This document shows positions 1 through 64,000 of a stretch of 64,000 bases of DNA, piece by piece (position 1 is the stretch's first letter; the number at the start of each line of letters is the position of its first letter). This DNA is from Acidimicrobiales bacterium (GTDB lineage Bacteria; Actinomycetota; Acidimicrobiia; Acidimicrobiales; Aldehydirespiratoraceae), in the NCBI GenBank assembly GCA_040219515.1, contig JAVJSI010000017.1, forward strand, positions 124,001 to 188,000. Reading direction: 5' to 3'. The notes under the pieces are model-generated. The model did no database searches. It saw nothing but the letters and a program-made list of their open reading frames with translations, and was not told the origin of the DNA. The translations under genes were made by a program, and so were the position numbers.

Positions 1-998
1 CCCAACCGGTTCACCAGCCGGTCGGCCAGCCATGCACCCAGCGCGAACATGATCGGTCGGGGAAGGATCATCAGCGAGATCGCGGTCGTGCTGTAGGCGA
101 ACGTCGAGTCGGCGCCGAGCATCAACGAGGTCAGCACGAGTCCGGCCATGTAGGGGCCGTTGAGGAAGAGTTGGCTCACGAGTGGCAGGGCGACGTTGCG
201 CTCGGCGAGCACAGGCAGCTCGATGAGTGGATGGGAGGTGCGCTGTTCCCACCGGATGAAGAGGGCGAGGGCGACCGGCGCGAGGACCAGACCACCCCAC
301 ACCACCGGATGGTCCCAGCCGAGTGATCCGGCCCGATTGAGCGGGATGAGTATCGCGGCGATGCCCACCCCGAGGAAGACCCCACCGAGCAGATCGAAGG
401 TGAGGTCGTCGCGGCGTTCGCTTTCGGGCAGGACCCGTGACGAGACGATCACGGCGACCACCATGCCGACGCCCTGGATGAGGAAGAGTGTCCGCCAGCT
501 GGTGGCATCGATCAGCGGACCGCCGATGACCACGCCGAGCGCCGGCGACGCGGCGAGCACCGCGCTCCAGACCCCGGCCACCGACGTGCGTTCGTCGTCG
601 GGAAAGGCCCGCATCATGATCGCCAGGGCCGACGGGCCGGTCGACGACGAGAACGCCTGGGCGAGGATGCGGCCGGCGATGAGGAAGCCGGCATTGGGTG
701 CAGCGGCGGTCGCGAACGAGAACACGGCGGCACCGGTGAAACCGATCAGGTACATCCGGCGGTGGCCGTAGAGATCGCCCAACTTTCCCGCCATCGGCGT
801 GAACACGGCGAAGGCCAGGAGTGGGCCGGCGATCACCCATGTGATGGTGCTCGTCGACGAGTCGAGGTCCTCGGCGATGTCGGGCAGCGCCGCCGACAGC
901 ACGGTGATCGTGAACGAACTCGCCGCGACGCCGATGAGGGCCACGATCTGGATCACCCGCGGCGAGAATTGCCGGGCCGGGGGGTCGAGGAAGCTCAT
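1..998 (-). CDS. MFS drug/proton antiporter-type exporter, 3' end outside window
   Basis: Integral membrane transporter of the major facilitator superfamily; about 332 residues are visible and the C-terminus lies beyond the window start. The sequence shows serial hydrophobic helices, a motif A loop (GKLGDLYGHRR, about residue 60) and an antiporter motif C (PALGVVIGGP, about residue 152), which are known markers of the drug:H+ antiporter families. The substrate cannot be read from sequence. The ATG at 998 is chosen because the helix pattern starts soon after it. It is the last gene of a minus-strand run behind the HExxH protein (53-bp gap) and is probably co-transcribed with it. DHA1 versus DHA2 type is unresolved because the end is missing. 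Confidence 0.85.
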   Translation of the reverse strand, partial: MSFLDPPARQFSPRVIQIVALIGVAASSFTITVLSAALPDIAEDLDSSTSTITWVIAGPLLAFAVFTPMAGKLGDLYGHRRMYLIGFTGAAVFSFATAAAPNAGFLIAGRILAQAFSSSTGPSALAIMMRAFPDDERTSVAGVWSAVLAASPALGVVIGGPLIDATSWRTLFLIQGVGMVVAVIVSSRVLPESERRDDLTFDLLGGVFLGVGIAAILIPLNRAGSLGWDHPVVWGGLVLAPVALALFIRWEQRTSHPLIELPVLAERNVALPLVSQLFLNGPYMAGLVLTSLMLGADSTFAYSTTAISLMILPRPIMFALGAWLADRLVNRL

Positions 999-1051
999 CG
1001 GGGTGGAGGGTAGGTCCGCAGCCGGTCAGTGAGCCGCGGGTATGACGCGCG

Positions 1052-1411
1052 TCACCGTCGAGCCGCCCACGCCGCCGCCTCGGCCCGGGCATCGACCTCG
1101 GCGGGAATGGCCAGATAGGCCCGGCGGTGGTTGCGAAGGCGGCGGAGTTCGACCACGTAATCGCGGAAGTAGCGGAGCAGGAAGCGGGCCACCCCGACCT
1201 CTGCGTACTGGCGGACGTGGACCAGTTCGTGGGCGAGCAGGGTGCGGCCGCCGGAGCGATCGACGTCGGTCGTCAGGAACACGAACCGACCGATGGTCAT
1301 GCCCGAACTTCCCGGCGCGAGGGCCGGCACGCGGATGATGCGCACCCGCTCGGCCAGCGAGAAGTCGATGAGGTCGTAGGCCGCGAGCTCGGGCCCCTCG
1401 AGCTTTCTCAT
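1052..1411 (-). CDS. Small HExxH (DUF4157-like) putative metallopeptidase
   Basis: A 119-residue protein with HELVH at residues 61-65, embedded in LLAHELVHVRQY, the pattern of DUF4157-type zinc peptidase domains. His61 and His65 would bind zinc and Glu62 would be the general base; a third ligand is not clear (Glu105 is one option). No signal peptide or membrane helix is seen, so it is probably cytoplasmic. Its ATG overlaps the stop of the DUF3291 gene by 4 nt, so translation is probably coupled. In this family the domain often occurs inside larger toxin or phage-like proteins; here it stands alone. The substrate is unknown and activity is inferred only from the motif. Confidence 0.65.
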   Translation of the reverse strand: MRKLEGPELAAYDLIDFSLAERVRIIRVPALAPGSSGMTIGRFVFLTTDVDRSGGRTLLAHELVHVRQYAEVGVARFLLRYFRDYVVELRRLRNHRRAYLAIPAEVDARAEAAAWAARR

Positions 1412-1869
1412 CGGGGTGGGTCGGCGTCAGGGGGGAACGGACGGGCGAACGTGAAGGCGCTCGGGCTCGGGCCGTCGGCCTCGAGCCGAGCGAGTCGGGA
1501 CTCGGCCTCGTCGATCGACGGCTCGTGGCCGGCGGGCACCCACCAGAGCACCAGATGGGCGCGGTCGCGTGGCTCGAACCACTCGAGACGACGGCGCATG
1601 AACTCGACATGACCGTCGCCGTAGGTGAACGCCTTCAGACTCTCGATCGAATCCCACACCGACAGGTTGAGAATGCGCAGCGGATCGCCGTCGCGGACGA
1701 AGCCGGTGGCGTTGCCGCTGTCGTCCTTCAACCGCCAGACGAACCCCGGTGCAGCCTCGGCGGCGGCGTTCACGGGATCGAGGTTGTCGGCGAATCCGGC
1801 CGTGTCGGGATGATCGACCGGTGCACGAAGTCGCCCCACGTTGAGCTGGGCCAGCTGCCAGGTGGTCAT
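1408..1869 (-). CDS. DUF3291 family protein
   Basis: A 153-residue protein opening MTTWQLAQLNVGRL and carrying the features of DUF3291: an N-terminal beta strand, a central NLSVWDSIESLKAF segment and a VLWWVP motif. The family adopts a ferredoxin-like dimeric barrel related to antibiotic biosynthesis monooxygenases, but no reaction is established. The internal ATG at 1869 was chosen over longer upstream starts because it overlaps the stop of the HAD gene (ATGA) and begins exactly at the domain. The gene downstream also overlaps by 4 nt, so HAD, DUF3291 and the HExxH protein form a tightly coupled operon. Function in the operon is unknown. Confidence 0.75.
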   Translation of the reverse strand: MTTWQLAQLNVGRLRAPVDHPDTAGFADNLDPVNAAAEAAPGFVWRLKDDSGNATGFVRDGDPLRILNLSVWDSIESLKAFTYGDGHVEFMRRRLEWFEPRDRAHLVLWWVPAGHEPSIDEAESRLARLEADGPSPSAFTFARPFPPDADPPR

Positions 1870-2546
1870 GTCCAGTCCGCCAGCAGGTCGGGGAGGTCGC
1901 CGAGGCGGTCGATGGTGGGGATGTCGTGGCCGTGGTCGCCGTCGTGGATCTCGTGGACCCAGGTGACGTGGTAGGGCACGTGCACCCCCCGTCCGCCGAG
2001 CTCGATCACCGGCAGCACGTCGGAACGCAGCGAGTTGCCGACCATGACGAAATCGTCGATGGGAACCCGGTGCAGGTCGAGCAAACGCGCATAGGTGTCG
2101 ACGTCCTTCTGCGCCACGACCTCGATGCGCCAGAACCGCTCGGCCAGACCGCTCTCGGCGATCCGAGCGTGTTGTGCGTAGAGATCGCCCTTGGTGATGA
2201 GCATCAGCGTGTGGTGGGAGAGCCGGTCGAGCACGTCGAGGACGTCGTCGAGCAGTTCGGGTGACCGGTCGAGGATGGCATGACCGAAGTCGATGATGCG
2301 GGCGATCTCGGACCCCGGGATCGCGCCGCCGGACAGGTCGATCGCCGTCTCCGTCATCGACAGCACGAAGGCCTTGGCGCCGTAGCCGTAGCGGCGGAGG
2401 TTGCGCATCTGCACCTCGTGGAGGCGCGCCGAGACCTCGGTTGCCGTTCCCCATTCGGCGAGCAGCTGTTCGAACGCCCGGTGGGTCGAATCGAACTGAT
2501 CCTCGTTGTGCCAGAGGGTGTCGTCGGCATCGAAGGCAACGATCAT
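1866..2546 (-). CDS. HAD superfamily hydrolase
   Basis: A 226-residue haloacid dehalogenase-like hydrolase, probably a phosphatase. Motif I is FDADDTLW at residues 4-11 (nucleophile Asp5, acid/base Asp7), motif II/III is in LITKGD (about residue 115) and motif IV is in VMVGNSLRSD. A four-helix cap between motifs I and II fits a C1-type HAD. The start at 2546 is chosen because motif I must lie near the N-terminus; the reading frame stays open further upstream but that part has no domain. It heads the minus-strand operon that continues with DUF3291. The physiological substrate cannot be inferred. Confidence 0.85.
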   Translation of the reverse strand: MIVAFDADDTLWHNEDQFDSTHRAFEQLLAEWGTATEVSARLHEVQMRNLRRYGYGAKAFVLSMTETAIDLSGGAIPGSEIARIIDFGHAILDRSPELLDDVLDVLDRLSHHTLMLITKGDLYAQHARIAESGLAERFWRIEVVAQKDVDTYARLLDLHRVPIDDFVMVGNSLRSDVLPVIELGGRGVHVPYHVTWVHEIHDGDHGHDIPTIDRLGDLPDLLADWT

Positions 2547-2612
2547 GCGAGCACGAGGGTACTCAGCGTGGCTGTCCACCGTTCGGGGTTGTCGCGCCAT
2601 TACGGTCGACGT

Positions 2613-3389
2613 ATGTCGTCGTGCGCTCGTCCTGGATGTTCTCGTCCCGGGGCCGGCGTGCTGCTCTTGCATCGCGGCGATCGACGGGCCGAACTCGTGT
2701 CCCTCGACGACCAGGCGGGCGAACGCTACGGCACCCCACTCTGCGAGGAACATCTGTCGCGTTCGACGCCCCCGAGCGGATGGACGCTCGTCGACCGACG
2801 GGCGGCGGTACCAACGGCCCCCGGTCGACCGCGCCGCCACGGTGCCGTCGGCAGCACCACGAATCCGGCGCCGTGGGTCCCGCGTCGGGAGCTCGACGAG
2901 ATCCCCGATGCGGTCAGCTCGGCCCGGTCACCCCTTCTTCGCCGTGCGTTCCTCGGTGCCTCCGACAGCCTCGCCGGGCTCGAGCGGGTTCATGAGAAGG
3001 TCGACGGCGACCCACAGCGTCTTGGCCGTGGGGTGGAGGAGCAACGGGACCAGCACGGCGATGGGCAGCATCGGCAACAGGAGTCCGACGAGGCTCACAT
3101 CGGGCCAGCTGATGGCGACGCCGGCCACCAGGGTGATGAGCAGCAGACCGAACGTGGCGATGGTGCTCATGCCGACCGCACCCACGAAGTGTCCCGGCTT
3201 GCGTTCGAAGTGAAAGCCACACCGCGGGCAATCCTCGAGAAGCGTCACCCCTCGGCGGGTAAGGCCGCGCTCGCCGCACACCGCGCAAGCCCGGGTGAAG
3301 CCACGCCACAGCAGGGTGCCACGGCTGGGGGTGGGCCTGGTGGTCATACGGACGAGCCTACGGTTCACCAGCTCCGACTCGTGGTTTGA
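2613..3389 (+). CDS. DUF3499 family protein with abnormal 3' extension
   Basis: The first roughly 115 residues match the actinobacterial DUF3499 family: Cys4 and Cys9 in CARPGC, then PLCEEHL (Cys44, His47), a possible zinc site, followed by TPPSGWTLVDRR. The family's usual end signature (SPLLRRAF) falls near position 2958. The frame then stays open to 3389, encoding a Gln/His/Arg-rich tail that runs antisense through the DUF983 gene and looks non-native. Either the normal stop was lost, or a frameshift lies near 2960-2990 (a TGA in another frame is at 2993). The N-terminal part is confidently a gene; the 3' boundary is not. The function of DUF3499 is unknown. Confidence 0.6.
   Translation: MSSCARPGCSRPGAGVLLLHRGDRRAELVSLDDQAGERYGTPLCEEHLSRSTPPSGWTLVDRRAAVPTAPGRPRRHGAVGSTTNPAPWVPRRELDEIPDAVSSARSPLLRRAFLGASDSLAGLERVHEKVDGDPQRLGRGVEEQRDQHGDGQHRQQESDEAHIGPADGDAGHQGDEQQTERGDGAHADRTHEVSRLAFEVKATPRAILEKRHPSAGKAALAAHRASPGEATPQQGATAGGGPGGHTDEPTVHQLRLVV
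2928..3347 (-). CDS. DUF983 family membrane protein
   Basis: A 139-residue protein with two CxxC pairs (Cys21/Cys24 in CAVCG and Cys40/Cys43 in CPRCG) that form the zinc-ribbon-like head of DUF983, followed by two membrane helices at about residues 60-80 and 85-110. A short, charged cytoplasmic tail ends in KKG. Topology suggests a small inner-membrane protein; its function is not established. The ATG at 3347 is preferred to 3398 because the longer start would overlap the divergent beta-propeller gene and add residues with no homology. The gene lies antisense to the odd tail of the DUF3499 frame. Confidence 0.75.
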   Translation of the reverse strand: MTTRPTPSRGTLLWRGFTRACAVCGERGLTRRGVTLLEDCPRCGFHFERKPGHFVGAVGMSTIATFGLLLITLVAGVAISWPDVSLVGLLLPMLPIAVLVPLLLHPTAKTLWVAVDLLMNPLEPGEAVGGTEERTAKKG

Positions 3390-4927
3390 GTTCGACACTT
3401 CGACGCCTCAACATCGGACTGGCGGCCGTTGCCGTGCTGTTGCTGCTCACCCTCGTCTGGCCCGACCCCACCGACGATGTCGTCGTCCCCGACGCGAGCA
3501 TCGCCGACCCGAGCGGGACGTCGACGGTCACGGCGACGAGTTCGAGCACCACGGTCACGACGAGCAGCCCGACCACCACGACCACCACCGCTCCCTACGA
3601 CGGGTGGGTCGATCCCGCGTCGGCCGGCCAGCCGTGGGGCAACACCGTCGAGGGTCTCCTCACGTTTCGCGGCAACCCCACCCGCACGTTCTACGGCGCC
3701 GGCCCGGTGCCGACCGATCCCGAGGTGGTGTGGCGATTCCCCGAGGGCGGTGCCATGTGTTCCAACTCGTCGGTGGGCAGCGAGGTCATCAACTGGTGCG
3801 GCACGGGGTGGACCGGCCAGCCGTCGATCTTCGAGCGCGACGGCACGACGTGGGTGGCCGTCGGCGCCTACAGCCGCAACGTGCACTTCCTCGATGCCGA
3901 CGACGGAAGTCGACTGCTGCCCGACTTCCCGACCGGCGACATCATCAAGGGGTCGGTCACGATCGACCCGGACGGGTACCCGCTGCTCTACACCGGCAGT
4001 CGCGACAACTTCTACCGGGTGGTGGCCTTCGACGGTGACGAGCCACGAGAGCTCTGGGCGCTGGCCGCCGACGACGTCTCGCCGACGAAGTGGAACAACG
4101 ACTGGGACGGCGCCGGGCTCGTCATCGACGACCACCTCTTCATCGGCGGCGAGAACAGCCAGTTCCACATCGTGAAACTCAACCGGGGCTACGACACCGA
4201 CGGCCGGGTCACGGTCGATCCCGTCCTGGTGTTCAACACGCCGGGCTGGGACGATGAACTGCTGCAGGTCGTCGACGGCAACGTCTCGATCGAGAACTCG
4301 GTCGCGATCTCCGGCGACGTCGTCTATTTCGCGAACTCCGGAGGCCTCATTCAGGGGTGGGACCTGTCCGGTCTCGAGGACGGGATCGATCCCACGCGGG
4401 TGTTCCGCTACTGGGCCGGCGACGACATCGACGCGTCACTCGTGATCGACGAAGAGGGGATGATCTACGCCGGCATCGAGTACGAGCGGGGGAATGCCCG
4501 CAGCCAGGAGGTCGGACAGATCATCAAGCTCGACCCGAGCCGTCCCGACGACCCGCTGGTCTGGGGTGTCGACGAGCGCCCTCGTCTGGACTCCGGGGTG
4601 TGGGCCACGCCCGGGCTCCACGGTGACCTGCTGATCGTGCCCACCGACAGCGGCCGGATCCTGGGGTTGGATCGCGACACGGGCGAGGAACGCTGGTCGA
4701 AGGAGCTGGCCGGACCGACGTGGCAGTCGCCGGTCATCGTGGACGACGTGTGGATCCAGGGCGATTGTGCCGGGATGCTGCGGGGGTTCGACGTCAGCGA
4801 CACGATGGTCGACCCACCGTTGCTGTGGGAGGTCGAGCTGTCCGGCTGTATCGAATCGACGCCGGCGGTCTGGGACGGCCGCATCGTGGTGGGCACCCGG
4901 GCCGGCTTCATCTACGCACTGGGTTAG
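3386..4927 (+). CDS. Membrane-anchored PQQ-like beta-propeller protein
   Basis: A 513-residue protein with an N-terminal signal anchor (about residues 9-26), a Ser/Thr-rich linker (about 45-70) and then repeated beta-propeller blades of the PQQ-like repeat type, such as WVAVGAYSRNVHFLDADDG, GRILGLDRDTGEERW and GFIYALG at the very end. It should sit outside the membrane. Dehydrogenase residues for PQQ and the usual adjacent-Cys motif were not seen, so a scaffold or binding role is more likely than catalysis. The start is a TTG at 3386; no better start precedes the anchor. The last codons and stop belong to a 15-bp tandem duplication. Confidence 0.75.
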   Translation: MSSTLRRLNIGLAAVAVLLLLTLVWPDPTDDVVVPDASIADPSGTSTVTATSSSTTVTTSSPTTTTTTAPYDGWVDPASAGQPWGNTVEGLLTFRGNPTRTFYGAGPVPTDPEVVWRFPEGGAMCSNSSVGSEVINWCGTGWTGQPSIFERDGTTWVAVGAYSRNVHFLDADDGSRLLPDFPTGDIIKGSVTIDPDGYPLLYTGSRDNFYRVVAFDGDEPRELWALAADDVSPTKWNNDWDGAGLVIDDHLFIGGENSQFHIVKLNRGYDTDGRVTVDPVLVFNTPGWDDELLQVVDGNVSIENSVAISGDVVYFANSGGLIQGWDLSGLEDGIDPTRVFRYWAGDDIDASLVIDEEGMIYAGIEYERGNARSQEVGQIIKLDPSRPDDPLVWGVDERPRLDSGVWATPGLHGDLLIVPTDSGRILGLDRDTGEERWSKELAGPTWQSPVIVDDVWIQGDCAGMLRGFDVSDTMVDPPLLWEVELSGCIESTPAVWDGRIVVGTRAGFIYALG

Positions 4928-4950
4928 CAAGCACTCGGGTAGCAAGCACT
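4921..4950 (+). repeat. 15-bp tandem direct repeat spanning a stop codon
   Basis: Two adjacent copies of about 15 bp share TAGCAAGCACT (4925-4935 and 4940-4950). The first copy contains the TAG stop of the beta-propeller gene. One of three such stop-spanning duplications in the window. Confidence 0.7.
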
Positions 4951-4952
4951 GG

Positions 4953-5408
4953 TCAGCGGGGCGTGATCGCGGTGCTGGTCACCACGTAGCTGGTGATGTG
5001 GGCCTGCCCGGGCAGCGTGGCCAGTTCGTTGCGGATGACGTGGTCGTAGGCGTCGAGGTCGGCGACGTCGACACGGATGAGGTAGTCGACATCACCGGTG
5101 ACGTGGTGGGCCTCGGTGACGGCATCGAGCGCCCGTAGCCCCGCCTCGAACCCGTGTTGGGCCTCGGGATCGCCCACCGCCAACCGGGCGGTCACCCACA
5201 CGCTGAACCCGCGGTCGATGGCCTCTGGTTCGATGTCGGCGCGATAGCCGCGGATCACGCCCGCGGACTCGAGGCGGCGCAGGCGGCGCAGTGTCGGGGA
5301 ACCGGACAGCCCGATGCGATCGGCGAGATCGTTGACCGTGATCCGCCCGTCGGCCCGCAGGGTGGCAACGATTCGTCGATCGATCTCATCGAGCGGTTCC
5401 ATGCGCAT
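4953..5408 (-). CDS. Lrp/AsnC family transcriptional regulator
   Basis: A 151-residue Lrp/AsnC regulator. The N-terminal winged helix includes LDEIDRRIVATLRADGR and a recognition helix near GLSGSPTLRRLRRLE; the C-terminal RAM domain (about residues 65-145) normally binds amino acids and drives octamer formation. It is divergent from a DMT exporter, the common arrangement in which the regulator senses an amino acid and controls its exporter. A palindromic and helically phased operator lies in the shared 106-bp region. The start could be ATG 5408 or ATG 5402; a longer start at 5453 would run into the operator and is rejected. The ligand is unknown. Confidence 0.88.
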   Translation of the reverse strand: MRMEPLDEIDRRIVATLRADGRITVNDLADRIGLSGSPTLRRLRRLESAGVIRGYRADIEPEAIDRGFSVWVTARLAVGDPEAQHGFEAGLRALDAVTEAHHVTGDVDYLIRVDVADLDAYDHVIRNELATLPGQAHITSYVVTSTAITPR

Positions 5409-5434
5409 GAGTCTGCCATCAGCTGCCGTAGATG

Positions 5435-5480
5435 CGCAGTAATACTGCGTCAAGACGCAGTGCAGGGGCGGAGAACGCAG
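5435..5480. promoter_or_regulatory. Probable Lrp operator, three phased half-sites
   Basis: A perfect 15-bp palindrome (CGCAGTA-A-TACTGCG) occupies 5435-5449. Its half-site CGCAGT recurs at 5456-5461 and CGCAG at 5476-5480, giving spacings of 21 and 20 bp, two helical turns each. The array lies between the divergent Lrp-type regulator and the DMT exporter, so autoregulation and exporter control are inferred. Confidence 0.7.
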
Positions 5481-5514
5481 CCATGCGCCGGGCGACGTCG
5501 GTCATTGTGAGCGG

Positions 5515-6432
5515 ATGCGTCGTGCTCCGTCCCCCGTGTCCTCGTTGGTGCTCGCCGGCACGTGCTGGGGCACGTCCTACGCGGTCGTCGGGTTGGTGGA
5601 CGGCGCCACGCCGATGCTCATCGCCGGATCCCGGTTCGCCATCTTCGGTCTCGTTGCGGCCGCGCTCCTGCACGGCACCGGTGGGTTCGCCGGTATCCCG
5701 TGGGCGACGGCGGGATTGCACGCGGTGGGTGGCTCGGTCGGTCTCTACCTGGCCGAGCTGACCGCGATCTCGATGGCCGGCGCCGGGCCGACGATCGCCG
5801 TCGTCGGATCGATTCCCGTCGTCTACGCGGTGGTGGGTGCTCATCGCGACGGGACCGGCTTCCTGGCGTTGGTGCCGTCCGTCGGGCTCACGCTGATCTC
5901 CCACGTCGTGATCCATCGGGACTCCTGGCCGTCCGATGGCCGGGGCGTCGGCGGCGTGATCGTCGGGCTGGGGGTTGCCGGTCTCGGCGTCGCCGGGTTC
6001 TGTGCGTATGCCCTTCACCTCACCGAACACCTGCGGACCCGCCCCGACCTCGGGCCTCAACGGTGGTCCAGCGCGGTGGGAGTGGCGAGCGGTGTCTGTT
6101 CGATCCCGCTGTTGGCGCTCGGATTCCTCGGTGGAATCCCGGGCAATCCGGCGGGGCTGGCGGCCCTGGCCTTCTTCCTTGCCGTCGTACCGTCGTGGCT
6201 CGCGACGAGCCTGTGGAATCGGGCGGTGGTCGATGTCCCGCGGGCGTTGGCCGGTCAACTCCTCGTGTTCGAACCGCTCACCGCGTTCGTCTTCGTGCAC
6301 CTCGTCACGGGCACGCTGCCCGGGTTCACGCTCGTGATCGGCGAGCTGCTGCTCCTGTCCGGTGCATTGCTGGCGGTGCGCGGGGTTCGCACGCCGACCG
6401 TCGCTCAGTCGAGAAAGGCTCTGCTCGGATAG
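5515..6432 (+). CDS. EamA/DMT family transporter
   Basis: A 305-residue inner-membrane transporter with about ten hydrophobic helices arranged as two EamA repeats (about residues 8-135 and 150-290). It has the family's short loops and the second-repeat motif FFLAVVPSWLATSLWNRAV. Family members export amino acids or related metabolites; the substrate here is not readable. It is divergent from the Lrp-type regulator and separated from it by phased operator half-sites, which suggests export induced by an amino acid. A GAGCGG element precedes the ATG at 5515. Its 3' end overlaps the convergent Thr-rich gene by 28 bp. Confidence 0.85.
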   Translation: MRRAPSPVSSLVLAGTCWGTSYAVVGLVDGATPMLIAGSRFAIFGLVAAALLHGTGGFAGIPWATAGLHAVGGSVGLYLAELTAISMAGAGPTIAVVGSIPVVYAVVGAHRDGTGFLALVPSVGLTLISHVVIHRDSWPSDGRGVGGVIVGLGVAGLGVAGFCAYALHLTEHLRTRPDLGPQRWSSAVGVASGVCSIPLLALGFLGGIPGNPAGLAALAFFLAVVPSWLATSLWNRAVVDVPRALAGQLLVFEPLTAFVFVHLVTGTLPGFTLVIGELLLLSGALLAVRGVRTPTVAQSRKALLG

Positions 6433-7394
6433 TCCGAGGAGTCGAAGGCCACCCAGGCGTCGCCGCCCGACGTCAGCGGCACACTCAGCCCGATGAGGAG
6501 ATAGTCGCCGGCGGGCACGATGGTGTCGATCGCCGGCATCACCACGGAGACCCGGCCGAAGCCTCCGCCGAAGTCCGCTTGGCGGAACGCCACGGAGCGG
6601 GTGCTCAGCTCCTCGCACTCGAGGTAGCCGTGGCAGGTCGAGAGGCTGGCGGTCAGCTCGATGGTCGCGTTTCGATCGAAGTCGGCGGCGGCCGCCCACA
6701 GTTCGAGGCGGGGGGTTCCCACGGCGTGGTAGGACTCCTTCACGGGCACGTTCCAGAACTGGACGCGATGCACGTCGGGCAACGGATCGCCGGCGGTGCG
6801 CACGATGGTCCGACCGGGGTCGTCGTCGTGGTTCGTGTCGTAGTTCGGCAATGGGCCCTGTGTGGTCCCGCTGCCGACGGGAAGAACCCAGTTGGCCGGG
6901 CCGGCGCCGTTGCTGCCGAGATACATCTGCGCGAAGTAGCCGGAGGCGACGGTCGTCGTCGGCGGTGGGGATGTGGTCGCCGGTGCGACCGTCGTGGCCA
7001 CGGTCGTCGTACTCGTCGGGGGGCGCGGGGGAAGAGTCGGTCCGACGGTGGTCGACGGGACCACGCCGGTGGTCGTCGGTCGGGTGGTGACCGTGCTCGA
7101 CGGGGGCACCGGGGTGCTCTGGGTGGTCGTCGCCGCATCGATGGTCGTGGTCGTCGACGTGCTGGTGGTGGTCATCGAATCGACGACGGCATCGCCGATG
7201 ACGACCGTCGATGGCGTGGGCTGATCGGGCGTCGAGGTGACCACCCGGGCGACCGATGTCGTCGGATTCGAGGTTTCGGTGGTGGTCTGGTTCAGCGTGA
7301 TCGCCGTGGCGATGGCGAGACCGGCCAGGAGCGCGGTGATGCGCGTCAGCCTCGAGCCGAGGCTCCGACGAGGAGTTTCGAGCACGTCGTCCAC
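6405..7394 (-). CDS. Secreted or anchored protein with Thr-rich stalk, function unknown
   Basis: A 329-residue protein not recognised as a known family. It has an N-terminal hydrophobic segment (about residues 18-36) that acts as a signal or anchor, a long Thr/Ser/Pro-rich stalk (about 37-150) and a compact C-terminal domain (about 152-325) rich in beta strands, with two Cys residues in STCHGYLECEE that could form a disulfide outside the cell. The C-terminal part resembles a galactose-binding-like or beta-sandwich module by composition only. The stalk resembles the linker of the anchored propeller at 3386 and is a plausible O-mannosylation target. The start is ATG 7394. It overlaps the DMT gene tail-to-tail. 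Confidence 0.6.
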   Translation of the reverse strand: MDDVLETPRRSLGSRLTRITALLAGLAIATAITLNQTTTETSNPTTSVARVVTSTPDQPTPSTVVIGDAVVDSMTTTSTSTTTTIDAATTTQSTPVPPSSTVTTRPTTTGVVPSTTVGPTLPPRPPTSTTTVATTVAPATTSPPPTTTVASGYFAQMYLGSNGAGPANWVLPVGSGTTQGPLPNYDTNHDDDPGRTIVRTAGDPLPDVHRVQFWNVPVKESYHAVGTPRLELWAAAADFDRNATIELTASLSTCHGYLECEELSTRSVAFRQADFGGGFGRVSVVMPAIDTIVPAGDYLLIGLSVPLTSGGDAWVAFDSSDYPSRAFLD

Positions 7395-7455
7395 AGAGAC
7401 CTATCGGCACGACAGCGCCGAGGGTGAATGACCCGCGATGACGATCTTGCCATGA

Positions 7456-8523
7456 TCAGTCGAAGAGAGCGAGCAACTCGTCGAACCAGGCCACCGGTGT
7501 GGGGTAGTCCTCCTCGGCGGTCTTGCCGAGCCGGACGACCACGAGGTCGCTCGAGGGCACGCACGCCACCCGCTGCCACTCGAACCCACTGGCATAGAAA
7601 CGGCCGCGGCCGTCGGACGAGGTCCACCAGTGCTCGCCGTACTCGCCACCGTCGACGTCTCGGGCTCGTGTGGCGCGGCCGGAGTCGACCCACTCCGCGG
7701 GGACGAGTTGGCGGTCGTCCCAGTGGCCGCCGCGCAGGTGGAGCAGTCCGAAACGGGCCCAGTCCCGGGCGGTGGCGTAGAGGTAGCTCGATCCGACGAA
7801 GTCGCCCGACTCGGCGAAGCGCGGGTCGGCGGACGTCATCCCGATCGGTGCGAACAGGTGCTCGTGCATCCATGTCCGCGCCTCGTCCCCCCGTCCGATC
7901 AGATCGCCGACGATGCGGGCGACGATGTTCGACGTGCCACTCGAGTAGTTGAAGACCGTGCCCGGCGGGTGGGCGAGCGGACGGGCCGCCGCGTAGCCGG
8001 CCGGGTCGTCCATGCCTTCGCCGAAGAGCATGTCGATGCAGTGCGACCAGGGCGCACCCTCGCCGCTCGCCGGCAACGCATAGGCCTCGTTGAACTCCAG
8101 ACCGTCGGTCATGCGCAGGAGATGGCGAAGAGTGATCCCATGGCGAGGATCGTCGGGGTCGGACCACTCGGGCACTGCGGCACGCTCATCGGGGGCGAGA
8201 CGGCCCGCCTCGACGAGGATGCCGACCAGGGCGTGGGTGACGGATTTCGCCATGGACCACGACAGCAGCGGTGTGGTTTCGTCGATGTCGAGTCCGTAGC
8301 GCTCGACCACGATCCGTCCGGACTTCACGACGATGGTGGCGTGGGACTCGCCGAAACCGGGGTCGGGATCGGGCCCGAAGGCTCGATCGAGGAGTGCGTC
8401 GAGGGCGTCGCGGTCCACGCTGTCGGGGATCGGGCCGGTGGGCCAGTCGGTGGTCGGCCAGGGAACGTCGTCAGCCTGGGGCGGCAGCGGGTGCAGGGTC
8501 ACCGGCGGATCGAGAAGCGACAT
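7456..8523 (-). CDS. Serine hydrolase of the beta-lactamase/class C family
   Basis: A 355-residue member of the serine beta-lactamase-like superfamily. Ser90-Met-Ala-Lys93 is the catalytic SxxK and Tyr193 in NYSSGTSN fills the YxN position. No clear signal peptide is visible, so it is likely cytoplasmic and acts as an esterase or amidase rather than as a resistance enzyme. The length and the order of motifs fit the family. It is on the minus strand between the Thr-rich protein and cysS, with gaps of 61 and 46 bp, and could be an independent unit. The substrate is unknown. Confidence 0.82.
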   Translation of the reverse strand: MSLLDPPVTLHPLPPQADDVPWPTTDWPTGPIPDSVDRDALDALLDRAFGPDPDPGFGESHATIVVKSGRIVVERYGLDIDETTPLLSWSMAKSVTHALVGILVEAGRLAPDERAAVPEWSDPDDPRHGITLRHLLRMTDGLEFNEAYALPASGEGAPWSHCIDMLFGEGMDDPAGYAAARPLAHPPGTVFNYSSGTSNIVARIVGDLIGRGDEARTWMHEHLFAPIGMTSADPRFAESGDFVGSSYLYATARDWARFGLLHLRGGHWDDRQLVPAEWVDSGRATRARDVDGGEYGEHWWTSSDGRGRFYASGFEWQRVACVPSSDLVVVRLGKTAEEDYPTPVAWFDELLALFD

Positions 8524-8569
8524 GGGCCGACGCTAGACGCTCGACACCTCAGGCCTCGGGCTGACGAGA

Positions 8570-9946
8570 TCAGCCGCGATGCCAGACCGGACCGTTGGCG
8601 GTGTCCTCCACCACGATGCCGCGGGCGGTGAGTTCATCGCGTACGCGGTCGGCCTCGGCGAAGTCCTTGGCCTCGCGGGCGGCGGTGCGAGCCTCGACGA
8701 GGGCGTCGATCTCGGCGTCGTCGACGCCGGCGCTGGACGCCCCGATCGTCAGACCGAGTGCACCGGCCAGATCGATCACCGTGGCGACGAGCGAGGCCGC
8801 CGCAGGATCGTCGTGATCGAGCGCGGCATTGGCCCGGCGCACGGTCTCGAAGATGGTGGCGACCGCCTCGGGTGTGCCCATGTCGTCGTCCATCGCGGAG
8901 CGGAAGGCCTCGACCGCCGCGGAATCGAGCGCTGCGCCGTGCAGGTCGAGGTCGGCGGCGTCGGCCTTGCGGGCCATGGCGTCGAGGCGCTCGACGGCGC
9001 CGCGCGCCTGGGCCATCACCTCGGCGTTGATCTCCATGGTCTTGCGATAGTGCGTCTGCAACAGCAGCAGACGGAGGGCACGGGCATTGAGCGGATGCTC
9101 GTCGAGCAGATCCTGGATGGTCGTGAAGTTGTTGAGCGACTTCGACATCTTCTCGCCGCCGATGTTGAGCATCGCGTTGTGCATCCAGTGGCGGGCGAAC
9201 TCGCGGCCGGCGGCGATTGCCTCGGCCCGCTCGTTGGTGTGGTGCGGGAACACGAGATCGGTGCCCCCACCGTGGAGGTCGAACCCGTCGCCGAGCACAT
9301 CGAGGCTCATGGCGACGCACTCGATGTGCCAGCCGGGGCGTCCATCGCCCCACGGTGACGGCCAGCTCGGCTCGTCCGGCTTCGCCGTCTTCCAGAGCGC
9401 GAAGTCGAGCGGGTCCTCCTTGGCGTCGTCGACCTCGACGCGCGCACCGGCACCCTCACGCAGCTCGTCGACGCTGCGGTGCACGAGCGCGCCGTAGTCC
9501 TTCACGGCGTGCACCCTGAGGTAGACGCCGGTTTCGTTCGCGTAGGCGCTGCCGTTGTCGACGAGGGCCTGGACGAAGTCGACCATCTGATCGACGTACT
9601 CGGTGGCGTGGGGCCGGTCGTGGGGACGGAGAATGCCGAGCGAGTCGAAGATCGCCGCGTCGTAGACGGCCTTCCACGTGGTCGCGATCTCCGATTCGGT
9701 GGCGCCCTCGCGGTTGGCCCGGTTGATGATGTTGTCGTCGATGTCGGTGACGTTGGCGACGTGATGGACGATGAGACCTGTCCACTCGAGGTAGCGACGC
9801 ACGATGTCGTACGTGAACGCCTGCCGAGCGTGGCCGAGATGGGGATGGTCGTAGACCGTGGGCCCGCAGGCATAGAGCGACACTTTGCCCTCGTCGCGGA
9901 GTTCGAGCGGGCGGATCTCTCCGCTGAGGGTGTCGTAGAGGCGCAT
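8570..9946 (-). CDS. cysS: Cysteinyl-tRNA synthetase
   Basis: A 458-residue class I aminoacyl-tRNA synthetase that charges tRNA-Cys. The zinc/substrate site begins at YACGPTVYD, the HIGH-type motif is PHLGH just after it, further zinc ligands lie in WHIECVAMS and VFPHHTNE, and the ATP loop is KMSKS in GGEKMSKSLNN. The C-terminal helical and anticodon-binding parts (about residues 310-458) are complete, which separates it from the shorter MshC next door. ATG 9946 overlaps the mshC stop by one base (TGATG), so the two genes are translationally coupled, mshC first. Confidence 0.96.
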   Translation of the reverse strand: MRLYDTLSGEIRPLELRDEGKVSLYACGPTVYDHPHLGHARQAFTYDIVRRYLEWTGLIVHHVANVTDIDDNIINRANREGATESEIATTWKAVYDAAIFDSLGILRPHDRPHATEYVDQMVDFVQALVDNGSAYANETGVYLRVHAVKDYGALVHRSVDELREGAGARVEVDDAKEDPLDFALWKTAKPDEPSWPSPWGDGRPGWHIECVAMSLDVLGDGFDLHGGGTDLVFPHHTNERAEAIAAGREFARHWMHNAMLNIGGEKMSKSLNNFTTIQDLLDEHPLNARALRLLLLQTHYRKTMEINAEVMAQARGAVERLDAMARKADAADLDLHGAALDSAAVEAFRSAMDDDMGTPEAVATIFETVRRANAALDHDDPAAASLVATVIDLAGALGLTIGASSAGVDDAEIDALVEARTAAREAKDFAEADRVRDELTARGIVVEDTANGPVWHRG

Positions 9947-11130
9947 CAGGTGAAGGGAGTGGACGGGTGGTCGAGGCGGACGCCCACCAGGGCGCCGAGC
10001 TCTGCCAACACCGTAGGTGCGGTCGTGTCGTCGCCCCCGGCGATTATCGCGTCGCCCAACTCGACGAGCGCGGCACGAGCCGTCGGGCCATCGAGGTCGT
10101 CGTCGAGTGCGTCTCGCACCCGCGCGGCGTAGGGCGCGGGATCGGGTCCGCTCGTGTGATCCCTCGCGGTGAGGAGCCGGTCGAGAATCGCCGCGGCGTC
10201 GTCGATGTCGGAGTCGAACCACTCCCAGTCGTCGCGATAGTGATGTCCCATCAGCGCCAGCCGGATGGCTCTGGGATCGGCCGTCTTCGAGAGCTCGCTG
10301 ATGAACACGAGGTTCCCGAGCGACTTCGACATCTTCGTGCCCTCGTAGGCGACCAGGCCGCAGTGCATCCAGTGTCGGACGAACGGCACGCCGGTCGCCG
10401 CCTCGCTCTGCGCTCGTTCGCACTCGTGATGGGGGAAGATCAGGTCGCTGCCGCCACCGTGGAGGTCGATCGTGTCGCCGAGAATGCCCATCGACATCGC
10501 GCTGCACTCGATGTGCCAGCCGGGGCGACCCGGTCCCCACGGTGAATCCCAGCTCGGTTCGTCGTCGAGCGACGGTTGCCAGAGGACGAAGTCGAGCGGA
10601 TTGCGCTGACGCGGGTCGTCGGGCTTTCCGCCTCTCTCGCGGGCGAGATCGATCATCGTCGTCTCGTCGTAGCCCGACACCGCGCCGAACGAGTCGAACG
10701 TCGCAACGTCGAAGAAGACGGTGCCGTCGTCGACGTAGACATGACCGCCGGCGTCGAGCCGTGAGATGAGCTCGACCATCTCGCCCACCCACTTCGTGGC
10801 GTGGGGTTCCGCCTCGACCGGACGGGTGTCGAGGGCCACCATGTCGCCGTGGAAGCGAGCGGTCTCGGCCGCAGCGAGCTCGAGGAAGTCGATGCCGAGC
10901 TCGCGGGCCTTCGGGAGGATCGAGTCGTCGACATCGGTGATGTTGCGCACGAGACGAACCGTGTGGCCCAGATCTTCGAGCCGCCGGATCAACAGGTCGT
11001 AGGTGATGTAGGTGTTGGCGTGGCCGAGGTGGGTCGAGTCATAGGGCGTGATGCCACAGACGTAGATCGAGACCACCTCGCCCGGTTCGAACGGAACGAT
11101 CTCGGCGCGAGCCGTGTCGAAGAGACGCAC
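9946..11130 (-). CDS. mshC: MshC, cysteine:GlcN-inositol ligase (mycothiol biosynthesis)
   Basis: A CysS-related ligase of about 394 residues that joins cysteine to GlcN-Ins, the ATP-dependent step in mycothiol synthesis. It differs from CysS in the known MshC ways: [17 protein letters not shown] replaces the synthetase motif, and the chain ends after a short helical region without the full anticodon-binding domain. Zinc ligands lie in WHIECSAMS and FPHHECE; the ATP loop is KMSKS in [10 protein letters not shown]. The start is uncertain: GTG 11130 begins MRLFDT, which fits the conserved core, but related MshC proteins often carry about 15 more residues. No ATG suits that here. It is coupled to cysS. 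Confidence 0.9.
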
Positions 11131-11180
11131 GGCGACACGGTAGCGGCCGATCGCGGTGGCCCCTGTCGCTGCGGCGGTGG

Positions 11181-11210
11181 CGTTCAGGTCGGTGCCGTTC
11201 AGGTCGGTGG
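11181..11210 (-). repeat. 15-bp tandem direct repeat spanning a stop codon
   Basis: Two adjacent 15-bp units (11181-11195, 11196-11210) differ only in the last base. The second holds the TGA stop (11199-11201) of the 78-residue membrane protein. Same pattern as at 4921. Confidence 0.75.
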
Positions 11211-11435
11211 CGTAGGGTCGTCGTGGGCCGCGTCGTCGACGGGGTCGGCGGCTCCTTGGAGGAACCGGGCGACCACGAGACCCAACAGCGCCAGTCCGAC
11301 GAGCATCACGCCGGCCGCGGTGAACGCGGTGACGTCGATGTCGTCCCACTGGGATTCGGCGAGGATCGCCAGGCCGGCGAGACCGAAGAAGAGTCCGGTG
11401 ACGAGAGCGACGGGGTCGATCGGGTGTGAGTCCAT
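11199..11435 (-). CDS. Small membrane protein, 78 residues
   Basis: A small protein with two predicted membrane helices (about residues 8-25 and 35-60) separated by a short acidic loop (ESQWDDID) and followed by an acidic, proline-containing tail. No family is recognised. Its ATG overlaps the stop of the 22-residue open frame before it (TGATG), which in turn overlaps the PspC/LiaF-type gene, so all three are probably translated from one mRNA. This context suggests an accessory of the envelope-stress membrane complex; that is inference from position only. Confidence 0.6.
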   Translation of the reverse strand: MDSHPIDPVALVTGLFFGLAGLAILAESQWDDIDVTAFTAAGVMLVGLALLGLVVARFLQGAADPVDDAAHDDPTPPT

Positions 11436-11503
11436 CAGGGTTCCTTGGTGAGCTGGTCGAGCAGGACGGCGATCATGAGGCCGAGCATCCAGAAGCTGAT
11501 CAC
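11435..11503 (-). CDS. Candidate 22-residue transmembrane micropeptide
   Basis: A 23-codon frame starting at GTG 11503 inside the stop of the PspC/LiaF-type gene (GTGA overlap) and ending in a TGA that overlaps the ATG of the next gene. The peptide MISFWMLGLMIAVLLDQ plus a polar tail (LTKEP) has the shape of a single membrane helix. Its perfect fit between two coupled genes, with overlap on both sides, argues that it is translated. No homolog is recognised; chance cannot be excluded. Confidence 0.45.
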   Translation of the reverse strand: MISFWMLGLMIAVLLDQLTKEP

Positions 11504-12774
11504 GGGCACGGCACGGTCTCGCTTCCGCAGATGATCACTTCGGCCTCGCCGATACCGAGGTCGACATCGAGCAACAGCGTGCCGCCGCTCGGGTCACCCG
11601 TGGTGCGGTCGATCGCGACCTCGTGGCCATCGTCGTTGCGTCGGGCGCCCTGATCATCGATGATCACGGAACCGAGGTTGCCGTCGAGGTCGATGTCGGT
11701 CTCGAAGGTTTCCGGCACCCAGATCTTCAGCTCGCCGATCGTGAGGCCGATCGCCAGTTCTCGGGTCTCTCCGTCGAGGTCGAGGTCGGCCAGGTTCACG
11801 TGGAACTCGCCGACGCCCCATCGGTACTCGTCGTCGAGCGAGCCGAGATCATCGACGACCACGAGTTCCTCGCCGATGCCCTCCCACCAGGTCAGGTCCA
11901 CCGCCGTGATCGCCCAGGCGATCGGCAGCAACAGCAGGCCCAACCACACGAGGCCCCGGGCCCGTCCGACGAAGGCCGACACGACCAGCACGGCGCCGAG
12001 GATCATCAGGCAGATGGCGAGGAACGCCCCCGGGTCGGTGTGCCACCAGTCGACACGATCGGCGAAGACGGTGAGACCGGTGAAGAGCAGCACGAGGGCG
12101 AGGCCGACAGGTCCCAGAAAGGGAGTGGGGCGTCGCCGACGACGGTGACGGGGACGCGGCGGCTGTGGTTCCGACACATCCGCCGCCGGTTCGTCGCGGT
12201 GGAAGCCCTGCCGATAGCCGTGTTGCCAGTCGGGGCGAACCTCGCTGTCGCGGTCGCCGTCGCGGTCGCCGTCCACACCGCCATGGCCGGGTTGGCGACC
12301 CCGCCATCCGGTGCCATCACTGGGCCACACGAGCAATGCGATGCCGGCGGCGAGGACGAGGAGAGGGAGGAAGAGCTCGTCACCGCCCGGGAACCAGAAG
12401 AACGAACCCGAGAACACGATCACACCGAGAAGGAGCAGGCCCAGCGCGAACAGGGAGCGACCCCGCGGCCGACGACGAGTCCGCAGCGCACTGACCGCTG
12501 CGCTCTCGTCCTCGTGGGCGTCGGGCATGACGAGCCAGGCGAGGAGATAGAGCCCGATGCCGCTGCCGCCGAGCAGGGTCAGCGCGACGAAGCCGAGGCG
12601 GACGATGATCGGGTCGATGCCGAAGTGCTCGCCGATGCCGCCGCTCACGCCGCTGATCATCCGGTCGTAGTCGCTCCGGCGGAGCCGCGGGGGACCGGTG
12701 GGGCCGCCGGGGAGCGGCGGCGACGGCTCGTCCGTCGTGTCGTAGCTGGTGGTCTCGTCGTTCATGGGTTCCAC
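11500..12774 (-). CDS. PspC-domain membrane protein with LiaF-like C-terminus
   Basis: A 424-residue integral membrane protein. Residues about 34-88 form a PspC domain (MISGVSGGIGEHFGIDPIIVRL plus a helix ending in LLAWLVMPD). Further helices follow at about 105-150 and 225-320, with a basic/acidic cytoplasmic insert between. The C-terminal 110 residues form repeated beta strands of the type seen in LiaF-like cell-wall-stress proteins. In known systems LiaF restrains a partner kinase. Here the partner kinase is encoded divergently 120 bp away, across a palindrome. The start may be ATG 12774 or ATG 12765. It leads a coupled set with two tiny membrane proteins. Confidence 0.78.
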   Translation of the reverse strand: MEPMNDETTSYDTTDEPSPPLPGGPTGPPRLRRSDYDRMISGVSGGIGEHFGIDPIIVRLGFVALTLLGGSGIGLYLLAWLVMPDAHEDESAAVSALRTRRRPRGRSLFALGLLLLGVIVFSGSFFWFPGGDELFLPLLVLAAGIALLVWPSDGTGWRGRQPGHGGVDGDRDGDRDSEVRPDWQHGYRQGFHRDEPAADVSEPQPPRPRHRRRRRPTPFLGPVGLALVLLFTGLTVFADRVDWWHTDPGAFLAICLMILGAVLVVSAFVGRARGLVWLGLLLLPIAWAITAVDLTWWEGIGEELVVVDDLGSLDDEYRWGVGEFHVNLADLDLDGETRELAIGLTIGELKIWVPETFETDIDLDGNLGSVIIDDQGARRNDDGHEVAIDRTTGDPSGGTLLLDVDLGIGEAEVIICGSETVPCP

Positions 12775-12801
12775 TCTGACGGGTCGGTCCCCCTTCGACC
12801 A

Positions 12802-12828
12802 TCGGGGTCAACCCTGAGTTGACCCCGA
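12802..12828. promoter_or_regulatory. Palindromic operator in the divergent PspC/kinase promoter
   Basis: Perfect 11-bp inverted arms (TCGGGGTCAAC and GTTGACCCCGA) around a 5-bp centre, midway between the LiaF-like gene and the histidine kinase gene. It is a good candidate binding site for the NarL-type regulator encoded at 14076; no U-tract follows, so a terminator is less likely. Confidence 0.65.
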
Positions 12829-12894
12829 GAGTCGGGGGTCGTCTCCGGGATGGCCCCGAGCCGCGACCGGGCGCGTTCGTGGGACCATGGAGTG

Positions 12895-14073
12895 GTGACC
12901 GAGGCCATCGCCACACCGAGCCGAAATCTCCCTCGACGCTCCACCGACGATCGCGTGGTGGCGGGTGTCTGTGCGGGCCTGGCCCGGACCGTGGGCGTCG
13001 CCCCTCCGGTCGTGCGCATCGCGGCGATCGTGCTCGGCGTCACGGGGACCGGGGGGCTTCTCTATCTGATCGGCTGGGCGCTGCTCCCGGCCGGTGATAC
13101 GGCGGACCCCGACCAACAGGCGTCACCCGAGGTTCGTCGCGGGGTCGGGCTCGCCCTCGTCGTGGTCGGCGTGGTGCTCACCCAGCATGCGCTGGGTCTG
13201 GGCTTCCCGCCGGCGGTCGTCTGGCCGGTGGTCGTGGTCGGGATCGGTGTGGGGGTCGTCGTCTGGCAGGTGAAGCCGCAGCTCGAGGCCACTCGTTCGG
13301 AGGCGGTCCGCATCGGTGCGGGCATCGTGGTCGTCGGCTCGGGTATCGCCGCGCTCATCGCCGGCAATCTCTCGTTCGAGGTCATCCGCAGCAGCCTTCT
13401 GGCCACCACACTCGTGCTCGGAGGTGTGGCGTTGATCGTCGGTCCGTGGATCGCCGTGCTGATGCGCGAGCGCACCGACGAACGGCGCCGCCGACTCCAC
13501 GCCGACGCCCGAGCCGACATGGCCGCGCACCTGCACGACTCGGTGCTCCAGACCCTGGCGCTGATCCAGCGCACCGACGACCCGTCGGCGATCGCCCAGC
13601 TCGCCCGCCAACAGGAACGTGAACTGCGGCGGTGGCTCTACGCCGACTCCGACGACCCGGAGGCGACCACCTTGAAGAACGCCGTCGACCGTGTCGCCGG
13701 CGTGGTCGAGAGTCGATTCGATGTGTCGGTCGAGACCGTGGTGGTGGGCGATGTCGCCCTCGACACCACGCTCGAAGCGCTGATGGGTGCCATGGGAGAG
13801 GCGGCCACCAACGCCGCCAAGTGGTCCGGTTGCGGTCAGGTCTCCGTCTACGCCGAGGTGGAGGACGACGGAGTACGGGTCTTCGTACGCGACACAGGCG
13901 ACGGCTTCGATCCCGCCACCGTGGCCGATGATCGTCTCGGGGTGCGCGAGTCGATCGTCGGGCGGATCGAGCGCGTCGGGGGCAGTGCCGAGATCCGATC
14001 GGTCCTCGGTGCCGGCACCGAGGTGGAGTTGTTCGTCCCGCTGGTCAAGGCGGCCCGCAGGGATACGGTCTGA
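12895..14073 (+). CDS. PspC-domain sensor histidine kinase (HisKA_3 type)
   Basis: A 392-residue membrane kinase. An N-terminal PspC domain (DDRVVAGVCAGLARTVGV, about residues 15-65) is followed by helices at about 80-195, a HisKA_3 phosphoacceptor region with His214 in LHDSVLQTLALI, and a HATPase domain (N-box near GEAATNAAKWSG, G-box DTGDGFD). It would autophosphorylate and pass phosphate to the response regulator whose gene starts 2 bp after its stop. GTG 12895 is chosen; GTG 12892 and ATG 12850 are alternatives, but the latter would cross the likely promoter. With the divergent LiaF-like gene it makes a LiaFSR-like envelope-stress system. Confidence 0.88.
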   Translation: MTEAIATPSRNLPRRSTDDRVVAGVCAGLARTVGVAPPVVRIAAIVLGVTGTGGLLYLIGWALLPAGDTADPDQQASPEVRRGVGLALVVVGVVLTQHALGLGFPPAVVWPVVVVGIGVGVVVWQVKPQLEATRSEAVRIGAGIVVVGSGIAALIAGNLSFEVIRSSLLATTLVLGGVALIVGPWIAVLMRERTDERRRRLHADARADMAAHLHDSVLQTLALIQRTDDPSAIAQLARQQERELRRWLYADSDDPEATTLKNAVDRVAGVVESRFDVSVETVVVGDVALDTTLEALMGAMGEAATNAAKWSGCGQVSVYAEVEDDGVRVFVRDTGDGFDPATVADDRLGVRESIVGRIERVGGSAEIRSVLGAGTEVELFVPLVKAARRDTV

Positions 14074-14075
14074 GG

Positions 14076-14732
14076 ATGCCGGTCGCCCCTCCACGAGTCG
14101 TGCTCGTCGACGATCATCAGATGTTCCGCAGCGGTGTGCGGTCCGAGATCGGCGACCGCGTCACCGTGGTGGCCGAGGCCGACGACATCGCCGACGCAGT
14201 CGCCGTCATCGAGCAGTGGTCGCCCGATGTCGTGCTGCTGGACGTGCACCTGCCTTCGGGGACGGGTCGTGAAGTCATCGAGGCGATCGACGCGGCGGGT
14301 GTCGACACGCGGTTCCTGGCGCTCTCGGTGTCCGACGCGGCCGAGGACGTGATCGACGTCGTGCGGGCGGGCGCCCGGGGCTATGTCACCAAGACCATCT
14401 CGGCCGATGACCTCGTCGACGCCATCATCCGGGTGAGCGAGGGCGATGCGGTGTTCTCGCCCCGGCTCGCCGGCTTCGTGCTGGATGCCTTCGCCGGTGG
14501 CGCTCCGGCCGCGGAACTCGAGGATCCGGCCGATGATCTCGACGTGCTGACGAAGCGGGAGAAGGAGGTGCTGCGGCACCTGGCCCGGGGCTACGCCTAC
14601 AAGGAGATCGCCCAACAGCTCACGATCTCGGTGAAGACGGTCGAGACCCACGCGTCGGCGGTTCTACGCAAGCTCCAGCTCTCGAACCGCAACGAACTCA
14701 GCCGCTGGGCGGCAGCCCGCCGCATCTGGTGA
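14076..14732 (+). CDS. NarL/LuxR family response regulator
   Basis: A 218-residue response regulator. The receiver domain has the acidic pair Asp12/Asp13, the phosphoacceptor Asp56 in VVLLDVHLP and the conserved Lys in YVTKTI. The C-terminal LuxR-type HTH is LTKREKEVLRHLARGYAYKEIAQ followed by VKTVETHASAVLRKL. It is two bases behind the PspC kinase stop and is certainly its partner. Its probable target is the palindrome at 12802-12828, in the promoter between the kinase and the LiaF-like gene, giving an autoregulated stress circuit. Confidence 0.93.
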   Translation: MPVAPPRVVLVDDHQMFRSGVRSEIGDRVTVVAEADDIADAVAVIEQWSPDVVLLDVHLPSGTGREVIEAIDAAGVDTRFLALSVSDAAEDVIDVVRAGARGYVTKTISADDLVDAIIRVSEGDAVFSPRLAGFVLDAFAGGAPAAELEDPADDLDVLTKREKEVLRHLARGYAYKEIAQQLTISVKTVETHASAVLRKLQLSNRNELSRWAAARRIW

Positions 14733-14784
14733 TTGCGGTCCGGGTCGGCGACGGACTCGGCAACCGGCCCGGTGCTGCGCCACT

Positions 14785-15816
14785 ATGGCCGCCATGCGCA
14801 CCCGACTGACCGACGACGAGGAGGCGGTGAAGTCCGTCTTCGACGGGTTCTTCGCCAACGAGTGTCCGATCGAGGTCGTGAGGGCCGCGGCTCCCGGCGG
14901 CCACGACGCCGACCTCTGGGCGAAACTCGCCGCCACCGGCGCCCCCGGAATGGCCGTTCCTGAAGCCGCCGGCGGCGGAGGCGCGACCCTTCGCGATCTC
15001 GCGCTGGTCGTCGAGAGCTGGGGTCACCACCTCGCGCCGGCGCCGCTCGTCGAACACGCAGTGGCGACGCGCCTGCTCCATCACGTCGGCGCCGATGTGG
15101 CGGCGCTCGTCGACGGTGACCGCATCGCCACCCTGGCGTTGCGGGATCCCTCCGACGGACGGGCCCGCCTCGTGCCGGCCGGTGCGGTGGCAACGACGGT
15201 CGTGGCTCGCGTCGACGACGCTGTGGTGCGTATCGACGGCGATGCTCCCGGAACCGGACCGCGCAACACGGGCGACCTGCCGATCGCCGACCGCTCGCTC
15301 GGCGGCGCCGTGACCCTCGGTTCCGCCGACGCCTGGCCGCGTGCGCTCGACGAATGGCGGGCCCTGATGGCGGTCGCCTATTGCGGGCTGGCCCGGCGGG
15401 CTCTCGACATCGGTCTGGACTACGTGAAGGAGCGCATCCAGTTCGATGTGTTGGTCGGGAGCTTCCAGGCGGTACAACACGGGTTCGCCGACGCCGCGAC
15501 CAGGCTCGAGGGCGCCCGTCTTCTCGCTCATCGGGCGGTGTGGGCGCTCGACACCGACCAACCCGAGGGAAGCGCCGACGATCCGGCCCGGCTCGCGGGC
15601 ATGGCCCTGCTGTTCGCGGCCGAGACCGCCCGGTTCGTGACCGACCGGTCGCTCCAGTACCACGGCGGCTACGGGTTCTCCGAGGAGTACGACATCCAGC
15701 TCTACCACCGACGTGCATCGGCCTGGCTGCTCCAGCTCGGTGAGCCCGCGCTCGAGTACGCACGTCTGGCCACCGCCGAGTTCGGCCCGGTCGGATCGAC
15801 CAAGGAGGCTTGCTGA
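14785..15816 (+). CDS. Acyl-CoA dehydrogenase family protein (divergent partner subunit)
   Basis: A 343-residue FAD-dependent acyl-CoA dehydrogenase relative, shorter than the usual 380-400 residues. The N-terminal helical domain and the C-terminal helical bundle (RALMAVAYCGLARRALDIGLDYVKERIQF, LQYHGGYGFSEEYDIQLYHRR) are recognisable; the middle beta domain is reduced. Its stop overlaps the start of a second, full-length enzyme (TGATG), a gene pair arrangement typical of actinobacterial alpha2beta2 acyl-CoA dehydrogenases in which only one subunit carries the catalytic base. The substrate is unknown; steroid or branched acyl-CoA is possible. The start is ATG 14785 or 14794. Confidence 0.85.
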   Translation: MAAMRTRLTDDEEAVKSVFDGFFANECPIEVVRAAAPGGHDADLWAKLAATGAPGMAVPEAAGGGGATLRDLALVVESWGHHLAPAPLVEHAVATRLLHHVGADVAALVDGDRIATLALRDPSDGRARLVPAGAVATTVVARVDDAVVRIDGDAPGTGPRNTGDLPIADRSLGGAVTLGSADAWPRALDEWRALMAVAYCGLARRALDIGLDYVKERIQFDVLVGSFQAVQHGFADAATRLEGARLLAHRAVWALDTDQPEGSADDPARLAGMALLFAAETARFVTDRSLQYHGGYGFSEEYDIQLYHRRASAWLLQLGEPALEYARLATAEFGPVGSTKEAC

Positions 15817-16982
15817 TGGACTTCTCCTTCCCGCCCGAGGTCGAGGCGTTTCGCGCCGAGGTCCGCGAGTTCCTGGCCGAACACCTCACCGAGGAGATGA
15901 TCGAGGCCACCCACGACGGCACGGTGCATGCACCGGCCCTCCACGCGGCGATGGCGGAGCGGGGCTGGTTGTCCGGCCCCGTCCCCGAGGCGCTCGGGGG
16001 CGGGGGCCGCTCCGCGCTCGAGTCGGTGGTGCTCAACGAGGAGCTCCAGCTCGCCCGGGCCCCGATCGACGCGATGGCCGTTTCGATCGTGGTCGCGTCG
16101 ATCCTGCTCGAACACGGCAGCGACCATCTGAAGGAGACGGTCGTACCCCGTCTCCTCGACGGCACCGCCCTCGGCTGCTTCGGCTACACCGAACCCGAGA
16201 GCGGATCCGATGTCGCGGCTGCCCAGACCAAGGCCGTGCTCGACGGAGACCAGTGGGTCATCAACGGCGCCAAGATGTGGACCACCCTGGCCCACATCTC
16301 CGATTACGTGATCCTGCTCACACGCACCGACCCCGAGGTGCCCAAGCACAAGGGCCTCACCTTCTTCCTCGTGCCGCTCGACACGCCGGGCATCGAGATC
16401 CAGCCGGTGCCGACGATGGCCGTCGAGCGCTCGAACGCGACCTTCTACGACGACGTGCGACTCGACGACGAATGGCGCGTCGGCGAGGTGAACGGCGGAT
16501 GGGCCGTCATGAAGACCGCGCTGAAGTACGAGCGCGGCATCGCCGGCGGCCAGTTCCCGTCGCCGCCGGTGATCGATGCGGCCGTCGACTGGTCAGAGAC
16601 CCACGTTCGTTCCGATGGCTCTCGTCCGATCGACGACGCGACGACCCGCGAGAAGCTGATACGGGCGCTCATCGACGTCGAGGTGTGCCGAGGCTTCGCC
16701 TACCACACCGCCGCGTTGGCCGAGGAGGGTGTGATGTTCGGCGTCGAGGGCTCGATGACGAAGCTCTTTGCGTCCGAGAGCTACAAGCGCCACTGCCGTG
16801 AGTTCCACGACCTCATGGGGGTCGAGGGTCTCCTCACCCATCACAACGCCGATGCCCACCTTTCGGGACGAATCGAGGAGAACCTGCGACATTCGCCGGT
16901 GACCACGATCTACGGCGGCACCAGCGAGATCAGCCGCAATCTGATCGCCGAAGGCCACCTCGGTCTTCCCCGCGCTCGCTGA
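15816..16982 (+). CDS. Acyl-CoA dehydrogenase
   Basis: A 388-residue acyl-CoA dehydrogenase. Features include the flavin-binding GYTEPESGSD and WVINGAKMWTT segments, LVPLDTPGI in the middle domain and VTTIYGGTSEISRNLIA near the end, where the residue before GTS is Gly instead of the Glu base of the MCAD type, so the base must lie elsewhere or on the partner. ATG 15816 overlaps the previous stop and is preceded by a strong AAGGAGG at 15802-15808; an upstream in-frame TTG is rejected. It most likely forms a complex with the upstream subunit and feeds electrons to an electron transfer flavoprotein. Confidence 0.92.
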   Translation: MDFSFPPEVEAFRAEVREFLAEHLTEEMIEATHDGTVHAPALHAAMAERGWLSGPVPEALGGGGRSALESVVLNEELQLARAPIDAMAVSIVVASILLEHGSDHLKETVVPRLLDGTALGCFGYTEPESGSDVAAAQTKAVLDGDQWVINGAKMWTTLAHISDYVILLTRTDPEVPKHKGLTFFLVPLDTPGIEIQPVPTMAVERSNATFYDDVRLDDEWRVGEVNGGWAVMKTALKYERGIAGGQFPSPPVIDAAVDWSETHVRSDGSRPIDDATTREKLIRALIDVEVCRGFAYHTAALAEEGVMFGVEGSMTKLFASESYKRHCREFHDLMGVEGLLTHHNADAHLSGRIEENLRHSPVTTIYGGTSEISRNLIAEGHLGLPRAR

Positions 16983-16999
16983 CCGCCTGGCGCGGGCAG

Positions 17000-17071
17000 T
17001 GCCCCTGGGCAGAATCGAACTGCCGCTCACGGTTTAGGAAACCGATGCTCTATCCACTGAGCTACAGGGGC
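17000..17071 (-). tRNA. tRNA-Arg (anticodon CCT)
   Basis: Full cloverleaf on the minus strand: 7-bp acceptor stem GCCCCTG/CAGGGGC, D-arm GCTC...GAGC, anticodon loop TTCCTAA with CCT at the anticodon, TTCGATT in the T-loop, discriminator A, CCA not encoded. It reads AGG codons. One T-T mismatch ends the anticodon stem. Confidence 0.95.
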
Positions 17072-17154
17072 TGGCCGGGTGCTCGACGAGCGCCCGATCC
17101 GGGGCTGATCGTACTTGTGACCGGCCGGCACCCCCACGGCTAGGGTCGGCCGAC

Positions 17155-17934
17155 ATGAGCGACTTCTCTGACCAGTACGGGCCGTGGGCAGTGGTGACGG
17201 GGGCGGCGATGGGTGTGGGCCTGGCGTTCGTCCAGGAGCTTCACGACCGTGGAGTGGCCGTGGTCATGGTCGATCGCAACGAGGTCGTGGGCGAGGTCGC
17301 CGCCGGTCTCGAAGGCGAGACGCGCGCGGTGGTCGTCGACGTGACCGACCCCGACTGGACCGACGCGCTCGACGCGGCGGTCGACGGTCTCGAGATCGGC
17401 TGTGCCGTCGCCAACGCCGGCGTCAGCTACGTGAAGAACTTCCTCGACATGACAGCGCAGGAACGGCGACTCACCGTCGACGTCAACGCCCAGGCCGTCA
17501 CCGACCTGGCCGCATGGTCGTTGCCGCCGATGGTCGAGCGGGGTCGAGGTGGCTTCGTGGTGACCAGCAGCGGTTCGGCGCTCGCCGGCACCGCGGGCGT
17601 CGGCCTCTACAGCGCCACCAAGGCCTTCACCGTGAACCTGGTCGAGTCGATCGGCTGGGAGATCCGCAACACCGGTGTGCAGACCCTGGCGGTCGTCGCG
17701 CCGAGCATGGAGACGCCGGCATTCCTGAACAACGGCGCCGACCACTCACGGATGATGGCGCCGCCCGTGGACCCGCGCACCGTGGTCTCGAGCGCGCTCG
17801 ACGCACTCCCGGCGGGCGGACGCTGGCTGGCCGATGCCGGTCTCGAGTTCGCAGCCACCGTGCCCCGCGCCGAACGCGTCGACATGATGAGCCAGGCGAC
17901 CACCGCGATGTACCCCCAGATCTTCGGCGAGTAG
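17155..17934 (+). CDS. Short-chain dehydrogenase/reductase
   Basis: A 259-residue classical SDR that would oxidise or reduce a carbonyl or alcohol with NAD(P). The cofactor motif is VVTGAAMGVG (residues about 13-22), the NAG-type motif is ANAGVS, the catalytic Ser lies in VTSSGSALAG and the Tyr/Lys pair in YSATKAF. It lacks the extra segment after beta-2 seen in the mycofactocin-coupled SDR at 48244, so ordinary exchange of its cofactor is expected. It is convergent with the response regulator gene (17-bp gap). The substrate is unknown; neighbours suggest lipid or acyl metabolism. Confidence 0.9.
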   Translation: MSDFSDQYGPWAVVTGAAMGVGLAFVQELHDRGVAVVMVDRNEVVGEVAAGLEGETRAVVVDVTDPDWTDALDAAVDGLEIGCAVANAGVSYVKNFLDMTAQERRLTVDVNAQAVTDLAAWSLPPMVERGRGGFVVTSSGSALAGTAGVGLYSATKAFTVNLVESIGWEIRNTGVQTLAVVAPSMETPAFLNNGADHSRMMAPPVDPRTVVSSALDALPAGGRWLADAGLEFAATVPRAERVDMMSQATTAMYPQIFGE

Positions 17935-17951
17935 CCCCCGAGGGCGCCGGG

Positions 17952-18623
17952 TCAGCCGCCGCGGCTGGCGAGGGCCCCGCTCGAGCGTTTGGCCGCGAGT
18001 TGGGTGGCGAACACGGCCGCTTCGGTGCGGGTGTCCTTGCCGAGCTTGCGCAGCATGACCGAGACGTAGTTCTTCACCGTCTTCTCGGAAAGGTGCAGAC
18101 GCTCACCGATCTGGCGATTCGTGAGTCCCTCGGCGACCAGTTCCAGCAGAGTCCGTTCGCGCTCGCTCAGCTCGGCCAGACGCTCCTCCTCTTCGGACTG
18201 CCCGGACCGGAGACGGTCGAACATGCGGTCGGTGAGCCGCGGGTCGACGAGCGACTCGCCGGCGTGCACACTGCGGACCGATCTGATCAGTTCGTCGGAG
18301 CCGACCCGCTTGAGGACATAGCCCGACGCGCCGGCGTTGATCGCGGCGAAGAGGGTCTCGTCGTCGGAGAACGAGGTGAGTACGAGGATCTTCACGTCGG
18401 GTGCATGGGCGCTCAGCGCCTCGCACACGGCGACCCCGTCGCCGTCGGGCAGGACCACGTCGACGAGCGCGATGTCGGGCCGCAGTTCGACGATGGCGCG
18501 CACGCCGTCGTTGACCGTGCCGGCCTCACCGATGATCTCGAGGTCCTCTTCGGCCGAGAGGATGTCACGGAGCCCTCGCCGCACCATCTCGTGGTCGTCG
18601 AGCAGGAAGATCTTGATACTCAT
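17952..18623 (-). CDS. NarL/DevR-type response regulator
   Basis: A 223-residue response regulator with receiver acidic residues Asp9/Asp10, phosphoacceptor Asp55 in IALVDVVLPDG, conserved Lys in YVLKRVG, and a LuxR-type HTH (LSERERTLLELVAEGLTNRQIGE, then EKTVKNYVSVMLRKL). The YVLKxVG and KNYVSxxLxKL patterns resemble the DevR/DosR branch. It is divergent from a PAS histidine kinase (135-bp shared region), which is its likely partner. The ATG at 18623 is used; the frame stays open far upstream only because it is antisense to the kinase gene. Confidence 0.92.
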   Translation of the reverse strand: MSIKIFLLDDHEMVRRGLRDILSAEEDLEIIGEAGTVNDGVRAIVELRPDIALVDVVLPDGDGVAVCEALSAHAPDVKILVLTSFSDDETLFAAINAGASGYVLKRVGSDELIRSVRSVHAGESLVDPRLTDRMFDRLRSGQSEEEERLAELSERERTLLELVAEGLTNRQIGERLHLSEKTVKNYVSVMLRKLGKDTRTEAAVFATQLAAKRSSGALASRGG

Positions 18624-18758
18624 CTGGTTGTCGGGTCCTTCCGCTTCGGCGCTGCGACTCGTCGCCCGCCCGGTGGGTGTCTGTCGGATTTTGTGGACAA
18701 GACCTGAGAAGTCCGCCGGTATTGCCGATGGATCACCAGGAGGGTGGGTGAGATTCAG

Positions 18759-20627
18759 ATGGCTGACGCGACGGCGACAAACGAACGAACGGGACGGATC
18801 GGGCCGACGGTCGATCCTGGCGCCCTCCTCGCGGCGACGATCGAGCACACAGGCGAGTTCCACACACTTCTCTCGGCTGATCTGGACACGCTGTGGGTGT
18901 CCGAGTCGGTTCGTACCGTGCTCGATCTCACCCCGAGTGCCTACCTCAACGTCGCCGCGTCGATGCACATCCACCCCGATGATCTCGAGCGGTGGCACCG
19001 AGCGATGGGCGAGCTCCTCAAGGAGCGTGGTGGCCGTCGCCGCGTCCAATACCGGACACATCACGCCGACGGCACCTGGCGGTGGGTCGAGTGCGTCTCC
19101 TCGAACCTGCTGCACAAGCCGGATGTCGCCGGCGTGGTCTCGACCCATCGCGACGTCACGACCCGGGTGCTGGCCAAGCGGCGACTCTCCCAGAGCGAGC
19201 GCCGCCTTCGGTCGATCGTGTCGAGCGCAGCCGACATCATCGCCATTCTCGATGACGAGGGCTCGATCGAGTACATCACGCCGACGGTCGCCACCATTCT
19301 CGAACGCTCGACCTCGTCGATGCAGGACGGCTGGATGGCATTCGTCCACGATGACGACCACGAGACCATCGAACGGCTCTTCTCCGCGGCGCTCGCGGAC
19401 CCGGGCGTGACAAAGGGACCGGCCGACCTGCGTCTGCTGCGGGGCGACGGCGAGTGGGTGCTGATGGAGGCGCTCTTCACCGACTATCGGTCCGACCCGA
19501 TCGTGCGCGGCATCGTGTGCAACGCCCGCGACGTCACCGCCCGGCGCCGGGCCGAAGCCGAGAAACAGGCCAACCAGACGATCTTCAACGCGCTCGTCGA
19601 GATGGCCCCGATCGGCATCTTCCTCGCCGACGCGGACAACACCTGGAGCTATGTCAACGCCCGGATCGCCAACGAGCTCGGTGTCGGTCCCGAGAAGCTG
19701 CTCGGCACCGGATGGATGTCCGTCTTCGACGCCGCCGACGTGGTTCGGCTCCGCAGCGAGATAGCCCGTTGGGACGGCGAACGACCGTTGGTCACCGAAC
19801 TGCGAACACGAACGAGTCCTGATGCACGCGAGCTGCGACTGACGATGAGCCGCCCGCAGGATGGGCTCGACACCCACGGCCTGGTCGGCACGCTCGAGGA
19901 TGTCACCGACCGTCGAGCCGTCGACGACATGCTGGTCGAGGGTGCCGCGCTCGGTTCGGTAGCGGGCGTGGTCGGCAGTGCCGCCCACGACCTCCACAAC
20001 CTGCTGGCGTCGATCGGCATGCAGCTGGGACTCCTCGATCGCGAAGCCGAGGGCTCGGCTCGTGTCCATGCCGCCGAGGAGGCGGTCGACCGGGCCTGCA
20101 ACATCGCCGAGGACCTGATGGCGATGAGCCGTCCGAGTCGCGGTCGCGTGCAGCCGCTCGACGTCGGGCCCATCGTCGCCGACCTCACGAACATGTTGCG
20201 TGTCCTCGTCGACCACCAAGCCGATCTGGTCTTCGACGATTGGTCGGATGGAACGCTCGTTGCCGCCGATCGTTCCGGCCTCGAACGCATCGTGACGAAC
20301 CTGGTCGTCAACGCCCGCGATGCCGTCGAGCCCCGAGGAAGGATCCGTATCGAGGTCGCCCCCATCGAGCTCGACGAGCACGAGCGACCCGAGAAATCCC
20401 GCGGGGCGACGTATGTGGCGATCAAAGTGATCGATGACGGCTGCGGTATACCCGACGCCTTGGCGGAGCGCGTGTTCGAGCCGGACTTCACGACCAAGGA
20501 GGACGGCAACGGCATCGGCCTCGCCGCCTCCCGGCGCAACGTCCGTGCGTGGAACGGTGATCTGCGGTTCACCTCGACGGAGGGACGCGGCACCACGTTC
20601 ACGGTGCTGCTGCCGGCACTCGGCTAA
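18759..20627 (+). CDS. Multi-PAS sensor histidine kinase
   Basis: A cytoplasmic kinase of about 622 residues without membrane helices. Three PAS/PAC units (about residues 20-145, 150-270 and 280-395) precede a HisKA-like region with AAHDLHNLLASIGMQ (phosphoacceptor His) and a HATPase domain (N-box VTNLVVNARDAVEP, G1 DDGCGIPDAL, G2 DGNGIGLAASRR). The third PAS lacks obvious haem or flavin ligands. ATG 18759 is preferred; an AGGAGG lies at 18738-18743, 15 bp upstream, and GTG 18744 would overlap it. It is divergent from the DevR-like regulator. Its stop overlaps the enoyl-CoA hydratase stop by 4 bp. Confidence 0.9.
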   Translation: MADATATNERTGRIGPTVDPGALLAATIEHTGEFHTLLSADLDTLWVSESVRTVLDLTPSAYLNVAASMHIHPDDLERWHRAMGELLKERGGRRRVQYRTHHADGTWRWVECVSSNLLHKPDVAGVVSTHRDVTTRVLAKRRLSQSERRLRSIVSSAADIIAILDDEGSIEYITPTVATILERSTSSMQDGWMAFVHDDDHETIERLFSAALADPGVTKGPADLRLLRGDGEWVLMEALFTDYRSDPIVRGIVCNARDVTARRRAEAEKQANQTIFNALVEMAPIGIFLADADNTWSYVNARIANELGVGPEKLLGTGWMSVFDAADVVRLRSEIARWDGERPLVTELRTRTSPDARELRLTMSRPQDGLDTHGLVGTLEDVTDRRAVDDMLVEGAALGSVAGVVGSAAHDLHNLLASIGMQLGLLDREAEGSARVHAAEEAVDRACNIAEDLMAMSRPSRGRVQPLDVGPIVADLTNMLRVLVDHQADLVFDDWSDGTLVAADRSGLERIVTNLVVNARDAVEPRGRIRIEVAPIELDEHERPEKSRGATYVAIKVIDDGCGIPDALAERVFEPDFTTKEDGNGIGLAASRRNVRAWNGDLRFTSTEGRGTTFTVLLPALG

Positions 20628-21406
20628 CGGCCCTGCCAGCGGGGAGGCCGCTTCTCGACCCGCGCGGCGCGGCCTTCGGCTGTGTCCTCGCTCTGGGACA
20701 CGACCCGACGCATGGCTTCGCCCATGCGTACGGCGTCGGTCCACGGCAGATCGCGGCCGCGATGGGCCATCTCGTTGGTGGCCCGAACCGCCAACGGTGC
20801 GCCCTGACACAGTCGGCGGGCCAACGCGTTTGCCGCGGTCAGGAGCTCGTCGTGGTCGTGGACCCGCCACGCCAGGCCCATCTCGCGGGCCCGCTCGGCA
20901 TCGATGGTGTCCCCGGTGAGCAGCAGCTCGAGTGCGTCCGGCATCGACACATGGTCGGGCAGTCGCAGGGCGCCGACGATCGTGGCGACGCCGATGGTCA
21001 CTTCGGGGTAGGCGAACGTCGCTCGATCGCTGGCCAGCACGAAGTCGCAGGCGAGCGCGGCGGTCAGGCCGTAGCCGATGCAGGGACCGTTGATCGCGGC
21101 GATGGTCGGCTTCCAGATCTCCATGCCGCTCTCGAACGTGGTGATGGTCGGCCACTCCCAGAACGATCCCGGCCACGTGCCGGTGGAACCGGCCCCGTCC
21201 CGCAGATCGGCGCCGGCACAGAACGCACGGCCGCGTCCGGTCACGATCGCGACCCATGCCTCTTCGTCCTCGCGAAACCGTGTCCATGCCGCGTCCAGAG
21301 CGACCCGCATCTCACCGTTGACGGCGTTGAGCGCATCGGGTCGGTTGTAGGTGATCGTCGCGACGTGGCCATCGCGCTCGTAGGTGGCGGCCGAGTTCGT
21401 GGGCAT
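20624..21406 (-). CDS. Enoyl-CoA hydratase/isomerase family protein
   Basis: A 260-residue crotonase-fold enzyme. The oxyanion hole is in RAFCAGADLRDG and in GPCIGYGLTAALACDFVLAS; the Glu in YPEVTIGV sits in the conserved region after it. The usual hydratase Glu pair is only partly present (the first Glu position is Tyr/Leu in IGYGLT), so a related reaction such as isomerisation or thioester hydrolysis is possible. It probably acts in acyl-CoA breakdown. It is convergent with the PAS kinase and divergent from osmC with 30 bp between starts. Confidence 0.87.
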   Translation of the reverse strand: MPTNSAATYERDGHVATITYNRPDALNAVNGEMRVALDAAWTRFREDEEAWVAIVTGRGRAFCAGADLRDGAGSTGTWPGSFWEWPTITTFESGMEIWKPTIAAINGPCIGYGLTAALACDFVLASDRATFAYPEVTIGVATIVGALRLPDHVSMPDALELLLTGDTIDAERAREMGLAWRVHDHDELLTAANALARRLCQGAPLAVRATNEMAHRGRDLPWTDAVRMGEAMRRVVSQSEDTAEGRAARVEKRPPRWQGR

Positions 21407-21436
21407 GGTCCGAGAGCTTTCCCTACGCTGCGGCCC

Positions 21437-21868
21437 ATGGCCACCATCACCGCAGATCTGTCCACCGGTTTCGCCGTCGAACTACGCGCCGGCGACCACG
21501 TCTGGCATGCCGACGAGCCCGCTGAGCTCGGTGGCACCGACTCGGGTCCCAACCCGTACGAACTGCTGCTGTCCGCCGTGGCTGCGTGCACCTGCATCAC
21601 CGTGTCGATGTACTGCCAGCGCAAGGGTTGGCCGCTCGAGTCGATCTCGGCCCGCTACGAGTTCGACAAGGTCCACGCCGACGATTGCGAGGAATGCGAC
21701 GACGACACGAGTGGCCACATCGACCGGGTTCGCAGCGAGATCTTCATCGAGGGCCACTTCGACGAGGAGCAGCGAGAACGACTCGCCGACGTCGCCCGGA
21801 GGTGCCCCGTCCACAAGACGCTCGACCACGGGGTGAGCTTCACCATCGAAACCGTCTTCGTCGGCTGA
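21437..21868 (+). CDS. OsmC/Ohr family protein
   Basis: A 143-residue OsmC-fold protein. The two redox cysteines expected in the family are Cys51 (in AACTCITVSMYC) and Cys123 (in CPVHKTL); Cys53 and Cys60 are extra, as are Cys84 and Cys87 in an acidic insert (ADDCEECDDD). The family reduces organic hydroperoxides using a thiol partner; in this organism mycothiol or lipoyl proteins are plausible donors. ATG 21437 is used because the fold begins there. It is divergent from the enoyl-CoA hydratase and ends at a bidirectional hairpin. Confidence 0.85.
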   Translation: MATITADLSTGFAVELRAGDHVWHADEPAELGGTDSGPNPYELLLSAVAACTCITVSMYCQRKGWPLESISARYEFDKVHADDCEECDDDTSGHIDRVRSEIFIEGHFDEEQRERLADVARRCPVHKTLDHGVSFTIETVFVG

Positions 21869-21882
21869 CCGAGAAACGGCGA

Positions 21883-21908
21883 ACGGGCGACCCCGAAGGG
21901 CCGCCCGT
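21883..21908. terminator. Bidirectional terminator-like hairpin
   Basis: ACGGGCG-a-CCC, loop CGAA, GGG-c-CGCCCGT: a GC stem of 10 pairs with one mismatch, between the convergent osmC-type and mscL genes. No U-tract follows, as is common in high-GC actinobacteria. Confidence 0.55.
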
Positions 21909-21928
21909 CACGCCTGCGACGGGAGTGA

Positions 21929-22291
21929 CTACCGGTTGGCGAGCGAGTCTCGGATCTCGGTGAGGAGGTCGATTTCGCTGGGTCCTGCCTCGTCTTCCTC
22001 GACCGGACGCTTCATGGCGTTGTAGGCCTTCACCACGAAGAACACCGCCAGCGCGATGAACAGGAAGCTGATGAGCGCCGTCAGGAAGGTGCCGATGTAG
22101 ATCGGCGTGTCACTGATGGTGATCTTGACGTTGCTGAAGTCGGGCTCACCGAAGATCAGCGCCACGATCTGCATGAGGACATTGTCGACGAACGACGTCA
22201 CGACGGCGCCGAAGGCGGCGCCCAAGACCACGGCAACGGCCAGGTCGACGACGTTCCCCTTGTTGATGAAGTCCTTGAATTCCTGGATCAC
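21929..22291 (-). CDS. mscL: Large-conductance mechanosensitive channel MscL
   Basis: A 120-residue pore protein that opens under membrane tension during hypo-osmotic shock. The N-terminal helix QEFKDFINKGNVVDLAVAVV and pore helix (LGAAFGAVVTSFVDNVLM) are characteristic, followed by the second membrane helix (about residues 65-88) and a charged C-terminal bundle (EEDEAGPSEIDLLTEIRDSL). GTG 22291 is chosen because homologs start MIQEFKDF-like and a GGGAG lies just upstream; the TTG at 22333 is rejected. It is monocistronic, convergent with osmC and divergent from acs. Confidence 0.95.
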   Translation of the reverse strand: MIQEFKDFINKGNVVDLAVAVVLGAAFGAVVTSFVDNVLMQIVALIFGEPDFSNVKITISDTPIYIGTFLTALISFLFIALAVFFVVKAYNAMKRPVEEDEAGPSEIDLLTEIRDSLANR

Positions 22292-22406
22292 GTGACTACT
22301 CCCTCTCGAGGGCCACGGAGTGTGACCCGCCAATGCATCCCGACGCCGAAAGCTCGCCGAAAGTCGCGCCCGAGACTACGGCAGCCCCGGTCGCGCCGCT
22401 CGAAAG

Positions 22407-22423
22407 GTCCGGCAGAGCCGGAC
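22407..22423. promoter_or_regulatory. Inverted repeat upstream of acs
   Basis: Perfect 7-bp arms (GTCCGGC, aga, GCCGGAC) 44 bp before the acs start, partly overlapping a second inverted pair (GGACT...AGTCC). Either an operator or an mRNA leader hairpin; which one is not decidable from sequence. Confidence 0.4.
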
Positions 22424-22466
22424 TGACTAGAGTCCGCTCGAGGACGAAGGCAATGGGGGCACAGGC

Positions 22467-24454
<1,988 letters not shown>

Positions 24455-24458
<4 letters not shown>

Positions 24459-24958
24459 GAGATCCTGAGCCGGGAAACTGGCGATGGCGAGGTGAACGGC
24501 GCTTCGACGCGCCGGTGGCCGTCTTCGACATGGACGGCGTGCTCTCCGATGCCTCCCGCCGGCAGAAGTATCTCGCCGTCGATCCGCCCGACTGGGAGAG
24601 CTTCAACAGCCGCGCCTGGCAGGACGGGCCGATTCTCGACGGGATCGACGCCCTCCATGCCGCGGCCGTCGATCATGTGATCGTGGTGGTCACGGCCCGA
24701 CCGTTGACGTCGATCGACATGACCGATCGCTGGCTCGAGGACCACGAGGTACCCGTGGACCTGCTCGTGTTGAGAGACCGTGACGACGAGCGCCACAGCC
24801 CCGCGGTGAAACGCAGCGAGCTGGCCAAGCTCCGGGCGGCCGGTGCCGACGTCGTGATGGCGGTCGAGGACCATCCGGGCATCGTCGCAATGTACGAGGA
24901 GGAAGGCGTGGCCGTGCGCTACGTCCACTCGGGTTACTACGAAATCGGCGAGGTTTGA
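24455..24958 (+). CDS. HAD-like phosphatase, small
   Basis: A 167-residue protein with HAD motif [10 protein letters not shown] (about residues 24-32), motif II/III near [16 protein letters not shown] and RSELAKL, and the acidic motif IV in [15 protein letters not shown]. It resembles the phosphatase part of polynucleotide kinase-phosphatases and phage-type HAD proteins, without the kinase half. GTG 24455 overlaps the acs stop, so translation is coupled to acs. The substrate is unknown; a nucleotide or nucleic-acid 3' phosphate is one possibility. Confidence 0.75.
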
Positions 24959-25040
24959 CCGGGAATTTCGGTGCCTGCTCCTACTGTTGAGTCGTTCAGG
25001 CGGTTCCCGACCGCCCCGGACCCGGAGGTTCCCGACCGAG

Positions 25041-25892
25041 ATGGTCAACACCGCAAAGACGTTCACCCTGCTCGCCGCTCTGGGCGGTCTCATCATCGTT
25101 GCCGGTGGCGCGCTCGGAGGCCAGGGCGGTCTGGTCATCGGTCTGGTCATCGGCCTCGTGATGGCCGGCGGTTCGTACTGGTTCAGCGACAAGCTCGCGA
25201 TCAAGTCGGCCAAGGCGCAGCCGGTCACCCGCGAACAGATGCCCGAGTACTTCCAGATCATGGAGGAGCTGACGGCCAAGGCGAACATGCCGATGCCGAA
25301 GCTCTACGTGGCGCCCAACCCGCAGCCCAACGCCTTCGCCACCGGCCGCAATCCGAATCATGCCGCAGTGGCCGTCACCGTCGGCCTGCTCGACGCGATG
25401 AACTGGGACGAGGTGCGAGGCGTGCTCGCCCACGAGCTCGCCCACATCCGCAATCGCGACATCCTCATCGGCTCGGTGGCCGCCGCCATCGGCATGGGCA
25501 TCACCTTCGCCGCCCGTATGGCGATGTGGGGCGCGATGTTCAGCGGTGGTCGGGGACGCGACCGCAACCCGATCGGAGAGATCGCGTTCGCGATCCTCGC
25601 CCCGATCGCCGCGGCCGTGATCCAGGCCGCGGTCAGTCGCAGCCGCGAGTTCCAGGCCGACGAGTCGGCCGCCAAGCTCATCGGCACCGGCGAGCCCCTG
25701 GCCCGGGCGCTCGAGAAGCTCGACGCCTACGCCATGCGCATTCCGGCCGATGTCGACCCGAACCAGGCCAGCGCCTACATCATCAATCCGCTGTCGGCCC
25801 AGGCCGCCGGCCGGGGCGGTGGCGGGCTGGGCAAGTGGTTCAGCACCCACCCGCCGACCGAACAGCGCATCGCCCGTCTCCGCGCCTTCTGA
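25041..25892 (+). CDS. htpX: HtpX-type membrane metallopeptidase (M48)
   Basis: A 283-residue integral membrane zinc peptidase of the M48B family, expected to degrade damaged membrane proteins. Two N-terminal helices (about 8-28 and 30-47) precede the catalytic HELAH at 131-135; the third zinc ligand is Glu203 in SREFQADE. Two further helices lie between them (about 145-165 and 178-198). The C-terminal [14 protein letters not shown] is a conserved signature. ATG 25041 has a GGAGG at 25024-25028; an earlier start adds no homology. It is convergent with yajQ. Confidence 0.93.
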
Positions 25893-25907
25893 CCCGGGGC
25901 CAGGGAG

Positions 25908-26396
25908 TCAGTCGCGGAAGTTGTTGAACTGGAGTGGGAGACCGAAGTCGCCCTCCTTCAGTTTCGCGATCACTTCCTGGAGCTGATCGCGCTTCTTGCC
26001 CGAGACCCGCAACTGATCACCCTGGGTCGACGACTGCACGCCCTTGATGCCGAGTGTCTTGATGAACTTGTTGAGCTCGCGGGCCTTGTCGGCGCTGATG
26101 CCGGACTGCAATGTCGCGGTCTGGCGAACGGTGCCGCCCGATGCGGGCTCGATGTTGCCGTAGTCGAGCACCTTCAGACTCACCTTGCGCTTCACCAACT
26201 TCTCTTCGAGCACCTGGCGCAGGGCGGCGAGACGATCCTCTGAGAGGGACGCCATGTCGACGACGCCATCCCCCAGCTCGATCGAGGAGTTGGTGTTCTT
26301 GAAATCGAACCGCTGGGCCACCTCGCGCGCCGCCTGATCGACGGCGTTGCGCACTTCTTGCTGATCGACCTCTGAAACCACATCGAATGTCGGCAT
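25908..26396 (-). CDS. yajQ: YajQ family protein (cyclic-di-GMP binding)
   Basis: A 162-residue YajQ protein with the hallmark opening MPTFDVVSEVDQQEVRNAVD, repeated ferredoxin-like halves and SGKKRDQLQEVIAKLK at the end. Family members bind cyclic di-GMP in some bacteria and nucleic acids or GTP in others; which applies here is not known. ATG 26396 is chosen, since the longer frame to 26420 is outside the conserved opening. It is divergent (89 bp) from a glycosyltransferase-like gene with a PilZ-like tail, and a GGDEF-EAL gene lies 5 kb away, which favours the cyclic-di-GMP role. Confidence 0.9.
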   Translation of the reverse strand: MPTFDVVSEVDQQEVRNAVDQAAREVAQRFDFKNTNSSIELGDGVVDMASLSEDRLAALRQVLEEKLVKRKVSLKVLDYGNIEPASGGTVRQTATLQSGISADKARELNKFIKTLGIKGVQSSTQGDQLRVSGKKRDQLQEVIAKLKEGDFGLPLQFNNFRD

Positions 26397-26485
26397 GAAC
26401 AGGAACGTACCAAACGGCATGCGCCGTACGAACCAGCACGCCGGACTCCGCTCATGTCGGGCGACTTCGTGCCGAACGGAGAACC

Positions 26486-28303
26486 ATGTCTCCCTTCCGA
26501 TTCTGCGCGATCGTCACCGGCGTCGTCTATCTGACCTGGCGGCTGATCTTCACCTGGGAGGGAGCGAACCCGGTGTTGTTCTTCCTGCTGCTGGCCGCCG
26601 AGGCCTTCGGATTCGTGCGGGTGCTCACCGAGACGTCGCTGCTCGGTGATGTCCGTCCGGCCATCCGGAATCCCGAGAAGACCATGGCCCCCGACGGCGA
26701 TGTCATCCTCGTCGTCACCGACGAGCCGGCGAGCGAGGTCCATGCGGCCGTGCTCTCCGCCCGCGTCATCTCGGGCTACAACAACCTCCGCATCGTCGAC
26801 CGGGACAACCGCCCTGATGTCGCCAACCTCGCCCGGCGACTCGGTCTCGTCCGCATCGTCGGCAGCCCTCGCGCCGACCTGGGCGAGCTGATCGACCGGG
26901 CCATGGGTGACTGCACCTCGCTCTTCGCGCTCCTCATGCCCGCCGATCTCGTCGTGATGCCCGACATCCTCGAGGTGACCGCGAGCGCGTTCGACGACCC
27001 GTCGGTCGCGGTCGTCGCATGCCGAGTCGAGAACGTGAACGCCGTCGACGCCGTGGACTTCGGCGGCTACGGGGAACACCGACGACGCGATGAACTCATG
27101 GTGGCGAAACTCGACGACGCCGAGGCGCTGCCGTGGTGGCCGGGCCTCGCGGTCGTCCGCCGTAGCGCGGTGAGTGAGATCGGGGGAATGAGTCGTGGTC
27201 GCCAGGGGGTGACGATGTCGACCGGCGTGCGTCTCCAGGCCGTCGGCTGGAAGATCACCGATGTGCCGGTGATCGTCGGTCGTCGACTCGCCCCGTGGAC
27301 CGACGATCGGCACCTGCATCGCTGGGCTCGCGACCTGCACGAGCGGCTGTCGGTGCTCGTCGACGACGAGGCTCCGCATCGCAACGAACACGCGACACCG
27401 CTTCGTCGTCGGGTCTATCGAGCCGCCGATCTCCACATCGGACGCAGCATCCAACGCCTCGTCCTCCTCGGCGTCCTCTTCACCGTGCTCTACTCGTCGT
27501 CGTTGCCGCTCGTCGCCGACGCCCGAGTCCTGGTTCCGCTCTGGGGTGCCTGGCAGTTCGCATCGCTGCTCTATCGGCGCAAGGCCCAGGAACCGGTGGG
27601 GTTCACGAACTGGATCACCAACGATCTCCGCCTTCTCTCGACCGATCTCTACGTCGCGTTCCGGGCGCTGCCCGGCAAGCCTCTGGGTGTCGACCTGGTC
27701 GACCGGGCTCCCGGACGCATCGCCCGGACGGTCTTCCTCGTCGGCCTCCAGATCGCACTGGCGGGCTCGCTGGCCGTCTTCGGGCTCGGCATCGCTCGGC
27801 CGCCGCATGGGGATTTCGCGACCCTCGCCTCGCTCGCGGTCGCTGCCTGGCTGTGGGGTATGAGCCTTCAGGCCCGGACCGCGTCACGCCTCCACCAGAA
27901 GCGGCAGAACTTCCGAGCGAGCGACGAACTGCGGGTGCTCGCCAGCAAGGATCGCATGGGCGTGATCGGCGTATCACCGTTCGGCATCGACGTGGTCTCG
28001 GCGGATCCGCTGGGCATTGGTGAAAAGGTCCGTCTCGCCTTCGCTCTCCCCCAGGCCGACGGCTCCTCGATCAGATTCGACTGCCCCACGGCCGTGCGCC
28101 GCTGCTCCAAGACCCGCGGCGCCTACGTGTCCTACCTCCGCTTCGCCCAACTGAGCGACGCCGAGGTCGACCAGATCGCCGAATACACCGCCGTCGTCGC
28201 CGGCGTACACGGGCTGCGCGACAACCTCGAGAGCCCCCTGGAACATCTCGTCCCGATCGAAGCCACGCTGGTGAAGCCCCGAGCCGAGGTCGCAGAAGTC
28301 TGA
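26486..28303 (+). CDS. Degenerate cellulose-synthase-like glycosyltransferase with PilZ-like tail
   Basis: A 605-residue membrane protein. Two N-terminal helices (about 5-50) lead to a GT2-like domain (about 65-275) resembling BcsA, but acidic catalytic motifs are weak: LMPADLVVMPDIL stands where a DxD would be, MSTGVRL replaces the TED motif, and only HLHRWARDL recalls QxxRW. Further helices lie at about 320-345 and 410-465. The C-terminal 120 residues look like PilZ: RQNFR (RxxxR) followed by GVSPFG in place of D/NxSxxG. It may be a cyclic-di-GMP-responsive polysaccharide synthase or a catalytically dead regulator. It is divergent from yajQ. Confidence 0.65.
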   Translation: MSPFRFCAIVTGVVYLTWRLIFTWEGANPVLFFLLLAAEAFGFVRVLTETSLLGDVRPAIRNPEKTMAPDGDVILVVTDEPASEVHAAVLSARVISGYNNLRIVDRDNRPDVANLARRLGLVRIVGSPRADLGELIDRAMGDCTSLFALLMPADLVVMPDILEVTASAFDDPSVAVVACRVENVNAVDAVDFGGYGEHRRRDELMVAKLDDAEALPWWPGLAVVRRSAVSEIGGMSRGRQGVTMSTGVRLQAVGWKITDVPVIVGRRLAPWTDDRHLHRWARDLHERLSVLVDDEAPHRNEHATPLRRRVYRAADLHIGRSIQRLVLLGVLFTVLYSSSLPLVADARVLVPLWGAWQFASLLYRRKAQEPVGFTNWITNDLRLLSTDLYVAFRALPGKPLGVDLVDRAPGRIARTVFLVGLQIALAGSLAVFGLGIARPPHGDFATLASLAVAAWLWGMSLQARTASRLHQKRQNFRASDELRVLASKDRMGVIGVSPFGIDVVSADPLGIGEKVRLAFALPQADGSSIRFDCPTAVRRCSKTRGAYVSYLRFAQLSDAEVDQIAEYTAVVAGVHGLRDNLESPLEHLVPIEATLVKPRAEVAEV

Positions 28304-28329
28304 ACGGCAGATAGTCTTTTCTCGTCCAG

Positions 28330-28412
28330 GGGTCGGTGCCCGAGCGGCCAAAGGGAACGGGCTGTAAACCCGTCGGCTTTCGCCTACGAAGGTTCGAATC
28401 CTTCTCGGCCCA
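28330..28412 (+). tRNA. tRNA-Tyr (anticodon GTA)
   Basis: A class II tRNA with a long variable arm: acceptor GGGTCGG/TCGGCCC, anticodon loop with GTA in GGGCTGTAAACCC, variable stem GTCGGCTTTCGCCTAC, T-arm GAAGG-TTCGAAT-CCTTC, discriminator A. CCA is not encoded. A strong terminator follows 8 bp later. Confidence 0.95.
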
Positions 28413-28420
28413 CGTGACAC

Positions 28421-28455
28421 GAGACCCGGCGCCCAGCGCCGGGTCTCGCAGTTTT
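28421..28455 (+). terminator. Intrinsic terminator after tRNA-Tyr
   Basis: A perfect 12-bp stem (GAGACCCGGCGC / GCGCCGGGTCTC) with a 3-nt loop at 28421-28447, followed by gcaGTTTT. Confidence 0.88.
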
Positions 28456-28467
28456 CTCAACTGTTGG

Positions 28468-28502
28468 CTCACGCCAACATGCGGTTCTCACGCCAACATG
28501 CG
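28468..28502 (-). repeat. 16-bp direct repeat at the 3' end of the GNAT gene
   Basis: CTCACGCCAACATGCG occurs at 28468-28483 and 28487-28502 (period 19). The second copy encodes the last codons and stop (Arg-Met-Leu-Ala-stop) of the acetyltransferase gene, so a second copy of the gene end lies just downstream. Confidence 0.8.
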
Positions 28503-28976
28503 CTGCATCACGACGACGTCGAGCCAGCGGCCGAACTTGCGGCCGACCTCTCGCTCGGTGCCCACCACCTGGAATCCGCAGGACTGGTGCAACCCGATGC
28601 TGGCATCGTGACCCCCGACGACTCGGGCCATGATCGTGTGGAAGCCGCGGCTCGTCGCAACATCGATCAGTTCGTCCATGAGGGCCCGTCCCACTCCGGC
28701 CCCCCGGGCGGACTCGGCGACATAGACGCTGTTCTCCACCGATGTGCGGTAGGCGGCCCGGGGCCGATACGGCGAGAGCGACGCGAAGCCGGCGACCTCC
28801 GTGTCGATCTCGGCGACCACCACCCCGAACGCACCCTCGCGCTCGCGGATCCATTCCTGCTGTGCTTCCAGCGAGCGGGGCTCGAGATCGAAGGTGTGGG
28901 TCGTTTCCAGGACTTCGCGGTTGTAGATCGTGCGCAGCGCCTCGGCGTCGTCGATCGTGGCAAGTCGCAGCTTCAT
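28488..28976 (-). CDS. GNAT family N-acetyltransferase (Pat/MnaT-like)
   Basis: A 162-residue GNAT enzyme of the phosphinothricin/methionine sulfoximine acetyltransferase type: IYNREVLETTHTFD near the N-terminus, YVAESARGAGVGRALMDELI as the acetyl-CoA motif A, and GLHQSCGFQVVGTEREVGRKFGRWLDVVVMQR at the end. The family detoxifies glutamate analogues or acetylates free amino acids; the true substrate is unknown. ATG 28976 overlaps the stop of the upstream SDR by 4 bp (ATGA). The end of the gene is duplicated in tandem. Confidence 0.9.
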   Translation of the reverse strand: MKLRLATIDDAEALRTIYNREVLETTHTFDLEPRSLEAQQEWIREREGAFGVVVAEIDTEVAGFASLSPYRPRAAYRTSVENSVYVAESARGAGVGRALMDELIDVATSRGFHTIMARVVGGHDASIGLHQSCGFQVVGTEREVGRKFGRWLDVVVMQRMLA

Positions 28977-29743
28977 GGGTTTGCGGCCACCTTGCCGGTG
29001 ACGCGCCGCAGGGCCGCCAACGGCGCGACCTTCAACAGGCCGACTGCGACGGTGTTGAGCGCGCCGGGTACGACGCGGGCCTTGCCCTCCGCGACGGCGG
29101 CCAGCGCGCTCGCGGCCACCGTGTCGGCGTCCTGCCAGAACGCGTTCGGGTAGCGACTCGCGTCGGCCTCGGCCCGCTCGTGGAACTCGGTCCGCGTGAA
29201 GCCTGGGCACGACACCGTCACGGTCACCCCGGAGCCGGCGAGCTCCTGGTGCAGCGACTCGCTGAAGCTGTTCACGAATGCCTTGGTGGCGGCATAGGTC
29301 GCACTCCCGGCGGACGGGAGGTAACCGGCGACGCTGGCGATGTTGAGGATGCCGCCCGAGCCGGCGCGGACCATCGTCGCGGCCGCGGCGTGCGACAGCT
29401 CGTGCAGGGCCAGCACGTTGACGGCCACCACCCGCCGTTCCTTCTCGTAGTCGAGCGCGGCGAAGGATCCGGAGAAGCCCAGGCCCGCATTGTTGACCAG
29501 GAGGTCGATCGGATCCTCGCTCGATGCCAGGCGGGCACCGATACGAGCGACGTCGTGGGGATCGGCGAGGTCGGCCACCAGGACCTCCACGTCGACGGGG
29601 ACATCGGCGGCCAGGGCATCGAGTCGGGCCTCGTCACGGGCGACCACGACCAGTGGGGTGCCCTGCTCGGCGAGCTGGCGCGCGATCGACGCGCCGATAC
29701 CGCTCGACGCGCCGGTGACCAGTGCGCGTTTCCAACGGGACAT
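28973..29743 (-). CDS. Short-chain dehydrogenase/reductase
   Basis: A 256-residue SDR of the DltE/YqjQ-like subgroup: ALVTGASSGIGASIARQL as the cofactor site, NNAGLGFSG, Ser in NIASVAGYLP, YAATKAF (Tyr/Lys), and a C-terminal extension typical of membrane-associated lipid SDRs. The Arg in VVVARDEARL after beta-2 favours NADP(H). It is translationally coupled to the GNAT gene and divergent from a DUF2237 gene by 60 bp. The substrate is unknown. Confidence 0.9.
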   Translation of the reverse strand: MSRWKRALVTGASSGIGASIARQLAEQGTPLVVVARDEARLDALAADVPVDVEVLVADLADPHDVARIGARLASSEDPIDLLVNNAGLGFSGSFAALDYEKERRVVAVNVLALHELSHAAAATMVRAGSGGILNIASVAGYLPSAGSATYAATKAFVNSFSESLHQELAGSGVTVTVSCPGFTRTEFHERAEADASRYPNAFWQDADTVAASALAAVAEGKARVVPGALNTVAVGLLKVAPLAALRRVTGKVAANP

Positions 29744-29803
29744 GTGACCTCGATCGTGGTGGGCGATGGCAGCTCCGAATCTACTGCCGTGGTTGTATGT
29801 GGG

Positions 29804-30187
29804 ATGCCCCTGCCCCACGACGCTCGAAATGTTCTCGGCGGCGCGCTCGCCGAATGCGGCACCGATCCCGTCACCGGCTTCTTTCGCGACGGCTGCTGCA
29901 ACACCTCGGACGACGACGTCGGCTCCCACACCGTGTGCACCACGGTGACGGCTCGCTTCCTCGAGTTCTCCAAGGAGTCCGGCAACGACCTCTCGACCCC
30001 CCGACCCGAGTGGGGATTCGCCGGTCTGCAGCCGGGCGACGGATGGTGTGTGTGCGCGGCTCGTTGGCTCGAAGCCGCATTGGCCGGTGCCGCCGCGCCG
30101 GTGCGACTCAGCGCCACCCACGAGCGCGCACTCGAGGTGGTGCCGCTCCAGATGCTGCGGGCGCACGCGGTCGACGCCGAGAACTGA
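29804..30187 (+). CDS. DUF2237 family protein
   Basis: A 127-residue protein that matches DUF2237 almost throughout: NVLGGALAECGTDPVTGFFRDGCC, then DVGSHTVCTTVTARFLEFSK, NDLSTPRPEWGFAGL and GDGWCVCAARWLEA. Six conserved Cys residues suggest metal binding or redox activity. No reaction is known for the family. ATG 29804 is chosen because the conserved domain begins seven residues later; upstream in-frame codons belong to the divergent promoter. It is convergent with an F420-type oxidoreductase gene, 8 bp apart. Confidence 0.85.
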   Translation: MPLPHDARNVLGGALAECGTDPVTGFFRDGCCNTSDDDVGSHTVCTTVTARFLEFSKESGNDLSTPRPEWGFAGLQPGDGWCVCAARWLEAALAGAAAPVRLSATHERALEVVPLQMLRAHAVDAEN

Positions 30188-30195
30188 TCGGCGCG

Positions 30196-31233
30196 TCAGG
30201 CGGCCGCCACGTCGCGTGCCACCTGGGCCCACCGATCGAGGATGTCGGGATGGGTCCGCAGCTGACTCGACGCGGTGTAGGTCATCAGCCGGGTCGAGGG
30301 CGCGACGTCACGGTAGCGAGAAACGAGATTCGCGCCGAGCGTCGACCACGATCCGGAGACGGTGTAGTGATCGAGGATGTCGTCGGTGATCAGGCCGACC
30401 ATGCCGGCGAGATCGCCGTCGCGCTGGCGGGCGTGGAGTTGCTCCGACAGCCCGTCGAAGCCGTGGGTCTCGAACACGGGTGAGTAGGTGCGGGTCGACC
30501 CGTAGAAGGCGATCATCTGTCGGGCGTGCTCGCGGGTTGCCGCGAGTTCCTCGTCGGTGTCGCCGACCGGCGTCATCACCGGGATCTCGAAGGTGATGTC
30601 ACCCAGTTCACGACCGCTGCGCGCCGCGCCCTCCGCCACATGCGGCCGCTGCCGTTCGACGATGTACTCGGGCGAGTTGAACGGATGGATGTGGATGCCG
30701 TCGCACACCTCGCCGGCCATTCGACTCATCCAGGGGAGCACGGCGGACACGAAGATCCGCGGGTCGGGCGCGTCGATCGGGCCGGGCGACCATTGCGCAG
30801 GGAGCAACGAGAACTGGTAGAAGTCACCCTCGAAGTGGAGCTTCTCCTCACCGCGGAAGGCCCGAAAGATCGCCTGGATCGAGCGGACGTACTCCTTCAT
30901 CCGCGGGCCCGGCGGCGCGTACTCCGACGAGTAGCGGCGTTCGACATGGGCCTTGACCTGTGTGCCCAGGCCGAGGGTGAAACGACCGTTGGTCGCGTCG
31001 GCGAGCTCCCAGGCCGTGGACGCAGTGATCATCGGGCTGCGCGGGAAGGCAACGGCGACCGCGGTGCCGATACCGAGCTGCTCGGTCGCGAGCCCGGCGG
31101 CGGCGGCAGACAGGTAGGCGGTCCGCCCCGACTCGGTGAGCCAGAGCGTGCCGAACCCGGCGGCCTCGACCGCGTGCGCGTGGCGTTGCATCGAATGCAG
31201 TTCCATCGAGCCGGACATGATGTCGAGTTCCAT
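30196..31233 (-). CDS. LLM-class (F420-dependent) oxidoreductase
   Basis: A 345-residue luciferase-like TIM-barrel oxidoreductase. It shows AEAAGFGTLWLTESGRTAYL-type opening strands, IGTAVAVAFPRSPMITASTAWELAD and GRFTLGLGTQVKAHVERRY, then a TIGR03617-like layout in the C-terminal half. In actinobacteria this branch generally uses coenzyme F420 rather than FMN; that is family knowledge, not seen directly. The substrate is unknown. ATG 31233 is chosen over 31377, whose extra residues lack the fold. It is divergent (130 bp) from the GGDEF-EAL gene. Confidence 0.85.
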   Translation of the reverse strand: MELDIMSGSMELHSMQRHAHAVEAAGFGTLWLTESGRTAYLSAAAAGLATEQLGIGTAVAVAFPRSPMITASTAWELADATNGRFTLGLGTQVKAHVERRYSSEYAPPGPRMKEYVRSIQAIFRAFRGEEKLHFEGDFYQFSLLPAQWSPGPIDAPDPRIFVSAVLPWMSRMAGEVCDGIHIHPFNSPEYIVERQRPHVAEGAARSGRELGDITFEIPVMTPVGDTDEELAATREHARQMIAFYGSTRTYSPVFETHGFDGLSEQLHARQRDGDLAGMVGLITDDILDHYTVSGSWSTLGANLVSRYRDVAPSTRLMTYTASSQLRTHPDILDRWAQVARDVAAA

Positions 31234-31363
31234 GATCCCCCGTGTGCCGGCCCCGAGAAGGGCCGCTCCGTCCACGCGAACGTAGTGGGGCCGTTGCCTC
31301 TGGGCCTCAACTCGTCGGCAGGGAGGCCGATCGAAAAGCAAACGACTCACGAATCGGTGCCCC

Positions 31364-34300
31364 TTGCCGTCATCCACCTCCGACGTTCACGATTCCGCAT
31401 CGAGCCCGTCATCGCGCAACCCGCTGGCCATCGTCGACGGGGTCGGTGGCGCGCTCGCAGCCGCGGATGGGGAGAGCGTCGCTGCCGGCTTCGCAGAGTC
31501 TCTCCGGCTACTGGCCGAGGGCTTCGACGCGAGCCTCAGCACGATGTTGCGGTTCGCAGACGACGGTGCGCATCTCATCGGGCTCTGGGCCGGTGGGCGA
31601 TTCGTTCGCGATCCGCAGATTCGCATCGGCAACGAACACCTGCCGCGCGGGATGCCGTTGCGATCGAGCCGCGAACCGCTCACGCTGGCGCCGGAGTTCT
31701 TCGGCGCCGAGTTCGCCTCGTTGCTCCGTGACCTCGGTGACGGTCAGGTGTTGCTCATCGCCCCGATCAGTGATGCGAACCAGGTGACCGGTGCCGTGGC
31801 CGTGCTCGCGCCGGGAGACTTCACCGAGGAAGATCGGGTGGCACTGCAACTCAGTGGGGAGCTCCTCTGGCGCCACGTTCGTCACCACGACTCGCGTGAC
31901 GAGCTGCACGAACGGGCCGAGATCGCCGAGATCCTCGCCCGGGTGGGGGCCCGCTTGCACGAAGGGGGGCTCGACGAGGCCGGTGCGATGACTGCCGACG
32001 TCGTCGAGTTGGCGGGCGGCTATGTCGGCGCCGACCGGATCGTCATCTACGAACGGACTGCGTCGGGCGTGCTCGCCGTGGTGGAGTGGCCACCGCGTGA
32101 TCCGCGCACGAGCGCGGGGACCGTGGACTTCGCCGAGACTGACTGGGCTCGGATCGGGCAGGGGCCGATCAGCTGGAGCGAACTCGAGTCGGATCCCGTC
32201 GTGTCGAAGATCCGTGGGCTGCACAACGCCGGTCTCGTGGTCCCCGGCATCGTCGAGGGTGAGGTCGTCGGGGCATGGGTCCTCGCGAAGTACGACAATC
32301 GTCCCTTCTCACGAGCGCACCGTGAGCTGTGCGTCTCGATCGTCGACCTGCTCGGCCAGTTCAGGATTCGGCTGAGAGCTGAGTATGCGCTCGAGCGCCG
32401 CGGACTCGTCGAGCAGTGTCGTACCGAACTCGCCGAAACGTTCGTCAACTCATCACCGTCCGCCGTGGACGCCGCATTGGCGGCCGCCCTCGAGCGGATC
32501 GGTGGGGTGTTCGACGCCCGCCAGGTGCGTTGGGTCGAGCCTTCACCCGACCGGGCCGGCTCGTTCGTCGCGATCGAGTGGTCAGACGAGACGGATCCCG
32601 ACACACCACCGGTGTTCCGGCCGACCACCCTCGTCCTCGACCCCGGGGGTGCCACGGAACCGTTCTTCCTGCCGTCCGAGGACGATGCCGATCCGAATCC
32701 CGAGGAGTCGGCGTTGTCCACGCTCGTCATCCCTGCAGTGGTCGGCGACCGGACGTGCGGTGCGCTCACGCTCTCCGACGAGGGTCTCAGTCGCGCGTTG
32801 CCGCCGGTCGAGCTGCGTGCTCTGGTCGACCTGGCCGGACTCGTCCACCAGGCCCGCCGTCGTGCGCATCAAGAAATCGAGGCCGAATACCGGAACCGAC
32901 TCGACGGACTGCAGCTCCGACTTGCCCACCGCTTTCTGGACCGCACCGTCGTCGACGACGGACCGGTGCTCGAGTGGGTGCTCGGCGAGATCGGTGATGC
33001 GCTCGAGTGCGACCTGATCGCGTTCGCAGAGTTCGTCGGCTCGACCGAGGGCGAGATCCACTGGTGGTCGCGCCAGGACACCCACGCCGAGGTCGCGGTG
33101 GCGATGTCGAATCGTCAGGCCACCTTCGACGACCATTTCCGACAGTGTCTCGAGGCCGGGGAACCGACGGTGACCCGCAGTCGACTCCTGCCGGAACACG
33201 TCCGGCAAGGGGCCGAGATCATTGCCGGCGATGAGTTCTCGATGCTCCTGGTGCCGTTTCGGGCACCCGGCATCGCCCTGATGCTGGGGGTTTGCACGCT
33301 GGGCGATCGCGAATGGCAGACCGTCGAGACGGCGATGCTCCAGAAGGTGATCGGCCAGGTTCGCCAGTTCATCGAAGTGGTGGCGAGTCGCCGTCGCCTG
33401 GAGTACGACGCGACGCACGACGAGCTCACCGGCCTCGCCAACCGCCGCCGGCTGCACGAGGAGTTCGCGGCCCTGGTCGGCGCCGGTCGGCGGGGCGCGA
33501 TGCTGATGATCGACATCGACCGCTTCAAGGTCGTCAACGACTCCCTCGGTCACAGTGCCGGCGACGCCGTGCTGGTGGCGCTGGCCGACCGCATCCGTAC
33601 GTCGGTACGAGATTGCGACCTGGTGGGACGTTTCGGCGGCGACGAGTTCGCGGTGGTGGTCCCCGACGGTGTGGGTGAGATGGAGTTGGCGGCCACCGCC
33701 GATCGTCTCATCGAAGTGATCCGTGAGCCGATCGTGGTGCGCGGTACGACGATCATCCCGACCTGCAGTATCGGCATCGCAGTGTCCGGGGAGAGCGACG
33801 ATGTGGAAGCGGTGTTGCGCCACGCCGATGCGGCGCTCTACGAGGCGAAGGCCAAGGGTCGCGATCGCTATGAGTTCTTCGACGACGCTCGCCGACAATC
33901 CCTCACGGACCGATTGCACCTGGAGACCGCGCTCCGTAGCGGGGTCGCCGCCGGTGAGTTCGAACCATGGTTTCAGCCCGAGTACGACATCGAGACCGGT
34001 CTGGTCGTCGGCGTCGAGGCGTTGGTTCGCTGGCACCATCCCGAGAAGGGCATCATCGAGGCCGGCGACTTCATCGAGGCCGCCGAGGAGATCGGGCTCG
34101 CTCCCGAGCTGAGTCGGATCGTGATCGCGAAGAGTTTCGCCGCACTCGAGGGCTGGATCGTCGAAGGGTTCGACACCCGCCTTCGGGTGAACGTCGCCAT
34201 CGCGCAGCTGCACTCGGCCGACGTCGCTGCGCAGCTCGCCACTGCGCTCGATGCGTACGGCATCCCAGCCGAACGGCTCTGCATCGAGATCACGGAACGT

Positions 34301-34669
34301 TGTCTGATGCTCGATCCCGGGAGCGCGTTGGAGGCGCTCGAGGCGGTGCGCGGACTCGGGGTCGAGGTGGCGATCGACGACTTCGGAACCGGCCTGAGTT
34401 CACTTGCCCGACTCAAGCACCTGCCCGTCGACACGCTCAAGATCGATCGCACCTTCGTCTCGGGCATCGTCACGAACGCGACTCATCGTGAGATCGTGCG
34501 CACGATCATCGGACTGGCCCGCGGTCTCGGCCTGGGCGTGGTCGCCGAAGGAGTCGAACACGTCGAACAGGCGGAGTTGCTTCTCGAGCTCGGCTGCCGG
34601 CGAGCCCAGGGATGGCTCTGGTCCCCGGCCCTCCCTGCTGCCGAGGTGCCCCGCCTGGCCCGAGTGTGA
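31364..34669 (+). CDS. GAF-type sensor with GGDEF and EAL domains
   Basis: A cytoplasmic protein of 1,101 residues. About 670 N-terminal residues form several GAF-like sensor units. GGDEF occupies about 685-845, with an intact GGDEF signature at 758-762 in VGRFGGDEFAVVV. EAL follows (about 860-1095), with EAL at 885-887, IEITERCL, DDFGTGLSSLARLKHLP and KIDRTF, and AEGVEHVEQAE, so the phosphodiesterase metal ligands look intact. It could make or degrade cyclic di-GMP; such dual proteins usually favour one. The start is uncertain: TTG 31364 has the only suitable position, and the next in-frame ATG is about 60 residues later. mftA begins 31 bp after its stop. Confidence 0.9.
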   Translation: MPSSTSDVHDSASSPSSRNPLAIVDGVGGALAAADGESVAAGFAESLRLLAEGFDASLSTMLRFADDGAHLIGLWAGGRFVRDPQIRIGNEHLPRGMPLRSSREPLTLAPEFFGAEFASLLRDLGDGQVLLIAPISDANQVTGAVAVLAPGDFTEEDRVALQLSGELLWRHVRHHDSRDELHERAEIAEILARVGARLHEGGLDEAGAMTADVVELAGGYVGADRIVIYERTASGVLAVVEWPPRDPRTSAGTVDFAETDWARIGQGPISWSELESDPVVSKIRGLHNAGLVVPGIVEGEVVGAWVLAKYDNRPFSRAHRELCVSIVDLLGQFRIRLRAEYALERRGLVEQCRTELAETFVNSSPSAVDAALAAALERIGGVFDARQVRWVEPSPDRAGSFVAIEWSDETDPDTPPVFRPTTLVLDPGGATEPFFLPSEDDADPNPEESALSTLVIPAVVGDRTCGALTLSDEGLSRALPPVELRALVDLAGLVHQARRRAHQEIEAEYRNRLDGLQLRLAHRFLDRTVVDDGPVLEWVLGEIGDALECDLIAFAEFVGSTEGEIHWWSRQDTHAEVAVAMSNRQATFDDHFRQCLEAGEPTVTRSRLLPEHVRQGAEIIAGDEFSMLLVPFRAPGIALMLGVCTLGDREWQTVETAMLQKVIGQVRQFIEVVASRRRLEYDATHDELTGLANRRRLHEEFAALVGAGRRGAMLMIDIDRFKVVNDSLGHSAGDAVLVALADRIRTSVRDCDLVGRFGGDEFAVVVPDGVGEMELAATADRLIEVIREPIVVRGTTIIPTCSIGIAVSGESDDVEAVLRHADAALYEAKAKGRDRYEFFDDARRQSLTDRLHLETALRSGVAAGEFEPWFQPEYDIETGLVVGVEALVRWHHPEKGIIEAGDFIEAAEEIGLAPELSRIVIAKSFAALEGWIVEGFDTRLRVNVAIAQLHSADVAAQLATALDAYGIPAERLCIEITERCLMLDPGSALEALEAVRGLGVEVAIDDFGTGLSSLARLKHLPVDTLKIDRTFVSGIVTNATHREIVRTIIGLARGLGLGVVAEGVEHVEQAELLLELGCRRAQGWLWSPALPAAEVPRLARV

Positions 34670-34700
34670 ATACTCTGTAGGAAACTTCGAGGAGGGCGCC

Positions 34701-34835
34701 ATGGAGCCGACCGACACACAGGACCGCACCACAACCGACGATTCGGCTGCCGAGGTGGCCGACACCGCCGAACTCGTCGAGGAAGAACTCCTCGTCGAGG
34801 AGATCTCCATCGACGGGATGTGCGGCGTCTACTAG
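34701..34835 (+). CDS. mftA: Mycofactocin precursor peptide MftA
   Basis: A 44-residue precursor of the redox cofactor mycofactocin. The leader is strongly acidic (VADTAELVEEELLVEEIS) and the end is IDGMCGVY, the conserved MftA terminus. In the known pathway MftC oxidatively decarboxylates the C-terminal Tyr and links it to Val, and MftE then releases the modified Val-Tyr pair. GGAGG at 34691-34695 lies 5 bp before the ATG. It is followed 4 bp later by mftB. Such small genes are easily missed; the C-terminal motif and the order A-B-C make the call secure. Confidence 0.96.
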   Translation: MEPTDTQDRTTTDDSAAEVADTAELVEEELLVEEISIDGMCGVY

Positions 34836-34839
34836 TCCC

Positions 34840-35106
34840 GTGGATTTCGATGCCGGCCGTCGCTACCGCTTGCACGAACGTGTCGCGCTGCGCCCCGAGC
34901 CGTTCGGCGCGCTTGCGTATCACTACGGCAACCGGCGCCTGAACTTCCTGCGGGCGCCCGAACTCGTCACGCTCGTCGAGTCGCTGGCCGATCACGACAA
35001 CCCCCGGGCGGCCTTCGACGCGTCCGGAATCGAATCACGACGCTGGCCGTCGTTCGAGAAGGCGCTCGCCTCTCTCGCCGCCTCCGACTTCCTGGTGACC
35101 GCATGA
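34840..35106 (+). CDS. mftB: Mycofactocin peptide chaperone MftB
   Basis: An 88-residue RiPP recognition element related to PqqD. In the pathway it binds the MftA leader and presents the peptide to the radical SAM enzyme MftC. The visible pattern RYRLHERVALRPEPFGALAYHYGNRRLNFL, followed by a helical part with SLADHDNPRAAF, fits a winged-helix MftB. It starts with GTG 34840 four bases after mftA and overlaps mftC by 4 bp (ATGA), so A, B and C are made together. Confidence 0.93.
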   Translation: MDFDAGRRYRLHERVALRPEPFGALAYHYGNRRLNFLRAPELVTLVESLADHDNPRAAFDASGIESRRWPSFEKALASLAASDFLVTA

Positions 35107-36305
35107 CCGACCTGCAACTCCCTCCCACTGCAATCCCGCCCACGGCAGTCCCTTCCACGCCGGCCCCCGACAATCTCGTGCTGTCGCCGGTGAAGCAGAG
35201 CGGTCTCGGCGAACAGATGAAGGCCGGCCTCGACGCGCCGATCTGTCTCACCTGGGAACTGACCTACGCGTGCAACCTCCGGTGCGTGCATTGTCTGTCG
35301 TCGAGCGGACGGCGTGACCCACGCGAGCTCAGCACTGCCGAGGCCGAGGCCGTCATCGACGAGCTCGAGCGCATGCAGGTCTTCTACATCAACATCGGGG
35401 GCGGCGAACCCACCATTCGTCCCGACTTCTGGCATCTCGTCGAGTACGCGGTGGACCACGGTGTCGGGGTCAAGTTCTCCACCAACGGCTCGAAGATCGA
35501 CGCTGCGGTCGCCGAGAAGCTCGCCGGCATGGACTACGTCGACGTCCAGATCTCGATCGACGGCGCCGACGCCGCCACCAACGACGATGTCCGCGGCGAG
35601 GGCTCGTTCGCCACGGCCGTCGCAGCCATGGAGCGCCTCCACGCTGCGGGCTTCGGCGAGTTCAAGATCTCGGTCGTGATGACCCGGCACAACATCCCGC
35701 AGGTCGACGAGTTCAAGGCAATGGCCGACGCCTACGGCGCCCAGCTCCGACTCACCCGCTTCCGCCCCTCGGGGCGGGGCGCCGACAGCTGGCACGAGCT
35801 GCACCCCACCGACCAACAGCAGCGCGACCTCTACCACTGGCTCCTCGACCGGCCCGACGTGCTCACCGGTGACTCGTTCTTCCATCTGTCCGCCCTCGGC
35901 GAGGCGCTCCCCGGACTCAACCTCTGTGGTGCCGGTCGGGTGGTCTGCCTGATCGACCCGCTGGGCGACGTCTACGCCTGCCCGTTCGTGCTCCACGACG
36001 AGTTCCTGGCCGGCAGTGTGCGCGACGAGGGTGGTTTTCAGAAGGTGTGGCAGGAGAGCGAGCTGTTCCGCGAGCTTCGGGAACCCCAATCCGCGGGCGC
36101 GTGCGCATCGTGTGGCCACTTCGACGCCTGTCAGGGCGGCTGCATGGCTGCGAAGTTCTTCACCGGGATCCCGCTCGACGGCCCCGATCCCGAGTGTGTG
36201 CTCGGTCACGGCGAGGCGCTCGTCGAGGCCGCCGATCAGGCCCTACGTCCCGTCGGGCAAGACCACTCTCGGCCGACGCCCGTAGCGTTCCTCGGTCGCA
36301 AGTGA
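35103..36305 (+). CDS. mftC: Mycofactocin radical SAM maturase MftC
   Basis: A 400-residue radical SAM/SPASM enzyme that oxidatively decarboxylates and cross-links the C-terminal Val-Tyr of MftA. The SAM cluster cysteines are Cys57, Cys61 and Cys64 in CNLRCVHC; GGGEPTIRPD follows. The SPASM region carries CGAGRVVC, DVYACPF and CASCGHFDACQGGC with a last Cys in PECVLG, enough for two auxiliary clusters. The N-terminal 40 residues are Pro-rich and variable. ATG 35103 overlaps mftB; its own stop overlaps the GTG of a secreted hydrolase, an unusual next gene because mftD normally follows. Confidence 0.96.
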   Translation: MTDLQLPPTAIPPTAVPSTPAPDNLVLSPVKQSGLGEQMKAGLDAPICLTWELTYACNLRCVHCLSSSGRRDPRELSTAEAEAVIDELERMQVFYINIGGGEPTIRPDFWHLVEYAVDHGVGVKFSTNGSKIDAAVAEKLAGMDYVDVQISIDGADAATNDDVRGEGSFATAVAAMERLHAAGFGEFKISVVMTRHNIPQVDEFKAMADAYGAQLRLTRFRPSGRGADSWHELHPTDQQQRDLYHWLLDRPDVLTGDSFFHLSALGEALPGLNLCGAGRVVCLIDPLGDVYACPFVLHDEFLAGSVRDEGGFQKVWQESELFRELREPQSAGACASCGHFDACQGGCMAAKFFTGIPLDGPDPECVLGHGEALVEAADQALRPVGQDHSRPTPVAFLGRK

Positions 36306-37351
36306 CCATCCGGCTCGCCGCGGCTCTCGCCGTGGTGGCGCTGTGCGGCGTCGCCTGCGGCGACGACTCGGCCGACGCTCCCGAGTCGGCCACGACCACC
36401 GCAGCCGTCGACGATGTCACCTCGACCACAGCCACCTCCACGACGACGCCCACGGCGACCCTGGAGTCGACCGCCCAGGACGCCACGACCACTTCGTCGC
36501 CGGCCCTGGTCGACCCGCTCGGGGTAGGCGGATGCGCGGCCGATCCGGCCGAGACGCGGACCTTCGTCGACGACACGCGCGTGACGCCGGCGACTGCGCA
36601 GTCCGACGAGATCGATTCCCGCACGCTCGACGTGTGGATCGATCGGCCCGCCGGCACGACCGGGGTGCCGCTCGTGATCTTCGCTCATGGCCTCACCGGC
36701 CATCCCCGTTCCCACGAGATGCATCGGCAGTCGCTGGCCGAGGACTGCTTCCTCGTCGTGGCACCGGCGTTCCCACTCACGAACAACGACGTGCCCGGCG
36801 CGGTCGCCAACTCGGGCGACGTCAATGCGCAGATGGTCGATGTGTCCTTCCTCATCGACGAGGTGTTGGCCGACCCCGAGCTGGGCCCGCTCGTCGACCC
36901 CGAGCGCATCGGCGTCATCGGCCACTCGCTCGGTGGCCTCACCACCGCCGGCGCCGCCGTCAGCCCCGAGGGTGATCCTCGTGTCGACGCGGCCGTCGTG
37001 ATGTCGGCCGGTTTCGGACAGGCTCGCGACGACATCTCGGTGATGGTTCTCCACGGCGACAGCGATCCGGTGGTCCCTTACGCCAGCGGTGACGGTTCCT
37101 ATGACCTCCTGACCGGGCGCCGCATGCTCGTCACGCTCTTGGGCGGCGACCACAACACCGGCATCCTCGACGACGATTCCGACCTGGGTGTGCTCGTGCG
37201 CGGCCTGACCGGGGCGTTCTTCGTGCACGAGTTCAGCGGCGAGCCCATGCCCGCGGGGGTGTTCGACGAGCTCCCGCTCGATGCCGTCGACGTCGAGGCC
37301 GGTACCGCCGACGGGGCGCTCGACGACTGGCGCGACTACTTCGCAGCGTGA
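36302..37351 (+). CDS. Lipoprotein alpha/beta hydrolase coupled to mftC
   Basis: A 349-residue secreted hydrolase. The N-terminus is a lipoprotein signal (LAVVALCGVAC, lipid Cys at about residue 19), followed by a Thr/Ser-rich linker to about residue 70 and an alpha/beta-hydrolase domain. Catalytic Ser is in GHSLGGLTT, Asp in LHGDSDPVVPY and His in LLGGDHNTG; the oxyanion region is FAHGLTGHPRSH. It resembles polyester/dienelactone-type hydrolases. GTG 36302 overlaps the mftC stop (GTGA), so its translation is tied to mycofactocin maturation. It may supply an alcohol substrate from an ester outside the cell; that is inference from position. Confidence 0.85.
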   Translation: MTIRLAAALAVVALCGVACGDDSADAPESATTTAAVDDVTSTTATSTTTPTATLESTAQDATTTSSPALVDPLGVGGCAADPAETRTFVDDTRVTPATAQSDEIDSRTLDVWIDRPAGTTGVPLVIFAHGLTGHPRSHEMHRQSLAEDCFLVVAPAFPLTNNDVPGAVANSGDVNAQMVDVSFLIDEVLADPELGPLVDPERIGVIGHSLGGLTTAGAAVSPEGDPRVDAAVVMSAGFGQARDDISVMVLHGDSDPVVPYASGDGSYDLLTGRRMLVTLLGGDHNTGILDDDSDLGVLVRGLTGAFFVHEFSGEPMPAGVFDELPLDAVDVEAGTADGALDDWRDYFAA

Positions 37352-37360
37352 TCGGCGCGG

Positions 37361-37894
37361 CTACGGCCGCTGATCCCGGACCTCTTGTACGCGATCGATC
37401 GCCTCGCGCAGGTCGTGGATCCAGTCGTGCTCGTGCTCGCCGACCAGCCGCACGCACCAGGCCAGGGCCTCACTGCGGCTGCGGGCGATGCCTGCATCGA
37501 TGAGGGTGTCGAGCACCTGCCGTTCCTCGAGTCGCAGGCGGGTCATGGCCGGTGCGTTCACCGTGGTGAAGCGGATCTCGTGATCGCCGCAGACGACGCC
37601 CCAGCTGACGGTGCGACGGAATCGGGCCTCGGCCTCGTCGGCGATGGCCATACGTTGCTCACGGGTGGCCTCGCGGAACGCGGCGATCTGTTGCTCGTGG
37701 CTGAGACCGGCGCCCGGGGGACCGAGGTCGCCGGTCACCAGTATCTCGTCGGCATCGTGGCGCACGGTCAGATCGCTGCTGAACCAGCCGTCGGGAAGTG
37801 CGTCGGCGAACCAGTCGGTCAGCGAGGCGCCGTCGACGGGTGGTGGCGGGGGCGAAGCCTCGCGGCGGGAGCGGGATGTTCGCGGTGGGGTCAT
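37361..37894 (-). CDS. Unknown protein with possible ribbon-helix-helix-like C-terminus
   Basis: A 177-residue protein not recognised. It has a basic, Pro-rich N-terminus (about 1-20), a compact alpha/beta middle part (about 23-110, including VRHDADEILVTGDLGPP and RRTVSWGVVCGDHEIRFT), and a C-terminal segment LEERQVLDTLIDAGIARSRSEALAWCVRLV that resembles the beta-helix-helix of small DNA-binding proteins. No signal or membrane segment is present. It is convergent with the lipoprotein hydrolase (9 bp) and divergent from lon (77 bp), so control of lon or of itself is possible but unproven. Confidence 0.55.
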   Translation of the reverse strand: MTPPRTSRSRREASPPPPPVDGASLTDWFADALPDGWFSSDLTVRHDADEILVTGDLGPPGAGLSHEQQIAAFREATREQRMAIADEAEARFRRTVSWGVVCGDHEIRFTTVNAPAMTRLRLEERQVLDTLIDAGIARSRSEALAWCVRLVGEHEHDWIHDLREAIDRVQEVRDQRP

Positions 37895-37939
37895 GGGAAT
37901 GCCGTCATGGGAATACGGGGCATCCTAGGAGGTTGTAAG

Positions 37940-37974
37940 CATGTAATCAAGCCGTCTCAGGAGTCTGTTACATG
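37940..37974. promoter_or_regulatory. AT-rich inverted repeat before lon
   Basis: CATGTAA (37940-37946) and TTACATG (37968-37974) form inverted 7-bp arms 21 bp apart, the second covering the lon start codon, in an AT-rich patch unusual for this genome (TTGTAAGCATGTAATC). A candidate operator or promoter for lon and the divergent gene. Confidence 0.4.
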
Positions 37975-40314
37975 AGTCACGACACGCCGTCGACCGAATC
38001 CGACCCGACCCGTCCCGCCGGCGCGGTCCGCACCGTCCCCGTCCTTCCCACCAGCGGCGTGGTACTCCCCGAGATGGTCGTGACCATTCGCGTCGAGTCG
38101 GCCGAGGCGGCTGCGGCAGTCGCGGCAGCCGCCGACCACGACGACCATGTCGTCCTGGTGCCGCGCGACCTCGACGCAACCCAGGCCATCGGCACGCTGG
38201 CCCACATCGAGCAACGCGGCCCGCTTCCGGGTGGCGGCGACGGTCTCGTGATCCGGGGCGTCGGTCGCGTGAAGGTCGGCCGCGGTTCACTCGACGGATC
38301 CGGTGCATTGCTGGTCGACGCCACCGAACTCGACCCCGGCGAACCCACCGCGGCCACCGAGGAACTGGCGGCCCGGTATCGCGCCGCGGCCACCCGTCTC
38401 CTCGAGGCCGTCGGTGGTTCGCGGATGGCCCGACTGCTCCACGACGTCGGCGATCCCGGCGCGCTGGCCGACACCATCGCGTGGTGGCCCGAGCTCAGCG
38501 ACGAACAACGGGTCCGGCTGCTCGAGACGGTCGCCACCGATGCTCGGCTCGAGCTCGCCACCGGGTGGGCCGAGGCGGCTGCGGCGGAAGCCGAGGTCTC
38601 CGGCGACATCCACCGGCAGGTGAGCGAGGACCTCGATGCCACCCAGCGCGAGGCGATCCTGCGGCGCCAGATGGCCGCGATCCAGAGCGAGCTGGGCGAG
38701 GGCGACAGCGACGGCGTCGGTGAGTACCGAGTGCAGCTGGCCGCTCGACGTGACGCGGGACTGGCCTCCGAGGTCGGCGACGCCATCGAGAAGGAGATCG
38801 ACCGCCTGGAGCGGGCCGGTGGCCAGAGCCAGGAGTCGGGCTGGATCCGCACCTGGCTCGACACGATGTTCGAGGTGCCATGGACCGACCGCACCGAGGA
38901 CGATCTCGACCTCGAACGCGCTCGCGCGGTGCTCGACGCCGACCACACCGGTCTCGACGACGTGAAGGAACGCATCATCGAGTTCCTGGCCGTGCGCCGG
39001 CTTCGGGAGGAACGGGCCGTCGATCGCGCCGCGGGGCGCGGCGGGACCATCCTGGCGTTGGCCGGTCCCCCCGGCGTGGGCAAGACCTCGCTGGGCCGCT
39101 CGGTGGCCCGCACGCTCGGTCGCGAGTTCGTGCGGATGTCGCTCGGCGGCATCCACGATGAGGCCGAGATCCGCGGTCACCGGCGGACCTATGTCGGCGC
39201 CCGACCCGGTCGCATCGTCCGGGCGCTCACCGAGGCCGGCGCCATGAACCCGGTCGTCCTGCTCGACGAGATCGACAAGATCGGCAGTGACTACCGGGGC
39301 GACCCGTCGGCTGCGTTGCTCGAGGTGCTCGACCCTGCGCAGAACGACACGTTCCGCGACCACTATCTCGAGGTCGATCTCGATCTGAGCGACGTGGTGT
39401 TCATCGCCACGGCCAACGAGATCGAACGCCTCCCGGCCGCCCTGCTCGACCGGATGGAGGTCATCCGTCTCCGGGGCTACAGCGAGGACGAGAAGGTCGC
39501 GATCGCCCGTGACCACCTACTGCCCCGCCTCTACGAAGAGAACGCGGTCCGGCCCAAGGAGGTCGTGATCTCCGACGATCTCGTGAAGACGATCGTTGGC
39601 GACTACACGAGGGAAGCCGGCGTGCGCTCGCTCGAACGGCGTCTCGATCGGTTGATCCGGCGCGCCGCGACCAAAGTCGCGACCGGCGCCGACGAAGTGA
39701 TCGTCGTCACCGACGAGGAGCTGATCGACGCGCTCGGCCGGCCCGCATTGCGCGAGGACCCGGTCGATCGCACGGTCGACCCGGGCGTGGCCACCGGGCT
39801 CGCCGTCACCGGCGCCGGCGGCGACGTACTCTTCGTCGAGACGGCGGTGATGCCCGGCGACGGCGGCCTCACCCTCACGGGCCAGCTCGGCGACGTGATG
39901 CAGGAGTCGGCGCAGATCGCGCTGAGTTTCCTGCGGGCCAACGGCGAGCGGCTGGGCATCGAGCTGCCCGACGACCGGCGTGTCCACGTCCACTTTCCGG
40001 CCGGTGCGGTTCCCAAGGACGGACCGTCGGCCGGCGTCACCATGACGGTGGCGCTGGTGAGTCTGCTGAGCGGACGACGGGTGCGTGGCGACGTGGCCAT
40101 GACCGGCGAGGTCACCCTCCAGGGCCGGGTCCTGCCCATCGGCGGCGTGAAGGAGAAGGTGCTCGCCGCGCATAGAGCGGGGGTCACCCACGTGATCCTG
40201 CCCATCGCCAACGAGGGCGATGTCGACGACATCCCGCAGGCCGTGCGCGATGACGTGACCATCCACCTGGTCACCCGGGTGGAAGAAGCCGTCGAACTCG
40301 CCCTTGTCGCCTGA
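37972..40314 (+). CDS. lon: ATP-dependent Lon protease
   Basis: A 780-residue Lon (LonA) protease that unfolds and degrades damaged and regulatory proteins. The N-terminal substrate domain (about 20-300) is followed by the AAA+ module with Walker A GPPGVGKTS starting at about residue 365 and Walker B VVLLDEIDKIG. The protease domain carries catalytic Ser686 in PKDGPSAGV and Lys727 in GGVKEKVLAA. The length is normal. It stands alone between a divergent unknown gene and a terminator-like hairpin. Heat or stress control is expected, but no clear HrcA or HspR site was recognised; a candidate inverted repeat covers the start. Confidence 0.97.
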   Translation: MSHDTPSTESDPTRPAGAVRTVPVLPTSGVVLPEMVVTIRVESAEAAAAVAAAADHDDHVVLVPRDLDATQAIGTLAHIEQRGPLPGGGDGLVIRGVGRVKVGRGSLDGSGALLVDATELDPGEPTAATEELAARYRAAATRLLEAVGGSRMARLLHDVGDPGALADTIAWWPELSDEQRVRLLETVATDARLELATGWAEAAAAEAEVSGDIHRQVSEDLDATQREAILRRQMAAIQSELGEGDSDGVGEYRVQLAARRDAGLASEVGDAIEKEIDRLERAGGQSQESGWIRTWLDTMFEVPWTDRTEDDLDLERARAVLDADHTGLDDVKERIIEFLAVRRLREERAVDRAAGRGGTILALAGPPGVGKTSLGRSVARTLGREFVRMSLGGIHDEAEIRGHRRTYVGARPGRIVRALTEAGAMNPVVLLDEIDKIGSDYRGDPSAALLEVLDPAQNDTFRDHYLEVDLDLSDVVFIATANEIERLPAALLDRMEVIRLRGYSEDEKVAIARDHLLPRLYEENAVRPKEVVISDDLVKTIVGDYTREAGVRSLERRLDRLIRRAATKVATGADEVIVVTDEELIDALGRPALREDPVDRTVDPGVATGLAVTGAGGDVLFVETAVMPGDGGLTLTGQLGDVMQESAQIALSFLRANGERLGIELPDDRRVHVHFPAGAVPKDGPSAGVTMTVALVSLLSGRRVRGDVAMTGEVTLQGRVLPIGGVKEKVLAAHRAGVTHVILPIANEGDVDDIPQAVRDDVTIHLVTRVEEAVELALVA

Positions 40315-40332
40315 GCAACGCGAGGCGTTGCT
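40314..40332. terminator. Terminator-like hairpin after lon
   Basis: AGCAACGC-GAG-GCGTTGCT, a perfect 8-bp stem beginning at the last base of the lon stop, between convergent genes. No U-tract. Confidence 0.5.
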
Positions 40333-40342
40333 GAAGCGTTGC

Positions 40343-41047
40343 CTAGCGGCGGCTGAGGAGGCTCAGCACGTACCAGAACATCGTCATCACTGACGAGAAG
40401 AGCCCGAGCGCCGCGGCAACGTGGGCCTGCGACGGGTACTTCCGGATGATGGTCTGGGTCTGGTAGAGGATCGCCACGCCCGAAAGGGCGATCATGGCGA
40501 CCGAGAACCAGACGCCGAGGTTGAAGCCGAAGAGGATCGCACCGAGGATCAACACCCCGGCCACGACGAATCCGTACATCACCATGGGCCGCAGGAACGA
40601 GAGGTCCTTGCGGGTGACGAAGCCGACCACGGTGAGGCCGGCGAAGGCGACACCGGTGATCAGGGCGGCGGCGGCCACCGTGGTGCCGCCGTCCTGTGTG
40701 CGAAAGACGTAGTGGAGCATCGGCGCGAACAGCACCGCGTAGACGAGGGCCGAACCGAACAGGCCCGCGTACTGCTTCTGGGGGTTGAGGAGGTCCGCTG
40801 CCGCGTTGGCCGCGATCCACTGGCCGACCATGAAGAGACCCAGGATGAGCAGCCAGGTCATGCCGCCGCCGCTGCTCACGAAATCGTAGATGCTCTCGGC
40901 GATCGGCGTATTGAGGAAAATCGCCTCGATGCCGGCGAACACGAGGATCGCGGCCATCAGGTGTTGGTACACCCGCACCACGAAATCGCCGCGGGCCTCG
41001 TCGTCGAGAACGGCTACCGGTCGGAGGTCGAGTTCGCCATAGGACAT
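40343..41047 (-). CDS. Bax inhibitor-1/YccA family membrane protein
   Basis: A 234-residue protein with seven predicted membrane helices and the family signature near the end (FSVAMIALSGVAILYQTQTIIRKYP). Homologs are pH-sensitive calcium leak channels or regulators of membrane proteases such as FtsH; the role in actinobacteria is unclear. The start is ATG 41047. It is convergent with lon, a suggestive but not decisive neighbour. The 167 bp upstream, to the CoA-transferase gene, hold no recognisable gene. Confidence 0.88.
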   Translation of the reverse strand: MSYGELDLRPVAVLDDEARGDFVVRVYQHLMAAILVFAGIEAIFLNTPIAESIYDFVSSGGGMTWLLILGLFMVGQWIAANAAADLLNPQKQYAGLFGSALVYAVLFAPMLHYVFRTQDGGTTVAAAALITGVAFAGLTVVGFVTRKDLSFLRPMVMYGFVVAGVLILGAILFGFNLGVWFSVAMIALSGVAILYQTQTIIRKYPSQAHVAAALGLFSSVMTMFWYVLSLLSRR

Positions 41048-41214
41048 GTTTCCAGTCTACCGCTTGCGCGGGCGCACAGCCGTTCGGGACGCACCGCCGT
41101 TCGGGGCGCCCGACCCGGAGGTCGATCTCTGGAGTGCCTTTCTCGACCTGGCCCCCGACACGTCGCGATGCCGGAGTTCCGTGGCTGGAGGAGCCGGAGC
41201 GATTCGCCCTACGT

Positions 41215-42435
41215 CTACTCGTCCAACGCCGGGGCGCCGGGTGCCGAGGACTCCGGCGCCTTGATCACTCCGGCGTCCAGCAGGGCTCGTCGCTGTTCCG
41301 CGGTGATGCCGATCTCGGCGAGAACCTCGTCGACGTGTTCGTTGAGAACCGGGGCCGATGCCTTGAACGGCGGCGGCGTTGCGCTGAAGGTGGCGGACAT
41401 GCGAGGGCTGCGGATACGGCCGGCCGTCTCGTGCTCCCACTCGACGAACGTACCGCTGTGCACGATCTGCGGATCGGTGGGCAGATCCTCCATCTGATTC
41501 ACGTGACCGCACGGCACCGAGTTCTCGTGCATGCGCGGCAGGAGGTCGGCGAGCTTCCATTCGAGGAACGCGTTGCCGAGCAGTGCCCCGAGTTCCTCTC
41601 GATGCTCCTGGCGATACTGCGCGTCGCCGTAGGTGTCCATCCACTCCGGGTGACCGAGTGCGGTGAAGAGGCCGCGGAACTGCTCGTCGGAGATGACGAA
41701 GTAGACGAGGTGGCCGTCGGCACATTCGCTGAGTGTGTAGATCTGGCTGAGACGGAAGCTGGGCGGGATGTCGGGATCGAGCATGGTGTCGGCCATGCCG
41801 CCGTCGGGCCAGAGGAACTGCACGGCGATGTCGAGCATCGAGAGCTCGATGTGCTGGCCGCCCTTGCCTTCAGCGCGGGCGAAGAGCGCGCTGGTGATGG
41901 CGAGCGCGGCCATCCACGCGGCGGCCTTGTCGACCACGCCGTTGCGTACGAGATCGGGAATCGGGACCTGCGGGTTGACCTGCAGGGCGACATAGCCGGC
42001 CATTGCCTGGATGATCGGGTCGTAGACGGCCCGGTCGGCATACGGGCCGGTGGCGCCGTAGCCCGACATCGAGCAGTAGATGATGTCGGGATTGACGGCC
42101 GAGCTGCCGTCCCATCCGACGCCCAGGCGTTCCATCACGCCGGGGCGCATGTTCTGCACCACGACATCGGCGTCCTTGATCATCTCGAGCACGAGGTCGC
42201 GACCGTCTGGTTGCGCGATGTCGATCTGTATCGAGCGCTTTCCCCGGTTGTTGCTGACCACCGAACTGTTGAGTCCGCCCTTCGAGAACTGGGCGAGCCG
42301 GGTGAGATCGCCGAACGCCGGAGGCTCGACCTTGATCACCTCGGCCCCCAGGTCGCTGAGCAACATGCAGGCCAGCGGACCAGCGATCACTTGGGTCATG
42401 TCGATGACCTTGATTCCCTCGAGCGGGCCGGGCAT
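41215..42435 (-). CDS. CaiB/BaiF (family III) CoA-transferase
   Basis: A 406-residue family III CoA-transferase that moves CoA between carboxylic acids through a covalent aspartyl-CoA. The opening is LEGIKVIDMTQVIAGPLACMLLSDLGAEVIKVE, then GKRSIQIDIAQPDGRDL, and the probable nucleophile Asp lies in RNGVVDKAAAWMAALAITSAL. The substrate is unknown. ATG 42435 has a GGGAG site upstream. It is divergent from a small MT0933-like gene with a palindrome in the shared region. It fits the degradative theme next to mftD, where alcohol or acid intermediates would be activated to CoA esters. Confidence 0.9.
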   Translation of the reverse strand: MPGPLEGIKVIDMTQVIAGPLACMLLSDLGAEVIKVEPPAFGDLTRLAQFSKGGLNSSVVSNNRGKRSIQIDIAQPDGRDLVLEMIKDADVVVQNMRPGVMERLGVGWDGSSAVNPDIIYCSMSGYGATGPYADRAVYDPIIQAMAGYVALQVNPQVPIPDLVRNGVVDKAAAWMAALAITSALFARAEGKGGQHIELSMLDIAVQFLWPDGGMADTMLDPDIPPSFRLSQIYTLSECADGHLVYFVISDEQFRGLFTALGHPEWMDTYGDAQYRQEHREELGALLGNAFLEWKLADLLPRMHENSVPCGHVNQMEDLPTDPQIVHSGTFVEWEHETAGRIRSPRMSATFSATPPPFKASAPVLNEHVDEVLAEIGITAEQRRALLDAGVIKAPESSAPGAPALDE

Positions 42436-42489
42436 CGGCACTCCCTTCTTCGGTGAATCGGACAATAGCGGGTAGTGTCGAATCGTAGT

Positions 42490-42507
42490 TTTGACCACGA
42501 GGTCAAA
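42490..42507. promoter_or_regulatory. TTTGACC-N4-GGTCAAA operator candidate
   Basis: Perfect 7-bp inverted arms with a 4-bp centre between the divergent CoA-transferase and the MT0933-like gene. The shape resembles binding sites of GntR- or TetR-type regulators of fatty-acid metabolism. No matching regulator gene is adjacent. Confidence 0.6.
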
Positions 42508-42526
42508 TCGAAGACCAGGAGGCCCC

Positions 42527-42709
42527 ATGGGCATTCTCGACAAGATCAAGGGCCTTGTGGGCGGCAACGCCGGCAAGGTGGAAGGCGCCATCGACAAGGC
42601 CGCCGACGTCGCCAAGGACAAGCTCCCCGATGAGCACGATGGCAAGGTCGACCAGGCCGCCGACAAGGCGAAGGACGTCATCGACGGCCTGAGCGGCGAC
42701 GAGGCCTGA
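42527..42709 (+). CDS. MT0933-like antitoxin-family protein, orphan
   Basis: A 60-residue, Lys/Asp/Ala-rich helical protein beginning MGILDKIKGLVGG, with two related segments (AIDKAADVAKDKL and KVDQAADKAKDVI). This matches the MT0933/Rv0909-like family annotated as antitoxins. No toxin gene lies on either side, so an independent stress or LEA-like role is equally possible. GGAGG at 42518-42522 precedes the ATG. It has its own palindromic operator candidate and an intrinsic terminator, so it is a single-gene transcription unit. Confidence 0.75.
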   Translation: MGILDKIKGLVGGNAGKVEGAIDKAADVAKDKLPDEHDGKVDQAADKAKDVIDGLSGDEA

Positions 42710-42728
42710 GTCTCTTCGTGTCGATGAA

Positions 42729-42753
42729 CCGCGCCCTGCGGGGCGCGGTTTTT
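42729..42753 (+). terminator. Intrinsic terminator
   Basis: CCGCGCCC-tgcg-GGGCGCGG followed by TTTTT. It ends the MT0933-like transcript before mftD. Confidence 0.9.
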
Positions 42754-42823
42754 CGCGTCCGGCGGGCACACGCGTTGCCGCCGCTCGGCGGTACCGTCGA
42801 CAGTCGGACGAGAGGGCACGAGC

Positions 42824-43993
42824 GTGGGTAATCCTTGGTTTGAAACGGTCGCAATCGCTCAGCAGCGTGCGAAGAAACGAATCCCGAAGTCGGTCTACGG
42901 CGCACTGATCGCCGGTTCCGAAGCCGGCATCTCGATGAACGACAACGTGACGGCCTTCAACGAGTTGGGTTTCCGCCCGGTCACCGCCGGCCAGGCGGCT
43001 GAGCGCACGATCGATGTCAACGTCATGGGCCAGCCGGCGTCGATGCCGGTGATCATCTCGCCCACCGGCGTGCAGGCCGTTCACCCCGACGGCGAGGTGG
43101 CGGTCGCTCGCGCCTCCGCCAACCGTGGTGTCCCCATGGGCCTGAGCTCGTTCGGCTCGAAGCCGGTCGAAGAAGTGGCCGCCGCCAACCCGCAGCTGTT
43201 CTTCCAGCTCTACTGGGCCGGTGATCGAGACTCGATGATCGCCCGCATGGAGCGCGCCAAGGCTGCCGGCGCGGTCGGCCTCATCCTCACCCTCGACTGG
43301 TCGTTCTCCCATGGTCGCGACTGGGGCAGCCCGGCGATCCCGCAGGCGTTCACCGTCAAGGAACTGCTGCCCCACGTGCCCGATGTGATCAAGAAGCCTC
43401 GCTATGCGTGGGAATGGGCCAAGTCACGTCAGATCCCGTTGCTCACCGTCCCCAACTTCGTCACCGGCGACGACGAGCCCCCGGTTTTCTTCGAGGCCTA
43501 CGGCACCTGGATGGGGACGCCGCCGCCCACCTGGGACGACGTCGCCTGGCTGCGTTCGCAGTGGGACGGGCCGTTCATGGTGAAGGGCGTCGTGCGGGCC
43601 GACGAGGCCCGCCGGGCGGTCGATGCCGGCGCCACCTGCGTGTCGGTGTCCAACCACGGCGGCAACAACGTCGACGGCGCCCCGGCATCGATCCGCATGC
43701 TGCCCGAGATCGTCGCCGCCGTCGGTGATCAGATCGAGGTCGTCCTCGACGGTGGTGTCCGACGCGGCTCCGATGTCGTCAAGGCCTGTGCCCTCGGCGC
43801 CGACGCGGTGCTCATCGGGCGCGCCTACCTCTGGGGCTTGGCGGCCAACGGCCAGGCCGGGGTCGAGAACGTCCTCGACATCCTGCGTGGCGGTATCGAC
43901 GCAACCCTGCGCGGTATCGGCGTCGACTCGATCGCCGACCTCACCCCCGACGACCTCATCGTCCCCGACAACTTCTCCCCACCCCCCACCTGA
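42824..43993 (+). CDS. mftD: MftD, FMN-dependent mycofactocin synthase component
   Basis: A 389-residue FMN enzyme of the lactate/glycolate oxidase fold. In the known pathway it oxidatively deaminates the released cyclised dipeptide (AHDP) to pre-mycofactocin, the redox-active form. The opening WFETVAIAQQRAKKRIPKSVYGALIAGSEAG is typical of MftD. The active-site His278 is in SNHGGNNVDGAP, where NN replaces the RQ of general lactate oxidases and so supports MftD. VVLDGGVRRGSDVVKAC and GADAVLIGRAY form the phosphate site. It starts with GTG 42824. It stands apart from mftABC by 6.5 kb and has its own promoter region behind the terminator at 42753. Confidence 0.94.
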   Translation: MGNPWFETVAIAQQRAKKRIPKSVYGALIAGSEAGISMNDNVTAFNELGFRPVTAGQAAERTIDVNVMGQPASMPVIISPTGVQAVHPDGEVAVARASANRGVPMGLSSFGSKPVEEVAAANPQLFFQLYWAGDRDSMIARMERAKAAGAVGLILTLDWSFSHGRDWGSPAIPQAFTVKELLPHVPDVIKKPRYAWEWAKSRQIPLLTVPNFVTGDDEPPVFFEAYGTWMGTPPPTWDDVAWLRSQWDGPFMVKGVVRADEARRAVDAGATCVSVSNHGGNNVDGAPASIRMLPEIVAAVGDQIEVVLDGGVRRGSDVVKACALGADAVLIGRAYLWGLAANGQAGVENVLDILRGGIDATLRGIGVDSIADLTPDDLIVPDNFSPPPT

Positions 43994-44009
43994 CTCCCCA
44001 CACCCCGGC

Positions 44010-44058
44010 AAATTGATGCGAGTTCACCACCTCAGCGGTGGTCAACTCCATCAAGAAC
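44010..44058 (+). repeat. Left 49-bp inverted repeat/hairpin
   Basis: Begins AAATTGATGC and ends ATCAAGAAC. It folds on itself: TTGATG pairs with CATCAA, GAGTT with AACTC and ACCACC with GGTGGT, with one bulge, one C-C mismatch and a 5-nt loop. The loop holds the TGA stop (44032-44034) of the DUF559-type gene, whose last codons are therefore encoded by the repeat. Confidence 0.85.
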
Positions 44059-44976
44059 CGCCGGGTGAGCTCGGCGAAGCGCATCGCGGACGGTCGCGAC
44101 GAGCACAATCGGCCGTTCGTAGTACTGCTGGTAGGTGAAGGCGAGCGGTGTCCAGCCGGCGTTCACCACCTGGTTGCGCCGCGCCGGGTCCCGCTCGAAC
44201 GACTCTCGGTTGAGGTGCCAGCGCACGCTCTCCAACTCGATCGCGACTCCCTCGGCCGGGTAGGCGAGATCGACTTCGGCCAGTACGACACCACCGCGCG
44301 TCGTGACCGGGTACTCGAACTCGGGTTTGGGAAGGCCGTGGTCGACCAGCAGACGAGCGACGTGTCGACTCCAATCGCTGCGTGGCACACCGATCTCACC
44401 GACTCGTTCGTCGAGCACGGCGCGCAGTCGCCCGCACCCGTCGCGTCCCTTCCGGGAGTGGCGGGCGAGCACGTGGACGAGATCGTCGAGGCCGAGACGT
44501 TTGCTCCTGATCAGCGAATCGATGACACCGTTGGTGCGGATCAAGCTGGATACGGCGGCGAAGTCGAGAACGGTCCGGGCCAGACCGGTGACGGGGATCG
44601 CGTCGATCGTCGTTGGTTCGGCCAGGCGCATCTGGGTCGATTGGTGAAGGTGCACACCCTCCGGGTCCCGAAAGCGTCCGTGACCCACGCTCACTTCGAC
44701 AATCGGGGTCGTGACGCCATCGACGGCATGGAGACGGGCTGCCGCCCGATGGCTGGCCAACGCATCGAACGCGAGGCACGCCGCGAGGACTCGAGCGTGC
44801 CAGCCAGCCGGCGCGATGTGATGGCGGTAGACGCCGCGGTGGGTAGCGATCCACTCGCCGCCACTGATGCGTCGGTCGATCTGGCGGTCGGTCAGGCCGA
44901 GACGTCGGGCCTGTGACCGCGAGACGACACCGTGCTGGTCGCGCATCAGCTGGGCGAGGGATTCGGGTGGGAACAT
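44032..44976 (-). CDS. AbiEi/DUF559-type protein (possible endonuclease-like)
   Basis: A 314-residue protein. The N-terminal part (about 1-60: MRDQHGVVSRSQARRLGLTDRQIDRRI, WIATHRGVYRH) is a winged helix like the AbiEi antitoxin N-terminus. The middle resembles AbiEi C-terminal regions (HRAAARLHAVDGV, IPVTGLARTVLDFA). The last 110 residues look like DUF559, a Vsr/very-short-patch-repair-like nuclease fold, with LAEVDLAYPAEGVAIELESVRWH, where Asp and Glu could bind metal. No toxin gene is present. It is the only gene in a unit bounded by hairpin inverted repeats. ATG 44976 has a GGAGGAAG site that is sequestered in a stem. Confidence 0.75.
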   Translation of the reverse strand: MFPPESLAQLMRDQHGVVSRSQARRLGLTDRQIDRRISGGEWIATHRGVYRHHIAPAGWHARVLAACLAFDALASHRAAARLHAVDGVTTPIVEVSVGHGRFRDPEGVHLHQSTQMRLAEPTTIDAIPVTGLARTVLDFAAVSSLIRTNGVIDSLIRSKRLGLDDLVHVLARHSRKGRDGCGRLRAVLDERVGEIGVPRSDWSRHVARLLVDHGLPKPEFEYPVTTRGGVVLAEVDLAYPAEGVAIELESVRWHLNRESFERDPARRNQVVNAGWTPLAFTYQQYYERPIVLVATVRDALRRAHPAVLDGVDHR

Positions 44977-45005
44977 GGACTTCCTCCGTGAGAGAAGGAG
45001 GAAGT
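44977..45005 (-). promoter_or_regulatory. RBS-sequestering hairpin
   Basis: ACTTCCTCC (45005-44997) pairs perfectly with GGAGGAAGT (44987-44979) across a 9-nt loop. The second arm contains the Shine-Dalgarno sequence and ends 2 nt before the ATG of the DUF559-type gene, so the folded mRNA should block translation. Confidence 0.7.
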
Positions 45006-45050
45006 GGCGCTCAGTCTGGCGTACCCGGGCGCGATCGCGTCAACCGCCCC

Positions 45051-45099
45051 GTTCTTGATGGAGTTGACCACCGTTGGGGTGGTGAACTCGCATCAATTT
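45051..45099 (-). repeat. Right 49-bp inverted repeat/hairpin
   Basis: Reverse-complement match of the left repeat with two differences, both at the hairpin centre (T to C and G to A). The arms keep their pairing. In this copy the TGA found in the left loop is absent. Confidence 0.85.
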
Positions 45100-45113
45100 C
45101 GGGAAGGTGGGGG

Positions 45114-46190
45114 TCAGGAGGCGAGGGACTTTCCGAGGGTGCGGAGCTGTTGGCTGGCGGCGCCGAGGGTGACCTCGAGGTGCTTGTTCCACAGGGTGTA
45201 GCGATGCAACGGATAGTCGACGTCGACACCGATACCGCCGTGCATGTGCTGGGCACCGTGGGCGACGAAATGGGCGCCCTCGGAACCGAACCACTTCGCG
45301 ATGCGCAGGTCCTCCCACGGGTCGATGTCGTTCGCGATCCGCCACAAGGCGGACTGTGTCATCAGGCGCAGGCCCTCGACCTGGATGAAGCAGTCGGCGA
45401 GCCGCTGGGTGACCGCCTGGAACGTGGCGATCGGGCGACCGAACTGCTCGCGTTCGCTGGTGTACTGCGCCGTCAGGCGGAGTTGACCCTCGACCACGCC
45501 GAGCTGGGTGGCGCACACCAGGGCGAGACAGCGGGCCTCGAACCAGCGGACCGCGTCGTCGCCCGACGCCAACAGTGTGGCCGGGGTCGACGCGAAGGTG
45601 AGCTCGTGGACGGGTTCCCGCCGACTCGTCGTTCCGGCCTGCGAGGCGACGCCGTCGAGCTCGACCAGGTGGAGGCCCACGCCGTCGGGACCGATCGCAT
45701 TGACGACGGCGTGGGTTGCCGAGTCGGCGAACTCGACGACGGACTTCACGCCCGTCAGCGAGCCGTCGGCGGACGCGGTGACGCCGGGACGCGTCAGGTC
45801 GTCGCGCAGGTACTCGGCGGTCGCGACCGTGAGGATCCGTGAGCCGTCAGACACGCCGGGGAGGAGCTCCGCGGAAATCGCGTCGTCGGCGAACTCGGCG
45901 ATGGTCAGCGCGGCGAGCATCGTCGGCAGCGCAGGCACCGGCGCCACGTGGCGTCCGACAGCCTCGCAGACCAGCCCGGCCTCGATGATGCCGAGCCCTC
46001 CGCCCCCGTGCGCCTCCGGGAGGGCGATGCCGATGAGGCCGGCATCGGCCATCAACGCCCATTCGTCGGCGGCGAACCACCGGTCCCCGGCCTCGATCTG
46101 CTTGAGCCGCTCGTGGTCGATCTTGTCGCCGAGGATCTGCATCGCCAGGTCGCTGACGGCCTGCTCGGTCTCGTTGAGGTTGAAGTCCAT
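45114..46190 (-). CDS. Acyl-CoA dehydrogenase family protein, subunit B
   Basis: A 358-residue acyl-CoA dehydrogenase relative with the opening MDFNLNETEQAVSDLAMQ, IGIALPEAHGGGGLGIIEAG, and the C-terminal bundle QYTSEREQFGRPIATFQAVTQRLADC and HMHGGIGVDVDYPLHRYTLW. It is shorter than its neighbour and probably is the partner subunit of a heteromeric enzyme. Only 2 bp separate it from the upstream gene (TAACGATG). Its stop lies 15 bp from the hairpin-bounded unit. The substrate is unknown; together with the CoA-transferase it may break down the acid made by mycofactocin-linked alcohol oxidation. Confidence 0.88.
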   Translation of the reverse strand: MDFNLNETEQAVSDLAMQILGDKIDHERLKQIEAGDRWFAADEWALMADAGLIGIALPEAHGGGGLGIIEAGLVCEAVGRHVAPVPALPTMLAALTIAEFADDAISAELLPGVSDGSRILTVATAEYLRDDLTRPGVTASADGSLTGVKSVVEFADSATHAVVNAIGPDGVGLHLVELDGVASQAGTTSRREPVHELTFASTPATLLASGDDAVRWFEARCLALVCATQLGVVEGQLRLTAQYTSEREQFGRPIATFQAVTQRLADCFIQVEGLRLMTQSALWRIANDIDPWEDLRIAKWFGSEGAHFVAHGAQHMHGGIGVDVDYPLHRYTLWNKHLEVTLGAASQQLRTLGKSLAS

Positions 46191-46192
46191 CG

Positions 46193-47377
46193 TTACTTCC
46201 TGCGCTTCTCGCGGGGCAGGGCCATGCCGGCCCACCCGATGATGTCTCGTTGCAATTCGTTGGTTCCGCCGCCGAAGGTGAGGACCCACACGCCGCGGTA
46301 CAGCTCCTCGATCCGTCCGGCCAGGATGGCACCGGGCGAGCCCGGCCGGAGGGCGCCGAGGGCGCCGAACAACTCGGTCGCCTCCTTGTAGATCGTGTGC
46401 ATCGACTCGGAGCCCCACACCTTCACCGAGCTGGCCACTGCCGGGTTGAGCACCCCGGTGGTCTGGTTGTAGGCGACCTTCCAGTTGAGCAGGTCGAGGA
46501 AACGGACTCGCGCCCGCATCTCGGCCAACTTCACCTGCACCCACTCCTGGTCGATCACACGACCGCCGTCGGGATGCTCGGTCTCGCGGGCCCAGTCGAT
46601 GATCTGGTTCACGGTGTTGGTGATGCCACCGGCCGCGCACAGCGACACCCGCTCCTGGTTGAGCTGGCTGGTGATGAGGTTCCAGCCGCCGTGGACCTCG
46701 CCGACGACGGCCGACTCGGGCACCCGTACGTCGTCGTAGAACGTGGCCGTGGTGTTGGTCGTGCCCATCGTGATGAACGGCGTGATCGAGAAGCCGGGAT
46801 CACTCGTGGGCACGAGGAAGATGGTGATGCCCTTGTGGGCGGGTGCGTCGGGATCGGTGCGGGCTGCGAGCCAGATGTAGTCGGCGTCCCACGCGAGCGA
46901 GGTGTAGAGCTTCTGGCCGTTGATGACCCACTCGTCACCGTCCTTCACCGCCTTCGTCTGCAGCGAGGCGAGGTCGGACCCGGCGCCCGGCTCGGAGTAG
47001 CCGATGGAGAAGAACATGTCGCCGGTGAGGATCTTGGGCAGGAAGTCGTTCTTCTGCTCTTCGGTGCCGAAGTTGCGCAGCGTGGGACCGACCGTGTTGG
47101 TCGTGAGGAACGGGATGGGGCAGCCCGCCTTCTGGGCTTCGTTGAAGAAGATGTAGTTCTCCACGGGTGAGTAGCCCTTGCCCCCGTACTCCTCGGGCCA
47201 CGCCACCCCGAGCCAGCCGTCGGCGCCGATCTTGCGGATGAGATCCCGGTAGGGCTCGTTGGCACTGAGCTCGTCGTTGCGAATCGACGCCTTCACCTCG
47301 TCGGTCATCAACGTCGTGAAGTAGTCGCGGAGCTCGGCCTGGAGGTCCTTCTGGTCGGGTGTCAGGTCGACATGCAT
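46193..47377 (-). CDS. Acyl-CoA dehydrogenase, subunit A
   Basis: A 394-residue acyl-CoA dehydrogenase with GYSEPGAGSDLASLQTKA, WVINGQKLYTSLA, a middle domain ending ATFYDDVRVP, and a C-terminal VLTFGGGTNELQRDIIG. As in the 15816 enzyme, Gly stands where MCAD has its Glu base. It resembles the FadE subunits of actinobacterial heterotetramers that act on steroid side chains or branched acyl-CoA. ATG 47377 is used. It leads the pair with subunit B; a small open frame (47390-47521) lies just upstream on the same strand. Confidence 0.9.
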   Translation of the reverse strand: MHVDLTPDQKDLQAELRDYFTTLMTDEVKASIRNDELSANEPYRDLIRKIGADGWLGVAWPEEYGGKGYSPVENYIFFNEAQKAGCPIPFLTTNTVGPTLRNFGTEEQKNDFLPKILTGDMFFSIGYSEPGAGSDLASLQTKAVKDGDEWVINGQKLYTSLAWDADYIWLAARTDPDAPAHKGITIFLVPTSDPGFSITPFITMGTTNTTATFYDDVRVPESAVVGEVHGGWNLITSQLNQERVSLCAAGGITNTVNQIIDWARETEHPDGGRVIDQEWVQVKLAEMRARVRFLDLLNWKVAYNQTTGVLNPAVASSVKVWGSESMHTIYKEATELFGALGALRPGSPGAILAGRIEELYRGVWVLTFGGGTNELQRDIIGWAGMALPREKRRK

Positions 47378-47389
47378 GCCGCGACTGTC

Positions 47390-47521
47390 TCAGACCGGAT
47401 CGCCGACCGCCATTCGGGCCATCTCGCGACGCGCCGGGAAGTGGCCGGCGCCGGCAAAGTGCTGCGTCGACCGCGGCGCCCAGGTCACATCGGTGTGCCG
47501 GCGGATCTCGAAGGCAGCCAT
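47390..47521 (-). CDS. Possible small protein (43 residues) upstream of the dehydrogenase pair
   Basis: A 43-residue frame starting at ATG 47521 and ending 12 bp before the dehydrogenase start: MAAFEIRRHTDVTWAPRS followed by a His/Arg-rich tail. No family is recognised. It would be the first gene of the minus-strand operon and is divergent from mftE (24 bp between starts). Composition is mixed, and it may be a chance frame. Confidence 0.3.
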   Translation of the reverse strand: MAAFEIRRHTDVTWAPRSTQHFAGAGHFPARREMARMAVGDPV

Positions 47522-47545
47522 GGCGGGACAGTACCGTCGAGGACG

Positions 47546-48211
47546 ATGCACCTCGGAATCCACACATCGCCGCAGCTGTCGGGCCGCAAGCTCACCCTGC
47601 TCGTCCCACTCGGGGCGACCGAGCAGCACGGACCACACCTCCCCCTCGACACCGACACCCGCATCGCGGTGGCGGTGGCCGACGGCGTGGCCGGTCGACT
47701 CGACGATGTCGCGGTCGGGCCGCCCATCGCCATCGGTGCGTCGGGAGAACATGAGGGGTTCGCCGGTACCTTGTCGATCGGCACGCAAGTGCTGGCCGAC
47801 CTGCTCGTCGAGCTCGTGCGTACGGCGGGGCCCGAGTTCGCCCGCATCGTGGTGATCAACGCCCACGGCGGCAACGCGTATGCGCTACGGGCTGCGTCGG
47901 CCACCTGCACGGAGGAGGGACGGGCGCTCGAGGTCTGGTCCGTCCGGGTCGCCGGCGCCGATGCCCACGCGGGCCGCACCGAGACGTCACTCATGCTGCA
48001 CCTGGCCCCCGAGCTGGTGGACCTCCCGTCAGCGGTAGCCGGCAACACCGAACCGCTCACCGAACTGCTGCCGGAGATGATCGAGTCGGGCGTGCGCGGC
48101 GTGTCGCCCAGCGGTGTTCTGGGTGACCCCGCCGGGGCGTCGGCCGAAGAGGGCGGCGCGCTGCTGGCGTCACTGGTCGACGACGCGGCGGCCCGGATCG
48201 ATGTGAGGTAG
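47546..48211 (+). CDS. mftE: Mycofactocin peptidase MftE
   Basis: A 221-residue creatininase-fold metallopeptidase that cleaves the modified Val-Tyr residue pair from MftA in the known pathway. Metal-binding residues are expected at Glu26, His28 and Asp35 in ATEQHGPHLPLDTDT, at His107 in NAHGGN, and in ADAHAGRTETS (Asp139, His141, Glu146). The small size and HAGRTETS motif fit MftE rather than creatininase. ATG 47546 is chosen at the start of the domain. A mycofactocin-coupled SDR gene follows 32 bp later. It lies 3.6 kb from mftD, separated by the acyl-CoA dehydrogenases and the hairpin unit. Confidence 0.94.
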   Translation: MHLGIHTSPQLSGRKLTLLVPLGATEQHGPHLPLDTDTRIAVAVADGVAGRLDDVAVGPPIAIGASGEHEGFAGTLSIGTQVLADLLVELVRTAGPEFARIVVINAHGGNAYALRAASATCTEEGRALEVWSVRVAGADAHAGRTETSLMLHLAPELVDLPSAVAGNTEPLTELLPEMIESGVRGVSPSGVLGDPAGASAEEGGALLASLVDDAAARIDVR

Positions 48212-48243
48212 CCACCACGGCCGGTACCTGCGACGCTGGGCGG

Positions 48244-49035
48244 ATGACCCGACCTGTCGCCCTCGTCACCGGAGCTGCCCGCGGGATGGGGGCGGCCACC
48301 GTCGCCCGCCTCGTCGCCGATGGCTGGTCCGTGGTCGCCACCGACATCTGTGCCGACGAACCCGCGATTCCGTACGGACTGGGCACCCGTGACCAGCTCG
48401 AGGCGGTCGCCGCCGAGGGTGGCGAGCACGTTCACGCGATGGTCGCCGACGTGCGGGACCAGGCCGCGGTGCGCACTGCGGTCGAGGCGGCCGTCGATCT
48501 CTACGGCCGCCTCGACGCCGCGATCGCGATCGCCGGTGTGTTCGCGGCCGGCAAGCGCATGTGGGAGGTGTCCGACGAGGAGTGGGATGCAGTGGTCGAC
48601 ATCGACCTGCGTGGCGTGTTCCACACCGCCCGCGCGGCCATCCCCGCGATCCTCGAGAGCCCCGAGCCGTGGCGCGGCCGCTTCGTCGGCGTCGCGTCGA
48701 CCGCCGCCATCGTCGGTCTCCAGAACATGGCGCCCTATGTCGCGGCGAAGCACGGTGTGGTCGGGCTCGTCCGCGCGCTCGCCGTCGACCTCGCGGGAAC
48801 GGGCGTGACCTCGAACGCCATCGCCCCCGGGTCGACCCGCACGGCCATCCTCGAGGCCTCCGCCACCGCCTACGACACCGACATCGACGAGTTCGCGACC
48901 CACCAGCGGCCCATCGGTCGGTTGGTCGAGGCCGAGGAGATCGCCGGAGCGGTCGCCTACCTGTGCTCGGAATCGGCAGCCGCCGTCACCGGCGTCGTCC
49001 TGCCCGTCGACGGCGGGATGACCAGCACCATCTGA
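48244..49035 (+). CDS. Mycofactocin-coupled SDR oxidoreductase
   Basis: A 263-residue SDR with VALVTGAARGMGAATVARL, NAG-like IAIAGVF, Ser in VASTAAIVGL and YVAAKHG (Tyr/Lys). After beta-2 it has an insertion, TDICADEPAIPYGLGTRDQLEAV, the kind that marks mycofactocin-coupled SDRs (families such as TIGR03971/TIGR04504). These enzymes keep NAD(H) bound and pass electrons to mycofactocin. Its position directly after mftE supports this. The alcohol substrate is unknown. The next gene, an NDMA-dependent alcohol dehydrogenase, starts 88 bp downstream. Confidence 0.9.
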   Translation: MTRPVALVTGAARGMGAATVARLVADGWSVVATDICADEPAIPYGLGTRDQLEAVAAEGGEHVHAMVADVRDQAAVRTAVEAAVDLYGRLDAAIAIAGVFAAGKRMWEVSDEEWDAVVDIDLRGVFHTARAAIPAILESPEPWRGRFVGVASTAAIVGLQNMAPYVAAKHGVVGLVRALAVDLAGTGVTSNAIAPGSTRTAILEASATAYDTDIDEFATHQRPIGRLVEAEEIAGAVAYLCSESAAAVTGVVLPVDGGMTSTI

Positions 49036-49123
49036 GGTGGTCCTCTCCGGGTCGGTGCATCTGACTCGGCGGTGGGGCCGGGACTACGGTTCGCTCATTC
49101 ACCGGACGGAGGAACGAACCGAG

Positions 49124-50251
49124 ATGATGACGCGTGCTGCAGTGCTCTACGGGGCCAACCAGGAATGGAAGGTCCAGGACGTCGAGCTCGACGCGCCGGG
49201 CAAGGGCGAAGTGCTCGTCAAGACCCACGCGGCCGGTCTCTGTCACAGCGACGAGCACCTCGTCACCGGCGACCTCGGCAGCCCCGAGGGTTCGATGTTC
49301 CCGGTCATCGGTGGCCACGAAGGATCCGGGGTCGTCATCGAACTCGGTGAGGGCGTCACCGACTTCGAGGTGGGCGACCATGTCGCCGTCTCCTTCGTGC
49401 CCGCCTGCGGCAAGTGCCGCTGGTGCGCATCCGGTCAGCAGAACCTCTGCAACCTCGGCGCCGGCACGCTCGGCCCGGGGATGATCAGCGACGGCCGGTG
49501 CGGTCACCACGGCCCCGACGGCGAAGACGTCAACACGATGGCGAAGCTCGGTACGTTCGCCGAACACATGCTCCTGCACCAGGACTCACTCATCAAGGTC
49601 GACAAGGACCTGCCGCTCATCCCCGTCGCGCTCGTGAGCTGCGGCGTCGCCACGGGCTACGGCAGCGCCGTCAACCGGGCCGAGGTGACGGCGGGCGACA
49701 CCGTGGTGGTGGTCGGTTGTGGCGGCATCGGGGCCAACGCACTCCAGGGGGCGAAGGTCGCCGGGGCCAAGAACGTCGTCGCCGTCGATCCGTCGGAGTT
49801 CAAGCGGGAGAAGGCCGCCGAGTTCGGCGCCACCCACACGGCATCGTCGATGGAAGAAGCGATGGAACTCGTCGGCGGTCTCACCGAGGGCGTGATGGCC
49901 GACAGCGTGATCCTCTCCGCGGGCGTCATCCACGGCGACATGCTCGCGCCGGCCCAGTTCCTCACCCGCAAGGGCGGCACGATCGTGGTCACCGGGCTCG
50001 CCCCGATGATGCAGATGGACGTGTCACTCAACCTCTTCGAGTTCGCCATGATGAACAAGCAGATCAAGGGCACCATCTTCGGATCGGACAGCCCCCGCCG
50101 CGCCGTGCCGCACCTGCTGGGCATGTACCAGGCCGGTCAGCTGAAGCTCGACGAGCTCGTCACCCAGACCTACTCCCTCGACCAGATCAACGAGGGCTAC
50201 CAGGACATGCGCGACGACAAGAACATCCGCGGCGTGCTCGTCTTCGACTGA
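49124..50251 (+). CDS. NDMA-dependent alcohol dehydrogenase, mycofactocin-linked (copy 1)
   Basis: A 375-residue zinc-dependent medium-chain alcohol dehydrogenase. Catalytic zinc ligands Cys40 and His65 lie in AAGLCHSDEH and GGHEGSG; structural zinc cysteines are 95, 98, 101 and 109 (CGKCRWCASGQQNLC). The NAD site is VVVVGCGGIGANALQGAKVAG with AVDPSEFK. Family members (Rxyl_3153 type) hold NAD tightly and need an artificial acceptor such as NDMA in vitro, or mycofactocin in vivo. A GGAGG is at 49108-49112; ATG 49124 is preferred over 49127. A close paralog is at 53484. Confidence 0.94.
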   Translation: MMTRAAVLYGANQEWKVQDVELDAPGKGEVLVKTHAAGLCHSDEHLVTGDLGSPEGSMFPVIGGHEGSGVVIELGEGVTDFEVGDHVAVSFVPACGKCRWCASGQQNLCNLGAGTLGPGMISDGRCGHHGPDGEDVNTMAKLGTFAEHMLLHQDSLIKVDKDLPLIPVALVSCGVATGYGSAVNRAEVTAGDTVVVVGCGGIGANALQGAKVAGAKNVVAVDPSEFKREKAAEFGATHTASSMEEAMELVGGLTEGVMADSVILSAGVIHGDMLAPAQFLTRKGGTIVVTGLAPMMQMDVSLNLFEFAMMNKQIKGTIFGSDSPRRAVPHLLGMYQAGQLKLDELVTQTYSLDQINEGYQDMRDDKNIRGVLVFD

Positions 50252-50290
50252 CCTCGCCGGCCGCCCGGACCTCAGACCGTGTCGGCGGGC

Positions 50291-51142
50291 TCAGCTCTCG
50301 GTCGGCGCCGGTCGGCAGAGAAGGGTGCTGCCGCCGATGGCGAGCAGGCGGTGGTCCTCGGACCAGACCTCGGATTCCACGCCGATCAACCCGGCCCGCC
50401 CCACCGGCGCGTCGCCCCAGCTCAGCAGCCACTCGTACTCGTGGGCGGGTTGCAGGAAGCGGCAGGTGAGTTCGATGGTCGGGGCGAACCAGGCGAGCTC
50501 GCCGGTGTGGGCGTTGGTTGCGGCCCCCCATGCATCGAGGTCGGTCAGGATCAGCAGCCGGGTGTCGTCCAGCCACGGTTCGTCGAAACGGGGACCATCG
50601 ACGAACCGGTACCACGAGCTCTGTGCCGGCTCGGTCGGCGCCCGGTTCATCCAGTCGTCGGTCCACTCGGTCGGGCGGAAGTCGAGCCGATTCCAGAACT
50701 CGTACATCACCGCTTCGTCCTGCGCGGCGAGGCGTTCGTGGAAGCTGGGCAGGGTGGAATGATGGGGGACGTCGGGCGCCCGCCGGGTCGTGTGGTGTTC
50801 GAGCCCGTCGGTGGTGTCGGTGCCCCAGACGGTGGCTTCGATCACGGGCCGTTCGTCCTGGACGACCGTGACCCGCACGCAGGTGGCGACCCGCGTGGTC
50901 CGCAGCGTGGTCGCCTGCACGGTCACCGGCGCGAACGCAGCGGCGGCCAGGAAATTCGCGTTGATCGACGCGGGACGAGCGCGACCGCAGTGCTCGCCGG
51001 CGGCGCGGAGCGCGATCGACGCGATGTAGCCGCCCATCGGTCCCCATATCGCCCATTCGGCGGAGATGTCGGCGGTGAAGTGGGTGAACGACTCAGCCCG
51101 GTCGGTCGTGACCACCGAGGTGTCGTGCGCGAGGTCTGCCAC
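50291..51142 (-). CDS. Acyl-CoA thioesterase family (double hotdog, TesB-like)
   Basis: A 283-residue protein with two hotdog halves: ISAEWAIWGPMGGYIASIALRAAGEH near the N-terminus, and AWFAPTIELTCRFLQPAHEYEWLLSWGDAPVGRAGLIG in the second. This is the TesB-like actinobacterial thioesterase layout. The likely reaction is release of free acid and CoA from acyl-CoA; chain preference is unknown. The start is GTG 51142. It is convergent with the first NDMA-dependent dehydrogenase (39-bp gap). Confidence 0.82.
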   Translation of the reverse strand: MADLAHDTSVVTTDRAESFTHFTADISAEWAIWGPMGGYIASIALRAAGEHCGRARPASINANFLAAAAFAPVTVQATTLRTTRVATCVRVTVVQDERPVIEATVWGTDTTDGLEHHTTRRAPDVPHHSTLPSFHERLAAQDEAVMYEFWNRLDFRPTEWTDDWMNRAPTEPAQSSWYRFVDGPRFDEPWLDDTRLLILTDLDAWGAATNAHTGELAWFAPTIELTCRFLQPAHEYEWLLSWGDAPVGRAGLIGVESEVWSEDHRLLAIGGSTLLCRPAPTES

Positions 51143-51295
51143 GGAGCGACCGTAGTCCTCATCCCGGACGAGGCCCGAGGATTATCGTTCGGAGCCGTCG
51201 GGCCTCGGCACGTGCGGCCGGTAGCCGCTCGGCAGAGTTCTCGATGGCGCCCGGCCGTGTGCTGCCGACGGCCGGTCAGCCACCGGGCGGGAGAT

Positions 51296-52309
51296 CTAGA
51301 AGCACACCGGGATCTGCTCGTGCGGGTAGGTCGACGGCGCGAAGAACCATGTCTCCAGCGCGTAGCGGGTTTTCGTCATGGTTTCGGGATCGCGGCCCGT
51401 CTGGTGCAGCGTCTTCTCGTCGAACAGCATCGCGTCGCCGGCGTTGAACACCGGCCGCTCGAGCACATCGCCGCCCTTCTCCCGCGCCAACTGTTCGCTC
51501 ACCGACCAGGTGAACTGTGCGCCTTCAGTTCCCGTTTCCAGAATCTCTTCGAAGCTTCGGTGCACGACATCGAGGCCAGGGGCGTCGACCCCCGAGTCGG
51601 TGAGTGACGTCCACACATTCACCGACCGCGTCGACTTGCCGAGAAAGGCGCCGTCCTGGTGCCACCCGTTGCGGCAGTCCGGTCCGGCACGACGCAGCGT
51701 TGTCTTCTTCGCCGAGAGCGCGGGCCGTTCGCCGAGGTAGCCCGCGATGACATCACCGATGCCGGTTGCTCGCAAGGTCTCGACCACGTGGAACCATGCT
51801 CTCGGGGAATCGACGGCGTGGACTCCACCGCCGTACGTGACGAAGAGACGTTCCCACGCTCCGAGTGAGTACCCCTCGTCCGGCTGGAACTCGACGAACC
51901 AGGGCGAGAGATCCGCCTCTGGGTCGACTTCCCAGGCCGCCATCGCGTCGAAGGCGCGATCGATCATCGTCCGCAGGAACTCGTGGTGATCCGGAGCGAT
52001 GAACTCACGGACGATCAGTGACCCGTGGTGTTGCAGCGCCGAGGCCAGGTGTTCCGCAGTCAGCTCGGAACCAAGAATCTCGGGAATCGCATCGTGATCG
52101 GTGAAGAAATCGGGGACAGTCGGCGGCCATTCCGGCGGACCGTCCTCATCGGCGAGCGTGGCGAACGCAGAGTGTTGCCCCTGCACGAACGCCGACTCCA
52201 ATGCGAGATCCTCTGAAACGACCAGTTGGCCCCGGAGCAGATCGACTGCATCGGGCCACCGGCCTGCGTCACGAAGCGTCTCAACCTGCTCGAGCACGTG
52301 GTGAGTCAT
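51296..52309 (-). CDS. Phytanoyl-CoA dioxygenase (PhyH) family protein
   Basis: A 337-residue Fe(II)/2-oxoglutarate dioxygenase. The iron ligands are His217 and Asp219 in WHQDGAF and His302 in EKTLHQTG; an Arg near residue 317 (TRYALETWF) should bind 2-oxoglutarate. About 80 N-terminal residues are a helical extension outside the core. The substrate is not known, and members range from acyl-CoA hydroxylases to small-molecule tailoring enzymes. ATG 52309 has a GGAGGA upstream. It is divergent from an asparaginase-like gene (137 bp); the 153 bp downstream of it hold no gene. Confidence 0.85.
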   Translation of the reverse strand: MTHHVLEQVETLRDAGRWPDAVDLLRGQLVVSEDLALESAFVQGQHSAFATLADEDGPPEWPPTVPDFFTDHDAIPEILGSELTAEHLASALQHHGSLIVREFIAPDHHEFLRTMIDRAFDAMAAWEVDPEADLSPWFVEFQPDEGYSLGAWERLFVTYGGGVHAVDSPRAWFHVVETLRATGIGDVIAGYLGERPALSAKKTTLRRAGPDCRNGWHQDGAFLGKSTRSVNVWTSLTDSGVDAPGLDVVHRSFEEILETGTEGAQFTWSVSEQLAREKGGDVLERPVFNAGDAMLFDEKTLHQTGRDPETMTKTRYALETWFFAPSTYPHEQIPVCF

Positions 52310-52446
52310 CCCTGTCCTCCTCGCTCATCACCGTCCTGCTGCACACAAGGGCTCCGGACCGTGGGTTCAGCAAACCACAGACTGCTCTCGACGGGAAAGT
52401 GCACGCCGTTCATCCGGGCTCCGGCGGCTACTCTCGCCGCGTGTCC

Positions 52447-53391
52447 ATGCCAGTGATCGTCAACGTCCTCAGAGGTGGCGACATCGAGAGCTGCCACGAA
52501 GTCGATGTCGTCGCGGTCGATCCCGAGGGGCGCATTCTGTGGTCGCGTGGCGTCGGGAAGCGTGACGTCTTCGCTCGTTCTGCGCTCAAGCCGGTGCAGG
52601 CGCTGCCGTTCGTGCGCAGCGGCGCGGCCGACCGGTTCGCCATCAGCGACGAACGACTGGCGGTTGCTTGCGGCAGTCACGGCGGCGAGCCCCGCCACGT
52701 CGAGGTCGTGGGTGACTGGCTCGCGGACCTCGGCCTCGGCCCCGACGATCTCGAGTGCGGAGCTCACGTGCCGGTGCACCGTGCGAGCGCCGATGCGCTG
52801 GCAGCGGCGGCCACCGCCCCCACGCCACTGCACAACAACTGCTCAGGCAAGCACGCCGGGTTCCTCTCGGTGTGCCGTCAACTCGATCTCGACCACCGCG
52901 GCTACCTCGCTCCCGGCCATGCCCTCCAGGCCGACCATCTCACCCCGGCGATCGAGGAGTGCTGCGGCGTCGACCTCGCCGGGACCACGCCGGGCATCGA
53001 CGGATGCGGCATCCCCGTGTGGGCGATGCCACTCGACCGACTCGCTGCCGGGTGGGCCGTGCTGGGTCGGACCGATGAGGGTCGCAGGATCTTCGCCGCC
53101 ATGACGGCGCAACCCTTCATGGTCGCCGGCACCGACCGTGCGTGCACGCGACTCATGGAGGCCGGTCGGGGTGCGTTCGCGGTGAAGACCGGGGCCGAAG
53201 GTGTGTTCTGCGGCATCGATCTCGCTTCGGGTGCCGCCATCGCGCTCAAGGCTCGAGACGGTGCCACCCGGGCGGCGGACCTGGCCATCGAGTGGGCGCT
53301 GGCGGAGCTCGGCCTCGTCCCCGCGCCGGTGCCACGTGTCCTGCGCAACTGGGTCGGCACCGAGGTCGGATCGGTTCGCGTCGCCGGCTGA
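52447..53391 (+). CDS. Rhizobial-type (class 3) L-asparaginase family protein
   Basis: A 314-residue asparaginase II-type amidase. The Ser45-x-x-Lys48 pair (FARSALKPVQ) and the Cys132-x-x-Lys135 pair (NCSGKHAGFL) line up with the catalytic and zinc/active-site residues known from the Rhizobium etli enzyme ReAV (Ser48/Lys51 and Cys135/Lys138). It would convert L-asparagine to aspartate and ammonia. No signal peptide is present. ATG 52447 is preferred over GTG 52441. It is divergent from the PhyH gene and 92 bp before the second NDMA-dependent dehydrogenase; a functional link is not apparent. Confidence 0.9.
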   Translation: MPVIVNVLRGGDIESCHEVDVVAVDPEGRILWSRGVGKRDVFARSALKPVQALPFVRSGAADRFAISDERLAVACGSHGGEPRHVEVVGDWLADLGLGPDDLECGAHVPVHRASADALAAAATAPTPLHNNCSGKHAGFLSVCRQLDLDHRGYLAPGHALQADHLTPAIEECCGVDLAGTTPGIDGCGIPVWAMPLDRLAAGWAVLGRTDEGRRIFAAMTAQPFMVAGTDRACTRLMEAGRGAFAVKTGAEGVFCGIDLASGAAIALKARDGATRAADLAIEWALAELGLVPAPVPRVLRNWVGTEVGSVRVAG

Positions 53392-53483
53392 GGGCCTCGA
53401 ACTGTCCGAAGCACGGGCGTCGCTGGTACGTTCTCGACGTTCGCCAGAACTCGTTCAGAACCACGTCCTTCGAAGGAATCGTC

Positions 53484-54596
53484 ATGAAGACCAGAGCAGC
53501 AATTCTCCGCGAAGTCGGCTCCGACTGGAGCGTCGAAGAGATCGAGCTCGACGATCCTCGTGAAGGGGAGATCCTCGTCAAGACGCTCGCCGCGGGCATG
53601 TGCCACTCCGACGAGCACGCCCACGACGGCTCCATGCCGGTCACCCTGCCGCTGGTCGGTGGCCACGAGGGCGCCGGCGAGGTCATCGCCCTCGGTCCCG
53701 GCGTCACCGAGTTCGAGATCGGCGATCACATCTCGTGCTCGTTCATCCCGTCGTGTGGCAAGTGCCGCTGGTGCGCATCCGGTCAGCAGAACCTGTGTGA
53801 CCTCGGTGCGCACCTGATGGAGCCCGGCATGATGGCCGGTGGTTTCCGCCACCACACCGCCGCCGGGGAAGACCTCACCCCGCTGCTGAAGCTCGGCACC
53901 TTCGCCGAGCACATGGTCCTCAGCGTCGACTCGGCCATCAAGATCCCGAAGGACATCCCGGCCGGTCCGGCTGCCCTCGTGAGCTGCGGCGTCACCACCG
54001 GCTACGGCTCGGCCGTCAACCGGGCCGACGTCACCGCGGGCGACACCGTGGTCATCGTCGGTTGCGGTGGTCTCGGCACCGCGGCGATCCAGGGCGCCAA
54101 GGTGGCCGGCGCCAAGAACGTCGTCGCCGTGGATCCCTCGGAGTTCAAGCGCGAGAGCGCCCAGGAGTTCGGCGCCACCCACGCGGCCGCGTCGATGGAG
54201 GAGGCGATGGCGCTCGTCGGCGGCATCACCGAGGGCGTGATGGCCGACAGCGTCATCCTCACCCCGGGTCTGCTCACCGGCGACATGATCGCCCCGGCCC
54301 AGTTCCTCACCCGCAAGGGCGGCACCATCGTGGTCACCGCGGTGGCCAACGCCATGTCGATGGACGTGTCGCTCAACCTCTTCGAGTTCGCCATGATGAA
54401 CAAGGAGATCAAGGGCTGCCTGTTCGGTTCCACCGCTCCCCGCAAGGAGATCCCGCACCTGCTCTCGATGTATCAGGCCGGTCAGCTCAAGCTCGACGAG
54501 ATGATCACCACCACCTACACGCTCGACCAGGTCAACGAGGGCTACGCCGACATGCTGGCGGACAAGAACATCCGCGGCGTCATCACGTTCGACTGA
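53484..54596 (+). CDS. NDMA-dependent alcohol dehydrogenase, mycofactocin-linked (copy 2)
   Basis: A 370-residue paralog of the enzyme at 49124. It has Cys40 (AAGMCHSDEH), His61 and the structural zinc motif CGKCRWCASGQQNLC, the cofactor site VVIVGCGGLGTAAIQGAKVAG, and the C-terminal MYQAGQLKLDEM signature. It is shorter near residues 50 and 120. Some stretches match copy 1 at DNA level (38 identical bases at 49409-49446 and 53757-53794), suggesting recent duplication or conversion. The MoxR/VWA pair follows within 13 bp and may aid its assembly. ATG 53484 has AAGGA upstream. Confidence 0.93.
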   Translation: MKTRAAILREVGSDWSVEEIELDDPREGEILVKTLAAGMCHSDEHAHDGSMPVTLPLVGGHEGAGEVIALGPGVTEFEIGDHISCSFIPSCGKCRWCASGQQNLCDLGAHLMEPGMMAGGFRHHTAAGEDLTPLLKLGTFAEHMVLSVDSAIKIPKDIPAGPAALVSCGVTTGYGSAVNRADVTAGDTVVIVGCGGLGTAAIQGAKVAGAKNVVAVDPSEFKRESAQEFGATHAAASMEEAMALVGGITEGVMADSVILTPGLLTGDMIAPAQFLTRKGGTIVVTAVANAMSMDVSLNLFEFAMMNKEIKGCLFGSTAPRKEIPHLLSMYQAGQLKLDEMITTTYTLDQVNEGYADMLADKNIRGVITFD

Positions 54597-54608
54597 GCCG
54601 CTCGACGA

Positions 54609-55538
54609 ATGACGGAGACGGTGACCGCGCTCGACGACGCCGCGATTCTCGACGCCCTCGACGCAGCCCTCGTCGGGCGTCGTCGCGAGCTCGAGCTGCT
54701 CGTCGCCGCGCTGGCGGCCGATCGCCATGTGCTGCTCGAGGGACCGCCCGGCACCGGCAAGTCCACGATGCTGCGCGAAGTGGCCGGCACCGCGGGCACC
54801 GGATTCGTCTTCGTGGAGGGCAACGCCGAACTCACCCCGGCCCGCCTGGCCGGTCAGTTCGATCCGGCCCGCGTGCTCGAAGAGGGATACGTGCCCGACG
54901 TCTTCGTCGACGGCCCGCTGGTCGAGGCGCTGCGGGCGGGATCGTTGCTCTATGTCGAGGAACTCAACCGGGTGCCCGAGGAGACCGTCAATCTCCTGAT
55001 CTCGGTGATGTCCGAGGGTGAGCTCCATCTGCCGCGTATCGGGCGCATCGAGGCCGCGCCGGGTTTCCGACTCGTCGCCGCGATGAACCCGTTCGACAAT
55101 GTCGGCACCGCCCGTGTCTCGGGTGCGGTCTACGACCGCATGTGTCGGATCTCGATGGGTTACCAGTCCCGCAGCGACGAGGCCGACATCGTTGCCCGAC
55201 GGGCCTGCGAGTCGGGCGACCTGATCCTCGTGCGCGCCGTGCTGGCCACCCGCGGTACCCGTAACCACGAGGACGTCCGAGTCGGATCGTCGGTACGCGG
55301 GGCGATCGATCTCGTCGAAGTCGCCACCCGTCTGGCTCGTATCCGGGGCACCGACGTGACCGACCCCGAGGTCGGCCTCGACGCGGCGCTCGTCGCGTTG
55401 TCCGGCCGCATCCGTTTGCACGAAGGCGGCGAGACCCAGCCCGAGGACGTGATCCGCGATCTGTGGTCGCAGGTCCTCGCCGCCGAGAATCCCGATCCCG
55501 TCCCCGACGGCGACCAGGGAAAAGTGACCGCCCCGTAG
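54609..55538 (+). CDS. MoxR-type AAA+ ATPase
   Basis: A 309-residue AAA+ ATPase of the MoxR/CbbQ type, a chaperone that with a VWA partner activates or inserts cofactors into enzymes. Walker A is GPPGTGKS at residues 45-52, Walker B is LLYVEELNRVPEE, sensor 1 is VAAMNPFDN, and the arginine region is in VYDRMCRI. It starts 13 bp after the second alcohol dehydrogenase and overlaps the VWA gene by 76 bp, so the three are co-expressed. A role in maturing the NDMA-dependent dehydrogenase is inferred from this linkage. Confidence 0.9.
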   Translation: MTETVTALDDAAILDALDAALVGRRRELELLVAALAADRHVLLEGPPGTGKSTMLREVAGTAGTGFVFVEGNAELTPARLAGQFDPARVLEEGYVPDVFVDGPLVEALRAGSLLYVEELNRVPEETVNLLISVMSEGELHLPRIGRIEAAPGFRLVAAMNPFDNVGTARVSGAVYDRMCRISMGYQSRSDEADIVARRACESGDLILVRAVLATRGTRNHEDVRVGSSVRGAIDLVEVATRLARIRGTDVTDPEVGLDAALVALSGRIRLHEGGETQPEDVIRDLWSQVLAAENPDPVPDGDQGKVTAP

Positions 55539-56479
55539 GGGGCGACCCGGGGGCGCCGCTCACGCTCGAGGGCGACGACGCCCAGGAGGCGCTGGCCGAC
55601 GAGAACCAACGAACCACACCGCGCGAACAGTTGCGCCGCGACCCCGCGTTCGACGACATCTCGCCCGAAGTGGGCGAGATCGACGAGCAGGCGCTCGCTG
55701 ACCTCGTGGAGGACGACGCCGAGCACGCGCTCGCCCTGCTGGCCGAGATGACCGCAGCGACCGACCCGGTGCTCGCCTCGCTCGCCGCCCGACTCGCCGG
55801 GCGCCTGATGCTCGATGTCGCTCGCGTGGGCCCGACCGACAGCCGGGGCATCGGCCGCATCGTCTCGGCCCCCGCCGACCGGGCCGACGGCGACCTCGAC
55901 CTCGATGCCAGCATCGAGGCGCTCGTGCAGGCTCGGGCCGGGCACTCCGCCATCGCGGCCGACGAGCTGCGGGTCCGCCACTGGACCAAGCCGACGATGG
56001 CGATCACGTTGCTCGTCGATCGCAGCGGCTCGATGAGCGGCGACCGTCTCGCCATCGCCGCAGTTGCTGCGGCGGCGTGCTCGTGGCGAGCGCCGGCCGA
56101 CTGGTCGGTGCTGGCCTTCTCGGATCGTCAGCTCGCCCTGAAGTCGCAGGACGACAACCGTGCACCGGCGGCCGTCGTCAACGATCTGCTGCGGTTGCGG
56201 GGGAAGGGCACGACCGATCTCGCCGGCGCACTTCAGGGCGCGGCCCGTCAGCTCGAACGCTCCCGAGCCAGACGTCGAGTGACGATCCTGCTGTCGGACT
56301 GCCGGTCCACGGCCGGCGTCGACCCCGATTCGATGGCCCGTCGCCTCGACGAGCTCTGTGTGATCGCCCCCGCGGACGACCGTGACGACGCGACAGAGTT
56401 CGCTCGGCGGGCCGGGGCCCGCTTCGCCACTGTCAGTGGTGCGTTCGACATCCCCGCGGCCCTCGCTGCCGTGCTCTGA
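55463..56479 (+). CDS. VWA-domain protein, MoxR partner
   Basis: A protein of up to 338 residues. The N-terminal half is acidic and helical (GDDAQEALADENQ, EIDEQALADLVEDDAEHALALLAEM); the C-terminal half is a von Willebrand A domain with the MIDAS motif DRSGSMS (Asp186), TTD in GKGTTDLAGAL and SDCRST. It is the usual partner of MoxR ATPases. The start is uncertain: GTG 55463 gives a long overlap with moxR and a basic tail with no homology; no other standard start precedes the acidic region, so true translation may begin at a rare codon near 55540. Confidence 0.82.
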   Translation: MVAGPRRRESRSRPRRRPGKSDRPVGGDPGAPLTLEGDDAQEALADENQRTTPREQLRRDPAFDDISPEVGEIDEQALADLVEDDAEHALALLAEMTAATDPVLASLAARLAGRLMLDVARVGPTDSRGIGRIVSAPADRADGDLDLDASIEALVQARAGHSAIAADELRVRHWTKPTMAITLLVDRSGSMSGDRLAIAAVAAAACSWRAPADWSVLAFSDRQLALKSQDDNRAPAAVVNDLLRLRGKGTTDLAGALQGAARQLERSRARRRVTILLSDCRSTAGVDPDSMARRLDELCVIAPADDRDDATEFARRAGARFATVSGAFDIPAALAAVL

Positions 56480-56535
56480 GCGACCCCCGCTCGGTGGCTT
56501 TTCGTATACGCAGAGTGACGAGTAGTGTGGGTGGG

Positions 56536-59094
56536 ATGCAGGTGGGCAGCCCTACGGCTTCGAGTGACCCCGCGCCCGCCGCACCGGCGGGGCGGCAGGT
56601 ACGCGCGTTCGGTGGCTATCTGGTCGGGTTCGACGGGCTGCGCGGATTCACCATTTTCTGCGTGCTGTTCTACCACGCTCGTCTCGGTCCCTATGAGGGG
56701 TTCTATCTCTCGCTCTCACTGTTCTTCGTCCTCTCCGGATTCCTGATCACGGCGATCCTCCTCGACGACCGCCAACGGTCCGGCCGCATCGATTTCCGCC
56801 GGTTCTGGTCGCGTCGGATCCGCCGCCTCGCCCCCGCGGCCATTCTCGGCGCGGTTCTCGCGGTCGTCTACGGGGCGACGCTGGCCACCCGCAGTCAAGC
56901 CGAACAGTTGCCCGGCGATCTCGTCGGCGTGGTCTTCTACGTCGTCAACTGGACCTTCATCACCACGTCGCAGTCGTACACCGACATCTTCGCGGCGCCG
57001 TCGCCGGTGCAGCACTACTGGTCGCTGGCGGTCGAAGAGCAGTTCTACCTCGTCATCCCGTTGCTGCTGGGCTTTCTGCTCCGCTCCAAGGTGTCGTATC
57101 GGGCGATCGTGGCCGTCGTCAGCGCCACGATCCTCGCCTCGACTGTCTGGATGGTGGTGCTCTTCGACGGGGGCGCCGACGTGGACCGCCTCTACTTCGG
57201 CACCGACACTCGCATCGCCGAGGTCATGGTGGGTGTGCTGATCGCGGTGGTCATGGACCAGCGCCGGGCGGTGCTGAGCGAGCGGGCACGGAACCTCTGG
57301 GCCCTCGCCGGATTCCCGGCGGTGGTGGCCCTCGGCTGGCTGTGGACGACGGTCGGCGTCACCGAGTCGTTCGCCTACCGCGGCGGTTTCCTGCTCAATG
57401 CCGTTCTGACCGGTGTGCTCATCATGGTGCTGGTCGCCGATCGCGGTTTCCTCGTCCGCATCTTCAAGTTCCCGCCGGCCGTGTTCATCGGCCGCTTCAG
57501 CTACGGGATCTACATCTACCACTTCGTGATTTTCCTGACGCTCACCGAAGAGCGAACCGGGCTGGACACGTGGCCGAACTGCGCCCTTCGCTTCGCGGTG
57601 ACGCTGTTGGTCGCGTGGCTGTCGTACCGCTACATCGAGGGACCGATCCGCAGTGGCGCGTCGCTCGGTCTTGGTCGGCCCGGCATCGCGCTCGCCTATC
57701 CCGTGGCCGGGCTATTGCTGGTCGTCGGCGCGTACCTCACCGCCAACACCGATGGTGACGATCCGCTCGCAACCCTCCGAGACGACGGCCGCTCGTTGCG
57801 GGCACCGGTGGCGACCGCCGACGGCGTGCTCGACATCGTGGTCATCCACAGCGCCGAGAGCGCGGCAGTGGTCGACGAGTTGGACGAGATCCTCGCCGGC
57901 GAGGACACGATTCGCCTCGCGGCGCGATCGGTGTTCGGGTGCGAAGGTGGCGCAGTGCCGGTGGGCGCGGGCACGACGTGCGGGAACTGGGTGGACGACT
58001 GGCCGGATCTCGTCGCCGAACACGATCCCGACAGTGTGCTCTTCTTCGTCGATGGATGGGTGGACGACGATACGTCGCCGCTGAGCGACCAGCCGGGAGT
58101 CGCCCAGGCCGAGATCGCCGATCGACTCGACGTCGGATTCGACCTTCTGACGTCGAACGGCGCCTCGGTTGTCGCCGTCGGTTCCGGGCACGACTACGCC
58201 ACTGGCTACCTCCGGGGGCTGGCGCCGTTCGGACGGGCGCTCGCAACGCTCGGCGAGCGCGCGGACGTCAACGTCGTGCTGTCCGACGTGATGCCGGACC
58301 CGACCGACATCAGCGACGACACCTATGTCGAGACCTCGGCGGAAACCCTGGTCGATCTCGCCGCGCTGTACCAACGCGCCGACCGGGCCGATGCGCCGAG
58401 AGTGCTGATCGTCGGCGACTCGCAGGCTCGTTCACTGGGGTTCGGTTTGGAGCGGTGGGCGGCCGACAACGGTGTGTGGGTCTGGAACGCGGCGACCAAC
58501 GGGTGTGGTCTGGCCGACGAGGGTTTCAAGTACGACACCGGGGAGCCCCGTGCGATCAGCGACGAATGCGTCGATGCCGTCGGCGGTCTGGATGCGAAGG
58601 TCCGCAGCTTCGAACCCGACATGGTCGTGGTCTTGACGAGTGCCTGGGACGTCGGTGATCGACGTCTCGAAGCGTGGCCCGAGCCGCTCTCGATCGGCGA
58701 TCCACAGTTCGACGCATATCTCACTGACGAGTACAGGCAGGTCGCCGACACGCTCACCGGAGGCGGCGCCACCGTCGTGTGGATGCTGGCGCCGTGCTTC
58801 GACCGTGGTCTCGAGAACAATCCGCTCGGCGTCAGCGGCGACTGGGGAGGCGCACGGGAACTCGCGGTGCTCAACGACGACATCCTTCCGAGCGTTGCGG
58901 CGCACAACCCGGGCCGGGTCGTGCTCTACGATCTTGCCGACGTGCTCTGCCCTGACGGCGAACCGTTGCGCGAGGCCGACGGGGTGTCGCCCATACGCAG
59001 CGACGGCGTGCACTTCAGCGTCGACGGCAGTGCGTGGTTCGCCGAGAACCACTCGACGGAACTCCTCGCCTCCGGCGGAATCGGCGAAGGCTGA
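56536..59094 (+). CDS. OafA/YrhL-type acyltransferase with SGNH domain
   Basis: A protein of about 852 residues. The first about 390 residues form an acyltransferase-3 membrane domain with about ten helices (LRGFTIFCVLFYHAR, LSLSLFFVLSGFLIT, YWSLAVEEQFYL). After an eleventh helix (about 390-408) comes a large extracytoplasmic part ending in an SGNH-type domain: LIVGDSQARSLGFGLE holds the Ser, and GVHFSVDGSAW the His. It O-acylates a cell-surface glycan or lipid. ATG 56536 is preferred because the GTG at 56494 lies in a likely promoter (TTTTCGTATACG). The link to mycofactocin is unclear; it may modify envelope glycans. Confidence 0.88.
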   Translation: MQVGSPTASSDPAPAAPAGRQVRAFGGYLVGFDGLRGFTIFCVLFYHARLGPYEGFYLSLSLFFVLSGFLITAILLDDRQRSGRIDFRRFWSRRIRRLAPAAILGAVLAVVYGATLATRSQAEQLPGDLVGVVFYVVNWTFITTSQSYTDIFAAPSPVQHYWSLAVEEQFYLVIPLLLGFLLRSKVSYRAIVAVVSATILASTVWMVVLFDGGADVDRLYFGTDTRIAEVMVGVLIAVVMDQRRAVLSERARNLWALAGFPAVVALGWLWTTVGVTESFAYRGGFLLNAVLTGVLIMVLVADRGFLVRIFKFPPAVFIGRFSYGIYIYHFVIFLTLTEERTGLDTWPNCALRFAVTLLVAWLSYRYIEGPIRSGASLGLGRPGIALAYPVAGLLLVVGAYLTANTDGDDPLATLRDDGRSLRAPVATADGVLDIVVIHSAESAAVVDELDEILAGEDTIRLAARSVFGCEGGAVPVGAGTTCGNWVDDWPDLVAEHDPDSVLFFVDGWVDDDTSPLSDQPGVAQAEIADRLDVGFDLLTSNGASVVAVGSGHDYATGYLRGLAPFGRALATLGERADVNVVLSDVMPDPTDISDDTYVETSAETLVDLAALYQRADRADAPRVLIVGDSQARSLGFGLERWAADNGVWVWNAATNGCGLADEGFKYDTGEPRAISDECVDAVGGLDAKVRSFEPDMVVVLTSAWDVGDRRLEAWPEPLSIGDPQFDAYLTDEYRQVADTLTGGGATVVWMLAPCFDRGLENNPLGVSGDWGGARELAVLNDDILPSVAAHNPGRVVLYDLADVLCPDGEPLREADGVSPIRSDGVHFSVDGSAWFAENHSTELLASGGIGEG

Positions 59095-59106
59095 ACGACG
59101 CCCTCG

Positions 59107-60828
59107 TCAACCCTGTCGCGAGCGAGGATCGGCCTGCGGGCCGCGTAGTAGGCGCCCCGGACGTTCACCGGTGAACTCGTCGTCGACGACGGTCACGACG
59201 CCGCGGCACACGGTCGCCCCGTAGCCCGTGGCTCGCTGCACATAACGGTTCGCTCCGGTCGGCAGGTCGCCGACGAGATGGGGGAGTTCGACGCCGAGGC
59301 CGTCCATGTCGATGACATTGAGATCGGCTCGCATGCCCGGGGCGACGAGGCCGCGGTCGAGCAGGCCGTAGAGCTCGGCGGTCTGGCGCGTCTGACGATG
59401 GATCACCCACTCGAGCGGCATGTGGTCGCCGCGCACCCGGTCGCGGGCCCAGAACTGGAGCATGAACGTGGGCATGCCGCCGTCGGCGATGGTGCCGCAG
59501 TGGGCGCCCGCGTCGGCGAGCCCCATGCGCGTGTGGGGATGCTGGTGGAGTTCCCACAGGTGATCGAGGTTGTGGTTCGTGTAGTTGAAGAGCGGGAAGT
59601 AGAGCAGCCCGCGCCCGTCCTCGGTCATCAGATGGTCGTAGGCGATCTCCGCAGGAGTGCGGCTGTCGTCGGTCGACCTCGCCGCGCAGGTGGTCGACGG
59701 ATCCGGCTCGTAGTCGGCCTCGCCGGCGAAGGGGTAGAGCTTCTCCCAGTCGCGGGTGACCGAGGTCATGAAGTCGCTCCACACGGCGGGCGCCTCCGTG
59801 GTGAGCGAGGTCCGGACGTCGTCGCGGCGCAGATGGGCCAGGCGTTCCTCGGTTGCGAGCCGGCCGATCAAGCCCCACGTGGGGCACAGCATGAACGGGT
59901 TCACGGTTGCGGACCAGGACTCGAGGATGCCGACCGGGCGACCGGAGACCTGGGCGAGGACGTTGAGACCATCGGCCTGCGCCTCGTCGAGGAGACGCAG
60001 ATCCTCGCGCCACAGGTCGGGCGCGTAGTCGGGCTGATTGAGGTTGAAGATCACCGGCTGACCGGTGACCTCGGCAACCGCCCGCATCCAGCCGAACGAG
60101 TCGGGCACGTCAGCGTGGTGTGAGGCGGTCTGGAACACGCCGTGGCCGACGGTGCGGATCGCCTCGGCGATGGCGAGCAGTTCCCGGTCGGGAGCGAAGG
60201 TGCCGGGCACCAGTTCGCCGTCGACCGACTTGTGCAGCGGCGTACGCGAGGTGGAGAACCCCAGGGCGCCGACCTCGAGCGCTTCCTGCACGAGGGCCGA
60301 CATGGCGGCGATGTGGGACTCGTCCGGATCGTCGAGCGCCCGCTCACCCATCACGTAGGCCCGCAGGGCACCGTGGGGGATCTGCGAACCGAGGTCGAGC
60401 ACCCACGAGCGTTGGGCGAGGTCGTCGAGATACTCGGGGAACGTCTCCCAGCCCCACTCGATGCCGTCGGTGAGCGCGGCCCCGGGAATGTCCTCGACGC
60501 CCTCCATCAGCTCGATCAGCCAGTCGCGCTTGTCGGCGGCCACCGGGGCGAATCCCACGCCGCAGTTGCCCATGACGACCGAGGTGACGCCGTGCCACCC
60601 GGACGGCGTCAGCTCGGGGTCCCAGGTGGCCTGGGCGTCGTAGTGCGTGTGGGTGTCGACGAACCCGGGGGTGACGATGCGGCCGTCGGCGTCGATCTCT
60701 CGGCGCCCGGATCCCACGTCGGTACCGACGTCGACGATGGTCTCGCCCTCGACGGCCACGTCGGCCGCAACGGCCGCCGATCCCGATCCGTCGATGACCC
60801 GACCGTTGCGAATCACCAGATCATGCAT
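59107..60828 (-). CDS. N-acyl-D-amino-acid deacylase-like amidohydrolase
   Basis: A 573-residue metal-dependent amidohydrolase. The metal-binding opening is GFVDTHTHYD (His60, His62), a Cys at residue 89 in MGNCGVGFAP matches the zinc-bridging Cys known in D-aminoacylases, and later His residues lie in QTASHHADVPD and ADAGAHCG. It hydrolyses an N-acyl or cyclic amide bond; the D-amino acid preference is family-based. ATG 60828 is used. It is divergent from mftF with 41 bp between starts and convergent with the acyltransferase gene (12 bp). Confidence 0.87.
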   Translation of the reverse strand: MHDLVIRNGRVIDGSGSAAVAADVAVEGETIVDVGTDVGSGRREIDADGRIVTPGFVDTHTHYDAQATWDPELTPSGWHGVTSVVMGNCGVGFAPVAADKRDWLIELMEGVEDIPGAALTDGIEWGWETFPEYLDDLAQRSWVLDLGSQIPHGALRAYVMGERALDDPDESHIAAMSALVQEALEVGALGFSTSRTPLHKSVDGELVPGTFAPDRELLAIAEAIRTVGHGVFQTASHHADVPDSFGWMRAVAEVTGQPVIFNLNQPDYAPDLWREDLRLLDEAQADGLNVLAQVSGRPVGILESWSATVNPFMLCPTWGLIGRLATEERLAHLRRDDVRTSLTTEAPAVWSDFMTSVTRDWEKLYPFAGEADYEPDPSTTCAARSTDDSRTPAEIAYDHLMTEDGRGLLYFPLFNYTNHNLDHLWELHQHPHTRMGLADAGAHCGTIADGGMPTFMLQFWARDRVRGDHMPLEWVIHRQTRQTAELYGLLDRGLVAPGMRADLNVIDMDGLGVELPHLVGDLPTGANRYVQRATGYGATVCRGVVTVVDDEFTGERPGRLLRGPQADPRSRQG

Positions 60829-60869
60829 GCGACCGATGGTAGGTCGACGAAGGGGGTACCGTCCCGTGC

Positions 60870-62324
60870 ATGCACTCCGAGACGACCTCGGGCCCCGCGA
60901 CGGCCGCGCTTCCGCCGGCCGGGATCGGGCTCGTGGCCGATGCCGGTCTCCGCCGGACCGACGCGGGTCGCACCCTGATCGGCGGCTCGCCGCTGCGCAT
61001 CATCAGGCTGTCCGGGGCCGGTGCTGCCGTGGTGACGGCCTGGCTCGAGGGGACACCGCTGGCCGCGGTGAAGTCGGCCCGGGGTCTGGCCCGCCGCCTT
61101 CTCGATGCCGGCATGGTGCATCCGGTCGTCGTGCCGATGACGGATCCGCCGCCGGTCACCGTGGTGGTGCCGGCCAAGGACGACGCCGATCATCTCGCCC
61201 ACCTCCTCCCGTCGATCGGTCAACCCACGCTGGTCGTCGACGATGCCTCCGACCGCCCGAGCGAGATCGAGTCGGTGGGCCGTGTCCATGGCGCGCGCGT
61301 GGTCCGCCGCGAGGTCAACGGTGGCCCGGGCGCCGCGCGGATGACGGGTCTGGGCGCGGTCGACACCGAGCTCGTGGTGTTCGTCGACGCCGATGTGGTG
61401 CTGCCCGACGGATGGTGGCCGGCGCTGGCTGCGCACTTCGACGACCCCGCGGTGGTCGCGGTCGCCCCGCGTGTCCGCAGTGCCCCCGGGCCGTCCCTGC
61501 GCGAACGGTACGAAGAGATCCACTCCCCGTTGGACCTGGGTGCCGAGCCGGCCAACGTGGCACCTCGTCGGAGGGTGGCCTACGTGCCCACCGCCGTCCT
61601 CGCAGTTCGAGCCTCGGCCGTGGACCGGGTCGGCGGCTTCGACCCGGCGCTGCGAGTGGGAGAGGACGTCGACCTCGTCTGGCGGCTGGCCGCCGAGGCC
61701 GGCACGGTGCGCTACGCGCCGGAGGTGGTGGCCCACCATCGGCCGCGGGCCTCGTGGCTGGGTCTGCTGCGCCAGCGGCATGCCTATGGCGGTTCGGCCG
61801 TGGACCTCTCGGCTCGCCACGGACGCCTCGTCGCACCTGCTCGTTGCTCGCGTTGGAGCATGACCGCCTGGTCGGTGACGGCGGTCGGTCACCCCTTCGT
61901 CGGCACCGGCATCGCGGCCGGCGCCGGTGTCGCCCTCGCCGGGAAGCTCTCGGCCGTGCCCGACGGGTCCGCCGAGGCCGCCCGTCTCGCGGGGTGGGGA
62001 CACATCCAGGCGGGTCGGGGATTGGCGAGCGCGATATCGCGGGTGTGGTGGCCGTTCGCCCTCGGCGCCCTGACGGTCCGTCGACTGCGGCCCGCGGTCC
62101 TGGCGGCCATGGTGGGCCCGGCGGCGTGGCAGTGGTGGCGGGGCGAACGGGTCGCCGACCCGATCCGTTCCGTCGGTCTCCGCATCGCCGACGACATGGC
62201 GTACGGGTCGGGCGTGTGGCGCCAGGTGCTGCGCCGGACAGATGGCCGCGCTCTGGTGCCCGACCTCGTGGAATGGCCTGGCGGGCAGGCTGCGGTCGAG
62301 ACCGCTACGGTCGCCGAACGATGA
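60870..62324 (+). CDS. mftF: Mycofactocin glycosyltransferase MftF
   Basis: A 484-residue family 2 glycosyltransferase that adds beta-1,4-linked glucose units to (pre)mycofactocin in the known pathway. The first 90 residues are an MftF-specific N-terminal region (LRRTDAGRTLIGGSPLRIIRLS, GMVHPV). The GT2 core has VVVPAKDDADHLAHLLPSI, the DxD in VVFVDADVVLPDGWW, and VGEDVDLVWRLAAEAG. A C-terminal hydrophobic part (about 330-410) may tether it to the membrane. ATG 60870 is used. Its stop overlaps the ATG of a serine hydrolase gene. It is separated from mftE by 12.7 kb. Confidence 0.93.
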   Translation: MHSETTSGPATAALPPAGIGLVADAGLRRTDAGRTLIGGSPLRIIRLSGAGAAVVTAWLEGTPLAAVKSARGLARRLLDAGMVHPVVVPMTDPPPVTVVVPAKDDADHLAHLLPSIGQPTLVVDDASDRPSEIESVGRVHGARVVRREVNGGPGAARMTGLGAVDTELVVFVDADVVLPDGWWPALAAHFDDPAVVAVAPRVRSAPGPSLRERYEEIHSPLDLGAEPANVAPRRRVAYVPTAVLAVRASAVDRVGGFDPALRVGEDVDLVWRLAAEAGTVRYAPEVVAHHRPRASWLGLLRQRHAYGGSAVDLSARHGRLVAPARCSRWSMTAWSVTAVGHPFVGTGIAAGAGVALAGKLSAVPDGSAEAARLAGWGHIQAGRGLASAISRVWWPFALGALTVRRLRPAVLAAMVGPAAWQWWRGERVADPIRSVGLRIADDMAYGSGVWRQVLRRTDGRALVPDLVEWPGGQAAVETATVAER

Positions 62325-63454
62325 GCAGCTCTTCCCCCGACCGTGTGATCCCCGCCCGCATGACCAAGCTGATCGACCGGTGCGCCCGCGAGGTCGACGA
62401 GGGCCGGGTGCCCGGCTGCCAGGTGGCCATCGGCTTCGAGGGTGAGATCGTGCTCTTCGAGGCGTTCGGTGACGTCACCACCGACCATCGCTTCCACACC
62501 TACTCGGCCGTGAAGCCCACGGTCTCGCTCACTGTGCTCGAGCTGGCCGCCGAGGGGCTGCTCGATCTCGCTGCCCCGGTCGCGTCGGTGCTGCCCACGT
62601 TCGCCACCAACGGCAAGGACGTGATCACGTTGTCGCAGGTGCTGCTCCATGCGGGCGGCTTCCCCCACGCGCCCGTGTCGATCGGAGAGTTCAGCGACCG
62701 GGAGGCCCGCCTGGCCCGCTACGAACGCTGGCGCACCACCTGGGAACCCGGTTCGGCGTTCGAGTACCACGCGTCGGCCGCCCACTGGGTCTTGGCCGAC
62801 TGCATCACCGCGGTGACGGGGCGACACCACGCGGACGTCGTCACCGAGCGGGTCATGGCGCCCGCCGGTTGCGCTCGCTGGCTCGCGATCCCGGTCGACG
62901 AGCAGGACGACATCGCCTCGGTCGTCTCGGTGGGCGACGCCCCCGACCTCGAGGAGTTGGCCCGCCAGTTCGGGCTCGACTCCCTCCCGGCCTCCGAGGT
63001 GACCGACGACGCGTTGCTCGCCTTCAACGACCCTGCGGTCCGCGCGGCCGGCCACCCTGGCGGCGGTGGGATCGCCTCGGCGGCCGAGCTGGCCCGCTGG
63101 TACCAGGGCGTGCTCCACAACGTCGGCGGGTTCCTGCGTCCCGAGGTCCATCGCGACGCGCTGGAGGTCGTCCGTCAGAACCATGCCGACTGGATGAACG
63201 TTCCGGCCAACCGCACCCACGCGTTCACGATCGGTGGCGACGACGGCCAGGCGCTCATGCGCGGCTTCGGTCACACGACGGGACCGGCGACCTTCGGCCA
63301 CGGCGGGGCCAAGGGCCAGCGTGGCTGGGCCGATCCGGACACCGGCCTCTCGCTGGGCTTCGTCACCCACGGCCTCGATCGTGACGATCTCGTCCACGCC
63401 CGTCGCGGCGCCGGTGTGTCGTCCGCGGCCGGCGCGCTCACGCAGCCCGTCTGA
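62321..63454 (+). CDS. Serine hydrolase (beta-lactamase family) coupled to mftF
   Basis: A 377-residue member of the serine beta-lactamase-like superfamily. Catalytic Ser62-x-x-Lys65 lies in YSAVKPTV and Tyr149 in FEYHASAAH takes the YxN position with Ala for Asn. HGGAKGQRGWADP near the end fills the third motif. No signal peptide is seen, so it is cytoplasmic like MftF. ATG 62321 overlaps the mftF stop (ATGA), implying linked synthesis. It could hydrolyse an ester in a mycofactocin-related metabolite, but no direct evidence exists. It is a different branch from the serine hydrolase at 7456. Confidence 0.85.
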   Translation: MSSSSPDRVIPARMTKLIDRCAREVDEGRVPGCQVAIGFEGEIVLFEAFGDVTTDHRFHTYSAVKPTVSLTVLELAAEGLLDLAAPVASVLPTFATNGKDVITLSQVLLHAGGFPHAPVSIGEFSDREARLARYERWRTTWEPGSAFEYHASAAHWVLADCITAVTGRHHADVVTERVMAPAGCARWLAIPVDEQDDIASVVSVGDAPDLEELARQFGLDSLPASEVTDDALLAFNDPAVRAAGHPGGGGIASAAELARWYQGVLHNVGGFLRPEVHRDALEVVRQNHADWMNVPANRTHAFTIGGDDGQALMRGFGHTTGPATFGHGGAKGQRGWADPDTGLSLGFVTHGLDRDDLVHARRGAGVSSAAGALTQPV

Positions 63455-63488
63455 TCCTCTTCGTGCCGACCCTGCCCCTGTCCCTCCG

Positions 63489-64000
63489 TCAGCGGGGCGT
63501 GAGGTCGGCCTGCGCGACCCGTTCGATGGACCACCAGAGCACGCCGAGGGCAACGACGCTCACCAGCGTCACCGGCGCGGTGACACCCACGTCACGGCGA
63601 TCGGCGAGCACGCCGATCAATGCGGGAAGAGCGATCGCCCCGACCGAGCTCGCGCCGATCTGGTGGCCGACCGCTCGGGTCGCCCGGGCCTCGCCGAGGT
63701 ACACCGCAGTGCGACTCATGACGAGTGGGAACATCGCCGAGAAGGTCAGCCCGATCACCGGGAGCGAGAGTCCACCGACGCCGGCGGGGTCGGCCCAGAG
63801 GACAACGACGGCGAGCGCCGCAGCGGCCGTCGACAGGCGCAGTGTCCGTTCCGGTGGCGTGCGATGGCCCACCGACGCGAGCAGCAGGCGGCCACCCATC
63901 AGCCCGCCCCAATAGCCGGCGGTGACGATGCCCGCCGACGCGTCGGAGAAGCCCCGGGACTCGGTGAGGAAGGTGTAGGCCCACGATCCGACGGCGACCT
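63489..64000 (-). CDS. MFS transporter, 5' end outside window
   Basis: The C-terminal 170 residues of an MFS-type transporter; the start lies beyond the window edge. At least five hydrophobic helices are visible, for example GIVTAGYWGGLMGGRLLLASVG and VGHQIGASSVGAIALPALIGVLADRR, whose Gly-rich helix and following DRR are typical of MFS helices 10-11. The FucP/sugar or unknown-substrate branch is possible; no specificity can be read. It is convergent with the serine hydrolase gene (34 bp). No stop-spanning repeat is present. Confidence 0.75.
   Translation of the reverse strand, partial: VAVGSWAYTFLTESRGFSDASAGIVTAGYWGGLMGGRLLLASVGHRTPPERTLRLSTAAAALAVVVLWADPAGVGGLSLPVIGLTFSAMFPLVMSRTAVYLGEARATRAVGHQIGASSVGAIALPALIGVLADRRDVGVTAPVTLVSVVALGVLWWSIERVAQADLTPR

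Follow-up and report, generated by a model that had tools for sequence, protein, structure and literature searches.

A candidate six-half-site operator between the divergent genes of a LiaFSR-like system of the actinobacterial PspC type

The window, a 64,000-nucleotide stretch of DNA from an Acidimicrobiales bacterium, carries what is likely a three-component envelope-stress system, LiaFSR-like and of the actinobacterial PspC type, whose phosphorylated response regulator (R~P) would activate both sides of a divergent locus through a candidate operator at 12802-12859. This putative DNA switch is likely longer and more regular than the palindrome proposed for it in a first-pass annotation, and recognisable in many relatives. 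With about as much doubt as belief, we further propose a DNA signature common to PspC-kinase systems across Actinomycetota: a half-site and a core of three half-sites (0, +10, +21), the latter placed at a fixed 35-36 bp from the LiaF-like gene in several lineages. Within the window's family the signature would grow to a dyad of six half-sites on one helix face, driving two equidistant leaderless promoters, with an ABC transporter gene as one further target in this genome.

The locus comprises three genes. F (11500-12765, minus strand) encodes a LiaF/EsrI-like membrane protein with PspC, transmembrane helices and a C-terminal LiaF-C/Toastrack-type beta domain. Divergent from it are K (12895-14073, plus strand), a PspC-containing histidine kinase with the motif HLHDSVLQ (its His is residue 229, numbered from ATG 12850), and R (14076-14732, plus strand), a NarL/LuxR-type response regulator. 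Open reading frames and Pfam bear out the first-pass description of a LiaF-like protein and a kinase, each with PspC, facing each other, and the regulator gene does start 2 bp past the kinase stop (14073 to 14076); the bounds then given, 11435-14732, enclose the genes, with a left edge too far out, as F ends at 11500. Against a Pfam cut-off of 25 bits, PspC scores 79.6 at residues 30-86 of F and 54.5 at the N-terminal residues 29-81 of K; K also has HATPase_c (34.8 bits, cut-off 26.4), and R combines Response_reg (receiver Asp56) with GerE (HTH). The beta domain of F has pLDDT 91-97 across residues 301-410 of a structure model. LiaF-like_C is sub-threshold in F (16.6 bits, Pfam cut-off 29); it was matched at E ≤ 0.01 in all nine F relatives tested (out of 57 F references) and exceeded the cut-off in two of them, L074 and L107. 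A PDB fold search with F gave nothing under E 0.001, the best match being 4qrk (1.1e-3). The LiaFSR-like circuit of the first-pass annotation draws support from its domains, the order of its genes and homology; its closest match is the actinobacterial PspC type (EsrISR).

The likeness between F and K extends beyond PspC. Residues 33-150 of F align with the kinase frame of a relative (L013; 37%, E 5e-13), and residues 26-141 of K with the F gene of another (G015; 41%); within the window itself the similarity is lower (F 1-84 to K, 32%, E 3e-6). Such sharing fits a common module, and would allow the direct PspC-PspC contact in the membrane that the first-pass annotation suggested.

The palindrome reported between F and K is present as described: 12802-12828 is an inverted repeat with 11-bp arms, a loop of 5 and no mismatch, the third-longest perfect one in the window (arms ≥9, loop ≤10). 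No second copy at ≤3 mismatches was found in the window, and 100 shuffles gave a mean of 0. As a regulator site it marked the right place and probably the wrong unit. It is very unlikely that the 27 bp make up one site for a dimer, with arms of 11 bp: the arms are perfect, and the 4.02-Mb genome has no other copy beyond 3-mismatch matches to the inner arms, but in four aligned congeners the right arm reads TTCGACCCTGA or ATCGACCCTGA, so that perfect arms are absent, while the 16-bp TCGGGGTCAACCCTGA is identical across the window and all four. This alignment covers four of six congeners, the kinase regions of G002 and G003 being truncated. In the genome, the inner 9-bp arms with their 5-bp loop occur once exactly and three more times at 3 mismatches, and palindrome copies were rejected as a regulon. 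From the alignment, the conserved unit is the half-site TCRGGG/CCCYGA, not the palindrome. The repeat contains three half-sites (TCGGGG 12802-12807, CCCTGA 12812-12817 and CCCCGA 12823-12828; 0, +10, +21) of an array extending to 12859, and the arms are perfect in the window because half-site 3 there reads CCCCGA. An RNA hairpin or terminator, which perfect arms and a 5-nt loop might suggest, is scarcely credible here, as the repeat lies between divergent starts with no T-run after it, and conservation tracks half-sites and helical spacing rather than arm pairing.

The proposed full operator (12802-12859) adds half-sites 4-6, TCGGGG 12832-12837, TCCGGG 12844-12849 (one mismatch) and CCCCGA 12854-12859, giving orientations > < < > > <. 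Ten of 14 members of the window's family show it as a dyad-symmetric array with a half-site roughly every 10.5 bp; the four others (L015, L019, L020, L044) lack half-site 4 and score 26-29. Six-half-site scores of at least 29 were reached by 24 of 66 regions and by 0 of 2640 shuffles, although array scores are no independent test, because the model was built on the aligned congeners and takes the earlier motif as its first two half-sites. When a second box was sought at varying distance, scores peaked at 42 bp (17.5) and 43 bp (13), followed by 31 bp (8.5) and 54 and 55 bp (5.5 each), against a shuffle maximum of 5 at any distance.

The half-site pair emerged when 66 divergent regions, the window included, were scanned for every 6-bp palindromic pair with a spacing of 0-10 and at most one mismatch between arms, after eight duplicate loci (one genome in two collections) had been dropped. 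TCGGGG-N4-CCCCGA came first (27/66) and TCAGGG-N4-CCCTGA second (20/66), while no motif in 20 shuffles exceeded 8. The merged TCRGGG-N4-CCCYGA is exact in 26 regions (mean 0.03, maximum 1 in 200 shuffles) and within one mismatch in 43 (mean 1.07, maximum 4); no site within 2 mismatches was found in 5 of the 66. Our shuffles are Markov resamplings, which preserve dinucleotide frequencies only on average. Thinned to a single representative for each 60%-identity cluster, the regions numbered 27, with 8 exact and 17 within one mismatch. A held-out set was drawn from 36 loci without a detected divergent PspC. Of these, 15 were left out, 13 because the kinase alignment began at residue 74 or later and two because the upstream DNA was too short; the remaining 21 are related to loci within the 66. 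Fifteen of the 21 had a site within one mismatch (shuffle mean 0.4, maximum 4), chance being high at 2 mismatches (4/21 per shuffle set). The three-half-site core was scanned in 57 regions, since nine of the 66 had no F reference: 35 had it at ≤2 mismatches, 15 of those 35-36 bp from the F ATG, and one shuffle per locus gave 0 of 57 at ≤3 mismatches. Kribbella and some others have the core 75-100 bp from F. The motif is found at K/F loci of many genera, including regions outside its derivation.

Only linkage ties the candidate site to R, and the half-sites might instead serve another regulator, for example the paralogous NarL-type RR2 (G000 contig C3), a reading to which we give little credence. 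In its favour, the genome has just one exact 27-mer of the core besides the window's own, and this sits where the RR2 gene ends, in front of an ABC transporter gene; three half-sites 9-12 bp apart occur in 7 of 10 readable RR2 loci (14 of 21 RR2-like loci entered the comparison, and four of these were not anchorable). Against it, the array is absent from RR2 loci in G021 (one) and G030 (two), and the motif recurs at K/F loci of many genera, held-out regions included. Searches of 12 relatives for TCRGGGN4CCCTGA matched 11 (the reversed control, 2) and gave 28 distinct exact places, of which 11 belong to K/F loci and two to the RR2 locus; the other 15 are unexplained. That the majority of these exact 16-bp places fall outside both kinds of locus also favours another regulator, and slightly lowers our confidence in the circuit.

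The window's own genome has three exact 16-bp places (two in the control); that at C5:303685, inside a uppP-like reading frame (named by eye), was taken as chance, and one-mismatch matches (161 per strand, 25 for the reversed pattern) were not used as evidence. The 27-bp core at ≤3 mismatches on both strands gave 105 matches against 14 for controls, from which the 0-mismatch ones alone were used. Across a phylum sample of 296 genomes, a 27-bp pattern with CCCTGA at its end, not matched by the operator of the window itself, was found in 11 genomes and no reversed control; besides the C3 place there were 12, four at K/F loci and eight unexplained.

How the operator would act depends on the start codons. 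F, called as 11500-12774 (minus strand), more likely starts at the conserved ATG 12765, and K, called as 12850-14073 (plus strand), at GTG 12895, since ATG 12850 lies inside the proposed operator. For the comparison of start gaps (18 loci), K starts were picked from up to three listed candidates per locus without a chance control; two loci had no F gap, and the F start of L046 was evidently mispicked (-406). From the likely starts the array ends 36 bp (F) and 35 bp (K) away, and the outer dimer sites, centred at 12809.5 and 12851.5, are 44.5 and 43.5 bp away, from which we propose that R~P activates both genes. The putative -10-like hexamers are CAGAGT (12773-12778, minus strand) for F, one base further from its ATG than the commonest position in relatives, and GACCAT (12883-12888, plus strand) for K, with a probable leaderless start at GTG 12895. 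Upstream of F starts in relatives, A at -11 (18/25) and T at -7 (20/25) suggest leaderless promoters. Repression of F and/or K by R from the operator is unlikely, though it keeps some weight: position alone cannot decide, and EsrR is said to repress nlpC in Corynebacterium glutamicum under envelope stress (PMC9960051). Yet both outer boxes stop 35-36 bp short of the starts, upstream of the -10-like hexamers and not over them, and esrI is described as a member of the induced Esr regulon (PMC6975037).

Under the activation we favour, F would restrain K in the membrane when there is no stress. Stress would lift this restraint; R, phosphorylated by K at Asp56, would then bind as R~P dimers to the dyad-symmetric operator, in which TCRGGG/CCCYGA recurs at roughly each helical turn. 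This would activate F jointly with the K-R operon from two leaderless promoters, giving positive feedback on K-R and negative feedback via F.

We know of few PspC-fused kinases with known targets. A conserved, countable operator would permit target-gene prediction from sequence and make the promoter targets of such systems directly testable. If the proposal is true, a single symmetric element would switch both sensor and inhibitor, a clean case of a sensor being set together with the protein that inhibits it, and the same core ahead of the ABC transporter gene would make the transporter one further target.

PspC-fused kinases are described as frequent in Actinobacteria (PMC9239133). Among the abstracts and passages available, mostly from outside subscription journals and including passages of PMC9239133, PMC11237479, PMC6975037, PMC10963414, PMC3353115 and PMC9960051, the operator was not found. 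LiaFSR of Bacillus subtilis and VraTSR of Staphylococcus aureus likewise join a LiaF/Toastrack-type membrane protein, a kinase and a regulator, and LiaF inhibits LiaRS (PMC7191749; PMC11237479). The lia genes, however, form one operon, liaIHGFSR, and LiaS has TM and HAMP with no PspC named (both PMC11237479), whereas in the window F is divergent from K-R and K carries PspC. The window differs from Firmicute LiaFSR in having no single liaF-liaS-liaR operon with a PspC-less LiaS, and in that the LiaF C-terminal domain of F stays below cut-off (16.6 against 29 bits). The best NCBIfam match of K (residues 138-397), the MacS family kinase NF047322, scores 95.7 bits, far below its 300-bit cut-off, with the PspC part outside the match. 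The circuit arrangement is already in print for Actinobacteria: the PspA-less Lia-like type AIJ13865/AIJ13866 pairs a PspC and LiaF-LiaI-TM kinase with a REC-HTH protein and shares its promoter region with a divergent PspC gene having further TMs and sometimes Toastrack, although, unlike our proposal, the passages available give no operator (PMC11237479). EsrISR (cg0706, cg0707 and cg0709, or CgtSR7) of C. glutamicum is the studied example. EsrI is listed as inhibiting EsrSR. The Esr regulon, to which esrI belongs, responds to envelope stress and is activated by bacitracin and vancomycin; against our model, esrI rose 2.3-fold on AmyE secretion and was unchanged with cutinase (all PMC6975037). 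Because PMC9960051 mentions EsrR binding at nlpC, an EsrR site may already be reported in Kleine 2017. Cg0707 has PspC (47-107), HisKA_3 and HATPase_c, and Cg0709 is LuxR-type; HisKA_3 is a point of difference, being unreported by Pfam (E up to 0.1) in the window's K. As in EsrISR, the window has an N-terminal PspC on the kinase, a LuxR/NarL regulator directly after it and a divergent PspC membrane gene.

F (open reading frame 11500-12774, minus strand) encodes a LiaF/EsrI-like PspC membrane protein and lies divergent from K (12850-14073, plus strand), a PspC histidine kinase gene that is followed 2 bp later by R (14076-14732, plus strand), encoding a NarL/LuxR-type regulator. ORF calls and sequence coordinates agree with the first-pass annotation in the placement of the three genes and of an inverted repeat between F and K, as in the 2 bp gap, and Pfam (cut-off 25) finds the PspC domain it had claimed for both F (79.6 bits) and K (54.5 bits). 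K also carries HATPase_c, and R combines a receiver with a GerE domain; His229 in the K motif HLHDSVLQ (numbered from the ATG at 12850) and Asp56 of R are the phospho sites expected for proteins of these families. LiaF-like_C falls below threshold in F (16.6 bits, cut-off 29); it is matched at E ≤ 0.01 in all nine relatives scanned from the 57 F references, and above cut-off in two (L074 and L107). In the structure predicted for F, the helices are followed by a C-terminal domain made up of beta strands only, with strands between 297 and 413 and pLDDT 91-97 over residues 301-410.

Residues 33-150 of F align with a kinase frame at another locus, L013 (37% identity, E 5e-13), and residues 26-141 of K with the F gene of genome G015 (41%), so that the shared stretch extends past PspC. 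These alignments suggest that F and K share a common module, and direct PspC-PspC contact between them is plausible. Past the end of F, and likewise on the minus strand, lies an MshC-like frame (9946-11349) that scores 410.5 bits with TIGR03447 (cut-off 485.1) and 348.8 with the cysS model TIGR00435 (cut-off 340), and is followed by cysS (8570-10792, minus strand, 455 bits). After R, at 14785-16982 (plus strand), are two frames whose translations, judged by eye, resemble acyl-CoA dehydrogenases.

The inverted repeat at 12802-12828 is perfect, as first reported: its arms match without mismatch in TCGGGGTCAAC-CCTGA-GTTGACCCCGA. It is the only match in the window at up to three mismatches (mean 0 over 100 shuffles), the genome contains a single exact match to its inner arms, and it ranks third by length among the window's perfect inverted repeats; the longer ones are at 48481-48516 (14 bp arms) and 28420-28448 (13 bp arms). 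The symmetry is not kept in four congener loci (L035, L008, L036 and L037) of the six found, the other two (in G002 and G003) being left out for a truncated kinase match. All four have the identical left 16 bp, TCGGGGTCAACCCTGA, with TTCGACCCTGA or ATCGACCCTGA as right arm. The palindrome is half-sites 1-3 of a longer array, and is perfect because half-site 3 reads CCCCGA in the window.

The half-site emerged from 66 loci including the window, taking the DNA that separates the two divergent PspC domains, extended by 20 bp per side, and tallying all 6-bp palindromic pairs at spacings 0-10 with one inter-arm mismatch tolerated. TCGGGG-N4-CCCCGA ranked first (27 loci) and TCAGGG-N4-CCCTGA second (20); the best motif across 20 shuffles reached 8. 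The combined box TCRGGG-N4-CCCYGA is exact in 26 of the 66 loci and has at most one mismatch in 43, where 200 shuffles averaged 0.03 and 1.07; 61 loci have it at up to two, the shuffle control covering the first two levels only. With one representative per 60% kinase identity cluster, the counts are 8/27 exact and 17/27 within one mismatch. Upstream of K in 21 further loci, held out of motif discovery though kin to some of the 66, the box is exact in 3 (shuffle mean 0.015, maximum 1), within one mismatch in 15 (0.4, maximum 4) and within two in 17 (4.0, maximum 9).

In the 44 loci whose first box is good, a second box stands out when it lies 42 bp (score 17.5), 43 bp (13), 31 bp (8.5) or, at 5.5 each, 54 or 55 bp away; across 200 shuffles no distance scored above 5. 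The congener alignment puts half-sites at offsets 0, 10, 21, 31, 42 and 52-53, and their orientations run > < < > > <, a pattern identical to its own reverse complement; with this spacing the half-sites are predicted to form an array on one helix face. The window's six begin at 12802, 12812, 12823, 12832, 12844 and 12854; five of them fit TCRGGG/CCCYGA, that at 12844 (TCCGGG) having one mismatch. Array scores (of 36) are description more than independent test, because the model derives from the congener alignment: at least 29 in 24/66 loci and 0/2640 shuffles, and at least 28 in 37/66 loci and 0.11% of shuffles. In the window's own family 10 of 14 regions score at least 33; L015, L019, L020 and L044 score 26-29, without half-site 4.

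Of 18 loci scoring at least 30, 16 yielded a gap from array to F ATG: 35-36 bp in 13, then 47, 356 and one evident mispick. An in-frame K ATG or GTG lies 34-38 bp past the array in 16 of the 18, a count without chance control. The three-half-site core, found at up to two mismatches in 35 of 57 loci, is 35-36 bp from the F ATG in 15, 47 in one, 58-59 in four and 75-100 bp in 15, the last group mainly Kribbella; if 3-4 mismatches are allowed, ten further loci show the 35-36 bp distance. In the 25 loci that share this distance, A at -11 (18) and T at -7 (20) recur relative to the F ATG, the place expected for a -10 hexamer if transcripts begin with the start codon; CAGAGT, the hexamer in the window, is one base farther out than is commonest in relatives. 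In the window F would begin at 12765 and K at the GTG at 12895, leaving 129 bp between the two; the distances of the box centres, 12809.5 and 12851.5, from these predicted starts are 44.5 and 43.5 bp. A box position of this kind generally suits an activator contacting RNA polymerase.

The 27-bp core occurs without mismatch at two places in the genome, the window and position 26237 of contig C3, and nowhere in it at one mismatch. The second place is the 3′ end of the gene for RR2, another NarL-type regulator, upstream of an ABC transporter ATPase gene, and is a candidate second target of the circuit. In congener G003 (L154) RR2 neighbours a HisKA_3 kinase, an ABC ATPase and a MacB_PCD protein. 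Three half-sites at 9-12 bp spacing are present at seven of ten readable RR2 loci (G000, the window's genome, and G003, G004, G005, G006, G013 and G015) and absent from one of G021 and two of G030. Such half-sites could be RR2's own, which is why the second target stays a candidate. For this RR2 site (near 26237; L115, L155 and L157), some relatives have the core as direct CCCTGA/CCCCGA repeats of ~11 bp period. The 28 distinct exact TCRGGGN4CCCTGA places in relatives (11 at K/F loci, 2 at RR2, 15 elsewhere) show that the half-site is not exclusive to the K/F locus. Exact 27-bp cores also lie off any K/F locus at position 1501 of L187 (G068) and L188 (G053), from two genomes of one genus, each with an RR2-like frame within ~1.1 kb.

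No description of the operator motif was found in the literature searched; its novelty is unproven, since PMC9960051 places an EsrR site in the nlpC promoter. The circuit itself is of a known type. Over half of actinobacterial PspC proteins above 300 aa have a histidine kinase domain, and EsrISR is cited there (PMC9239133); Cg0707 has PspC at 47-107 and Cg0709 is of LuxR type (PMC3353115); and EsrI is described as inhibiting EsrSR, whose regulon is switched on by bacitracin and vancomycin, esrI rising 2.3-fold with AmyE secretion and being unchanged with cutinase (PMC6975037).
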